DNA of 41,937 nucleotides. Source: an uncultured Oligoflexia bacterium. GTDB lineage: Bacteria; Bdellovibrionota; Bacteriovoracia; Bacteriovoracales; Bacteriovoracaceae. Made by a program: the position numbers and the translations under genes. Each line of letters begins with the position of its first letter. Positions within the stretch are counted from its first letter, which is position 1. Below the pieces are notes generated by a model, which saw only the letters and a program-made list of their open reading frames with translations, was not told the DNA's origin and ran no database searches. This document shows, in pieces, positions 1-41,937 of this stretch. The DNA is taken from the NCBI GenBank assembly GCA_950061135.1, contig CATLVU010000008.1, positions 1-41,937 of the forward strand. Reading direction: 5' to 3'.

Positions 1-1022
1 AAAATATTCTCTTTTTGCTCTTCTCTAAAAGCATTTCTTGCATCTATTGTTTCAAGCTTTTTAAGAACACCTTTGTATCCTTGTCTTTTATCTATATTTT
101 TAACACCTTCCCAAACTTCCTCTTCAGCTTTTTTTTGAAGTTCCCAATTTATGGTTGTAGTAACTTTATACCCATTTGATATAAAATCTTCTTTCCCAAA
201 GTGACTTATTAGTCTTTGTCTAATCCAGTCAGTAAAATACCCTGCTTTTACTTCACTAAATGTTCTTTTAACAATTTTTATTTTTTCAATAACTGCTAAG
301 TTGTATTCTTCCTGTGAAATTTTTTGAGTAGCGAGCAATCGATTTAACACATAAGATTGTCTCTTTTTTGCATATTCTGGATTGATATACGGAGAATACT
401 TTCCTGGAGCAACTAACAGCCCTGCAATTAGAGCAACTTCGGCAATTGTGGCCTCACTCAATTCTTTATCAAAATAACCTTTAAAAGCAGCTTTAATCCC
501 GTAATAGCCCCCCCCTAGGTAAACTTGATTTAAATATAAAAACAAAATTTCTTCTTTTGAAAACTTTTTCTCTATTTGGTGGGCCAAAATTAAATCTTTA
601 ATCTTACGAGTGTATGTTCTCTCACTTGTTAAAAGTAATGACTTGGCCACTTGCTGAGTAATTGTTGATGCACCTTGAACTACCCTTCCCGCTTTAATAT
701 TTTTCAGCATCGCACGAGCAATACCTATATAATCGATCCCAGAGTGATGAAAAAAATTATCATCCTCTGCGGCCAAAAAAGAATTTACAATCAAGGGAGG
801 AATTTCTGAATACTGAGCAATCTCTCTCGTTTCTTTACCTATCTCTAGTAAAAGTTCACCATCCTTTGAATAAATCTGACTGGGAATAGGTGGGTTATAA
901 TCAGAGAGCGAATTAATTTGTGGCAAATCGAAGCTAATGATAACAACTATTGCAAGTACCCCAAGGGCTCCTAATATTGAAAAACCTAAACAAACCCCAG
1001 CTAAACGTATTAATAACTTCAA
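1..1022 (-). CDS. mrcA: Class A penicillin-binding protein (PBP1A type), N-terminal part, runs off the left edge
   Basis: Bifunctional peptidoglycan synthase: a GT51 glycosyltransferase polymerises lipid II, and a transpeptidase domain (outside the window) would crosslink. About 340 codons are visible. Residues 5-30 are one membrane anchor. The GT51 signature EDDNFFHHSG lies at 86-95 with catalytic Glu86, followed by QGASTITQQ near 116-124 and FLYLNQVYLGGGYYGIKAA near 161-179. The start is taken as TTG at 1022 because AAAGGA sits five bases upstream and the next residues (MKLLIRLAGV) form a typical short cytoplasmic tail. The gene faces left, with the lipoprotein gene upstream of it on the same strand. 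The family call is firm; the 3' end is missing. Confidence 0.93.
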   Translation of the reverse strand, partial: MKLLIRLAGVCLGFSILGALGVLAIVVIISFDLPQINSLSDYNPPIPSQIYSKDGELLLEIGKETREIAQYSEIPPLIVNSFLAAEDDNFFHHSGIDYIGIARAMLKNIKAGRVVQGASTITQQVAKSLLLTSERTYTRKIKDLILAHQIEKKFSKEEILFLYLNQVYLGGGYYGIKAAFKGYFDKELSEATIAEVALIAGLLVAPGKYSPYINPEYAKKRQSYVLNRLLATQKISQEEYNLAVIEKIKIVKRTFSEVKAGYFTDWIRQRLISHFGKEDFISNGYKVTTTINWELQKKAEEEVWEGVKNIDKRQGYKGVLKKLETIDARNAFREEQKENI

Positions 1023-1067
1023 TTGTATCCTTTGATCTTTGAATGTTTTATTATACTCAAAAAAAAA

Positions 1068-1931
1068 TCAGTTTCTAGAATTTTTACTTTTAGATTCAAT
1101 ATCTAAAAGCAAGTCAGACTTTTTGATTATGGTATTTAAATAACCTCTAATTACTAAACTTCCATTATCAAGTTCAGCATTATTCTCAATTACTACAACT
1201 GTTCTATCTTGACGCTGTAAATCCATTGAGCCAATTTGTGAATAGACACCCCAAATGAAACCATCACTTTTTAGGAAGGCCAGTGTTTTAGGAAAAGCAC
1301 TAATATACAAAACCTTATTACTCTGCTCATACTCGGCATAATAATAACTATAATCTTTAGGTGTAGATAACCAATTGTTCTTATTCAACTTTACCGCCTT
1401 TAATAAAGACTTTTGAAGAGACTCCTCATTATTGAGAACAATTAAATTTTGCTTTAATATTGGAATATCTAAGGACATTTTCCCTATCGAGCTTTTGAGT
1501 CCTGAAAAGTGTGCTCCTATATAATCTTCAACTATTTCAAACCATGATTCAGAATATAAAGGATATTCTTCTAGTTTTTTAATAAGTTTGTATAACTTCC
1601 AATAGGCTTCTTTCGTATTTCGATATTTTAAATATGTTGCAGCGACAACTGATGTAAAACCTGCGGTTGTGATCTTATCAACTTTTATACCTTCATTTTT
1701 CAGCTCTTCAAAAACCTTGAGATAATTAATCGAGTGATAAGCAACAGGAGTTAAAAAAATGACAACTCCCTTTTCTTCCTTATTTTGAATAGTCTTTAAA
1801 GTTTCAACATTTTTTTCTATTTGGATACTTTGGTCATAATTTTCACTGATATCAACAGTCATGGTCTCTGTTTTCTTTTTCTCGCCAAAAGAGCCACAGG
1901 AAATTAGAAAAAGAAGAACTAAAAATCTCAT
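1068..1931 (-). CDS. Patatin-like lipoprotein lacking the catalytic serine
   Basis: A 287-residue predicted lipoprotein: a short hydrophobic signal ends in the lipobox LISC with Cys12. Residues 55-105 follow the start of a patatin fold: a beta strand, a region resembling a GvLkvLeeeGI helix (YLKVFEELKNEGIKVDKI), then the nucleophile elbow. Where patatins have GxSxG, this protein has TAGFT (residues 89-93), so the serine position is occupied by glycine. A DG pair at 223-224 could be the remaining Asp of the dyad. By inference it is a catalytically dead patatin relative, perhaps binding lipid or a partner at the outer membrane. Its ATG overlaps the xseB stop codon (ATGA), so the two are probably translationally coupled. 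The fold assignment is by eye and only moderately sure. Confidence 0.6.
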   Translation of the reverse strand: MRFLVLLFLISCGSFGEKKKTETMTVDISENYDQSIQIEKNVETLKTIQNKEEKGVVIFLTPVAYHSINYLKVFEELKNEGIKVDKITTAGFTSVVAATYLKYRNTKEAYWKLYKLIKKLEEYPLYSESWFEIVEDYIGAHFSGLKSSIGKMSLDIPILKQNLIVLNNEESLQKSLLKAVKLNKNNWLSTPKDYSYYYAEYEQSNKVLYISAFPKTLAFLKSDGFIWGVYSQIGSMDLQRQDRTVVVIENNAELDNGSLVIRGYLNTIIKKSDLLLDIESKSKNSRN

Positions 1932-2149
1932 CCTTTATATTCTTCTTCTTTAAGCGATTCTGTTAATACGGAAATTTTTTTCTCTGCAGACTGAAGTTTA
2001 GTTTTACAATTTTTGTAAAGCTTTATTCCCTTTTCGAACTCTTTTAAACTGTCGTCTAAATTAAGCTTTCCTTCTTCGAGTTTTTGAACAATTTGCTCAA
2101 GCTCCTCTAGGTTTTCCTCAAAATTCTCTTCTTTTTTACTTTTTGCCAC
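1928..2149 (-). CDS. xseB: Exodeoxyribonuclease VII small subunit
   Basis: XseB is the small helical subunit of exonuclease VII, which degrades single-stranded DNA together with XseA (not in this window). The 73-residue protein has the family pattern: FEENLEELEQIVQKLEEGKLNLDDSLKEFEKGIKLYKNC, followed by a short helix ending in LTESL. The length is normal for the family. The start is GTG at 2149, with AAGGAG six bases upstream. It is the first gene of a short leftward unit with the patatin-like lipoprotein, and it is divergent from the flagellar operon. Confidence 0.9.
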   Translation of the reverse strand: MAKSKKEENFEENLEELEQIVQKLEEGKLNLDDSLKEFEKGIKLYKNCKTKLQSAEKKISVLTESLKEEEYKG

Positions 2150-2325
2150 GATTTTCTCCTTAATCGGGAAAATTCTACCCTAAACGATGTCATTTTTTTA
2201 GCGCTTATTTTACAAATATTTCCTTTTTTAAACTAGTTAGCTAACGGTCAAATTTTCCCCTGATATTTCTTTCCCCTCAAAATTGCTACACTAAAACTTG
2301 TAATTCTTAGAAATGAGAATTAATT

Positions 2326-3135
2326 ATGCCAGGAGGGCTTTTGAAAAATATCTGGGTACCACTTAGCGGACAAATCGCTCAACAACGTAAAGTTGAAACT
2401 ATTGCTAATAATATAGCAAATGCTAATACTACCGGTTTTAAAAAAGATGATGTTACGTTCAAAGAACATTTAACTGCTTTATCAGGCAAGAACAATGATA
2501 TAAACCTACCTCGTAATGAATGGACTCCTGATGATTTTTACCACACTGATGGTGCAGAAAATGCATTTGTAAAGGTAACTGGATCATACACTGACTTCTC
2601 ACAAGGAAACCTTAATCCTACAGGTAGACCATTCGATTTTGCATTACACGGAAAAGGTTTTTTCGAAGTTTTGACACCCCAAGGAGTACGCTATACCCGT
2701 AATGGGAATTTTAATCTTTCTAAAGAAGGTCATATGGTTACAACTAATGGCCATAAACTCCTCAGCTCTGGAGATGGTGATCCTCAGTCTCGGATAATTG
2801 CGATCGATCCCAAATTTAAAATATCTGTATCCAAAGAAGGTGAAATATTTAATCAAAATGGGAATATTGGAAATCTTAAACTCGTTGAGTTTAAAGACCC
2901 TCATTCATTAAGAAAACATGGTGATGGCCTATTTCGAAATGATCACCAAGACAATTATAAAGAAAAAATTTCAACGACTGTAAATCAAGGCTTTTTAGAA
3001 GGCTCTAATGTTAATGCCATTCATGAAATGTCTGAGTTAATTAGAGCACATCGCCACTTTGATAATATACAAAAAGCAATAAACACATATGACAATATGG
3101 CGGGAAGGGCCATGAATGATATTAGCAAGTTTTAA
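2326..3135 (+). CDS. flgF: Flagellar proximal rod protein FlgF (FlgG-type paralogue)
   Basis: Rod component of the flagellar basal body, exported by the flagellar type III system. The 269-residue protein has the N-terminal rod motif ANNIANANTTGFKK (residues 27-40), the central DFALHGKGFFEV segment with a following RYTRNGNF turn, and the C-terminal pattern QGFLEGSNVNAIHEMSELI typical of FlgE/F/G proteins. It is followed 11 bases later by flgG, which shares the same end motifs, so FlgF is the natural assignment; being a second FlgG-like rod protein is the alternative. The start ATGCCAGGAGGG is preceded by AGAAATGAGAATTAATT, a weak ribosome site. It opens the flagellar block. Confidence 0.88.
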   Translation: MPGGLLKNIWVPLSGQIAQQRKVETIANNIANANTTGFKKDDVTFKEHLTALSGKNNDINLPRNEWTPDDFYHTDGAENAFVKVTGSYTDFSQGNLNPTGRPFDFALHGKGFFEVLTPQGVRYTRNGNFNLSKEGHMVTTNGHKLLSSGDGDPQSRIIAIDPKFKISVSKEGEIFNQNGNIGNLKLVEFKDPHSLRKHGDGLFRNDHQDNYKEKISTTVNQGFLEGSNVNAIHEMSELIRAHRHFDNIQKAINTYDNMAGRAMNDISKF

Positions 3136-3146
3136 TTGGAGAAATT

Positions 3147-3929
3147 ATGATAAGAGCTCTTAATACTGCCGCTACAGGGATGTCAGCTCAAGAAGAACAA
3201 GTTAACGCTATTTCAAATAACTTAGCAAATGCTAATACTAATGGATATAAATCTCAAAGAACAGAGTTCGAAGACTTGCTCTATGAGACAGTCAAAGAAG
3301 CAGGAGCTCGATCTTCTGCCAACTCTGAATACACAGTTGGTCACCAAGTTGGCTCGGGAACAAAAGTAGCCGCGACGAAAAGAAATCAACAAATTGGAAG
3401 TCCGAAAATAACAAATAATCCTTATGATTTAATGATTATGGGAGATGGCTATTTTGGAGTACAAGCTGGTAATGAATTATTGTATACACGGGATGGCGCC
3501 TTTACTGTAGATGCTCAAGGTGTTGTTAAAACAAGAACTGGTCACGCGCTCGTTCCAAATATCACAGTTCCTCCGAACACTGCAAAACTTAATATATCAG
3601 GAGAAGGTAAAGTTGAGGCCTTTATTGTGGGACAAACGGAACCTATGGAATTAGGTCAAATTCCTGTCTTCACTTTTGTAAATCCAGCAGGCCTTTCTGA
3701 ACTTGGTGGAAACCTTGCAAGACAAACTAAAGCTAGTGGTGAAGCTATCGAGCAAATTGCGGGAACAGACAATGCAGGTACTATTCAACAAGGAACGATA
3801 GAATCTTCTAACGTCAATGTTATGAATGAGATGACAAATTTAATTAAAGCTCAAAGAGCATATGAGATGAACTCTAAAGTGATGGGTGTTGCTGATCAAA
3901 TGCTTCAAACTGTTAACAATATAAGATAA
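3147..3929 (+). CDS. flgG: Flagellar distal rod protein FlgG
   Basis: Distal rod protein linking the basal body to the hook. At 260 residues it matches the usual FlgG length. It begins MIRALNTAATGMSAQEEQVN and carries ISNNLANANTNGYKSQRTEFEDLLYE, the DLMIMGDGYFGVQ core, TRDGAFTVDAQG, and the C-terminal QGTIESSNVNVMNEMTNLI motif, with RAYEMNSKVM near the end. A GGAG ribosome site lies just ahead of the ATG. Only two bases separate its stop from flgA, so the genes are co-transcribed. Confidence 0.95.
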   Translation: MIRALNTAATGMSAQEEQVNAISNNLANANTNGYKSQRTEFEDLLYETVKEAGARSSANSEYTVGHQVGSGTKVAATKRNQQIGSPKITNNPYDLMIMGDGYFGVQAGNELLYTRDGAFTVDAQGVVKTRTGHALVPNITVPPNTAKLNISGEGKVEAFIVGQTEPMELGQIPVFTFVNPAGLSELGGNLARQTKASGEAIEQIAGTDNAGTIQQGTIESSNVNVMNEMTNLIKAQRAYEMNSKVMGVADQMLQTVNNIR

Positions 3930-3931
3930 TT

Positions 3932-4792
3932 ATGAAAAAGATTTTAGCTATTTATTTTCTATTCACCTCTTACTCAGTATGGAGTTGCCAAATAGAAATC
4001 CCTGCTTTTTTAATTAAAATCAACAAAGTTCAAGATCAAAGTATTTTTACAAATAATAATTGTAGCGATGAAATCACAAACGAGTTTCTCTCTATTATTT
4101 CAACTACGAGTGGTAAAATTTCTGCAAAACATTTCCAAAACTACATACATGAAACTCTTAATAAATCCGTAGAGATAAAACCATCAGTGTTTAATGTTTT
4201 TGATGCTAAAGATTTCTTTAAGGAAAAATTAAACTTAACAAACGATACAATCATCAAGAATATTTCTTCAATTCATTCTCAATCTAGTCTAGGCCTAGAT
4301 CAGCTCAAAAATATTGAGATTCAATGTTCAAAGTGCTCAGAACTTGGAAATCAAAACATTCAAGTAAAAACTACAAAGCAAACTATATGGCTATCAGCTG
4401 AGCTTGAACGATCTCACAAAGTTTTCTTTGCCAAAAAAGACCTCGGATTAAACTTCACTAAACTTAGTACTGATCTTTTTGAAGAAAAAATCATTACAAG
4501 CTCAAAACCACAGAACTATATCAAAAGTCTCGATCATTTAAACCACTTAAAACTTTCACGGTATTTACAAAAGGGTGATTATCTAACTAGATCAAGTGTT
4601 ATACCAAAAGTATTAGTTAAAAGAGGCCAGCAAATCGCCTTCAAATACTTAAAAAATGGCATTCACCTTGAAGGTAAGGCCGTTGCGAAAGGTCAGGGAC
4701 GTTTTGGACAAAGAATCAAAATACAAAATACAAAAAGTAATAAATATATTTGGGCCGTTGTAGACGGTGAAAACTCGGTGGTTATAAAATGA
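3932..4792 (+). CDS. flgA: Flagellar basal body P-ring formation protein FlgA
   Basis: Periplasmic chaperone for P-ring (FlgI) assembly. The 286-residue protein has a signal peptide (MKKILAIYFLFTSYSVWS, then C19). Its last ~80 residues form an SAF-type domain: LSRYLQKGDYLTRSSVIPKV, followed by LVKRGQQIAFKYLKNGIHLEGKAVAKGQGRFGQRI, which is the recognisable FlgA C-terminus. The middle region is poorly conserved and contains CSKCSEL. The last codons overlap the flgH ATG by four bases. Its position between flgG and flgH is typical. Confidence 0.85.
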   Translation: MKKILAIYFLFTSYSVWSCQIEIPAFLIKINKVQDQSIFTNNNCSDEITNEFLSIISTTSGKISAKHFQNYIHETLNKSVEIKPSVFNVFDAKDFFKEKLNLTNDTIIKNISSIHSQSSLGLDQLKNIEIQCSKCSELGNQNIQVKTTKQTIWLSAELERSHKVFFAKKDLGLNFTKLSTDLFEEKIITSSKPQNYIKSLDHLNHLKLSRYLQKGDYLTRSSVIPKVLVKRGQQIAFKYLKNGIHLEGKAVAKGQGRFGQRIKIQNTKSNKYIWAVVDGENSVVIK

Positions 4793-5520
4793 AATTGGTT
4801 GTTCTACTCTTCTCTCTTACTTCATGTGCTTCTTATGTAAATAATTTACATCGCCAAATCGATAACGAACAAAGAGCGCAGTATAATCAACAATTAAGAC
4901 TACAAAGGCAAGCATCAATGGTTAGAGCGCGAAGGGCAAACCCTGCAAACCCTAATCCAGTCACTCTTTCAAATACAGCTAACACCCAGTCTACTCCAAA
5001 TTTTTTGCCTCAAAACCAGCGAAATTATCAGCCAGTAAGAAAGCGTTATAATGTTAACGATCTTAAGGATAACTCTGGCCAAGGAAGTCTTTGGTCTGGT
5101 GAAAATTCTGAAAGCTTTTTATTTGTAACGAATAATTTTAAAAAGGTTGGTGACATCGTGATTGTCGATGTAATGGAAGAACTGAAGGATCAGATTCAAG
5201 ACGAACTTAAAAGACGTTTTCCTGAACCGAAAAAAAGAAGCTCTAAAAAGAGTGAAAAGAAAGACGAAGAAGAGACAAAGGAAGATGTTGCAACGACCAC
5301 TCCCAATGACCCAGAGAAGGTTTATGATAAAATCTCAACTTCTGTTGTTGAAAGAATCAATCAAGACTACTTAGTTTTGAAAGGCCGCAAAGAAGTTTTA
5401 TTTAAAGACAATAAACATTATGTTGAAATACAAACCGTTGTTTCACAAAAAGATATAAATAAACAAGACACTGTAGTATCGCGAAAGTTACTAGAGCCTA
5501 AAATTAATGTACTGAGGTAA
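4789..5520 (+). CDS. flgH: Flagellar L-ring lipoprotein FlgH
   Basis: Outer-membrane ring protein of the flagellar bushing. The signal ends in the lipobox LTSC with Cys13. A Gln/Asn/Arg-rich low-complexity region (residues 20-90) precedes the FlgH core, GSLWSGENSESFLFVTNN followed by KKVGDIVIVDVMEELKDQI. A highly charged Lys/Glu insertion (about residues 143-170) interrupts the normal fold; this is longer and more charged than in enteric FlgH. The C-terminal part, DYLVLKGRKEVLFKDNKHYVEIQ, fits the closing beta strands. It starts inside the end of flgA and is followed one base later by flgI. Confidence 0.85.
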   Translation: MKLVVLLFSLTSCASYVNNLHRQIDNEQRAQYNQQLRLQRQASMVRARRANPANPNPVTLSNTANTQSTPNFLPQNQRNYQPVRKRYNVNDLKDNSGQGSLWSGENSESFLFVTNNFKKVGDIVIVDVMEELKDQIQDELKRRFPEPKKRSSKKSEKKDEEETKEDVATTTPNDPEKVYDKISTSVVERINQDYLVLKGRKEVLFKDNKHYVEIQTVVSQKDINKQDTVVSRKLLEPKINVLR

Positions 5521-5521
5521 T

Positions 5522-6517
5522 ATGAAAAAATTTTTCTTATGCTTATTTGTAATTTCTTCTTTCAATGTTTTTTCTGCTAATAGAATTAAAGACATTGTGA
5601 GCATCAAAGGGGTTAGAGAAAATCCTCTAATTGGCTATGGACTAGTTATAGGCCTTAAAGGTACAGGCGATGCTGGTGGAGAGATAACAAACACCTCTTT
5701 GAAAAAAATGTTTCAAACTTTGGGTCTAGACCCTGTCAGTGAAGTTAGTTCTGCCAATGTTGCTGCTGTAATTGTAACGGCAAAACTTCCTCCCTTTGGC
5801 CGTATTGGTCAAAAACTAGATGTTACAATTTCTTCAATTGGAGATGCCTCTTCTTTGGCAGGAGGAACTCTTCTTGTAACGCCTTTAAAAGGCGGTGACG
5901 GTAATATCTACGCTGTTGCTTCTGGACCTTTGTCTATCGGAGGTTTAGACAAGGGACAAAAATTTGCAACATCAGGACAAATACCAAGTGGTGCAACTGT
6001 TGAGAAAGAAGTAAATGGAGATTTTTCAAATAAGAAATCTCTTAGACTTTCATTAAACAACCCAGACTTCACAACAGCTGCCAGAGTTGTAAAAACAATT
6101 AATGAAAACCTGGGCGGGAAATTTGCTTCAGCTTCAGACTCTACAACCATAGATCTAATTATACCTCCAAACTACCAGCGTAACGTTGTTAACCTCGTTG
6201 CCATTGTAGAGAATTATAGAGTTAACCAAGATCAAGTTGCTAAGATTGTCATCAATGAAAAAACAGGAACCATTGTGGCTGGAGGAGAAGTGACAGTAAA
6301 AGAGGTTGCAATTAGTCACCAAGGATTAATGTTAAGTATTAATGATAACCAAGCAGAAGGATCAAGCGGAGCGCTCAAAATGATGAAAAAGAAAAGCACT
6401 CTAAATGAGTTGGTTAATGCACTTAATGCCATTGGTGCCTCTACAGAGGACTTGATTAGTATTTTTCAGACATTAAAGCGTAATGGGGCGCTTACCGCCG
6501 AAATAGAATTTATTTAA
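5522..6517 (+). CDS. flgI: Flagellar P-ring protein FlgI
   Basis: Periplasmic ring protein around the rod. It has 331 residues with a cleavable signal peptide (about residues 1-19). The mature start RIKDIVSIKGVRENPLIGYGLVIGLKGTGD is the family hallmark, followed by FPxFGRIGQKLDVTISSIGDASSLAGGTLL-type sequence and the C-terminal KKKSTLNELVNALNAIGASTEDLISIFQTLKRNGALTAEIEFI region. The presence of FlgA, FlgH and FlgI together shows a flagellum that crosses an outer membrane. It is the last gene before a 108-base gap, after which the flgJ-fliW part begins. Confidence 0.95.
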   Translation: MKKFFLCLFVISSFNVFSANRIKDIVSIKGVRENPLIGYGLVIGLKGTGDAGGEITNTSLKKMFQTLGLDPVSEVSSANVAAVIVTAKLPPFGRIGQKLDVTISSIGDASSLAGGTLLVTPLKGGDGNIYAVASGPLSIGGLDKGQKFATSGQIPSGATVEKEVNGDFSNKKSLRLSLNNPDFTTAARVVKTINENLGGKFASASDSTTIDLIIPPNYQRNVVNLVAIVENYRVNQDQVAKIVINEKTGTIVAGGEVTVKEVAISHQGLMLSINDNQAEGSSGALKMMKKKSTLNELVNALNAIGASTEDLISIFQTLKRNGALTAEIEFI

Positions 6518-6569
6518 CGGCAAGAATTTCCCATAAATAATTTCATGCTAGATATTAGCTCAGGATTAA

Positions 6570-6578
6570 TGCTATACT
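6570..6578 (+). promoter_or_regulatory. Possible extended -10 promoter ahead of flgJ
   Basis: TGC followed by TATACT, in the only sizeable gap of the flagellar block, resembles an extended -10 element of a housekeeping-type promoter. No good -35 hexamer is seen 17 bases upstream (AGATAT there). It could give the second half of the block (flgJ to fliW) its own transcription start. Weakly supported. Confidence 0.35.
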
Positions 6579-6625
6579 AGCAATAGATCTTTTCATGAGG
6601 AAAAGATTAAATATTCAGGAAGGAT

Positions 6626-6979
6626 ATGACTAGAATTTCTCAACCATTAAATATTCAACCTATTTCCCGTAGACAACATGTTCCCAAGGAATATCTTGAA
6701 GTTGCTGAAGGCATGGAAACTCAATTTGCACAGCACCTTCTAACAGAAATGAGAAAGACTGTGGACAAAAACTCTCCATCAAGCTCTGCTCAAAAAATAT
6801 ATGAATCTATGCAAGATTTAGAAAGGGCCAAGATCATAGCAAAGTCTGATCACGGTCTTGGTGTTAAGGACCTTGTCCTTGACCAGATATATCCTGCCCA
6901 TCGAGGACAGGCGTACTTAAACAATGATACTTTTAGACCAGAAAGTATTTCTTCCACAACAGGAGAAGGAAATGAATAA
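6626..6979 (+). CDS. flgJ: FlgJ-type rod-capping protein, rod-binding domain only
   Basis: A 117-residue protein matching only the N-terminal rod-binding domain of FlgJ: EVAEGMETQFAQHLLTEMRKTVDK, then AQKIYESMQDLERAKIIAKSDHGLGVKDLVLDQI. The peptidoglycan-hydrolase domain found in enteric FlgJ is absent; no fused muramidase follows. Single-domain FlgJ occurs in alpha-, delta- and epsilon-type proteobacteria, where a separate enzyme opens the wall for the rod. GGAAGGAT six bases before the ATG is a good ribosome site. The end overlaps flgM by eight bases. Confidence 0.85.
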   Translation: MTRISQPLNIQPISRRQHVPKEYLEVAEGMETQFAQHLLTEMRKTVDKNSPSSSAQKIYESMQDLERAKIIAKSDHGLGVKDLVLDQIYPAHRGQAYLNNDTFRPESISSTTGEGNE

Positions 6980-7295
6980 TATAGATACACGCTCACCTTT
7001 TTTTCCAAATTCAAAAACAGCGCAAGATCAACTACAGAAATTAAAACATGCACAAGCTTTACAACGTAATACTGAAGCTCGCTCTCAAGAGTTACAACAA
7101 ACGACTAAGAATGATGCCAAGGTTAATATTTCAGACAAGATTAAAGATTTCTCGAGAATCAAAAGAGCTGTCGATATGTCTGCTCCAGTTGATAACACTG
7201 ATAAAATTGCACAATTAAAGGCCCAGATCAAAGCTGGAACCTATGAGCCTGACTACGATGCAATTGCTGACAAAATGCTCTCGACAGAATTTTAA
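6972..7295 (+). CDS. flgM: Anti-sigma-28 factor FlgM
   Basis: FlgM holds the flagellar sigma factor FliA inactive until the hook is finished. The 107-residue protein has the C-terminal FlgM pattern: AKVNISDKIKDFSRIKRAVD, then APVDNTDKIAQLKAQIKAGTYEPDYDAIADKMLS. The ATG at 6972 is chosen over the in-frame start 48 bases upstream because AGGAGAAGGA directly precedes it; this ribosome site lies within the last codons of flgJ. Location just before the FlgN-like gene and flgK is classic. No FliA gene is in the window. Confidence 0.85.
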   Translation: MNNIDTRSPFFPNSKTAQDQLQKLKHAQALQRNTEARSQELQQTTKNDAKVNISDKIKDFSRIKRAVDMSAPVDNTDKIAQLKAQIKAGTYEPDYDAIADKMLSTEF

Positions 7296-7304
7296 AGGGA
7301 AAAA

Positions 7305-7805
7305 ATGAGTATCGATCAAAGAAATGAATTAAAAATAAACTTAGAGCTAAATGCGCTCTATGATATTTGGCAGGAGTTTTGTGAACAACATACATCGCTT
7401 TATGAATTGACGTGCGATGAGTACATAAAGCTTCTTGCCAGTGAAATTGATGACCTTGAAGAACTAATGCAGCAAAAGAACTCTGTTCTCTCTAATATTA
7501 ATGAGCTTGATAAGCAAAGAAGAGATGTAATTAAAAACATTTGTCACTTATTGGGGGAGCAACAAGAGCCTCAAAAAATAAAGGATTTTATATTAGTTCT
7601 AAATAAGTATGAAAAAAATGATATTGCGATTGGATTAGAAAAAATGAATCTTCTACTGATTGGTATTATTCAAAAAATTCAAGAGCAAAATAAGAAGAAC
7701 CAAATATTTTTAAATAAAGCAATTCTCTCTCTAAAGGAATTACGAAGTAGTTTCAATGGCGAGAAAAACTATGACACTTATGGTGCCAATGGTCTTGTGA
7801 AATAA
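7305..7805 (+). CDS. flgN: FlgN-like flagellar chaperone
   Basis: A 166-residue, almost entirely helical and charged protein with heptad-like segments (around residues 40-80 and 110-150), no signal and no membrane segment. Sequence conservation of FlgN is low, so the call rests mainly on position between flgM and flgK/flgL, and on size and helical character. FlgN delivers FlgK and FlgL to the export gate. The ATG has AAGGGA upstream. Its stop codon TAA (7803-7805) is part of AAGGAG, the ribosome site of the next gene. Confidence 0.7.
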   Translation: MSIDQRNELKINLELNALYDIWQEFCEQHTSLYELTCDEYIKLLASEIDDLEELMQQKNSVLSNINELDKQRRDVIKNICHLLGEQQEPQKIKDFILVLNKYEKNDIAIGLEKMNLLLIGIIQKIQEQNKKNQIFLNKAILSLKELRSSFNGEKNYDTYGANGLVK

Positions 7806-7815
7806 GGAGTAATGT

Positions 7816-9288
7816 ATCCCAGGCCCTAATTTATTTAGCATAGGACAATCTTCCCTGCGTTCATCGAAGAAGCAACTTTCTACGACGTCGCATAATATTG
7901 CCAATGTTAATACTGAAGGCTTCTCAAGACAGATTGCAACTACTCACACGACAACTCCAATTCAAGTTGGAAAAAACGTTTTAGGAAGCGGAGTAAGCAT
8001 ACAAAGTGTTCGTCGCGTACATGATGATCTTATTGAAAAAAACCTCAACGGTGCGCTCACAGGCCATCACTATAATGAAGAAAAAGACTTTCAACTATCA
8101 AGGGTCGAGGAAGTTTTCAATGAGATTAATTCCGATGGGCTAAACAAAGTTTTAAATAGATTCTTTAATGCATTCAGAGAGCTATCAAATCAACCCGAAA
8201 ACGAAGTTGTTCGTTCAATGGTTAGAGATAATGCAAGTCTTGTTGTAAAGGACTTTAAACGAATCAATGAGACAATTACTGGTCTTAAGGATCATGCAGA
8301 TAGAAGTATAGAAGCAACAGTTGTGGATATTAATTCTCTTGCAAAAAATATATCTAAGCTGAACAAAGAAATTGTACGACTGGAAAACTCGGGCGGCGAA
8401 ACAGGAGACCTTAGAGATCAACGCGATAGCGCAGTCAGAACTTTATCTGAGTTTTTTAAAATTCATACCTACGAAGACAATAAAGGCGAATTTGTTGTCA
8501 ATATTGTCGGGGCGGGATCGTTAGTTGCAGGCGGTAGTGTAAACGAATTACAAGCTGGAAAAACATCTGCAGAACTCAAAGGCCTATACGAAGGCGAAGG
8601 AAGAACTGAAATTTTCTTTAAGAAAAAAAGTAACTCTCCTATCACTTCTCAATTAAAATCCGGTAAGATTGGTGCGCTGATTGAATCACGTAACAACTAT
8701 ATTCTTGATTTACGATCTAACCTTGATGAAATTGCATATGGACTAACTAAAGCAACAAATGCGATTCATGAACGAGGATTTGCAAATAGAAAAATCCCTC
8801 AAGATCAAAATGGTAACTACATTCTTAATGATGTAAGTGGACCTCTTAATGGTATTGAGTTTTTCAAAGACCTCAATAAAAAAGAGGGTGCATCATCACA
8901 AATAGATTTATCTGATTTGGTCAAAGGTGACTTAAATAATATTGCAACAGGACTTGAGCCTAACTCTCCTGGTGACAATAGAATATCGATTGCAATTTCA
9001 AAACTACAGCATGAAAAAGTCTTAGGGGAAGGCTCTAGTACATTTGAAGAAAGCTACTTATCATCTGTTGGTAAAATCGGTCTTGCTCGTAAGAAAGTAA
9101 AGATCGACTTTGAACAATCTGGTGGTATTTTGGCACAAGCAAAATCTATTAAAGAACGTCTATCTGGTGTTTCTCTTGATGAAGAAACTGCTAATATGGT
9201 TAAGTACCAACACGCCTATGATGCCTCAGCGAGAGTTATCAGAACTGCCGACGAAATGTTTGATTCTGTCATTGGGATGCTGGGGTGA
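7816..9288 (+). CDS. flgK: Flagellar hook-associated protein 1 FlgK, apparent ATC start
   Basis: First hook-filament junction protein, 490 residues if read from 7816. The N-terminus reads (M)PGPNLFSIGQSSLRSSKKQ, then HNIANVNTEGFSRQ, the universal FlgK motif; the C-terminus has MVKYQHAYDASARVIRTADEMFDSVIGMLG. No ATG, GTG or TTG exists in this frame ahead of the conserved motif: TAA at 7810-7812 closes the frame and the next possible initiator is ATC at 7816, six bases after AAGGAG (7804-7809). The ATG at 7812 is in another frame, only two bases from that site, and meets TAA after five codons. The first ATG-like start in frame is at about 8218, which would delete the export and assembly region. 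A point change or sequencing error at the start codon is the main alternative. Confidence 0.85.
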   Translation: MPGPNLFSIGQSSLRSSKKQLSTTSHNIANVNTEGFSRQIATTHTTTPIQVGKNVLGSGVSIQSVRRVHDDLIEKNLNGALTGHHYNEEKDFQLSRVEEVFNEINSDGLNKVLNRFFNAFRELSNQPENEVVRSMVRDNASLVVKDFKRINETITGLKDHADRSIEATVVDINSLAKNISKLNKEIVRLENSGGETGDLRDQRDSAVRTLSEFFKIHTYEDNKGEFVVNIVGAGSLVAGGSVNELQAGKTSAELKGLYEGEGRTEIFFKKKSNSPITSQLKSGKIGALIESRNNYILDLRSNLDEIAYGLTKATNAIHERGFANRKIPQDQNGNYILNDVSGPLNGIEFFKDLNKKEGASSQIDLSDLVKGDLNNIATGLEPNSPGDNRISIAISKLQHEKVLGEGSSTFEESYLSSVGKIGLARKKVKIDFEQSGGILAQAKSIKERLSGVSLDEETANMVKYQHAYDASARVIRTADEMFDSVIGMLG

Positions 9289-9291
9289 TAA

Positions 9292-10347
9292 ATGACTAGA
9301 GTATCCGAAAACAGCTCCATTAACTCAATAAAGTATTCTGTTGGTAAAACAAAATCCAAGCTGGAAGACTTACAAATCAAAGGGTCGAACTTAAAGAGAG
9401 TACAAAAGCCCTCTGATGATCCTATTGGCAATATTGATATCTTATCTATTAGATCTCAAACAATTGATAATAAGCAATATCTTCGTAATGCAAGTGTTGC
9501 AAAAACCCAGTTGACCTATACTGAAAATGCTATTGAAGAATTAACTAATATCATGAACAAAGCAAAAGAAATTGCCATTGGTCAATCTTCAAACTTATAT
9601 GACCCTAGTGTTAGAAAAAGTATTGCTAAGGAAGTTTCTCAGTTAAGATTACAGGCTTTAGGAATAGGCAATAGACGAATGGGAAATAAATATATTTTCT
9701 CAGGCCATAAATCACTAACAAGACCTTTTAATCAAGAAGGCCAATATTTTGGTGACGCCAATCAAACTAAGATAGAGGTTTCTAAAGACTTTTTTGTTCC
9801 GTCAAATTTTAGCGGTGATGAAATATTTTTTGAAAAAGAAAATACCAAGTTTGTTGATGCTCAAAAATTAGACTTAAGAGCCTTGCAAGATACTCCTATA
9901 GATCAAGGCACTGAAGAGTTCACTGAAGGTAATGTAGTAAGAGACCCTGCGGGACAATCAGAAACTGAAAATGGCCAAGAGATTCAAGTTCAAAGTAATT
10001 TAAATGAGTCCCGAAAAACAATTTTTGATACTCTCCAATCACTAGAGAATGCCTTGGTCACTAATAACCCACAAATTGTGCAAACATTATTGCCTCAGAT
10101 CGATGACAGTATTGACCAGCTTATTGTTACAAGAACTAAAATTGGCTCAGTAATTAATTCGATCGATGTCGCAACAAACTCCATCGAAAAAGACAATCTT
10201 GCCAACGCGGAGTACAAAAGTCGAATTGAAGATGCAGATGTCGCCGAACTTTTTGGTGATCTTGCGAGACAGCAAAACGTACTTAATGCAACTTATAAAG
10301 CTAGCGCACAGTTAATGAATCAGTCTTTGTTAGATTTTATACGCTAA
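9292..10347 (+). CDS. flgL: Flagellar hook-associated protein 3 FlgL
   Basis: Second junction protein, flagellin-like. The 351-residue protein has the N-terminal coiled-coil pattern VSENSSINSIKYSVGKTKSKLEDLQIKGSNLKRVQKPSDDP, with the flagellin-family RVQKPSDDP turn and LTYTENAIEELTNIMNKAKEIAIGQSS. The C-terminal helix contains DVAELFGDLARQQNVLNATYKASAQLMNQSLLDFI. It begins three bases after the flgK stop. No flagellin gene follows; the block moves on to csrA and fliW. Confidence 0.93.
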   Translation: MTRVSENSSINSIKYSVGKTKSKLEDLQIKGSNLKRVQKPSDDPIGNIDILSIRSQTIDNKQYLRNASVAKTQLTYTENAIEELTNIMNKAKEIAIGQSSNLYDPSVRKSIAKEVSQLRLQALGIGNRRMGNKYIFSGHKSLTRPFNQEGQYFGDANQTKIEVSKDFFVPSNFSGDEIFFEKENTKFVDAQKLDLRALQDTPIDQGTEEFTEGNVVRDPAGQSETENGQEIQVQSNLNESRKTIFDTLQSLENALVTNNPQIVQTLLPQIDDSIDQLIVTRTKIGSVINSIDVATNSIEKDNLANAEYKSRIEDADVAELFGDLARQQNVLNATYKASAQLMNQSLLDFIR

Positions 10348-10404
10348 TTCCCCTGAAATAATTACAACAAAGTAAGAAAATGTTTAATTTCCACTTGATT
10401 TTTC

Positions 10405-10464
10405 AAGGATGGAGTTATAGAAGATCATTCGATTTCTATTTAGGAATTTCCGGAAACTCACGGA
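10405..10464 (+). promoter_or_regulatory. Putative CsrA-binding sites in the csrA leader
   Basis: The 143-base stretch between flgL and csrA contains three ANGGA motifs: AAGGA (10405-10409), ATGGA (10409-10413) and ACGGA (10460-10464). A small stem CTTGA/TCAAG (10394-10407) lies against the first. ANGGA is the known core recognised by CsrA in RNA, and CsrA autoregulation is known in several bacteria; regulation here is inferred. No binding evidence is available. Confidence 0.35.
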
Positions 10465-10490
10465 TTAATTGGGGTTTAAGAGGTTTAGAC

Positions 10491-10721
10491 ATGCTCGTTC
10501 TAACAAGGAAGCTTGGAGAAAGCATTGCAATTGATGACAATATTAAAATCGTTGTCGTTCAAATTAAAGGTAAACAGGTAAGACTTGGAATTAAGGCCCC
10601 TAAGGAGACCAAAATTCATCGTGAAGAAGTCTATCAGGCCATCCAAGATCAAAATACAGAAGCAGCGCAATCAACGCCTAGCGACTTAGCAAAGCTTAAT
10701 GACGATCTATTAAAGAAATAA
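10491..10721 (+). CDS. csrA: Carbon storage/flagellin translation regulator CsrA
   Basis: RNA-binding dimer that represses translation by covering ANGGA sites, in FliW-containing bacteria mainly on the flagellin mRNA. The 76-residue protein begins MLVLTRKLGESIAI and continues IKIVVVQIKGKQVRLGIKAP with HREEVY, the conserved CsrA core including the key C-terminal Arg/Glu region. A tail rich in Gln/Ser/Leu (about residues 52-76) is longer than E. coli CsrA. The ATG at 10491 is chosen over an in-frame start 111 bases upstream because the family always starts MLxLTRK, and AAGAGG lies six bases upstream. The next gene encodes its antagonist FliW. Confidence 0.95.
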   Translation: MLVLTRKLGESIAIDDNIKIVVVQIKGKQVRLGIKAPKETKIHREEVYQAIQDQNTEAAQSTPSDLAKLNDDLLKK

Positions 10722-10762
10722 ATTCCTAGTTGCATATCATTATAATTGACTGATACCATCAT

Positions 10763-10791
10763 AAAGGGTAGGAAATTAATACTACCTTTTT
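10763..10791 (+). terminator. Weak terminator or attenuator between csrA and fliW
   Basis: AAAGGGTAG pairs with CTACCTTT (one bulged G) around a ten-base loop and runs into TTTTT, directly upstream of the fliW ribosome site CGGAGG at 10795-10800. It could reduce read-through from csrA into fliW or shape translation of fliW. The stem is short and AT-rich, so its effect is uncertain. Confidence 0.35.
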
Positions 10792-10803
10792 ACTCGGAGG
10801 ATA

Positions 10804-11373
10804 ATGGTGAAAGTCAATACTACTCGCTTTGGAGAACTAACCGTAAATAAAGAAGATATTATCTCGTTTAAAGAGGGATTACTTGGTTTTGAAAATCTTA
10901 ATAAATTCTTTGTTGTAGATCCCGGCGATAGCACATTAATTCTATGGCTTCAGTCTATTGAAGATGCTTCTGTTGCGTTTCCAATGATTGAACCTAAAAT
11001 ATTCAAACCTGATTATGTTGCAAAACTTTTACCTGCAGATATGGCCAGCATAGAATTAGAAACAATGAGCTCAGCAAGAATCTACAGTATATTAACAATT
11101 CCTTCTGATATCACTGCAATGAGCGCGAATTTAAAAGCACCAATTGTTATCAATAATGCAAAAAGAATTGCTAAGCAAATTGTTCTTCAGGACAATAAAC
11201 TTTCGGTTAAATATGAAATGTATAAAGAGCTAAAGAGCTATATTGTTGCATACTCATCTGATGATACGAAAAGAACAAATGTTAACGCTCCTACAGCGGC
11301 AACAATTACTGAAACTACAACTCCTGAAAAGTCTTCTGACTCGATTGGAGTTACACCAGGAAAAGAAGCTTAA
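10804..11373 (+). CDS. fliW: Flagellar assembly factor FliW (CsrA antagonist)
   Basis: FliW binds CsrA allosterically and is itself titrated by flagellin, giving a partner switch that matches flagellin synthesis to export. The protein opens TTRFGELTVNKEDIISFKEGLLGFENLNKFFVVD, the family signature, and continues with WLQSIEDASVAFPMIEP. At 189 residues it carries an extra tail (about residues 150-189) rich in Thr, Ala and Lys with no recognisable motif. Either ATG (10804) or the next codon GTG (10807) may start it; GTG has better spacing from CGGAGG. It closes the flagellar block. Confidence 0.92.
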   Translation: MVKVNTTRFGELTVNKEDIISFKEGLLGFENLNKFFVVDPGDSTLILWLQSIEDASVAFPMIEPKIFKPDYVAKLLPADMASIELETMSSARIYSILTIPSDITAMSANLKAPIVINNAKRIAKQIVLQDNKLSVKYEMYKELKSYIVAYSSDDTKRTNVNAPTAATITETTTPEKSSDSIGVTPGKEA

Positions 11374-11396
11374 AATAATTTTTCAAATTAAAGCAT

Positions 11397-11428
11397 AAAA
11401 AAAGGGGCTAAATTTTAGCCCCTTTTTT
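11397..11428. terminator. Strong bidirectional intrinsic terminator after fliW
   Basis: An A-run, the stem GGGGCTAA/TTAGCCCC with a three-base loop, and a T-run of six. The flanking A and T runs allow it to work on both strands, ending the flagellar block from the left and the TPR/bamD unit from the right. Confidence 0.9.
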
Positions 11429-11452
11429 ATTTCATTAAATTATTAATATATA

Positions 11453-12181
11453 CTAATAAGAAAGATTCGTTTCCGTCGCTGATTTAGATAGCTTAAGGTA
11501 CATCTTAAGCTCTTCATTAGCAGGGTCTTTAGAAAGCGCCACTTCCCACTCTGATTGAGCCTCTAATGTATTTCCCTTGCTATAATGTAATAAACCCAAT
11601 GCAATACGGCCGGTAATGAAATCAGGATAATCGTTTTTTAGTTTTACTAAGGTCTCAAAAGCTTTCGCTGTATACCCTTTTCGCGAGTAGATTTTAGCTA
11701 TTTTAACAAAAGCTTCGAGCTTTGTTGGGTCAAGCTCTATGGATTTATTGTATTCAAATATTGATTCGTCATAACGATTATAAGATGCATACATTTCTGC
11801 TAGTTCAAAATGTTTAGCTGCAAATTTTTTATCAATGTGGGGGTCTTTTACCCCTGCTCTTTTTGAATTAATATTCTCATTAGCTGATTCGAAAACCTTT
11901 TGCGCTTCCTCATACTTACCAATGTCATTCAATATTACTGATAAGCTAATAGAAGCATCTGTATGCTCAGGAGCTATTTCTAAAACCTTATTAAAAGCTT
12001 TAATCGCCTTACCTAATTTTCCTTGAATATGAAAAATATTACCTTGAAAAAAATAAGCATCTACATTTTCATGATCTTTTTCTGAAACTTCTTCGAAAAC
12101 TTCAAGTGCTTTATTGTAAAGATTATTATTAAAAAGTTTGCGCCCATCATTTAAAAGTCTTTCTATTTCAAATGAATTCAT
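11453..12181 (-). CDS. Tetratricopeptide-repeat protein
   Basis: A 242-residue protein built almost entirely of TPR units: recognisable repeats begin near residues 18 (LYNKALEVFEEVSEKDHEN), 38 (VDAYFFQGNIFHIQGKLGKAIKAFNKVLEIAPEH) and 72, then after a linker near 125 (HFELAEMYASYNRYDESIFEYNKSIELDPTK), 159 and 193. There is no signal peptide or membrane segment, so it is probably a cytoplasmic scaffold. It overlaps the BamD-like gene by four bases (ATGA), implying co-translation. The partner and exact role cannot be read from the sequence. Confidence 0.85.
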   Translation of the reverse strand: MNSFEIERLLNDGRKLFNNNLYNKALEVFEEVSEKDHENVDAYFFQGNIFHIQGKLGKAIKAFNKVLEIAPEHTDASISLSVILNDIGKYEEAQKVFESANENINSKRAGVKDPHIDKKFAAKHFELAEMYASYNRYDESIFEYNKSIELDPTKLEAFVKIAKIYSRKGYTAKAFETLVKLKNDYPDFITGRIALGLLHYSKGNTLEAQSEWEVALSKDPANEELKMYLKLSKSATETNLSY

Positions 12182-12939
12182 GCTTTTGTCCTTTTAACTT
12201 TTCTTGTACATTTTCCTGCTATTGCTAGCGCCTCTTTTTGATCTTCTTGTACAACGAGGTCACTTTTATTTTTTTCTGCAAACTCAGAACAAAAATCATA
12301 TTGCTTTAGCTCATAGGAAGTTTCAATTGCTTTTCTTGTTGCATATGACCTTAATTTAGGATCAGAGAAATTATCTAAAATATCTAAATAGCGCCACTTC
12401 GCAGCCTTGAACGATTCTGTTTTAAAATAAAAATCTGCGATGTATTTCTCTTTTTTTCGAATCATGTCCTTACAACGCTCAATTTTTGATTTTGCATCTT
12501 TGACATAAATTGAGTCAGGATATTTCAAAAGAAGCTCATTATAATATTTAATTGCTTCTACTCCCATTTCTAAGTCTCTATCAAACGTATCAGGGAGTTG
12601 ATTATAGTAAGACTCTGCAATTTTAAAAACTACGTATGGAATTTTCTCATGCTTTGGGTGCAAATCACGAAATACAATATAAGCGGCCATGGCATCACCA
12701 TAACTCTCTTGCTTATAGAGAATGTCAGCTAACATTAATTCTGCAGGTGTTGCATAATAACTATAAGGATATTGGTTTCTCAGCTGGTTTAATTTGTCTG
12801 TTGCCAAAATAAAGCGCTCATCTTCCATTAACTCTTTGGCCTCTTTGAATAAAACCTCAGCTTTGGTTTTACCCTCTGGCTTTTCAGAAGCACAACTCAA
12901 CGCGACAATAAAGATTAAAATTATTGATAAAATTTTCAT
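12178..12939 (-). CDS. bamD: BamD-like outer-membrane assembly lipoprotein
   Basis: BamD is the essential lipoprotein of the BAM complex that inserts beta-barrel proteins into the outer membrane. The 253-residue protein has a signal ending ALSC (Cys16) followed by TPR-like pairs: AEVLFKEAKELMEDERFILATDKLNQLRNQYPYSYYATPAELMLAD, YKQESYGDAMAAYIVFRDLHPKH, PYVVFKIAESYYNQ, then the BamD-specific RDLEMGVEAIKYYNELLLKYPDSIYVKDAKSKI. The length fits the family. It begins a two-gene unit with the downstream TPR protein. CpoB/YfgC-like TPR lipoproteins are the main alternative, but the order and spacing of motifs favour BamD. Confidence 0.88.
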   Translation of the reverse strand: MKILSIILIFIVALSCASEKPEGKTKAEVLFKEAKELMEDERFILATDKLNQLRNQYPYSYYATPAELMLADILYKQESYGDAMAAYIVFRDLHPKHEKIPYVVFKIAESYYNQLPDTFDRDLEMGVEAIKYYNELLLKYPDSIYVKDAKSKIERCKDMIRKKEKYIADFYFKTESFKAAKWRYLDILDNFSDPKLRSYATRKAIETSYELKQYDFCSEFAEKNKSDLVVQEDQKEALAIAGKCTRKVKRTKA

Positions 12940-12983
12940 TCTTTAACTTTACTTACTTTTAAAAATGCCGTCAAAGACAATGA

Positions 12984-14030
12984 TTAGCTTCTTTTATAAA
13001 TCTCGTAATAGATTTCTTGCACAAGCATTTGTAGAAAAGCAGCAAGTGGAATTGAAATAATCATACCGGCCACTCCTGCAAACTGAGAACCTATTAAAAC
13101 ACTGGCAACAACAATTACTGGGTGTAAATTAACAATTTTTGAGACCAAGATAGGGAAAACAAACGCTAAATCAATTATATTTGCAATTACGTACAGAAAA
13201 ATCATTGATGGGAAAACCCCTGTAAGGCTTTGATCAACTAATCCAATTACCAGAGCAGGTACAAAACCTACAATTGGTCCGATATAAGGCAAAATATTTG
13301 TAATTGCTGCTGTTAGGCCCAATAAAATTGGAAATGGGTAATCTATGATCAAAAGCCCGATTGTAATGATAAAACCAACAATTGAAGCCTCAATAAACTT
13401 TGCAAATATATAATCACCAAATTTTGTGTTGAATTGGTAATACAGATAATAAAATCTCTCAACAAAGCTATTAGGAACTATCTTTAAAAAGTTTTTTCTA
13501 AAAGACCTTTCATCTTTAAGTATAAAATACAAAAATAAAGGAATTAATAAGCTTAACTCTAAAGTGGAGGTCAAAAGTTTGGGTAAATAAGCAACTACGA
13601 CTTTGGTACTTTGTTGCCCAAATTCAATTAACTGATCTACTGGATTGAAACTGAGCTCATAGTTAAATCTATTCATTAGAAATTCTGTAAACAGGGCATA
13701 TTTATTTCTTAAATAAGCTTCAAGCCTTGGAAGATAAAAATCTATTCTTTGAGACTCTTTAGTGATCGTTTTTGTCAGCTCTACGAATGGATAGAATAAT
13801 AAGACCACTCCAATTATACTTGCAAAAGCTCCCGCTATTTTTCTTTCAATGCTATCTGTATAAAAAAGTCGTATAACTGGTTTCAAGATTAAAGACAAAA
13901 CATAAGCAATCCCAAAAGGAACTACAATTCTTGGAAATACAAAAAAACTACCTAGAATTAGTATTAGCAATAAAACAAAAAATACTAACTGAGCTTTGTT
14001 AGTTTTCATTTTCTTCGCTTGGTTGCTCAT
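12984..14030 (-). CDS. AI-2E/PerM family membrane transporter-like protein
   Basis: A 348-residue integral membrane protein of the AI-2E (PerM/YdgG) family. Two N-terminal hydrophobic hairpins (about residues 12-50 and 64-80) are followed by a soluble amphipathic stretch, then a cluster of membrane helices from ~160 to 340. Recognisable family features are PLFLYFILKDERSFRK, GDYIFAKFIEASIVGFI, LLIDYPFPILLGLTAAITNILPYIGPIVGFVPAL and the end segment VVASVLIGSQFAGVAGMIISIPLAAFLQMLVQEIY. Substrates of this family range from signal molecules to ions and are unknown here. The start at 14030 overlaps the CNBD gene by 32 bases; ATG at 14009 is an alternative. Confidence 0.9.
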   Translation of the reverse strand: MSNQAKKMKTNKAQLVFFVLLLILILGSFFVFPRIVVPFGIAYVLSLILKPVIRLFYTDSIERKIAGAFASIIGVVLLFYPFVELTKTITKESQRIDFYLPRLEAYLRNKYALFTEFLMNRFNYELSFNPVDQLIEFGQQSTKVVVAYLPKLLTSTLELSLLIPLFLYFILKDERSFRKNFLKIVPNSFVERFYYLYYQFNTKFGDYIFAKFIEASIVGFIITIGLLIIDYPFPILLGLTAAITNILPYIGPIVGFVPALVIGLVDQSLTGVFPSMIFLYVIANIIDLAFVFPILVSKIVNLHPVIVVASVLIGSQFAGVAGMIISIPLAAFLQMLVQEIYYEIYKRS

Positions 14031-14619
14031 TGCAAACTTTATTATGAAGTAATTTAAAATCTTCAGAAAGCTTTATAAATCTTTGGGATATAACAAAACC
14101 CACCGCTTGGATAAACCTCGCACCGACAATGGGATGTTTCTCAATTAATTCCTCTAAGTCTGGAGTGTACAAAGTGAGTAATGTTGATGAACTTGAACAT
14201 ATTGCAGAGGCATTTCTTCTGTTTCTTCTTTCTAATAAGGCCAGCTCTCCAAAATAATCATACTCACCATATGAAGTAATTAGCTCGTTTTCATTTGTGG
14301 CCGGATTTTTTGAAAATAATTCAATTCCACCAGAGTAAATCAAATAAAAACCAAACCCTGAGTCCCCTTCTTCAAAAACCTGTTCTCCAGCATTATAAAC
14401 TCTTTCATGCATAAACCTTGATAAAGTTTTTAACTCTGAATCATTAAAGTTTTTAAAAACTTCAATCTTTCGTAAAAAACGAGGAATATTTTTCGATTTC
14501 AGTCCAGATAACGGACTTATTTGCCAATAATATTTTAAGGTTGCGATCTCTGTACGAGAAGTTTTAAAAGCCTCTGGACCTTCTTTATATTGCTCTAATA
14601 CTTTTTTTTCTTCGCTCAT
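13999..14619 (-). CDS. Cyclic-nucleotide-binding-domain protein without a DNA-binding domain
   Basis: A 206-residue protein with one cNMP-binding (CRP-like) domain at about residues 45-165: FLRKIEVFKNFNDSELKTLSRFMHERVYNAGEQVFEEGDSGFGFYLIYSGGIELF, then GEYDYFGELALLERRNRRNASAICSSSSTLLTL. The phosphate-binding cassette GELALLERRNRRNAS is close to canonical (usual FGExALL...RxAt), so nucleotide binding is plausible. No helix-turn-helix follows; the protein ends in a charged tail. It overlaps both neighbours (BatE-like upstream, PerM-like downstream), which suggests it gates or senses for that membrane module. Confidence 0.85.
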   Translation of the reverse strand: MSEEKKVLEQYKEGPEAFKTSRTEIATLKYYWQISPLSGLKSKNIPRFLRKIEVFKNFNDSELKTLSRFMHERVYNAGEQVFEEGDSGFGFYLIYSGGIELFSKNPATNENELITSYGEYDYFGELALLERRNRRNASAICSSSSTLLTLYTPDLEELIEKHPIVGARFIQAVGFVISQRFIKLSEDFKLLHNKVCNEQPSEENEN

Positions 14620-15269
14620 AAATGTTTAACACTTTTAGGCTGAAACCAACCTTTTAAATATTCAGGGTATTCAATCTGATACCAGTTTTCGATTTCAGAC
14701 TTATGATAAATTACCTTCATTCCAGCTGGTACTTCTTGAGTTTGTTCAAACATCTTCGATGGGCCTTCTCGAACAGGAATTGATTCCATTGCAATTCCCA
14801 TTTGCCCCTTGCTCAGTTCATAGATGCTACCAATACTAAAACAGAATAAAAAAACAGCGATAAAAAGAATAGACTTAACTTTCTTTATCAAACCCAAGAC
14901 AACTAAAAAGCTTAAAATGACAGGTATCAAGACCAAAGCACTATCGTAATAAGGCTTTAAGTTTAAAACTAGATTATCTTTCAAACTATACTCACTGCTT
15001 ATGCGTGTTATGCCCAAACTGTTTGTTATACTATCTAATAATTGATTCGATTCTTTGTTTATGAAACCTTGTTTTCTTGCTACTTCCAAAGTAAATCGAG
15101 CTTCAGCAAACTTTTCTAATTTCGTTTTAACAAGTGCTAGATTGTAGTTCTGAATCAGCTCAGGAAATACATCATGGGATTCTAATAAAGCTTCTGCATC
15201 GCCCCACTTTTTTTGCTTAACTAAATCTTTGAACTCCTCTGCAAGAGGTGACATGCTCTCTTTTTTCAT
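14616..15269 (-). CDS. BatE-like TPR/transmembrane/SH3 protein
   Basis: A 217-residue protein with three parts: an N-terminal TPR-like helical region (residues ~5-75, PLAEEFKDLVKQKKWGDAEALL then NYNLALVKTKLEKFAEARFTLEVARKQG), two membrane helices (about 108-128 and 132-150), and a C-terminal bacterial SH3-like domain (MGIAMESIPVREGPSKMFEQTQEVPAGMKVIYHKSEIENWYQIEYPEYLKGWFQPKSV). This order is that of BatE proteins from aerotolerance operons, but no BatA/B/D is present here. It is the first gene of the overlapping BatE-CNBD-PerM string. The SH3 part probably faces the periplasm. Confidence 0.7.
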   Translation of the reverse strand: MKKESMSPLAEEFKDLVKQKKWGDAEALLESHDVFPELIQNYNLALVKTKLEKFAEARFTLEVARKQGFINKESNQLLDSITNSLGITRISSEYSLKDNLVLNLKPYYDSALVLIPVILSFLVVLGLIKKVKSILFIAVFLFCFSIGSIYELSKGQMGIAMESIPVREGPSKMFEQTQEVPAGMKVIYHKSEIENWYQIEYPEYLKGWFQPKSVKHL

Positions 15270-15338
15270 ATAGACATTATGAACCAGTATTTTTATAAAT
15301 CAAGCTGAGGAAAACTGACCAATCCTCTAGGATAATTT

Positions 15339-16352
15339 ATGATAATTTTAAGAAACGTAGTTAAAAGCGATCTCGAAGATTTGTATGAACTAAGCCAAAA
15401 GGTTTATTTCATCAATCTTCCACGTGATAAGAAGATCATCGAGAAAAAAATCTCTCAATCTTTAAAGTCTTTTGAAAAACCAGATCCTGTCTTAGCTAAT
15501 AATTACTATATCTTTGTGGCCGAAGACTTAACCAAAAATAAAGTTATCGGTGTTTCAATGATCCATGCTCAGCATGGAACTGAAGAAGAACCCCATTTCT
15601 ATCTTAGTGTTACTCATGAAAACAAGTATTCTTCCACCATCAATACTGGTTTTGTACATGGAAAACTGAAACTTGGATTAGACACAAATGGTCCAACAGA
15701 AATTGGGGGACTTGTAGTTGACCCAGAATATAGAAACACTGGTACAAAGCTTGGAAAGCAATTATCTTTTGTTCGTTTTTTATATATGGGGCTTTATCCA
15801 AATCGTTTTAAGCCCGAAGTTCACTCTGAATTAATGCCTCCTTTTGATAACAAAGGAAGGGCCCCTTTATGGGAGGCCATTGGTCGAAGGTTTTTGAATA
15901 TGGACTATTATGAAGCCGATATTCTGAGCAGAAATAACAAAGAATTTATTTTAAGCTTATTTCCTTCGGAAAATATCTATATGACTCTGCTTCCACTTGA
16001 AGCAAGAAATGCCATTGGCAAAGTTGGAACTGATACCCTACCTGTGAAAAAAATGCTTGAATCAATAGGTTTTGAGTATACAAGCGAAGTTGACCCTTTT
16101 GATGGAGGACCTCACTATCGTTGTCTGCTAAAAAATATCAAGCCTATTAAAAACCTTTTCTCTGGTTCTTTTGTTCCAACTGATAAGAATGAAAACATGA
16201 AACGATATTTGATTCATATAAATAACTCAAATTTTCAATTTTATTCTTTTATGGCGTTTGCTGAAGTTAAGAATGATGTTTTATATATTGAAAAAACAAA
16301 TGAATTAACGATTGCAAAGGATTCTGAAGTTCGCGCTATTTGCCTTAATTAA
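15339..16352 (+). CDS. astA: Arginine N-succinyltransferase family protein
   Basis: AstA transfers succinyl from succinyl-CoA to arginine in the AST degradation pathway. The 337-residue protein has the family segments: LRNVVKSDLEDLYELSQKV at the start, GVSMIHAQHGTEEEPHFYLSVT, a GPTEIGGLVVDPEYRNTGTKLGKQLSFVRFLYM acetyltransferase-type core, ELMPPFDNKGRAPLWEAIGRRFLNMDYYEAD, and GFEYTSEVDPFDGGPHYRC. The length matches AstA. AGGATAATTT precedes the ATG. None of the other ast genes (astB-E) lies nearby, so either the pathway is split or the enzyme works in another arginine or ornithine reaction. Its last four bases overlap the stop of the convergent gene. Confidence 0.88.
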   Translation: MIILRNVVKSDLEDLYELSQKVYFINLPRDKKIIEKKISQSLKSFEKPDPVLANNYYIFVAEDLTKNKVIGVSMIHAQHGTEEEPHFYLSVTHENKYSSTINTGFVHGKLKLGLDTNGPTEIGGLVVDPEYRNTGTKLGKQLSFVRFLYMGLYPNRFKPEVHSELMPPFDNKGRAPLWEAIGRRFLNMDYYEADILSRNNKEFILSLFPSENIYMTLLPLEARNAIGKVGTDTLPVKKMLESIGFEYTSEVDPFDGGPHYRCLLKNIKPIKNLFSGSFVPTDKNENMKRYLIHINNSNFQFYSFMAFAEVKNDVLYIEKTNELTIAKDSEVRAICLN

Positions 16353-16915
16353 AATTGCTTCTTATTAATTAAAATCCCTTTAGAGTCACTGAAAAATAAT
16401 TCTTCCTCTTCCTCCTCTGGATCTTCGTGAAAGTCGACATTTAAAGAAAGCTGATAAGCACGAATTGCATCTAGCTCTGAAAGCTTTGATTTTGATTTTT
16501 TTATTTTCTCTCTTTCATCTAAAATAAATACTGCAGTGGACTTCTTATTTTGATTTTCTAGTTTGGCCTGCTCTTCTTTAGCCTTTTGAAGCTTTTCCGC
16601 TGAAAAAATTCCTGCTGAACTAAGAACATCACCTTCCTCTATCTCTAAGAAGTCCTCTACTTTTGACGACTCTGAAACATCTTCCTGTTCTTCCCTCAAG
16701 GGTATTATTTTAGCAAAAGACTCTTTTGGAAAATCCTCTTCTTTTTTAACCTTTACATGCTGACTTACTGGAACAGGGTCAGTGCCTGTTAGTTCAAGTA
16801 ATATATCATCCTCGAGTTCAATTTTTTTGAACCTCTCATGACTCAATTTTTCTAAAAATTTAGGCTCCAATATGCCTAAAAGTTTGAAAATACTTAAAGC
16901 TTTCTTTTTTCCCAC
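16349..16915 (-). CDS. Acidic, lysine-rich hypothetical protein
   Basis: No family recognised. The 188-residue product is very rich in Glu, Lys and Ser, with acidic runs near residues 100 and 165 (PEEEEEELFFSD) and a charged helical middle (AEKLQKAKEEQAKLENQNKK). It has no signal, membrane segment or cysteine cluster, and much of it is probably disordered. Start taken as GTG at 16915, with AAGAGG nine bases upstream. It is a single gene between astA and the tRNA-Asn promoter, transcribed away from the tRNA. Confidence 0.65.
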   Translation of the reverse strand: MGKKKALSIFKLLGILEPKFLEKLSHERFKKIELEDDILLELTGTDPVPVSQHVKVKKEEDFPKESFAKIIPLREEQEDVSESSKVEDFLEIEEGDVLSSAGIFSAEKLQKAKEEQAKLENQNKKSTAVFILDEREKIKKSKSKLSELDAIRAYQLSLNVDFHEDPEEEEEELFFSDSKGILINKKQF

Positions 16916-17020
16916 TAGCTATAACCTCTTTTATCTCTAGTCGGCACATAAGGGCTGAAACTTGAGTTTTTTTATCTGTTTTTTACCAATTTAACTTGCC
17001 GAAATGACTCAAAATTCTAC

Positions 17021-17048
17021 TAGACAGTCAGGCAATTTATGTTATAAA
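17021..17048 (+). promoter_or_regulatory. Likely promoter of tRNA-Asn
   Basis: TAGACA (17021-17026), a 16-base spacer and TATAAA (17043-17048) lie 16 bases ahead of the mature tRNA 5' end. Both hexamers are one base from the sigma-70 consensus. Confidence 0.55.
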
Positions 17049-17064
17049 TAACATTACGATTTAC

Positions 17065-17141
17065 TGGAACGTGGCGCAGTTGGTTAGCGCAGTAGACTGT
17101 TAATCTATTGGTCGTGGGTTCGAGTCCCACCGTTCCAGCCA
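17065..17141 (+). tRNA. tRNA-Asn (GTT)
   Basis: A complete 77-base cloverleaf. The acceptor TGGAACG pairs with CGTTCCA, with G as discriminator and an encoded CCA (17139-17141). The D arm GCGC...GCGC is followed by the anticodon arm TAGAC-TGTTAAT-CTA with anticodon GTT, and the T arm GTGGG-TTCGAGT-CCCAC. The gene is followed directly by an intrinsic terminator, and its last 21 bases recur 206 bases downstream as part of a tandem repeat. Confidence 0.96.
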
Positions 17142-17201
17142 TTTAAAAAACCTTTTAGAGTATGAGCGATAGCGAATATTTTAAAAGGTTTTTTAGTTTC
17201 T
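17121..17201 (+). repeat. Tandem repeat copy 1: tRNA-Asn 3' end plus terminator
   Basis: This 81-base unit begins in the T loop of tRNA-Asn, includes its 3' end and CCA, and runs through the downstream terminator to AGTTTCT. It recurs at 17327-17407 with three mismatches (17158 G/A, 17170 T/A, 17173 C/T). The period is 206 bases. The arrangement resembles the E. coli tyrT locus, where repeats also carry the tRNA 3' end. Confidence 0.9.
17145..17194 (+). terminator. Intrinsic terminator of tRNA-Asn
   Basis: AAAAAACCTTTTA pairs perfectly with TAAAAGGTTTTTT (13 base pairs), with a loop of about 24 bases and a terminal T-run. It lies four bases after the tRNA CCA. The loop holds the start of a 13-codon reading frame. 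Confidence 0.75.
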
Positions 17202-17211
17202 GAGACTTAGT

Positions 17212-17336
17212 GTGGGACGAGAAGGGAGAAATCCGGCATGCAAAAGCATGCTGACTGAGCGTGATGCGAAGGAAAGGATTTCGAGGTGAGCCTACGCAAG
17301 TGAGACAGGAGTCGAACGATAGTAGGCGAGTCCCAC
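17212..17336 (+). ncRNA. Putative structured RNA between the two tRNA 3'-end repeats
   Basis: The spacer can fold into a closed multi-branch structure: GTGGGAC (17212-17218) with GTCCCAC (17330-17336) closes it. Inside are GAAATCC/GGATTTC (17228-17234 with 17276-17282) enclosing the hairpin GCATGC-AAAA-GCATGC (17236-17251), and CCTAC/GTAGG (17291-17295 with 17322-17326). The stems were found by eye. The region is clearly more G+C-rich than its flanks. Function unknown; it might be read-through RNA processed together with the tRNA. Confidence 0.45.
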
Positions 17337-17407
17337 CGTTCCAGCCATTTAAAAAACCTTTTAAAGTATGAGCGAAAGTGAATATTTTAAAAGGTTTTTT
17401 AGTTTCT
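17327..17407 (+). repeat. Tandem repeat copy 2: duplicated tRNA-Asn 3' end plus terminator
   Basis: Second copy of the 81-base unit. It contains CGAGTCCCACCGTTCCAGCCA, identical to the last 21 bases of the tRNA, but no 5' tRNA half, so it cannot make a tRNA. Three mismatches separate it from copy 1. It ends two bases before the stop codon region of the outer-membrane-type gene that converges on it. Confidence 0.9.
17351..17400 (+). terminator. Second copy of the tRNA terminator
   Basis: The same hairpin as at 17145-17194: AAAAAACCTTTTA with TAAAAGGTTTTTT and a T-run, with all stem bases conserved between copies; two of the three differences fall in the loop. The A-run on the other side lets it also end transcription of the leftward gene at 17411-17881. 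Confidence 0.7.
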
Positions 17408-17410
17408 AGT

Positions 17411-17881
17411 CTAAAATAAATACATAAAATTTACTTTTATAAGATTTAAACTCACTCCTTCCAAATCGCTGTAATTTGCCCCAGATTCAAGTGAAACTCC
17501 CAAGGGAACTTCATCTGTAGTCCACTGATACCCACCAAAAGCAGACAAAATAGTCATATTCTTAAAATCCCCTCTTCTTAGCCCGCCAGATTGTAAATTC
17601 CCACTAAAAAACCAAGATGTTTTACTTGTACTCTCTTGATCTAAAAAATACTTATAATTAACTCCATATGCTTTTTCGTCTTGAAGATACCACGATTTCC
17701 AATACCCAGATATAAGACTATTTCCCATAACTTCTCTACCGTAGCCTACTGCAAGGTAGCCACCAATAGCAGTGGAATAACCAATATCGAATATTGCTAT
17801 TCTATTTTTCCTCTCCTCAGTCGCAAAACTTGATGTAGAAATAAACAGTACAAATAAAACTTTTAATATCGATTTAAACAT
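17411..17881 (-). CDS. Exported protein, probably a small outer-membrane beta-barrel or periplasmic protein
   Basis: Not recognised as a named family. The 156-residue product begins MFKSILKVLFVLFISTSSFA, a signal peptide with likely cleavage after SFA. The rest alternates polar and aromatic residues with turns (GYSTAIGGYLAVGYGREVMGN, SGYWKSWYLQDEKAYGVNYKYFL) and ends in NLIKVNFMYLF: a C-terminal aromatic residue after alternating hydrophobics, as in outer-membrane barrels. The ATG at 17881 is preferred over a TTG twelve bases upstream because GGAG lies six bases before the ATG. It is transcribed toward the tRNA repeat. Confidence 0.65.
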   Translation of the reverse strand: MFKSILKVLFVLFISTSSFATEERKNRIAIFDIGYSTAIGGYLAVGYGREVMGNSLISGYWKSWYLQDEKAYGVNYKYFLDQESTSKTSWFFSGNLQSGGLRRGDFKNMTILSAFGGYQWTTDEVPLGVSLESGANYSDLEGVSLNLIKVNFMYLF

Positions 17882-18004
17882 AAAATTCTCCAAAAAATTG
17901 ATAACACTTATTATATCTTAGTATGTAATTTTTTAATCGTAATAATTTTCATTTCACATAATAAACTCTAAACATTAATATCTACAAAAAATTTAAAGGC
18001 TTAC

Positions 18005-18559
18005 ATGAAAAACTTTATTATTACTGTGACAATAGGGCTTATTTCAACTACGGCAACTGCCGCTTCCCAAGTTTACAAAAAGAACTTTGAGCTAATAGGT
18101 TTGACACCATCTCAGACACTAGAAATATTTTTAGACATTGAAAATACTTGTTCACAAAACTGCCTTTACTACATGCCAAGCGTGAAAGAGAGCAAGATTC
18201 TTGAGTATAATTATTCAAAAAATCATTATTTTACTTGGACCCATATTGTTGATGTTAAAAATGCTAAGTTTTTTAGTGAAGTGGTAATTACAGAAAACGA
18301 AAACCAAATTGAAGTCAGCACAACCCAAGTTTCATTTAATATGGCCAAAGAACTTTCAAAGGCTACAGGACTACCAAGTGCACCAATAATGAATAGTACC
18401 TCTAATAATTTCAAACTAACAATCCAACCCAATAACGAACTTCTTGTTCAATACCAAACAAGAGTAAGCTATCCCTTTATCATGCGTCCTTTTGCAAAAC
18501 AAATAAGGAGTGGCTTGATTAAAGCTGCTAATGCTGTTGAAAAGAACTTAAAAAATTAA
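18005..18559 (+). CDS. Exported SRPBCC/START-like protein
   Basis: A 184-residue protein with a signal peptide (MKNFIITVTIGLISTTATAA). The mature part has a SRPBCC-like outline: an initial strand (VYKKNFELIGLTPSQTLEIFLDIENT), a CYYMPSVKESKILEYN-type turn where these proteins have YPxWxPxVxSVEVLE, strand pairs ending in TTQVSF, and a long C-terminal helix (FAKQIRSGLIKAANAVEKNLKN). Such proteins bind lipids or hydrophobic ligands; exported relatives resemble START/cyclase folds. Cys52 and Cys56 could form a disulfide. AAAGG sits five bases before the ATG. The stop overlaps that of the convergent YgfZ-TPR gene by four bases. Confidence 0.6.
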   Translation: MKNFIITVTIGLISTTATAASQVYKKNFELIGLTPSQTLEIFLDIENTCSQNCLYYMPSVKESKILEYNYSKNHYFTWTHIVDVKNAKFFSEVVITENENQIEVSTTQVSFNMAKELSKATGLPSAPIMNSTSNNFKLTIQPNNELLVQYQTRVSYPFIMRPFAKQIRSGLIKAANAVEKNLKN

Positions 18560-20067
18560 TTTAAACCATTAAGCAAAGACTGCATTTTATTAGCGGGCAT
18601 CAATTCTCCTTGCTTTGAGGAAACAGAAATCCCCTGTTCTAAAGTCTCAATTATTATTGACCTTTCGAGCTTAAGCTTCATTTGGGTTTCAGCAAGGCCT
18701 AAGTATGCCACGGAGTAATTTGAATTGTGCTCGATTGCTTTTGAAAAGTATTCAGCTGCCTTTTCAAAGTTTTCTTTTTTATAAAAAATTTCACCTAAGC
18801 CATTAAGTGCCATACAATCATTTTCATCGAGTTCGAGAACTTCAAAAAACATCTTCTCTCTTCTATCAAGCTCTGCTTTTTCTGCAAGCTCTTGTTTTTC
18901 TTTTTCTCTTTTAGCTGTTGCTTCTTTACCATGTAGTTTAAAGCTTAAAACTGTGCCTTGTGATTTATAGTTTTCTGCTGTTTCAATATTTCCTAATTTC
19001 ATATGATAAAGAGATAAATTAGTATAGGCCATCATGGCTTCAGGATTCACTTCCTTCAGTTTCTCGAATTTATCAATTGCTTCTTGATAACGCTCTTCTC
19101 TTCCTAAGACGACTCCTAACATTTCATAGGCGTCTTCATAAAGAGGGTTTATCTCAATGGCTTTTTCAAAAAACTCTTTCGAATGATCAACTTTTCCTTC
19201 ATGAAAGTAGTTCATCGCCTGATCATAAAAAGCCTCTGCAAGACTTAATTTGTCTGCTTTAAAAAGTGGTGATGATTTCAGAAAAACCGTTTTATTTTCT
19301 AATTCTAGTTTTTTTCCTGAAACTTGATATTCACGCTTGGCCAAAACCAAATATATAATTTCAGGGCCAAGTCGAATTGTTGATTGTAGTTTTCCAATCT
19401 TAGATATTTCTTCTTCTTTTAATTCCTCCTGAGCACAAAGATACATTGGAGCAAAAGCTGCTCCTCGTCTGGTTTTAATTTTAGCGACAGTCTCTTGCCC
19501 CGGATAACATCCTTTTTGATAATCAATACATAAACCTTCGAGTAGGGTATTATTGACTAAATCACCAAGATTTACGTTATTAAAAGCAATAGCATAGACA
19601 TTGCAAAAGTTTTGAAACTCGGAAAGCTCCATTTTTTTTTGCTCTGATGGTCTAGTATCTGTTAAGTACACAGGTAAATGATTTAACTCCCCTGAGAATA
19701 TCTCATTTTCTGATTTTAACGATAAAAAATATTCTTGCCCTTCTTGCTCCTTAAGCTCAACATCTTCTGAAACCAAAAATCGATTAAATCGTTCGGTAAA
19801 AACTTCTTTTTGATCGTGAAGTAAGAAAATCATATAGGATGCATCATTAATTTGGGCCAAAAGAAAATAACTAGAAAGTTTACCAGTATGGTCTACTAAA
19901 GAATTATATTGAAACTTACCATTTTCTAGTTTTTGAATATTATTTGTTGTCTGACGCTGTAAAAAATCACTCGCATCCTCTCCTGAAACTTTATATACGC
20001 AATTAGGGTAATCAATAAAGCCACCATTATAGCGAATATCAGCATAGGGAATACTATCAATCATCAT
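18556..20067 (-). CDS. YgfZ-like folate-binding Fe-S maintenance protein fused to TPR repeats
   Basis: The N-terminal ~280 residues are a YgfZ/GcvT-like domain: VSGEDASDFLQRQTTNNIQKL, the line FQYNSLVDHTGKLSSYFLL, and the diagnostic KGCYPGQE motif at 185-192 with Cys187. YgfZ helps keep Fe-S enzymes active, probably through a folate. Residues ~285-500 are TPR units (SLAEAFYDQAMNYFHEGKVDHSKEFFEKAIEINPLYEDAYEMLG, then three to four more), with a charged coiled-coil insertion (ATAKREKEKQELAEKAELDRREKM). The TPR tail is not part of standard YgfZ (~330 residues). The gene follows the A-type Fe-S carrier by three bases with no visible ribosome site, indicating coupling, and the shared Fe-S theme supports the call. 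Confidence 0.85.
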   Translation of the reverse strand: MMIDSIPYADIRYNGGFIDYPNCVYKVSGEDASDFLQRQTTNNIQKLENGKFQYNSLVDHTGKLSSYFLLAQINDASYMIFLLHDQKEVFTERFNRFLVSEDVELKEQEGQEYFLSLKSENEIFSGELNHLPVYLTDTRPSEQKKMELSEFQNFCNVYAIAFNNVNLGDLVNNTLLEGLCIDYQKGCYPGQETVAKIKTRRGAAFAPMYLCAQEELKEEEISKIGKLQSTIRLGPEIIYLVLAKREYQVSGKKLELENKTVFLKSSPLFKADKLSLAEAFYDQAMNYFHEGKVDHSKEFFEKAIEINPLYEDAYEMLGVVLGREERYQEAIDKFEKLKEVNPEAMMAYTNLSLYHMKLGNIETAENYKSQGTVLSFKLHGKEATAKREKEKQELAEKAELDRREKMFFEVLELDENDCMALNGLGEIFYKKENFEKAAEYFSKAIEHNSNYSVAYLGLAETQMKLKLERSIIIETLEQGISVSSKQGELMPANKMQSLLNGLN

Positions 20068-20070
20068 ATA

Positions 20071-20403
20071 TTAAATAGAAAAAGATTCACCACAACCACA
20101 AGTATTAGTCGCATTTGGGTTTTTAAAAACAAAACCTTTACCATTTAGACCATCTTCAAAGTCTAATGTAACACCTTTAAGATAGATTGAAGATTTTGGA
20201 TCGATCACAACTGAAATATCATCAACTTTTTGAATATTATCTTTGTCCTTAATGTCGCTAAACTCAATTTTATATTGAAGCCCTGAACATCCACCGCCAA
20301 CGACAGCTAGTCTCAAGCCCTTGCTTTCTAAGTTCTGCTCATTTTCGGTTATTTTCAAAATCTGCCCTTGGGCTTTTTCTGTTATCTCTACTATATTGCT
20401 CAT
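20071..20403 (-). CDS. erpA: A-type iron-sulfur carrier (ErpA/IscA family)
   Basis: Delivers Fe-S clusters from scaffold to target proteins. The 110-residue protein has the three family cysteines: Cys39 in GGGCSGLQY, then Cys102 and Cys104 in NTCGCGESF at the C-terminus. It also carries LRLAVVGGGCSGLQYKIEF and LKGVTLDFEDGLNGKGFVFKNPNAT, closest to ErpA/HesB. GAGGAT precedes the ATG. The downstream YgfZ-TPR gene probably acts on the same clusters. ErpA rather than IscA or SufA is a judgement from C-terminal spacing. Confidence 0.9.
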   Translation of the reverse strand: MSNIVEITEKAQGQILKITENEQNLESKGLRLAVVGGGCSGLQYKIEFSDIKDKDNIQKVDDISVVIDPKSSIYLKGVTLDFEDGLNGKGFVFKNPNATNTCGCGESFSI

Positions 20404-20485
20404 AATCTGATCCTCATTTATTTCTCTAATTATAACATGAAAAATATAATTGCAATAATTCCTTAGATTTAGCTACAATAATGTA

Positions 20486-21118
20486 ATGGTTGAGCTTTTT
20501 CATTACATACATTGCCCATTTTGCGTTAGGGTCCGTCTAGCTTGTGGATATTTAGATATTCCGTTTAAATCGACAGTTATCCCTTATAGCGATGAGGAAA
20601 CTCCAAGAAGTATCGCCGGTAAAAAAATGCTCCCCATTCTTAAGACTGAGGACGCAAATATAATTAACGAAAGCCTTGATATCATTAAGTTTCTTGACCA
20701 AGAGCAACGATTGAAGCAAAACCATAATGTTGATATGCTCTTGTCTGAGCTGGGACAAAATATTCATTCCTTAGTTATGCCATATTGGGTTTGGACTCCT
20801 GAGTTTTCACCCGAAGATCGAGAATATTTTCGTCAAAAGAAAGAAGTTAAAAGAGGCCCCCTCGAAGAACTAATAAACAATAGAAGTAACTTCGAATCAA
20901 AGCTAAATGTTCAACTTAAACAATTAGAGACAGAGCTCAGCCCCTTTTACAAAAGTGAAAAACTTACTCTTAACGATATTTTAATCGCATCCCATTTATG
21001 GGGTCTATATATATTACCTGAATTTCAATTTCCTACTCACATCCATACTTATCTGCAAACAATAAAAAAACTATGCAGATTTGATAACTCTTCTCAGTTT
21101 AGGAGCAAGCCGTGCTAA
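20486..21118 (+). CDS. grxB: Glutaredoxin 2-like, GST-fold protein
   Basis: The N-terminal thioredoxin-like domain reads VELFHYIHCPFCVRVRLACGYLDI with the redox motif CPFC at residues 10-13, followed by GKKMLPIL and NESLDIIKFLD, which match Grx2. The C-terminal half (residues ~80-210) is helical, as in GST-fold Grx2. The length of 210 residues is right for the family. No clear ribosome site precedes the ATG at 20486. The end overlaps the FHA gene start by seven bases, linking the two genes. Function is likely thiol-disulfide exchange with glutathione; the substrate is unknown. Confidence 0.85.
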   Translation: MVELFHYIHCPFCVRVRLACGYLDIPFKSTVIPYSDEETPRSIAGKKMLPILKTEDANIINESLDIIKFLDQEQRLKQNHNVDMLLSELGQNIHSLVMPYWVWTPEFSPEDREYFRQKKEVKRGPLEELINNRSNFESKLNVQLKQLETELSPFYKSEKLTLNDILIASHLWGLYILPEFQFPTHIHTYLQTIKKLCRFDNSSQFRSKPC

Positions 21119-21867
21119 TTTATTTTTCTGTTAGAACTCCAAATAATAGTTTTAAAAAGTTTAAGCTCAGAGAAGGTGAGTTCGTCACAATAGGAAGAGG
21201 TGACCGGGCTGTTGTTAAGGTCAATGATGATCTTTTAAGTTCATTACACTCTAAAATTTATATCAAAAATGAAGAACTTTACATTGAAGATCTCGACTCT
21301 AAAAATGGTACTGTTGTGCGAGGGATGAAAATTAACAAGCAAAGATTATATTTAGAAGATCGAATTCAAGTTGGACAAACATTTATATCAGTTGATATTG
21401 GAAAAATAACATCTGAAGATAAAAATAAAATCACTTACAAAGGAAAACATTCTGATAAATCTAGAAGCCTTACCTTGGAACTAGAAAGTGTGACTGAAAA
21501 AAGATCACAGATGAAAAAGCAAAGAAAGCCTGGTACTTCAACAAGAAGGCAAAAGGAATTTGTAAAAAAATCTAAATTATACAAAGACAGTTTTACTGAT
21601 AAAAAAGGTAAAAACAATGATGGCAAAAAAGAAGCCATTGCCCTACAAATTGATATTGCGTTCACGCTTTGTGTTTACCTAGGTATTGTTTTTTCCTCTA
21701 AAGTACTTGAGCCTAATCTGTGGAAAGAGGCCCAAATGAATATAGAGTTTTTTACAAATAATCTACAAGACTATACTTTTGGAGGCTTGTTAATAGCCGT
21801 AGTTTTTCATTTATTTAATCGAAGGTCTAAAAAGGGTTCTATCGCAGAGAGAATGCTTGGTTTATAG
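21112..21867 (+). CDS. FHA-domain membrane protein with a short RDD-like C-terminus
   Basis: Residues 1-100 are an FHA domain, which binds phosphothreonine: FVTIGRGDRAVVKVNDDLLSSLHSKI carries the GR and SxxH-type residues and LYIEDLDSKNGTVVRGMKI the NGT turn. A basic Lys/Arg-rich linker (about 130-175) follows. Then come two membrane helices (~180-198 and ~219-234), ending in RRSKKGSIAERMLGL, which resembles the G-S-x-G-K-R-x-L-G-L of RDD-family proteins but stops right after it, so the usual third segment is absent. Probably the FHA part reads phosphorylation at the cytoplasmic membrane. Start codon assumed at 21112. The stop overlaps that of the convergent pduO gene by six bases. Confidence 0.75.
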   Translation: MLIYFSVRTPNNSFKKFKLREGEFVTIGRGDRAVVKVNDDLLSSLHSKIYIKNEELYIEDLDSKNGTVVRGMKINKQRLYLEDRIQVGQTFISVDIGKITSEDKNKITYKGKHSDKSRSLTLELESVTEKRSQMKKQRKPGTSTRRQKEFVKKSKLYKDSFTDKKGKNNDGKKEAIALQIDIAFTLCVYLGIVFSSKVLEPNLWKEAQMNIEFFTNNLQDYTFGGLLIAVVFHLFNRRSKKGSIAERMLGL

Positions 21868-22422
21868 CTTTGACGTCCAAGTAATATCTGAAACTTGATT
21901 CTCTTTGTTCAAATACCTTGCCAGTACAAAAAAATAATCTGAAAGTCTATTTAAAAACTCTAAAGCATTATCAGGTCTATCAACTTCATTGAGACTAACA
22001 AGTTTTCGTTCAACTCTTCGAGTAACTACGCGGCATACATGAGAATTAGCGGCGCTTATAGACCCCCCTGGTAAAATAAATTCTTTTAAAGGTGTTAACT
22101 CTGATTCTAATTGATCAATTTGATTTTCAATTTCATCAATTAAAGTTTTCGGGATAGACGGTAAATTATATTGCGCCCTTTTTTCTGTTTCGCATGCTAA
22201 CAAAGAGCCCAAGTTAAAAAGAGAGTGCTGTAGTTTTTGTAAAAATAAAATATATGTTTTATCTGAATCAATTGATGCTCTCAGTACTCCTAAAAATGAA
22301 TTAAGTTCGTCAACCTCGCCATACAAATCTATTAGCTTATCAGCTTTAGACTTTCGAGTTCCTCCGACTAAAGACGTATCTCCCTTGTCCCCGGTTTTTG
22401 TATATACATTAGATTTTTTCAC
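21862..22422 (-). CDS. pduO: ATP:cob(I)alamin adenosyltransferase, PduO type
   Basis: Makes adenosylcobalamin, the cofactor of the neighbouring mutase. The 186-residue protein has the PduO signature: VYTKTGDKGDTSLVGGTRKSKADKLIDLYGEVDELNSFLG at residues 6-45 for ATP binding, then LKEFILPGGSISAANSHVCRVVTRRVERKLV and DNALEFLNRLSDYFFVLARYLN, the cobalamin side. The gene start shares one base with the end of icmF, so enzyme and cofactor synthase are co-transcribed and probably translationally coupled. This is strong functional context. Confidence 0.95.
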   Translation of the reverse strand: MKKSNVYTKTGDKGDTSLVGGTRKSKADKLIDLYGEVDELNSFLGVLRASIDSDKTYILFLQKLQHSLFNLGSLLACETEKRAQYNLPSIPKTLIDEIENQIDQLESELTPLKEFILPGGSISAANSHVCRVVTRRVERKLVSLNEVDRPDNALEFLNRLSDYFFVLARYLNKENQVSDITWTSKL

Positions 22423-25400
22423 TACATATTCCTTCTGTATCTTCCACCAACTTCATACAGTAAAGAAGTTATTTGTCCTAAACTGCAATACTGAACTGTC
22501 TCTAAAAGTTGTTCAAAAATATTTCCATTGGCGAGAGCTACTTCTCTTAGTTTTTGAAGTTGAATAGCGCCTTCATTTTCGCCTTTTGATTGAAAGTTTC
22601 TGAGTCTTGTAATTTGATCTTCCTTTTCATCCTTGCTCGCACGAGTGAGATCAATTGATTGTGTTAATTGATCATCAACATTATCTGCAATATAAGTATT
22701 AACTCCAATTATAGGCAACTCACCAGAGTCTTTTAAGGACTCGTAATACAAAGATTCTTCTTGGATTTTAGATCGCTGATACATCCCTTCCATTGCTCCC
22801 AAAACTCCTCCTTTGGCAGAGATACTTTCAAGCTCTTGTAAAACTGCTTCTTCAACAATATCTGCAAGCTCATCAACAATAAAAGATCCTTGCAGTGGAT
22901 TATCCGTTTTATTCAATCCGAATTCTCTATTAATAATCATCTGTATTGCCATCGCTCTTCTAACAGATTCTTCTGTAGGTGTTGTAATTGCCTCATCGTA
23001 AGCATTAGTATGCAAGGAATTACAATTATCACTCAATGCTAAGAAAGCCTGTAATGTTGTTCTGATGTCATTAAAGTCAATTTCTTGAGCATGCAATGAA
23101 CGCCCTGAAGTTTGAATATGATATTTAAGCTTCTGAGCCTTGTCAGATGCACCATAGCGATCTCTTAAGGTTACTGCCCAAATTTTTCTGGCAACTCTTC
23201 CAATAACTGTATACTCAGGGTCAAGGCCATTACTAAAAAAGAATGAAAGATTTTCTGCAAATTCATCAATTTTTAAACCACGACTCAGATAATACTCAAT
23301 ATATGTAAAACCGTTTGCTAATGTAAAAGCTAATTGAGTTATTGGATTCGCTCCAGCTTCTGCTATATGGTAACCACTAATTGATACTGCATAATAATTT
23401 TTTACTTTGTTGTGACTAAAAAACTCTTGTACATCACCCATTAGTTTCAAAGCAAAATCTAAAGAAAAAATACATGTATTCTGTGCTTGATCTTCTTTTA
23501 AGATATCTGCCTGAACAGTACCTCGTACTTGCTGCATAATCTCTATACGTTTTGCTTTATCTTGTTTTTCAGTCTCTGATAATTTTTGGTTTATGGCCGC
23601 ATTCATATACATCGCTAAAAGAATTGGCGCCGGGCCATTGATTGTCATCGACACTGATGTCGTTGGTGCCGTCAGATCAAAACCAGCAAAAAGGTCTTCC
23701 ATATCCTTTAAAGTTGCGATTGATACACCTGACTCTCCCACCTTTCCATAAATATCTGGACGATGGTCAGGATCTTCTCCGTATAATGTTACAGAATCAA
23801 ATGCTGTTGACAGTCTTTTTGCTGTATCATTCGCTGATAGGTAGTGAAATCTTTTATTGGTTCTATTGGGACCGCCTTCACCAGCAAACATTCTTTTAGG
23901 CTCTTCATCTTTTCTTTTAAAAGGAAAAATTCCAGCGACATATGGAAACTTACCTGGAAGATTTTCTTTTCTGATATATGTATACAGCAGGTCTTTGTTA
24001 TCATAGCGAGGAAAGCCTACTCTTGAAATATTCATTCCTGACAACGATTTATATTTTGACTCAACTCTTAGCTCTTTACTTCTTATTGAAAACTTAAATT
24101 CTCCTGACTCTAGCTGCTTTCGATCTTCAATGAAATCATCGATTGAATCAAAAATATTGTTATCAATCTTACTTTTACACTCTTCGAGCTTGTTCATCAC
24201 TTCATTATTATTGATAAGTTTAGATACTTTTTCTAATGCATCAAACTCTTCCAGCTTTTTAGCATTAGTTTTTGTTTCTTGATTATAACCTCTAACTGTA
24301 TCTGCAATTGCTGATAAGTAGTTGATACGACTTGCAGGGATAATTGCTGTACTTTTTGGAGAAATTTTTGCACGCTCTAAAGCTTCAAGCGTTTCAGTAA
24401 ATTCAAAGTCAAACTTTTTACAAAGATCAAAAAATAAACCATTAACTCCAATGTCGTTAAACTTAGATGCCATCGTTCCATAAACTGGTAATTCTTCATC
24501 TGTTGGACTACCTGGATGATTTGCAAATAATTTTCTATCTCTTCTATACTGCTTTCTAATATCTCTTAGCGCATCTTCACTTCGTGGTTTTTCAAATTTA
24601 TTTAAAACAATAAAGTCTGCAACCTCTAACATTTCAATTTTTTCAAGTTGAGTTTGGGCCCCATACTCTGAAGTCATAACATACATACATGTATCTGCAA
24701 TTTTAGTTATTTCATCTGATGCCTGGCCGATCCCCGAAGTCTCTACGATGATCAAGTCAAAATCTTGAGAGCCAAGAAACTTAACGACTTTGCTAATCTG
24801 AGGACTTAATTCTGTATTTGAATCTCTTGTTGCCAGTGATCTTATAAAAATATTCTGATAAATAGCAGAGCCCAGTCTAATCCTATCCCCAAGCAAAGCT
24901 CCTTGGGTTTTCTTCTTTGTCGGATCAACACTTACTAAGGCAATTTTTTTATTTTTATAATAGCGATGAAACCTTAATAGAAGCTCATCAATTAATGATG
25001 ACTTTCCTGCTCCACCAGTTCCGGTAATACCAAGGATGGGAGTGCTAGAATTTTCATTCACTGTAAATGGATATTCTTTTTTATCTTCTATATACGTTAT
25101 AACTTTTGAAAGTTCATTGATGCTTAATTTTTTATTAGAAAAAGAACCAAAATCTACAGAGTCTATTGTGCTAGTATCTGATTTTTGAATCATATCATCA
25201 ATAATGCCTTCAAGGCCTAGCTTCATCCCATCTTGAGGATGATAGATTTTAGTGATTCCATATTCTTCTAGCTCCTTGATTTCTGGAGGAGTAATAACAC
25301 CACCGCCTCCGCCAAAGATTTTAATATGATCTGCATTTTTTTCAGAGAGTAAATCTTTGATGTATTTAAAATATTCGGTGTGTCCACCTTGATACGAACT

Positions 25401-25592
25401 TAAAGCAATAGCGTTAGCATCTTCAGAAATTGCCGCCTCTACAACTTCTGCTGCAGAACGATTATGCCCTAGGTGAATTACCTCAACTCCTTTTGATTGC
25501 AAAAGTCGTCTCATTATATTTATTGATACATCATGGCCATCAAACAAACTGGCAGCGGTTACAAATCTTAGTTTATTTTTGCTTGTTGTCAT
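22422..25592 (-). CDS. icmF: Fused isobutyryl-CoA mutase IcmF (B12 domain, G-protein chaperone, mutase)
   Basis: Adenosylcobalamin-dependent mutase interconverting isobutyryl-CoA and n-butyryl-CoA, with its repair G-protein built in. The 1056 residues are, in order: a B12-binding domain (1-~135, LFDGHD with axial ligand His20, GGGGVI loop); a MeaI-type GTPase (~185-410; P-loop GTGGAGKS at 191-198, VETSGIG, NKFEKPRSED); a linker; and the mutase barrel (~520-1056; MFAGEGGPNRTNKRFHYLS and GTVQADILKEDQAQNTCIFS). Where methylmalonyl-CoA mutase has Arg in VRNTYIF, this protein has Gln704, as in isobutyryl-type enzymes. GAGG near the ATG can pair with CCTCA in the leader (25598-25602 with 25613-25617). 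Likely used in branched-chain amino acid or fatty acid metabolism. Confidence 0.95.
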   Translation of the reverse strand: MTTSKNKLRFVTAASLFDGHDVSINIMRRLLQSKGVEVIHLGHNRSAAEVVEAAISEDANAIALSSYQGGHTEYFKYIKDLLSEKNADHIKIFGGGGGVITPPEIKELEEYGITKIYHPQDGMKLGLEGIIDDMIQKSDTSTIDSVDFGSFSNKKLSINELSKVITYIEDKKEYPFTVNENSSTPILGITGTGGAGKSSLIDELLLRFHRYYKNKKIALVSVDPTKKKTQGALLGDRIRLGSAIYQNIFIRSLATRDSNTELSPQISKVVKFLGSQDFDLIIVETSGIGQASDEITKIADTCMYVMTSEYGAQTQLEKIEMLEVADFIVLNKFEKPRSEDALRDIRKQYRRDRKLFANHPGSPTDEELPVYGTMASKFNDIGVNGLFFDLCKKFDFEFTETLEALERAKISPKSTAIIPASRINYLSAIADTVRGYNQETKTNAKKLEEFDALEKVSKLINNNEVMNKLEECKSKIDNNIFDSIDDFIEDRKQLESGEFKFSIRSKELRVESKYKSLSGMNISRVGFPRYDNKDLLYTYIRKENLPGKFPYVAGIFPFKRKDEEPKRMFAGEGGPNRTNKRFHYLSANDTAKRLSTAFDSVTLYGEDPDHRPDIYGKVGESGVSIATLKDMEDLFAGFDLTAPTTSVSMTINGPAPILLAMYMNAAINQKLSETEKQDKAKRIEIMQQVRGTVQADILKEDQAQNTCIFSLDFALKLMGDVQEFFSHNKVKNYYAVSISGYHIAEAGANPITQLAFTLANGFTYIEYYLSRGLKIDEFAENLSFFFSNGLDPEYTVIGRVARKIWAVTLRDRYGASDKAQKLKYHIQTSGRSLHAQEIDFNDIRTTLQAFLALSDNCNSLHTNAYDEAITTPTEESVRRAMAIQMIINREFGLNKTDNPLQGSFIVDELADIVEEAVLQELESISAKGGVLGAMEGMYQRSKIQEESLYYESLKDSGELPIIGVNTYIADNVDDQLTQSIDLTRASKDEKEDQITRLRNFQSKGENEGAIQLQKLREVALANGNIFEQLLETVQYCSLGQITSLLYEVGGRYRRNM

Positions 25593-25635
25593 TGAATCCT
25601 CACTTTAATTTTTGAGGTATCTTAGTACAAGTTTT

Positions 25636-26331
25636 CTAAGATTTCGAATTATCTTTATTACTGCAATGCCTCCACAATAGCATGACACCTAAAGGTATTA
25701 ATAAAAGACTTATGTATTGTGATGTCGACAGTCCAAAGTATATTCCTCTAATGGTATCTGCTCGTAAGAACTCTATCAAAAACCTAAAAACTCCATAAAT
25801 AATCAAATACAGAGGTAAAACTTTTAAAATTGAAGTTTTAAATCTTAAAAATGAATACAAAATTATCAATAATACCATTTCATATAGCTGTGTAGGATGA
25901 TGTGATATTCCTGGCAAATCACAGGCCCTGCCAAAGCAACAACCTGTTAGAAAGCAGCCCAATCTTCCAATGATATGGCCCTTAATCACCGCAAGAATAC
26001 TTATTGAAACTAATAACCAACTTCTATCTTTTCTAGCTAACTGCAAATAAATAAATTGAGTCAGCATTAGTCCTATTAACCCTCCATAAAATACAAATCC
26101 TCCACCGAATAAAAATGAAAAGTTTAATATTTCTGTGAGTGCTAAAGGGCCGGATAGTAAATAAAGAATTTTTGCTCCCAACCATGTACCTAAAACTGAT
26201 GAAACAATAAATGAGAGAGAGGCTTTTACTTTATATTGTTTTTGTAGTCTTAAAAATTCAGCGATAGACACAGCAAGAGCGATTCCCAACATCAATGGAT
26301 ATGTATAAATTTCGAATCCAAAAAATTCTAT
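25636..26331 (-). CDS. lgt: Prolipoprotein diacylglyceryl transferase (Lgt) family protein, unusual start
   Basis: Membrane enzyme that attaches diacylglycerol to lipobox cysteines. Family marks are GHIIGRLGCFLTGCCFG, HHPTQLYEM, and IIYGVFRFLIEFLRADT, with about seven hydrophobic helices. It is short (about 231 residues). The N-terminal region FFGFEIYTYPLMLGIA matches the Lgt opening (Tyr before G/P-L-M), but no ATG, GTG or TTG precedes it; the first TTG (26295) would remove that Tyr, which corresponds to an important residue in E. coli Lgt. ATA at 26331 (overlapping the lspA TAG) or ATT at 26310 (GGA six bases upstream) are the candidate starts. The exact start is unresolved; a second, standard Lgt elsewhere is possible. 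Confidence 0.8.
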   Translation of the reverse strand: MEFFGFEIYTYPLMLGIALAVSIAEFLRLQKQYKVKASLSFIVSSVLGTWLGAKILYLLSGPLALTEILNFSFLFGGGFVFYGGLIGLMLTQFIYLQLARKDRSWLLVSISILAVIKGHIIGRLGCFLTGCCFGRACDLPGISHHPTQLYEMVLLIILYSFLRFKTSILKVLPLYLIIYGVFRFLIEFLRADTIRGIYFGLSTSQYISLLLIPLGVMLLWRHCSNKDNSKS

Positions 26332-26873
26332 GACTGGGAGGAAACCTCTGATGAGTTCTTTCCTTTTTTAAGTTGTATAAAATAATCTAAAATGATTAAT
26401 GCTGCCGCCACTGATATTGCAGAATCAGCAACGTTAAAAGTCGCAAAATGATAAGTTCGATGATAAAAATCAAAAAAATCTACAACATAATCAAGTCGAA
26501 AACGATCAATTAGATTACCAATCGCCCCTCCTAAAATTAATGTATAAGCTGTCGCTAATAATTTATTTTGTTTTAAAGAAGTTATCAACAAATATACCAA
26601 CCAAACACATGCCAAGACCGGAATTCCTCTAAATAAGATATATCTTACCTCATCAGCAAAATTCCCACCAAACCCAAATGCCACCCCAGGGTTTCGTACA
26701 TAGGTGAAATTAAAAAAGCCTTTAATCACATTATAACTCTCTCCTAGATAGAAGTTATTCATGACATATATCTTGCTTACTTGATCGATTAAAACAATGA
26801 GAAAAACAAAAAAGAAACTTAGTGCTATTTCTTTTTTTGATTCATTAATAATAGTCTTTAGGGTTGATTTCAT
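26328..26873 (-). CDS. lspA: Lipoprotein signal peptidase (signal peptidase II)
   Basis: Aspartic protease in the inner membrane that cuts the signal from diacylglyceryl-modified prolipoproteins. Four hydrophobic helices are present. Motifs are IDQVSKIYV, FNFTYVRNPGVAFGF, GGAIGNLIDRFRLDYVVDFFDFY and FATFNVADSAISVAAALI; the catalytic Asp pair is that of VVDF (residue 132) and VADS (150), counting from ATG at 26873. A TTG nine bases upstream is an alternative start. The gene begins inside the end of the response-regulator gene (about 29-38 bases overlap) and is followed by the lgt-like gene, so both lipoprotein-processing steps belong to one transcription unit with a two-component system. Confidence 0.95.
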   Translation of the reverse strand: MKSTLKTIINESKKEIALSFFFVFLIVLIDQVSKIYVMNNFYLGESYNVIKGFFNFTYVRNPGVAFGFGGNFADEVRYILFRGIPVLACVWLVYLLITSLKQNKLLATAYTLILGGAIGNLIDRFRLDYVVDFFDFYHRTYHFATFNVADSAISVAAALIILDYFIQLKKGKNSSEVSSQS

Positions 26874-28332
26874 ATTTTTCAATTTTTCTTAATAATGTTT
26901 TCTTAGGAATATTTGCATTTAAAGCTGTTTGATTAATTTTACCTTTATTCAGCTTTAGTGCTTGAACAATAAACTCATTTTCAAACTGGTCTTTTGCCTG
27001 TTGAAAATCTAATTTTACTTCCCCATTCTCTTGAGTTGCAAAAGTAAACTGATAGTCTCCTTGAACACTTGAACCGGCTTCTTTAAGAACGGAGTTTTGA
27101 ATTTCTTTATAGTCAATAATAGCATCTTCTCTTTCTTGAGTCGCTGCTTGCTCATCTTCATTTTTTACTTTAGCAGGAAGAGCTGACAAGGTTAGCTCAT
27201 CACTAGACTCCATAATAAAACAATGCTCAATAGTATTTCTTAGCTCTCTAATATTACCAGGCCATGAATATTTACATAAAGCATCCATTGCCTCATCGCT
27301 CATTTTCTTAACTTCAAGCCCATGAATATTATTAAAATAATTAATATAATAATTAACTAAGTGAGGTACATCAGAGGATCTTTCTCTTAGAGGAGGCAGG
27401 TATACAGGAAGTACGTTTAGACGATAAAATAAATCTTCTCTAAACTCTCCTGTTTTAATCATATCTTCAAAAGGCTTATGTGAAGCTGCGATTATTCTAA
27501 CATCAACAGAAACCTCTCTGTTTGAGCCTACTGGAGTAAACTTCTTCTCTTGCAATACTCTTAAAAGTTTTACTTGCATTTGCGCGGATATATCTCCAAT
27601 TTCATCTAAAAATAATGTTCCACCATCCGCGTATTGAAACTTTCCAATCTTTCTAGCATCAGCACCTGTAAAGGCTCCTTTTTCATGACCAAACAGTTCC
27701 GATTCAATTAGATTTTCTGTGATTGCCCCACAGTTTACAGCAACAAACTTATTGTCTTTTCTAGGGCCATTATAATGAATTGCCTTTGCTACTAATTCTT
27801 TACCTGTCCCTGATTCACCTCTGATTAAAACTGGAGTGTTAACCTGAGCAAGTTTACTAATAACATTAAAAACCTTTTGCATTGAATTGGATTCACCAAC
27901 AAATTTATCGTCACTTCCATCATCTCCAAGAGATAAAGTTGGTGCAGAAAATGCTGTCGTTTCAACCATCGAACGCGCCTTTAGAGCACGTTTTATAAGG
28001 GCCACTAAATTATCAGAACTAATTGGCTTTTCGAGATAATTGTATGCCCCTTCTTTTACCGCCTTTACCGCATCGGTAACATTTGAATAGGCAGTCAAAA
28101 TAATAACGATAATAGATGAGTCATGTTTTTTAATCTCAGTTAGGGCCTGCATCCCATCCATCTCTGGCATGTTTACATCCATAACAACGAGATCATACTT
28201 ATCACGATAAACCGCGGCTACAGCCTCTTTCCCATTATCAGCAACACTCACTTGAAAATGATGGTACTCTAGTGCCTGCTTAACTGACTCTTGTAAAACC
28301 TTATCATCATCAACAACTAAAACCTTATGCAT
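26845..28332 (-). CDS. NtrC-family sigma-54-dependent response regulator
   Basis: A 495-residue transcription activator: receiver domain (1-~120; acidic pocket DDD at 8-10, phospho-acceptor Asp52 in VVMDVNMPEMDG, Lys102), AAA+ domain (~143-375; Walker A GESGTGKE at 172-179, GAFTGA at 219-224 for contacting sigma-54, GGTLFLDEIGD Walker B), and a Fis-type helix-turn-helix near the C-terminus (KINQTALNANIPKKTLLRKI). Between the last two is a ~70-residue spacer. It is encoded nine bases after the CHASE2 histidine kinase, its likely partner. Targets are unknown; no sigma-54 promoter was found in the window to link it with a gene. Confidence 0.93.
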   Translation of the reverse strand: MHKVLVVDDDKVLQESVKQALEYHHFQVSVADNGKEAVAAVYRDKYDLVVMDVNMPEMDGMQALTEIKKHDSSIIVIILTAYSNVTDAVKAVKEGAYNYLEKPISSDNLVALIKRALKARSMVETTAFSAPTLSLGDDGSDDKFVGESNSMQKVFNVISKLAQVNTPVLIRGESGTGKELVAKAIHYNGPRKDNKFVAVNCGAITENLIESELFGHEKGAFTGADARKIGKFQYADGGTLFLDEIGDISAQMQVKLLRVLQEKKFTPVGSNREVSVDVRIIAASHKPFEDMIKTGEFREDLFYRLNVLPVYLPPLRERSSDVPHLVNYYINYFNNIHGLEVKKMSDEAMDALCKYSWPGNIRELRNTIEHCFIMESSDELTLSALPAKVKNEDEQAATQEREDAIIDYKEIQNSVLKEAGSSVQGDYQFTFATQENGEVKLDFQQAKDQFENEFIVQALKLNKGKINQTALNANIPKKTLLRKIEKYEINPKDYY

Positions 28333-28341
28333 GGCATATCC

Positions 28342-30228
28342 TTATTCATTTTTTAATTTTATAGTAAATTTTGTTCCTTCACCGAAGCGAGAGTCTACCG
28401 AAATCTCACCTTTGTGTAGTTCAATAAAATATTTTACCAAATAAAGACCTAGCCCAGAACCTTTTATTTGGTGATTCTCATCATTTTTTACCCGATAAAA
28501 CTTCTCAAAAATATTTTCAAGGTCTTCGGCTTTTATTCCCTTACCATTATCAGAAACTTCAACATAAACCCATTGCTCATCATCCCATGTTTTAATTTCA
28601 ATTTTCTTGCCCTGACCTGCATATTTTATTGAGTTACCAACAATATTTGAGAAAACTCTGTTAATAAGTGTTACGTCTATTTGAATTGGATATAAAGGAC
28701 CCAGTTCGAGCTCTATCTCCATTTCTTTTTCAGTCGCCTCATACTTAAATGCTTTTTCAATATTTTCCAAAATGGGATTAATGTCTTTATTCTCAATTTT
28801 TAGAGCTAATTCTTGAGATTCAATTTTAGTTAAGTCCAATATTGAAGATATAAAATTATTTAACTCTTTAGTTGCCTCAATGATATTTGTTAACAATGTA
28901 TTTTGATTTTCAGTATTCGGATACTGAACTTTTAAAATATCTGCAATTCCTGCAATCTTGGCCACTGGTGTTTTTAGATCATGGCTCATTAATGATATAA
29001 AGTTCTGCTTTAGACGATCTACTTTTTTTAAAGCTTTTGTTTCTTCTTGGAATGCATATCTTGTCTGATACTCTCCGATTGCTCTGAATGGTACCCAAAT
29101 ATAATAAACAACAAATATACTTAAAATTATATGAGAAATTTTAAACCACACACCAAACAAACTAAATGAAGTATAGGCAAGCAGGAACATACTCAGCATT
29201 AAAGCAATTGTTATAATTAAACCCTTAGCCGGCTGAACCTTAGAAATAATAAAGGATAACAAGAACGCAATAAACACGGCCATAATATCCGTTACCCAAT
29301 CATTAACTTCAATAACAGTATTTCGCTCAACAAGAGCATCAATAATTTGCCCATGTATATTTATCTTTGGTGAGCGAATATTTTCCTTGGTGTATGGGGT
29401 GAATGAAAAATCATCAGGGTTAGACAAATACTGAGAGCCGACCAGGATGATTTTATTCTGAAAAAAATCTTTAGGGTAGTTACCAACAACTACTCGATGA
29501 AAAGGAATATGCTTAAAAGTTTTTCTTCCAATTGGGTTACTGGAATATTTAAATAAGGCAAAGGTGGCATCTGATTCTCTATCATAATAAGATCCCTTAT
29601 AGGCCTTACTATTAGTTTGCTCTCGATTCTTTTGTTTTAAAACTTCCTTGGTCATCCAAAGATGAAAAGAGTCTTCTCCTGATATATTTAAGATTACTCT
29701 TCTAGTAACTCCATCTCTGGCAAAGGCATTACCATCTTTATTGATTAGCGCTAATGAGTAACCTAATGATTTTAGTTCATCAGGAGGAATTTGTTCTCCC
29801 CATAAGTCTTTGCTTGTACCAATTCTAAAGATACCACCTTCATCTTTAAACTCTTCAAGTAGCCCTTTAAACCGCTTGATAAACCTTCTATCTTTAACTG
29901 AATCTGGATCGAGAAAAGGTACTAAATACCCGAGTGCAGATGGTTTTTCTTTTAATACTTTCTCTAAAAATCTATTGTGAGTTGCATAGGTATAAGGAAA
30001 TAATTCTCCAAGAAATTGATCACTCTCTTCATCCATCGTAACAACTACTACTTCTTCTGAGGCTTTAGTTGTTAAGTCTGTTCTGACCCAAAGATCATAG
30101 AATATTGCATCTAATGTATGAAATGAGTATTGAATAAGTATGCAAATAAAGACAAGAGTGAAAAACAGTGGATATAAATTATTATATTCTAATTCTTTTA
30201 TTGCACTAGTAAACTTCTTAAACATCAT
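28342..30228 (-). CDS. CHASE2-domain sensor histidine kinase
   Basis: A 628-residue membrane sensor kinase. One membrane helix (~20-38) leads to a large periplasmic CHASE2 domain (~40-305, with VVVVTMDEESDQFLGELFPYTYATHNRFLEK typical of CHASE2, and ILVGSQYLS...INIHGQIIDALVERNTV before the exit). Three helices follow (~313-380). The kinase core has the H-box SLMSHDLKTP with His416, then N-box NIVGNSIKYA, G1 DNGKGIKAEDL and G2 GSGLGLYLVKYF. The sensed signal is unknown. The ATG overlaps the end of the M48-like gene by four bases, and the response regulator follows. Confidence 0.93.
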   Translation of the reverse strand: MMFKKFTSAIKELEYNNLYPLFFTLVFICILIQYSFHTLDAIFYDLWVRTDLTTKASEEVVVVTMDEESDQFLGELFPYTYATHNRFLEKVLKEKPSALGYLVPFLDPDSVKDRRFIKRFKGLLEEFKDEGGIFRIGTSKDLWGEQIPPDELKSLGYSLALINKDGNAFARDGVTRRVILNISGEDSFHLWMTKEVLKQKNREQTNSKAYKGSYYDRESDATFALFKYSSNPIGRKTFKHIPFHRVVVGNYPKDFFQNKIILVGSQYLSNPDDFSFTPYTKENIRSPKINIHGQIIDALVERNTVIEVNDWVTDIMAVFIAFLLSFIISKVQPAKGLIITIALMLSMFLLAYTSFSLFGVWFKISHIILSIFVVYYIWVPFRAIGEYQTRYAFQEETKALKKVDRLKQNFISLMSHDLKTPVAKIAGIADILKVQYPNTENQNTLLTNIIEATKELNNFISSILDLTKIESQELALKIENKDINPILENIEKAFKYEATEKEMEIELELGPLYPIQIDVTLINRVFSNIVGNSIKYAGQGKKIEIKTWDDEQWVYVEVSDNGKGIKAEDLENIFEKFYRVKNDENHQIKGSGLGLYLVKYFIELHKGEISVDSRFGEGTKFTIKLKNE

Positions 30229-30986
30229 TGTTCCACTTTACGAAATTCAATCGTATCCAATAAAAACCTTTTGAACTGTCTTTCAATAGAATTACTTTTA
30301 GATAAGTGTGCTAATAAATAGCTTTTAAAAGAAAAGGCATCATCTTCTTTTTTAACTCTATAATAAACTTCCTCAGGAAGGTTTAAATCTAATTTCGTGG
30401 CAAACAAAATTTTATAAAAGTATACCATAGGCAAACTCAAGAAATTTACAGCAGCGATAAGACATAAAAAGACATTACTATCTTTCTTTAACAAAAATAG
30501 TTTCTCTGCCGTCTCCCAAGATAATATTTGTAGAAACGTAAGAGCACCTATAGCTTTTAGTGGTACTTGAAACTCTTCTTTAGTGTAGGACTTGACCAAT
30601 TCATTGATGAAGCTTTTGTAATCGCCTCTTTTAATAACTTCATATAGCTCTTTTTCACAAACAAAAATCCATGACTTTTTTTCTTTAACTATGAAGAATT
30701 TTTTAATTTCACCATGATAAAAATAGACTTTGGGCCTTGGGATACCATGTTTAAATGTTATATATTCAATATACTGATACAACTCGTCCATATAAATATA
30801 ACGTGATTCTCTTGCACCTAAGAACCACAACAATACCTTATCGAGGTAAAAATAAATTGCTAATTGAAATAGGCCAATTAAAGCTAAAACGAGCAAAGAA
30901 ACCGAAACAGGTAAAAAAGGAACGACAAATATACTTGGCCAGACGCACCAAGTCACAATGAATAATATTTTTTTAACTTTGACCAT
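30225..30986 (-). CDS. Membrane protein resembling an M48 peptidase without its zinc site
   Basis: A 253-residue protein with two N-terminal membrane helices (~8-27, 28-55) and another pair near 150-200. Residues 60-135 follow the HtpX/M48 pattern: a helix (YIYMDELYQYIEYITFKHGIPRPKVYFY) where M48 proteins have their GIP-x-PkVYv line, strands ending in FVCEKELYEVI, and then FINELVKSY where the family has HExxH. The motif reads NELVK at 128-132: Glu kept, both His lost. It is therefore probably a non-catalytic relative; this is inferred by eye. It is the first gene of the kinase-regulator-lspA-lgt array, so it may modulate the sensor. Confidence 0.5.
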   Translation of the reverse strand: MVKVKKILFIVTWCVWPSIFVVPFLPVSVSLLVLALIGLFQLAIYFYLDKVLLWFLGARESRYIYMDELYQYIEYITFKHGIPRPKVYFYHGEIKKFFIVKEKKSWIFVCEKELYEVIKRGDYKSFINELVKSYTKEEFQVPLKAIGALTFLQILSWETAEKLFLLKKDSNVFLCLIAAVNFLSLPMVYFYKILFATKLDLNLPEEVYYRVKKEDDAFSFKSYLLAHLSKSNSIERQFKRFLLDTIEFRKVEQ

Positions 30987-31052
30987 GATAAATATTTTAG
31001 GTCATTTAATGAATTGTTGACAGTATTAAATTTACAACCATAGTCAAATCTC

Positions 31053-31081
31053 TCGACAAATTTTTGGATACAAGATATAAG
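31053..31081 (+). promoter_or_regulatory. Likely promoter of the BFD/endonuclease IV unit
   Basis: TCGACA (31053-31058), a spacer of exactly 17 bases, then TATAAG (31076-31081), each one base from the sigma-70 consensus, ahead of the gene at 31109. It lies in the divergent gap with the M48-like gene. Confidence 0.5.
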
Positions 31082-31108
31082 TCATCGCGCTGAAACAAAT
31101 ATTGCCAA

Positions 31109-31351
31109 ATGGAGAGGGCCTTGAATCAAGACGAATTAGAGCTATTGGCTGAGGCAAGAGAGCTTTTAGAACCTGCTCAAATAGATCAAGGAGATGAGCT
31201 TATTTGTGAATGTATGTGTGTAAGCCTACAAGATATACGCGAGCACCTACAAGGAAAAGAAGCAACAATTGAAAAAGTAAAAGAACTAAAGCTCGGGGGC
31301 GGATGTTCAAGCTGCTTAAAGAATTTTAAGCAATGGAAACATAAAATTTAA
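31109..31351 (+). CDS. BFD/NifU-like [2Fe-2S] protein
   Basis: An 80-residue protein whose C-terminal ~50 residues are a BFD-like [2Fe-2S] fold: ICECMCVSLQDIREHL gives three cysteines in CxCxC, and LGGGCSSCLKNF gives the CxxC pair, with the spacing of bacterioferritin-associated ferredoxins and the NifU central domain. Four of the five cysteines would bind the cluster. Residues 1-32 form a helical extension (NQDELELLAEARELLEP). The start is ambiguous: ATG at 31109 has no ribosome site, while TTG at 31121 has GGAGAGG three bases upstream. It lies 16 bases ahead of the endonuclease IV-like gene, so electron transfer or redox sensing for that enzyme is conceivable. Confidence 0.8.
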   Translation: MERALNQDELELLAEARELLEPAQIDQGDELICECMCVSLQDIREHLQGKEATIEKVKELKLGGGCSSCLKNFKQWKHKI

Positions 31352-31367
31352 ACTGGGGAGATCATTT

Positions 31368-32204
31368 ATGTCACTAGACGGACTACTTTTCGGAACTGCC
31401 GGAGTTCCTAACAGCACAGTGAAGAAAAACAATCCAGTAGAGGGTGTCAAAAGAATTCATGAATTAGGCTTAGACTGTATGCAACTTGAGTTTGCTCATG
31501 GTGTGAGAATGAAGGAAGAAGTTTCTTCTGCTTTAAGAAAAGCTTCTTACGAACTTGGAATTCCTCTAACTTCACATGGTCCTTACTATATTAATTTAAA
31601 TGCAAGAGAGCAGGACAAAATTGACTCTTCTGTAGAGAGAATCATTCAAACAGCAAAAATCTCAGATCTTTGTGGTGCAGAATCAATGACTTTTCACGCT
31701 GCTTTCTACATGAAAGATTCTCCTTATGATGTTTTTGATCTAGTTGAAAAGTCAATGAACGTAATTGAAGAAAGACTTTCTAGACTTGATATTGAAATAG
31801 AATTAAGACCAGAGCTTACAGGTAAAACATCTCAATTTGGTTCTTTAGAAGAACTTATTTCTCTTACAAAATGTGTCGGAAGTGTTAAGCCATGCATGGA
31901 CTTTTCTCATCTATACGCAAGAACAGGGAAATATAATACATACGAAGAAATGAATGAAGTTTTGGGCCAGTTAAAAGAAGAGCTTGGCGCTAATTCACTA
32001 AGCAATATGCATATTCATGTTTCTGGTATTAGCTCAAACTCTAAAGGTGACTTAAAACACTTAAATCTAGAGAAATCTAAGTTTAACTGGAAAGATATGG
32101 TTAGAGTGCTTAAAGACAATAATTGTAGTGGTTATGTTATTAGTAACTCTCCAAACCTAGAAGACGACGCTATAATGCTTAAAGAGTATTACGCGGCTTT
32201 GTAA
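31368..32204 (+). CDS. nfo: Endonuclease IV-like TIM-barrel protein
   Basis: Family of metal-dependent AP endonucleases. The 278-residue protein keeps most positions of the E. coli tri-zinc site in near-identical numbering: His70 (TSHGPYY), His110 (TFHAAF), Glu145 or Glu149 (IELRPE), Asp178 and His181 (MDFSHL), His215/217 (HIHVSG) and His231 (KHLNL). Two differ: the Asp of the DRH motif is not present, and the Glu of the last motif (ETP/ESP, E. coli Glu261) is Asn260 in SNSPNLEDDA. It resembles the archaeal-type branch more than E. coli Nfo. Either a variant repair enzyme or a changed-function barrel. GGGGAG precedes the ATG; a terminator follows. Confidence 0.82.
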   Translation: MSLDGLLFGTAGVPNSTVKKNNPVEGVKRIHELGLDCMQLEFAHGVRMKEEVSSALRKASYELGIPLTSHGPYYINLNAREQDKIDSSVERIIQTAKISDLCGAESMTFHAAFYMKDSPYDVFDLVEKSMNVIEERLSRLDIEIELRPELTGKTSQFGSLEELISLTKCVGSVKPCMDFSHLYARTGKYNTYEEMNEVLGQLKEELGANSLSNMHIHVSGISSNSKGDLKHLNLEKSKFNWKDMVRVLKDNNCSGYVISNSPNLEDDAIMLKEYYAAL

Positions 32205-32232
32205 AAACAAATAATTAGAAGCTTTTATTATG

Positions 32233-32257
32233 GCCCAGTTTTTGACTGGGCTTTTTT
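32233..32257 (+). terminator. Intrinsic terminator after the endonuclease IV-like gene
   Basis: GCCCAG and CTGGGC form a six-pair stem with a seven-base loop, followed by TTTTTT. The rest of the 242-base gap to the next gene is AT-rich; it holds a second small stem TTAGTC/GACTAA near 32334-32354 and no clear promoter. Confidence 0.88.
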
Positions 32258-32446
32258 ATGCCAACTGAAATCATCACTTTTTTAAGAATTTTCTAAATAA
32301 TTAAAAAGACATTAAACAAAACTGTGTATTTTTTAGTCCTCTAAAAGACTAATTATTTCAAATATATAGCGATAAACACAATCGTTTAATTTAAGATAAA
32401 ATTAATTTATTAAGAAGCAAAAGCATTTCCGTGAAAAAATATATCT

Positions 32447-32812
32447 ATGAACTTACACAGAAACGATGTCAAAAGTATAAGGTTATTAGTTGATCCATTT
32501 ATTGATGATCTATGCGAAGACATTTCTACATATATTGAAATAAAAGACCAATTATTAAAAGATTGGAATAAGTATTTCACTTCACAAGATCCAGAATTAA
32601 AACTTCTCATAGACGATCTATATAATTGGATTGAAGAATATATTATTTTTCACAGAACTAATCCCTACCTTAAAAAACATGATGGAATTGTTTATTTATG
32701 GATGAAAGAAATTAGAGATGAATACAATTTTTGTGCTGATCAACATTTAAGATTAGAGATATGGAAAAAACTAGAACTTGTGACCGAACAAGCTGATGAC
32801 ATGCCCCTATAG
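32447..32812 (+). CDS. Small helical hypothetical protein
   Basis: No family recognised. The 121-residue product is rich in Asp, Glu, Leu, Trp and Tyr, mostly helical, with no signal or membrane segment and a single Cys pair (residues 23 and ~97). An in-frame TGA shortly upstream fixes the ATG at 32447 as the first start. No good ribosome site is seen (AAAAAATATATCT upstream). Its last codons, CCC CTA TAG, lie in the palindrome TGCCCCTATAGGGGCA, and the convergent gene ends in the same codons on the other strand. Confidence 0.6.
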   Translation: MNLHRNDVKSIRLLVDPFIDDLCEDISTYIEIKDQLLKDWNKYFTSQDPELKLLIDDLYNWIEEYIIFHRTNPYLKKHDGIVYLWMKEIRDEYNFCADQHLRLEIWKKLELVTEQADDMPL

Positions 32813-33136
32813 GGGCAGTTTGATCTCATCTAAGATATAATGCTCAATTAATTTGTTTTGTTTATAATAATTACCAGTTCCATGACCTATAATAACTTCT
32901 AGTCCCTTTTTCAAATTTTGCCAGTCTAATCCAATCAATTTTGTATGCGAAGAAACCTGAAACTTTAGAACCTTCTCTGTGGAAACGAGTTTAATAGATA
33001 TTGTTCGACAGGTTGGTAGAGGCGTACAGGAACTTTTTAAATCAACAATCTTCCCTCTGACATATTTTGTTTCCGTTCTATCTGCCAAGCTTATCCATGA
33101 TAATAGAAATAATAAAATTCCAATTTTAACTTTAAT
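32807..33136 (-). CDS. Small exported hypothetical protein, apparent ATT start
   Basis: No family recognised. Read from ATT at 33136 the protein is 109 residues and begins (M)KVKIGILLFLLSWISLA, a textbook signal peptide, followed by DRTETKYVRGKIVDLKSS. ATT lies eight bases after GGGGAG, which is within the last codons of asnB. Read from the first conventional start (TTG, 33088) the signal would be lost and no ribosome site is present. The mature part has Cys pairs in SSCTPLPTC and an alternating strand pattern (VRGKIVDL, RTISIKLVS, VLKFQVSS, GLEVIIGHG), suggesting a small beta-barrel such as an OB fold; this is only a guess. The stop codon overlaps that of the convergent gene. Confidence 0.6.
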   Translation of the reverse strand: MKVKIGILLFLLSWISLADRTETKYVRGKIVDLKSSCTPLPTCRTISIKLVSTEKVLKFQVSSHTKLIGLDWQNLKKGLEVIIGHGTGNYYKQNKLIEHYILDEIKLPL

Positions 33137-33141
33137 AAAAC

Positions 33142-34713
33142 TTACTCCCCAGACTTTCCATAATTTGGGAGAACTCTTGCTGATGGGTCAGATACGTCAC
33201 AATTTTCCCATTCCTTGTTAGGCATCCAATAATCAACAACCCATGAAGCATAGCCTGGATAAAATTTCTCAAAAATTTCTCGATATAGAAGAGATTCCTT
33301 AGTGAAAGGAGCTTTGAAATTATATTTTTTAGCTGCATCTTTTACATCTTGCTCTGTATATTTTTCTTCTGCATATGCTTTAATACCATCCACAAGAGAG
33401 TGCCCTACAGCATCGCTAAAAGCGGCTTTTTCACGATATAAAATACTGTTTGGTAAACAATCATCTTCAAATGCTTTTCTTAAAAGGTATTTTCCATGGC
33501 CATAGCTGTTCATTTTCATTTTAGGATCGATACCCATCACGTACTCAACAAAAGCTGTATCACTGAATGGAACACGAGCTTCTAATGAATGAGCTGCAAT
33601 ACAGCGATCCGCTCTGAGTACATCATACATATATAGCTCTTTAACTCTTTTGGCTGCTTCCTTTTGGAACTCCTCTGGAGATGGTGCAAAATCTGTATAT
33701 TTATAACCAAAAATTTCATCACTAACTTCACCTGTTAGAAGTGCTCGAACTTCTGTTTTTTCTCTAATGGCCTTACAGATTAAAAACATACCCACAGAAG
33801 CTCTAATCGTGGTGATATCATAAGTTTCAAGATGATAAATAACGTCTTCCAAAGACTTTAAAGCTTCTTCTTGGGTAATAATTATCTCTTGGTGATCTGA
33901 CTTTATATAATCTGCTACTTCTTTAGCGTATTTAAGATCAATTGCATCACCACTCATTCCTATAGAAAAAGTCTTAATTGGTTTTTTAAGATGCTTTTGT
34001 GCTACAGCACAAACAAGCGATGAATCTAATCCCCCACTAAGTAAAAATCCCAAAGGAGCATCAGAGTCTAGTCTTTTAATAATACCTTCCGTTAAGTACT
34101 TATTAATGTTTTGAACAACTGTATCAAAGTCATCATTTGAATACTTTTCAACCTTTGAGAGATCTTTAAAGCAAACAAACTCTCCCTTATCAAAGTAGTA
34201 CCCCGGAGGAAATGGTTTAATATCATGACATATATGCATTAAAGCTTTCGCCTCAGAGGCAAAACATATTTTTTTATTTACTGTATAACCATAAAAAAGA
34301 GGTCTAATACCCATTGGGTCTCTAGCCGCAAAGATAGAGTTGTCGTCTTGATTATAGATTACAAAGGCATACTCACCATCAATGATATCTACAATTTTCT
34401 CTCTTTCTTTTCTAAAAATCGGCAATAGAACTTCGCAATCACTTTCAGAAACATAAGTGTATTCATACTTTTCTTTTAATTGTCTAAAATTATAGATTTC
34501 CCCATTACAAAGAGTCGTTAAATTATCATTTTGAAATGGTTGATCTCCGCTTGGAGTAAGGTCCATTATAGACAATCGAGTAAATGCAAAATAACCATTT
34601 TTATTTTTTAAAAACTGTTGATCATCTGGACCGCGATGTTCAAGTCGCTTATATGCTTTTATAATTTTTTCTTCTTCTATAGACGGATCTCCGACATACA
34701 CCAGACCACACAT
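33142..34713 (-). CDS. asnB: Asparagine synthase (glutamine-hydrolysing)
   Basis: Converts aspartate, glutamine and ATP to asparagine. The N-terminal class II glutaminase starts MCGLVYVGD with nucleophile Cys2, with KRLEHRGPDD, FTRLSIMDLTPSGDQPF and TLCNGEIYNF. The synthetase domain has the PP-loop LLSGGLDSSLVCAVAQ (about residues 229-244), SIGMSGDAIDLKYAKEVAD, LLTGEVSDEIFGYKYT and SLEARVPFSDTAFVEY. At 523 residues it is of the E. coli AsnB type. A TTAGGGGA stretch near the start includes the ribosome site (CTAAGGAG on the coding strand). The exported small protein follows, with its ribosome site inside the asnB end. Confidence 0.95.
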   Translation of the reverse strand: MCGLVYVGDPSIEEEKIIKAYKRLEHRGPDDQQFLKNKNGYFAFTRLSIMDLTPSGDQPFQNDNLTTLCNGEIYNFRQLKEKYEYTYVSESDCEVLLPIFRKEREKIVDIIDGEYAFVIYNQDDNSIFAARDPMGIRPLFYGYTVNKKICFASEAKALMHICHDIKPFPPGYYFDKGEFVCFKDLSKVEKYSNDDFDTVVQNINKYLTEGIIKRLDSDAPLGFLLSGGLDSSLVCAVAQKHLKKPIKTFSIGMSGDAIDLKYAKEVADYIKSDHQEIIITQEEALKSLEDVIYHLETYDITTIRASVGMFLICKAIREKTEVRALLTGEVSDEIFGYKYTDFAPSPEEFQKEAAKRVKELYMYDVLRADRCIAAHSLEARVPFSDTAFVEYVMGIDPKMKMNSYGHGKYLLRKAFEDDCLPNSILYREKAAFSDAVGHSLVDGIKAYAEEKYTEQDVKDAAKKYNFKAPFTKESLLYREIFEKFYPGYASWVVDYWMPNKEWENCDVSDPSARVLPNYGKSGE

Positions 34714-34741
34714 ACTATTATCTCCTTAGGGGACTAAATTT

Positions 34742-35428
34742 TTATTTTAATCTACCACGTATAACTGAATCAAAACTATCAATACTGACTTGCTTTGAAA
34801 TTATTTCACTAAGACTAGTGTATACAGACGAGTTTAAACCACAAGGGTTAATTTGAGAAAGGGCCTGCTTCATCCTATCATCAAACAAAATATTAGTAGC
34901 AATTCCATGCTCCGTTACAAAACGCTTTACTCCGACACCAATAGAAGCCACTTTTTTCTTCTGATACCAAACCCCCATGGTTTTCTTGGTTGCCACTACA
35001 TAATCCAAATTAAAATTCTCTCTCAGAGTATTTGAAATCAATTTGAGCTGCCAGCACATATGATCCTCTAAAGTGTAATTGGGGGATATTTTCATAATCG
35101 GATAGAAAATCCACTGACCTGGATGATGAAAAGTAATTCCTCCTCCCCTGTGAATTTTATACGAAGGTAAATCCAAGTTGCTCAAACTTTCATCAGGAAA
35201 ATCTATTAAATCTGAGTTTCCTCTCTCATTTCCTCGTCCTAAGGTGAAACAATGAGGGTGGTTGCAGATTAAAAATATTTTAAGCTTTTCACTTTCTCTA
35301 ACGACTTGTTGATAATAGGTTTGGTACTCTAAGAAACTCTCATAATCCCATAACCATTTAGTAATAATAATTGTATTATCCAACTCTGTAACATTAGATC
35401 CGGATGGTGTTTTAAGCGAAACACTCAT
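34742..35428 (-). CDS. lipB: Octanoyl-[acyl-carrier-protein]:protein N-octanoyltransferase
   Basis: Transfers octanoate from ACP to lipoyl domains. The 228-residue protein has FTLGRGNERGN, IHRGGGITFHHPGQWIFYPI (the lipoyl-site RGGGxTxHxPGQ), GVWYQKKKVASIGVGVKRFVTEHGIATNI with the catalytic Lys of KVASIG, and INPCGLNSSVYTSL with the nucleophile Cys. It overlaps lipA by four bases (ATGA-type junction), so octanoyl transfer and sulfur insertion are co-expressed. The length is normal. asnB follows after a small gap in the same direction. Confidence 0.95.
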   Translation of the reverse strand: MSVSLKTPSGSNVTELDNTIIITKWLWDYESFLEYQTYYQQVVRESEKLKIFLICNHPHCFTLGRGNERGNSDLIDFPDESLSNLDLPSYKIHRGGGITFHHPGQWIFYPIMKISPNYTLEDHMCWQLKLISNTLRENFNLDYVVATKKTMGVWYQKKKVASIGVGVKRFVTEHGIATNILFDDRMKQALSQINPCGLNSSVYTSLSEIISKQVSIDSFDSVIRGRLK

Positions 35429-36330
35429 TTTTTATTCTCAATAAAATTCAGATAATCTGCAGCCTTATATGAACTTCTCACCATTGGCCCTGAGGCAACA
35501 TATTCAAACCCAATATCATAGGCAATTTTTTTAAGATGATCGAATTCTGATAATTCGTAATATCTTTGCACTTCTAGATGTGCAAGTGTAGGTCTTAGAT
35601 ACTGGCCAAAAGTTATGATTGAAACTCCCGCATTCTTCAAGTCTTGCATTGCCTCAACAAGTTCTTCTTTCGTTTCCCCAAGGCCAACCATTAACGAGCT
35701 CTTAGTGACTATTTGAGGATAGAAATCATGATAATACTTTAAGGCATCTAAAGTTTTTTCATAGCCTGCACGGCGGTCTCTAACTGGATGGGTGAGCCGT
35801 TTAACTGTTTCTAAGTTCTGCGCAATAACAAAAGGATTTGAGTTTGCTAAGGTTGCCATCGCCTCTGTGTCACCATTAAAATCAGGTATCAATACCTCAA
35901 CTTTCACATCCGGATGGTCTGATCCAATTTGATTAACAACTGCTGCAAAATGACCTGCTCCAAAATCTTCTAGATCATCACGATCTACACTAGTTACAAC
36001 CAGATACTTAAGCGACATCAGCCTCACCATTTCTGAAGCTTTTCGAGGCTCATCTTTATCTAATAAACCTTTAGGATTTCCAGTCTTCACATGACAAAAC
36101 TTACAAGCTCTTGTGCAGGTGTCTCCTAAAATCATCATTGTGGCTGTTTTCTGATCCCAACACTCCCCAAGATTTGGGCATTTGGCTTCTTCACATACTG
36201 TATAGAGATTTTTTTCTCTCAAGGATTTCTTGATGGAGTTATAATTACTCCCTTTAGGAATTTTTGCCTTAAGATACTTAGGTTTATTCTTAAGGTTTTT
36301 AGTGCCGTATTTAGTAAAAACTGTTTCCAT
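35425..36330 (-). CDS. lipA: Lipoyl synthase
   Basis: Radical-SAM enzyme inserting two sulfurs into protein-bound octanoate. The auxiliary cluster cysteines are Cys46, Cys51 and Cys57 (VCEEAKCPNLGECW); the radical-SAM CxxxCxxC is Cys72, Cys76, Cys79 (GDTCTRACKFCHV). The C-terminal GPMVRSSYKAADY holds the conserved RSSY serine. 301 residues is normal. An in-frame TAG twelve bases upstream of the ATG confirms the start, although no clear ribosome site is seen. It forms lipA-lipB with the next gene. Confidence 0.96.
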   Translation of the reverse strand: METVFTKYGTKNLKNKPKYLKAKIPKGSNYNSIKKSLREKNLYTVCEEAKCPNLGECWDQKTATMMILGDTCTRACKFCHVKTGNPKGLLDKDEPRKASEMVRLMSLKYLVVTSVDRDDLEDFGAGHFAAVVNQIGSDHPDVKVEVLIPDFNGDTEAMATLANSNPFVIAQNLETVKRLTHPVRDRRAGYEKTLDALKYYHDFYPQIVTKSSLMVGLGETKEELVEAMQDLKNAGVSIITFGQYLRPTLAHLEVQRYYELSEFDHLKKIAYDIGFEYVASGPMVRSSYKAADYLNFIENKK

Positions 36331-36366
36331 GGATAACAGCTACAACATTATGGCTTATTAGCCAAG

Positions 36367-36804
36367 TTATTTGCTTTCAACATGTATAGGAGACTTCCCC
36401 TCATGAAAGGTTCTAATATTAGACATCTTTGACACCTTCCAATATTCTTCAACTCTCTCAAGTTCTACTATTTTTTTGATCTCACTATCTACTCGCTCAT
36501 TATCTTGGTTTGTAGTGCTGTACTTTAAAATAACCGTTAAGTTACAGATATTTCCAAGACAGTTTTCATTAGTAATATTTATTGAAACCCTTTGAGCTAA
36601 ATTACTTGTTGTGAATAGCTCGAACTCGTCATCCGACATTCCAAGAATACTTTCCTCAAGACTACCTGTCGTATATTTTGAAAAGAAATCTCTAGAAACC
36701 TTTTTTGAAGTGATCTCTGAAAAATAATGAGTCACCATTTCATCAGGCTTTGAAAAGTCCTTTGAACAACCAATCAAAAGTAACAAAAGTATCAGGTATT
36801 TCAT
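36367..36804 (-). CDS. Small lipoprotein of unknown function
   Basis: A 145-residue predicted lipoprotein: signal MKYLILLLLLIGC with lipobox LIGC (Cys13). The mature part begins with a helix (KPDEMVTHYFSEITSKK) and continues with strands and a DUF4878/SnoaL-like outline (CNLTVILKYSTTN... EIKKIVELERVEEYWKVSKMSNIRTF), where small cystatin/NTF2-like folds have their last strands. Two further cysteines (CLGNIC) may pair. No family is certain. It overlaps the PilZ-like gene by four bases, so the two are made together. Confidence 0.7.
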   Translation of the reverse strand: MKYLILLLLLIGCSKDFSKPDEMVTHYFSEITSKKVSRDFFSKYTTGSLEESILGMSDDEFELFTTSNLAQRVSINITNENCLGNICNLTVILKYSTTNQDNERVDSEIKKIVELERVEEYWKVSKMSNIRTFHEGKSPIHVESK

Positions 36805-37523
36805 ATAATCATCCTTGGAATATAACCTTTATCGTTCAAAATCTGGATCAAAGAATCCCAATTAAACGCGTCTTCATATTTTATATGTTTTATTTTCACA
36901 CCAAAACCATTTTTATGCAATTTGGCCACGATTCTTCCTTCAAAATAAAACTTTTTATTTGCATATTCGACTTCACCACTAACTTGTCCTGTTTTAATAG
37001 CACTTTCTTCGACCAACCTAGTAAAGAAGCCCTCTGAACTCCAATTTGTTAATTCCCCCGCCACTGTCTTGTCTTTTTGCTTTAAACTCACTCTAAGCTT
37101 TACTGCATTTTCTTGTTTTAAGTCATTTTTTGAATACAAAGCATTATAAAATGACTCATTAAGTTCTATTTCAAGAAATTGATAAAGGTAAACTGAGCTT
37201 ATCAGGTATAAAAAAAGTAATACCAAAACAACTTTAGAAAAGCTTTCCCACAAGAAAAAAACAGACAAGACTAACGTAAAGGCAGTTAGCAAAATAAATA
37301 ATAATTTAGAGACTTTTTTTAGCTTATAAAAAGACAATGTTGAGCATATCAACAAAGCAATATAAACAAGATTCGAGCTTACAAATGTCTTTAATAATGC
37401 ACTATTAAGAATACTACTAAAATTTGTACTTACCTTTTGTAAGTATAAAAAAAGAAAAGAACTCAAGCAAAAGAAAATACAATTCCACACAACGGGACTT
37501 CTATGGGAAATTTTTAAGCTCAT
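36801..37523 (-). CDS. Membrane protein with a C-terminal PilZ-like domain
   Basis: Four or five hydrophobic helices occupy residues ~12-118 (for example CIFFCLSSFLFLYL, LVYIALLICSTLSFY, LLFILLTAFTLVLSVFFL, VVLVLLFLYLISSVYLY). The soluble C-terminus (~135-240) resembles PilZ: KLRVSLKQKDK where PilZ has its RxxxR arm, and GELTNWSSEGFFTRL for the D/NxSxxG motif, then GEVEYANKKFYFEGRIV and KNGFGVKI. The arm is incomplete (K/R instead of two Arg), so c-di-GMP binding is uncertain. Coupled to the following small lipoprotein by a four-base overlap. Confidence 0.6.
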   Translation of the reverse strand: MSLKISHRSPVVWNCIFFCLSSFLFLYLQKVSTNFSSILNSALLKTFVSSNLVYIALLICSTLSFYKLKKVSKLLFILLTAFTLVLSVFFLWESFSKVVLVLLFLYLISSVYLYQFLEIELNESFYNALYSKNDLKQENAVKLRVSLKQKDKTVAGELTNWSSEGFFTRLVEESAIKTGQVSGEVEYANKKFYFEGRIVAKLHKNGFGVKIKHIKYEDAFNWDSLIQILNDKGYIPRMII

Positions 37524-37557
37524 TTAACTCCTCTTTTGAAAATGGTATTATCTTATT

Positions 37558-37755
37558 ATGTTAGATTCCTTAAAAATTAACAACAATTGTGTTAACTGTG
37601 ATTTGTGCCGAATAGTTTGTCCTGAAAATGCTGTAAAGCACATAAGCTCATCATACGCTATAAACTCTGATCATTGTACTCATTGCGGCCTGTGCCTTTT
37701 AGTCTGTCCAGTTGACGCAATAGAGGATCATGAGAGTAAAAAGTTATCTAGCTAG
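37558..37755 (+). CDS. Small 2x[4Fe-4S] ferredoxin
   Basis: A 65-residue bacterial-type ferredoxin with two complete cluster motifs: CVNCDLCRIVCPENA (CxxCxxCxxxCP) and CTHCGLCLLVCPVDA. There is no signal peptide, so it acts in the cytoplasm as an electron carrier, partner unknown. The ATG follows directly after an AT-rich divergent gap (34 bases to the PilZ-like gene). The end overlaps the convergent murU gene by twelve bases. Confidence 0.93.
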   Translation: MLDSLKINNNCVNCDLCRIVCPENAVKHISSSYAINSDHCTHCGLCLLVCPVDAIEDHESKKLSS

Positions 37756-38580
37756 GCTTACTTTGTTTTCATTTAAATTAATCTTAAAATTTCTAAATTT
37801 ATAGCCATTGGTATCGCGAAATTTTTCTATCTTAGCCTTTGACTCATTCTCAATCCAATTAAGAAATAATGATTTACTCTGACTCAGTTCTTTTACTGCG
37901 TCGATGTATCTCTCCAAAGTACCAAAATCCCAATACTCTAATTCATCACAGTTATTAAATAGCACTAAGTCTTTTTTATAATTTGCGACACTACTAAAAA
38001 AGTTTGATTCTCCTTGATGGCGCTCTAGATTATCCATACAAATAACACTTACACCAGTGTAGGTTTCTCCCTCTCCCTCCATACCATGCTTGTATTTTTC
38101 GATTTCTTTAATTTTATTTTCCTCGAATATAAAAGTATTATATCCTTTAGCGATATCAACCTTTTTGGTTATTAATAACCCTGTCATTTTTGGATCAAAC
38201 TGCTTTTCTAGTTCTGAAAGATATTTTTGATCAAACATAATAAACTGGTCTGCATTTAAGACCAATGTATATCCGCTATAGCCTATCTTCTGTGCAATAT
38301 TATGTATGCCGCCACCAATATCTAATTTTTCTTCTTCAATAACTAATTCGGTTGAATTTAAAATTTCACTTTCACTAAAAGCGTTTACTAGCTCTTTATT
38401 ATAGTAAAATGAATTAATAAAAATCTTAGCCCGTGGTAAAAGTCTTTTAGCAAATAGAACCTGCCACTCCAAAAGTTGAAAGTTAAGTAATGGCCATAAC
38501 ACTTTTGGACACTCTTCTCCAATAGGCCCCATTCTCGTGCCTTTACCAGCTGCTAAAATGATTACATTATTAATTTTCAT
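37744..38580 (-). CDS. murU: Nucleotidyltransferase, probable N-acetylmuramate-1-phosphate uridylyltransferase
   Basis: A 278-residue sugar-nucleotide transferase: IILAAGKGTRMGPIGEECPKVLWPLLN at the start is the NTP-transferase signature (GxGTRM and PKVLxPL), LDIGGGIHNIAQKIG follows, and TLVLNADQFIMF holds the catalytic Asp region. The preceding gene encodes an AmgK-like sugar kinase; the AmgK-MurU pair recycles MurNAc to UDP-MurNAc in Pseudomonas, bypassing de novo synthesis. The two overlap by 11 bases. The C-terminal ~70 residues diverge from Pseudomonas MurU, so another hexose-1-phosphate is not excluded. Confidence 0.8.
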   Translation of the reverse strand: MKINNVIILAAGKGTRMGPIGEECPKVLWPLLNFQLLEWQVLFAKRLLPRAKIFINSFYYNKELVNAFSESEILNSTELVIEEEKLDIGGGIHNIAQKIGYSGYTLVLNADQFIMFDQKYLSELEKQFDPKMTGLLITKKVDIAKGYNTFIFEENKIKEIEKYKHGMEGEGETYTGVSVICMDNLERHQGESNFFSSVANYKKDLVLFNNCDELEYWDFGTLERYIDAVKELSQSKSLFLNWIENESKAKIEKFRDTNGYKFRNFKINLNENKVSLAR

Positions 38581-39595
38581 AATAATGCTTGAATAAAAGC
38601 TTTCTTAATTCTTTGTGTTGATCATTTGCAAGGAGAACCTTTTTAATTTTTTCCATTCCAAATGCAATATACTTTAAATATCTTTTATCTGACCTAAGAT
38701 CATAAATATAACTAAAACTACCAACTGCTTTGAACACTCTTTGGATTAACATATCATTGTACAGCGTTTTAAATTGTTCTAGGCTTCCTTGTTGATGGAT
38801 TTCACTTGGAAGATTATTGTAATAATATTCTATCAACTTCAGTTTATTTTCACTTTCTATTTCATAATAACAGTCTTCAAGCATCGACACTAAGTCATAT
38901 TGAGGAAGTCCCCATCTAGCATCTTGAAAATCGATTAAAATCATTTCAGAATTTTTCACCATGATATTTCTCGAATGAAAATCTCTATGAGTTATTACTT
39001 TTTTAGGCTTTGATAAGTTATCACAAACAGGAGAGAACATTTCTCTTAATGAGTTAAATAAGCTCTCGTCTTTTACCCCCAAAAAACTTCCCAGAAAATA
39101 TTTTAATGAAAAGTCTATTTCGCTCATAAACTTTTCAGTATCAAAGCTTAATGAGAAATGTCCTGAGTTTTTAGATTCTTCTTGTGGTATTTTGTGAAGA
39201 TCAAGAATTATATCTAAAGTCTGTTGATAAATATGGTATTCACCTTGTACGTCATCAACTTGAGCCAAGTGTGATAATAAAGTTGTATCCCCCAAGTCTT
39301 CTTCCAATAAGTATCCCATAGAGACTTGCTTATCAAATATCTGAGGAACTCTGATTTTTTTATCGGCTAAAAAACTTTGTATTTGAACAAAAGGATTTTC
39401 TCCGGCATCCATTGGATTATCAATACAAACAACATAGGTTTCATCCTTCGTGAATACCCGATAGTACCTTCTAGTAGAAGCGTCACCAGTTAAGCGATCA
39501 ACATCTACCACCTTACAGGTCTTTATTTTTTTCTTCTCTATACTAGACTGTACTAAGTTTTGAATGAAAAGTTTTTCTGACATTTCAGGTTTCAC
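38570..39595 (-). CDS. amgK: AmgK-like sugar kinase (aminoglycoside-phosphotransferase fold)
   Basis: A 341-residue APH-family kinase. The start region RLTGDASTRRYYRV (residues 34-47) matches the GDASxRRYxR opening of AmgK, an anomeric MurNAc/GlcNAc kinase. The catalytic loop is ITHRDFHSRNIMV with Asp205, followed by LIDFQDARWGLPQYDLVSML with metal ligand Asp222. It is longer by a short N-terminal helix than some relatives. It overlaps the pseudo-M48 lipoprotein gene by four bases and murU by eleven, forming a tight three-gene set for envelope sugar recycling. Confidence 0.85.
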   Translation of the reverse strand: MKPEMSEKLFIQNLVQSSIEKKKIKTCKVVDVDRLTGDASTRRYYRVFTKDETYVVCIDNPMDAGENPFVQIQSFLADKKIRVPQIFDKQVSMGYLLEEDLGDTTLLSHLAQVDDVQGEYHIYQQTLDIILDLHKIPQEESKNSGHFSLSFDTEKFMSEIDFSLKYFLGSFLGVKDESLFNSLREMFSPVCDNLSKPKKVITHRDFHSRNIMVKNSEMILIDFQDARWGLPQYDLVSMLEDCYYEIESENKLKLIEYYYNNLPSEIHQQGSLEQFKTLYNDMLIQRVFKAVGSFSYIYDLRSDKRYLKYIAFGMEKIKKVLLANDQHKELRKLLFKHYYEN

Positions 39596-40410
39596 ATCGA
39601 TACCTTTGCTAAATTTATTAAATTATAAAATCCTCGTGATGAACCTCGATATTCTATTCGTCTTTCTTGAGAATGTTTAGACGAAATTAAAAAAGATTTA
39701 AATAAAGATTCTTCTCGTGAAATAGACTGAACATCACCTAACTGTTTAATAAAGTCTATCGAGTTTCTGTTTTTAATCTGTAACCACGACAAATAACTGT
39801 CACCTTGTATCTCTACTCTTCGAAGTAAATAATATGCCCATTTATGAATTTCAACTTTATCTTCCACTGACAATCTTTGTAAGCCTAGAACTTGGTCGAC
39901 ACTCAAGTCTCCCGTTGGGAATAAAACATTTTTATTATAAAGGTTTTTCTCACTTCTAATCATCTCAAACACAAGAGCACAATTTAATAACGACTCGTTT
40001 TTTATATACTTTGATAATAAACTAGATGAAAAAAAGAAGTGGTTATCTGGTAGTGAGAAGTGAAATGGTTCATTTGATTTAATCATATAAAAAACTGGTT
40101 CTGATTTACTCGTAAAGAACAACTCATTTTTTTTACGAATGAACGAATAAAGATTCGCAAGATAGTTTTTTTGAGACACTGATAACTTAATCAATTGAGC
40201 TTCGTTAGATTCTAAAAAGCTGTTTAAAAGGTAATCTTGGTGTGCAAGGTATTCACTAGTGCTATATCCCTTAGCATTCATTCCTTCCAAGCGCTGAGGC
40301 TTTTTCCATCTAACTAATGAGCAAGAGGTGAGGCCTAAAAATAAAAGAGCAGGCATTAAAAGCCTGCTCTTTAAAAGTATATCAAAGCTTATTTTAAATA
40401 TTTGCCACAT
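39592..40410 (-). CDS. Lipoprotein related to M48 peptidases but lacking the HExxH zinc motif
   Basis: A 272-residue predicted lipoprotein: signal with Lys/Arg-containing n-region and lipobox LTSC (Cys30). Residues 112-160 line up with M48 (BepA/LoiP-type) proteins: SNEPFHFSLPDNHFFFSSSLLSKY where those have NAFALPGGxIFVxxGLL, then NESLLNCALVFEMIRSEKNLY where those have EAELAxVLAHExxH. The motif reads FEMIR at 148-152: Glu kept, both His lost. It is probably a non-catalytic relative. ATG at 40410 is used; an alternative ATG at 40356 lies in the loop of a hairpin and would give a signal without basic residues. Coupled to amgK by a four-base overlap. Confidence 0.6.
   Translation of the reverse strand: MWQIFKISFDILLKSRLLMPALLFLGLTSCSLVRWKKPQRLEGMNAKGYSTSEYLAHQDYLLNSFLESNEAQLIKLSVSQKNYLANLYSFIRKKNELFFTSKSEPVFYMIKSNEPFHFSLPDNHFFFSSSLLSKYIKNESLLNCALVFEMIRSEKNLYNKNVLFPTGDLSVDQVLGLQRLSVEDKVEIHKWAYYLLRRVEIQGDSYLSWLQIKNRNSIDFIKQLGDVQSISREESLFKSFLISSKHSQERRIEYRGSSRGFYNLINLAKVSM
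40344..40372 (-). terminator. Terminator-like hairpin within the start of the pseudo-M48 gene
   Basis: AAAGAGCAGGC and GCCTGCTCTTT form a perfect 11-pair stem with a seven-base loop. On the minus strand the stem is followed by TTTTATTTTT. It lies 22 bases after the LysM gene stop and inside codons 13-22 of the next gene. It probably reduces transcription into the pseudo-M48/amgK/murU genes. Confidence 0.65.
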
Positions 40411-40978
40411 CTCTTGAGTCTAAATTAGGAGTATAAATTGTAAAGCCTGCAAAGATTTTATTTGGATCTAAAATTAATGCTTTATTATTTTGCCAAATTT
40501 CTTTCCAATATTTAGACATACCATATGTATCAGTTGAAATTGTTCCTAAAGTGTCACCCCTTTTAATTAGATATGGATTTCCCTCAGGTTGCCAAACAAA
40601 TTCTTGAGCTGGCGCACTATAGTTAAGTGACATTCCTTCAGTAATTTTATAATCCCCTGATAATTTATCCTGGTTCCAAGAAGCTAACATTTTCCACTTT
40701 CTATAATCACCATAAATTTTAAAAGCAATCATCATTAAAGTTTCGTTCGCTTGTACAGTATAAACTGAATTCGCCTCACCCATTGTCTCTTCAATCATAA
40801 TTGGTGCACCACCAGCATTTGCCAATGCTTCATCTGCTATAATATCATCGCTCATTACTTCTTCTGTAAATTCACTTGCATCACTTAACTCAATTTCATT
40901 ATCATTTTTTTTCACAGACTTCGAACCCGAACATGAAACAAACGAAACAATTAAAAATAAGCCTAATAAAATCTTCAT
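40394..40978 (-). CDS. Lipoprotein with two LysM-type domains
   Basis: A 194-residue lipoprotein: signal MKILLGLFLIVSFVSC with Cys16. An acidic, Ala/Gly-containing linker (20-70) precedes two LysM-like modules: YTVQANETLMMIAFKIYGDYRKWKMLASWNQDKLSGDYKITEGMSLNY (about 73-120) and YLIKRGDTLGTISTDTYGMSKYWKEIWQNNKALILDPNKIFAGFTI (about 135-180). LysM binds the GlcNAc backbone of peptidoglycan; no catalytic domain follows. Placement next to peptidoglycan-recycling genes fits. A strong hairpin lies just after the stop. Confidence 0.88.
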   Translation of the reverse strand: MKILLGLFLIVSFVSCSGSKSVKKNDNEIELSDASEFTEEVMSDDIIADEALANAGGAPIMIEETMGEANSVYTVQANETLMMIAFKIYGDYRKWKMLASWNQDKLSGDYKITEGMSLNYSAPAQEFVWQPEGNPYLIKRGDTLGTISTDTYGMSKYWKEIWQNNKALILDPNKIFAGFTIYTPNLDSRDVANI

Positions 40979-41035
40979 ATCAATACTCCCTGATTTGATT
41001 GCTTTTTTAATTATATCGGAAAATTTGAAAAGATT

Positions 41036-41695
41036 TTAATAGTGGAAAAACATTTCCTGTTGGTCGATGGAATTATGTACTTTGTTGACTAGTTTAGTAA
41101 AGTGTTCTTCGTTCTCAAGGAAGTCTAAGTCGTCTGTATCAACAATCAGAGACTTGCCGAGTTTATAAGAATCAAACCAATCATCGTAATAATTGTTTAG
41201 TTTTGTCAGGTAGTCCACAGGGATTTCTTGCTCGTAATTACGACCTCTTTGCTTAATTCTTTCTTGTAACTTAGGAATTGAGCGCCTTAAAAAAATCATT
41301 ATTGTTGGAGCACTTAGATAATCTATCATTGAGCCATATAGGTCTAAATATGTGTGATAATCTCTCTTGTCTAAATCTCCCTGTTCATATAGGGCCCTCG
41401 CAAATATATTCGCATCTTCATAGATTGAGCGATCTTGAATTGATGAGGCATGTCCAGATTCAATAATTTTATGAGTATTAAAGCGGTGATTTAAAAAATA
41501 CACTTGCAGAGGAAAACTCCATCGTTGCATATTCCCATAAAAATCTGAAAGATAAGGATTATCTTGTACAGATTCAAAATAGGGTTTCCATCCCAGTCTT
41601 TCTGAAAGTTTTTTTGTTAATGTTGTTTTTCCACTGCCAATATTGCCAGCGACAACAACAAACATTTTATTATCTGTTTCTTTATTATTTTCCAC
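41036..41695 (-). CDS. Deoxynucleoside kinase (dAdo/dGuo kinase family)
   Basis: Phosphorylates deoxyribonucleosides to dNMPs. The 219-residue protein has P-loop GNIGSGKT at 17-24, WKPYFESVQDNPYLSDFYGNMQRWSFPLQVYFLNHRF (substrate pocket of the dNK family), SIQDRSIYEDANIFARALYE with the DRS motif, and the lid RIKQRGRNYEQ. The start is GTG at 41695 with AGGA six bases upstream. For a predator, salvage of prey deoxynucleosides would be a plausible role. Specificity between dA, dG and dC cannot be read here. Confidence 0.92.
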   Translation of the reverse strand: MENNKETDNKMFVVVAGNIGSGKTTLTKKLSERLGWKPYFESVQDNPYLSDFYGNMQRWSFPLQVYFLNHRFNTHKIIESGHASSIQDRSIYEDANIFARALYEQGDLDKRDYHTYLDLYGSMIDYLSAPTIMIFLRRSIPKLQERIKQRGRNYEQEIPVDYLTKLNNYYDDWFDSYKLGKSLIVDTDDLDFLENEEHFTKLVNKVHNSIDQQEMFFHY

Positions 41696-41788
41696 ATTTT
41701 TTCCTAATCCTTAACTCCTACCAAATTGCTTACTATTGAGTCAATTATTGAATTGTTTATATGTGTCTAAACCTATAAAATCATATTC

Positions 41789-41937
41789 ATGCATAAAGTC
41801 GTTTTAATTTTTATTAGTTTTTTTGCCTTGTTTCTAAACTCAACATGTTTAGCCCAAGATCTTACATCTGATGTGGCCCAAGACTTCTTTCTTGCAGATA
41901 GCTCTGATATTTTTACTGAAAGAATCAAGATTATTTC
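41789..41937 (+). CDS. Exported protein, N-terminal fragment cut by the window edge
   Basis: The first ~49 codons of a rightward gene: a signal peptide (MHKVVLIFISFFALFLNSTCLA, probable cleavage after CLA) followed by an acidic start QDLTSDVAQDFFLADSSD. The frame is open to the window edge. No family can be named from this portion. No strong ribosome site lies before the ATG, so the start is likely but not certain. Confidence 0.6.
   Translation, partial: MHKVVLIFISFFALFLNSTCLAQDLTSDVAQDFFLADSSDIFTERIKII

Follow-up and report, generated by a model that had tools for sequence, protein, structure and literature searches.

The window, the 41,937-nt stretch of DNA that was analysed, contains a tRNA-Asn gene whose 3' end is repeated downstream together with the hairpin that follows it, which raises the question of what kind of unit has been duplicated at this locus. 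The initial annotation offered two answers, a short integrated element or a processed trailer RNA family. The organisation of the sequence indicates that the feature is probably one unit of an rtT-type tRNA-linked repeat (TLR), whose RNA would be processed from the trailer of the pre-tRNA. The window lies in a draft genome of 2.75 Mb (contig C8), and the closest matches to its IcmF-like protein, at 70-73% identity, are from Bacteriovoracaceae MAGs of the phylum Bdellovibrionota. Elsewhere in the window (10380-10721 and 10804-11373), csrA (10491-10646) lies beside the FliW, flagellin and FlgK genes. The features of the tRNA-Asn locus are collected in Table 1.

Table 1. Features of the tRNA-Asn locus and its folded module in the window
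Feature	Position	Strand	Evidence
tRNA-Asn(gtt) gene	17065..17141	+	ARAGORN; Rfam RF00005 72.6 bits
81-nt repeat, first copy: tRNA C56 to 3' end and trailer hairpin	17121..17201	+	78/81 identical to 17327-17407
Terminator-like trailer hairpin, long and A+T-rich, with tandem GA in the loop stem and a T run after it	17143..17196	+	fold
Complete folded tRNA-linked-repeat module	17212..17336 (about)	+	R1 135.2 bits; R2 121.8 bits
P1 5' arm GTGGGAC, complementary to tRNA-Asn T-arm 3' strand	17212..17218	+	sequence; fold; family test
P2 domain	17228..17282	+	covariance model, pair counts, fold
P3 domain	17290..17327	+	covariance model, pair counts, fold
81-nt repeat, second copy: tail equal to tRNA C56-A76 (17327-17347) and hairpin (about 17349-17402)	17327..17407	+	

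The two copies of the repeat differ by three mismatches in 81 nt at an offset of 206, as the initial annotation had described, with a sharp drop in identity at either end; the repeat is far beyond chance. It begins at position 17121, which is C56 of the tRNA-Asn T loop. No mismatch occurs in the first 37 nt, which take in tRNA C56-A76 (21 of 21 nt) and run into the trailer; all three mismatches fall in the trailer hairpin. The predicted fold of the first trailer hairpin has an energy of -24.5 kcal/mol (z -8.3), and the A+T-rich trailer hairpins were not called as terminators by a simple terminator scan. It had been proposed that the tRNA 3' end is duplicated together with its terminator; this holds at the window locus, but copying of the terminator hairpin is not general in the family to which the locus belongs. 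In the 206-nt unit, the 3' end of its own tRNA is followed by the trailer hairpin, then by an arm that is complementary to the T arm of this tRNA, then by a folded core; one further tRNA 3' end and hairpin come after the unit.

The item that is conserved across the family is a module of ~130 nt between the copies, which was absent from the earlier description. In the window it begins about 70 nt 3' of tRNA-Asn. The module is a three-way junction of ~125-130 nt in which the closing stem, P1, uses the copied T-arm strand of the tRNA as its 3' strand: the 5' arm pairs with GTCCCAC (17330-17336) in the tail of the second copy and is followed by GA (17219-17220) opposite GA (17328-17329), so that in the predicted fold P1 can extend as tandem GA/GA. 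The P2 stem, formed by GAAATCC (17228-17234) and GGATTTC (17276-17282), encloses the hairpin P2a (17235-17252) and the tandem-GA hairpin P2b (17255-17271), and the P3 stem, formed by GCCTAC (17290-17295) and GTAGGC (17322-17327), encloses the tandem-GA hairpin P3a (17300-17317) with the loop AGGA. The predicted fold of the window copy has an energy of -48.8 kcal/mol (z -4.3).

Support for this secondary structure is very strong. In the alignment of 86 copies, which was fitted to the model and so favours it, although the margin is very large all the same, 93.3% of pair cells contain standard pairs as compared with 63.5% in the shuffled control, and 736 cells contain double changes as compared with 200. 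Changes on both sides are seen at 33 of the 34 pairs, and the covariation signal is lost when the pair partners are slid. The non-standard pairs include 131 GT as compared with 11 AC, and 115 GA or AG as compared with 8 TC or CT. Because the departures are GT and GA rather than AC and TC, the folded strand is the tRNA-sense strand.

The initial annotation suggested a search for the spacer next to other tRNA genes and regarded absence of the repeat from all relatives as part of what would count against the reading; copies were found in the window genome itself and in its relatives, at 14 isotypes. By DNA similarity, the best relative (86%) follows tRNA-Leu(taa) in the same genome, and further copies are located behind Arg, Asp, Met and Ser tRNA genes in related genomes. 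A covariance model built from six copies (R1) gave 9 matches in the window genome and 39 matches in 17 of 129 genomes of the family, and, with no more than 14 candidates scored in each genome, located the module in at least 33 of the 241 Bdellovibrionota genomes sampled, in 8 families. With a second covariance model (R2), which gave a fuller scoring of candidates than the R1 survey, there were 8 copies in the window genome, 14 in genome G285 and 8 each in G092, G200 and G253. Halobacteriovorax sp. SP4097 is one of the carriers. R2 found no module in the near-complete genomes G002 and G063 and no match in the six genomes searched outside the phylum. Since many genomes, including these two near-complete ones, are without the module, it is not required for tRNA maturation. 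A 22-mer of the core had no exact match in the genome contigs or viral contigs scanned, and a DNA similarity search of plasmids and phages gave no match to the module, the phage matches listed being to the tRNA part.

Most modules are linked to a tRNA gene. A same-strand tRNA gene precedes 77 of 100 distinct copies by no more than 600 nt (median 67 nt), and these account for the 14 isotypes; the other 23 have no recognised upstream tRNA, some of them lying at contig ends. In G285, G092 and G253, 27 of the 30 copies adjoin a tRNA (12 of 14, 7 of 8 and 8 of 8, respectively). In G079, a genome from another family (f12), two near-identical modules (L012 and L014) are present with no tRNA gene recognised nearby. 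In the 77 linked copies the tail matches its own tRNA from C56 at 10.5 of 12 nt, as compared with 7.1 of 12 for other isotypes. Identity is about 91% at the start of the T loop and about 75% in the acceptor, and it drops to 45% or below within a few nt of the tRNA end; the copied part across the family runs from tRNA C56 to the 3' end.

The 5' arm is matched to the tRNA as well, pairing with its own tRNA at 7.60 of 9 positions as compared with 6.11 for permuted tRNAs (sd 0.10, maximum of 2000 permutations 6.47). Where tRNA positions 57-58 are AA the arm has TT in 22 of 22 copies, and where they are GA it has TC in 43, GA in 9 and CG in 3; the GA form of the arm, which is that of the window copy, gives a sheared tandem. 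Long arms that are antisense to the tRNA end over 16-17 contiguous pairs also occur (Leu in G210, Ser in G249 and Arg in G171). At positions where the tRNA and the part of the tail opposite the arm differ, the arm fits the tRNA by 12 to 4, and by 4 to 0 in well-aligned tails, so that in these small numbers there is a tendency for the arm to follow the tRNA rather than the tail. A count of 51 to 5 in the same direction was dropped, being largely due to degenerate tails.

Many copies have a second recurrent spacer of ~130-140 nt between the tRNA and the module, as seen at L002 (1369-1500), L080, L082, L084 (748-886), L026 and similar loci. It is a long hairpin with the conserved inner motifs CATCATCGTCGTCA..CTGCGGAGTAC..GTACGCCTCG..TCCTAGAGCATGA and looks GA-rich on the opposite strand. 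It is possibly a separate element family or a bidirectional terminator.

The median identity of cores is 0.674 for copies in the same genome behind other isotypes and 0.553 for copies in other genomes behind the same isotype, the background being 0.549. Because cores are more alike within a genome than within an isotype, units spread or are homogenised inside individual genomes, and their arms change with the host tRNA. The number of tandem units is one in the window and two or more in L026, L133, L136, L082 and L137. Duplicate modules that share a tRNA tail flank other genes in two of the genomes: in G027 (contig C115, 15198-17949; L038/L046) these encode an NTase_sub_bind protein (PF08780) and a nucleotidyltransferase (PF01909), which are toxin-antitoxin-like, and in G212 (contig C119, 4776-7214; L137) a BrnA antitoxin and a C1 peptidase. 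This arrangement suggests cargo capture at the units.

If the locus is a TLR unit of this type, a transcript started at the tRNA promoter and extended beyond the first hairpin would be a pre-tRNA with the module as its trailer. The trailer would fold with P1 as its closing stem, and the tRNA-like end of the module, with the second hairpin after it, would be cut like the 3' end of a tRNA or 5S RNA, releasing a small RNA; this step is modelled on E. coli RrB, for which it has been mapped. Units would multiply in tandem and spread from one tRNA gene to another within a genome; arm and tail would then come to fit the new host tRNA, either because they are copied with the gene as template or because P1 is under selection. 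A stronger version of this scheme, which we put forward tentatively and consider rather doubtful, is that TLRs propagate themselves among the tRNA genes of a genome, with the host tRNA serving on arrival as the template from which arm and tail are recopied, by a fold-back or inverted-repeat route, so that one core could fit any isotype, and that Gammaproteobacteria and Bdellovibrionota would use the same trick. As to function, our guess is that the released RNA is mostly a tolerated, self-propagating trailer, whose structure protects the processing of the tRNA and which is now and then recruited as an sRNA.

Two other explanations treat the repeat as an event in DNA. The module could be a mobile unit, a minimal integrative element recombining at tRNA T loops with C56 onward as its attachment identity, such that insertion restores the tRNA 3' end and leaves a second copy at the right end; modules could then also act as attachment-like sites that collect cargo. 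The repeat begins exactly at C56, and the C56 region of the T loop is a classic integrase position; the occurrence at 14 isotypes, the likeness of cores within genomes and the toxin-antitoxin-like genes between duplicate modules in G027 and G212 would also fit. However, no recombinase is present among the 20 window proteins scanned, cargo is seen in two cases only, and an attachment model accounts neither for the complementarity of the arm nor for the compensatory changes seen throughout the core and the GT/GA polarity, so that we regard a mobile unit as unlikely. Slightly less probable still is a passive tandem duplication, in which unequal crossing-over at the tRNA end made the copies and correction between inverted or direct repeats keeps arm and tail alike, with no RNA function. 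Tandem arrays are indeed common (L026, L133, L136 and L137), and the fit of most arms to the tRNA where the tail differs is what correction from the gene predicts, but the strong covariation extends to P2, P2a, P2b, P3 and P3a, stems that have no counterpart in the tRNA, and the TC-to-GA swaps in the arm can be understood only if they form sheared pairs within a folded strand. Of the two options in the initial annotation, the processed trailer RNA family is thus favoured and the short integrated element disfavoured, because of the lack of a recombinase among the window proteins scanned, the strand-polar conserved fold, and the 14 isotypes with matching arms.

The remaining explanation accepts a trailer RNA and assigns it a role: module RNA, produced in step with growth, would bind CsrA through loop GGA sequences and so tie flagellar and carbon control to tRNA transcription. 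This titration of CsrA appears highly improbable. Many csrA-bearing bacteria are not known to carry modules. CsrA is encoded in the window beside FliW and flagellin, the P3a loop of the window copy contains GGA, and E. coli RrB binds CsrA in vitro (PMC8144298), but the 19 tRNA-borne TLRs of E. coli score <0.01 as CsrA ligands (PMC8144298). Among the 86 aligned copies, GGA is present in 61 of the P3a regions and 41 of the P2b regions, with both in 31, and UGA is tolerated in the loop too; most P2b loops read N[G/T]GAN, so that UGA often stands in place of GGA.

Searches of Rfam at gathering and permissive thresholds gave only tRNA and chance matches; group I and II introns, retrons and self-cleaving ribozymes were put aside, having no Rfam match. 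As in 3'ETS-leuZ and other pre-tRNA trailer sRNAs, the proposed RNA would derive from the trailer of a tRNA transcript; we know of no tRNA-end copy or structured module of this kind in such sRNAs. Integrative elements targeted to tRNA genes (attL/attR) share the direct repeat of the tRNA end from the T loop and the occasional cargo, but differ from the window family in its conserved single-strand fold, 125-nt core and complementary arm, with no integrase seen among the window proteins scanned. Integron attC sites such as VCR are likewise folded repeats, of about 125 nt, and toxin-antitoxin cargo lies near two of the modules, but the module arms follow the tRNA genes and not a fixed core site. 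A REP-like or attC-like site acting as single-stranded DNA was put aside: the folded strand is settled, the sequence fits either RNA or ssDNA, and the linkage to tRNA favours RNA.

The closest resemblance is to the TLRs of E. coli, of which K-12 has 22 at ten loci; they were first seen in 1978, are described as having "no known function", and those borne by tRNA genes are still without an assigned function (PMC8144298). The members at rrn operons, RrA, RrB and RrF, lie between dual terminators and are transcribed by read-through, their ends are consistent with RNase E, and they are bound by Hfq and CsrA (PMC8144298). The initial annotation saw in the window the same logic as in rtT of E. coli tyrT, and the layout of arm, core and tail does recur there: the rtT units behind tyrT and tyrV have the arm GGGGAAGGAT, a GA-rich core and the tail ATCCTTCCCCCACCACCA. 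Matches to the Rfam RtT model (RF00391) were found in 33 of 185 gammaproteobacterial genomes, and the contexts read are behind tRNA-Gln, -Ser and -Tyr (L269-L298). In 29 of the 30 such loci with an upstream tRNA, the arm is complementary to the T arm of that tRNA and the tail copies it, an organisation that the window family shares, and the arms show the same choice of TC or GA. The RtT model has no match in the window at E up to 10, in related loci at E up to 5, or in any of 59 relatives, and R2 scores only 8.2 bits on E. coli rtT (E 0.08, not significant); common descent with rtT is therefore not established. The Rfam model probably sees only tRNAs with the T loop TTCGAATCC, so that RtT is likely to be under-counted. 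The window family also suggests that Rfam RtT represents no more than part of the TLR phenomenon.

The window unit has the copy of its own tRNA 3' end, the position behind a tRNA gene and the number of units per locus by which TLRs are recognised. Like the TLRs of E. coli (rtT/RttR at tyrT-tyrV and RrA/RrB/RrF at rrn), the units lie directly 3' of a tRNA (or 5S) gene, occur singly or as several in tandem with a spacer or terminator between gene and unit, and repeat at their 3' end the 3' end of the gene itself, over 18-19 bp in E. coli and at least 21 nt here. In both, an arm complementary to the T arm closes a folded GA-rich core, and the swap of TC for GA in the arm is found too (GGATGAGAA as compared with GGACGAGAA). 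The window family differs in the sequence and branching of its core, in serving many isotypes with one common core, and in its phylum; transcription and processing have been demonstrated in E. coli, whereas the Bdellovibrionota family is known from its sequence. The literature searched, outside which most subscription papers lie, yielded no account of TLRs in Bdellovibrionota. The family is best read as a phylum-wide new variant of the TLR type in Bdellovibrionota. It would be a second TLR family, much broader than the first, in which a single core with strong covariation is found at 14 tRNA isotypes. It supplies a model of the structure, a natural series of mutants, and contrasts in which the identity of the tRNA varies while the core is constant, so that processing, spread and function become directly testable.
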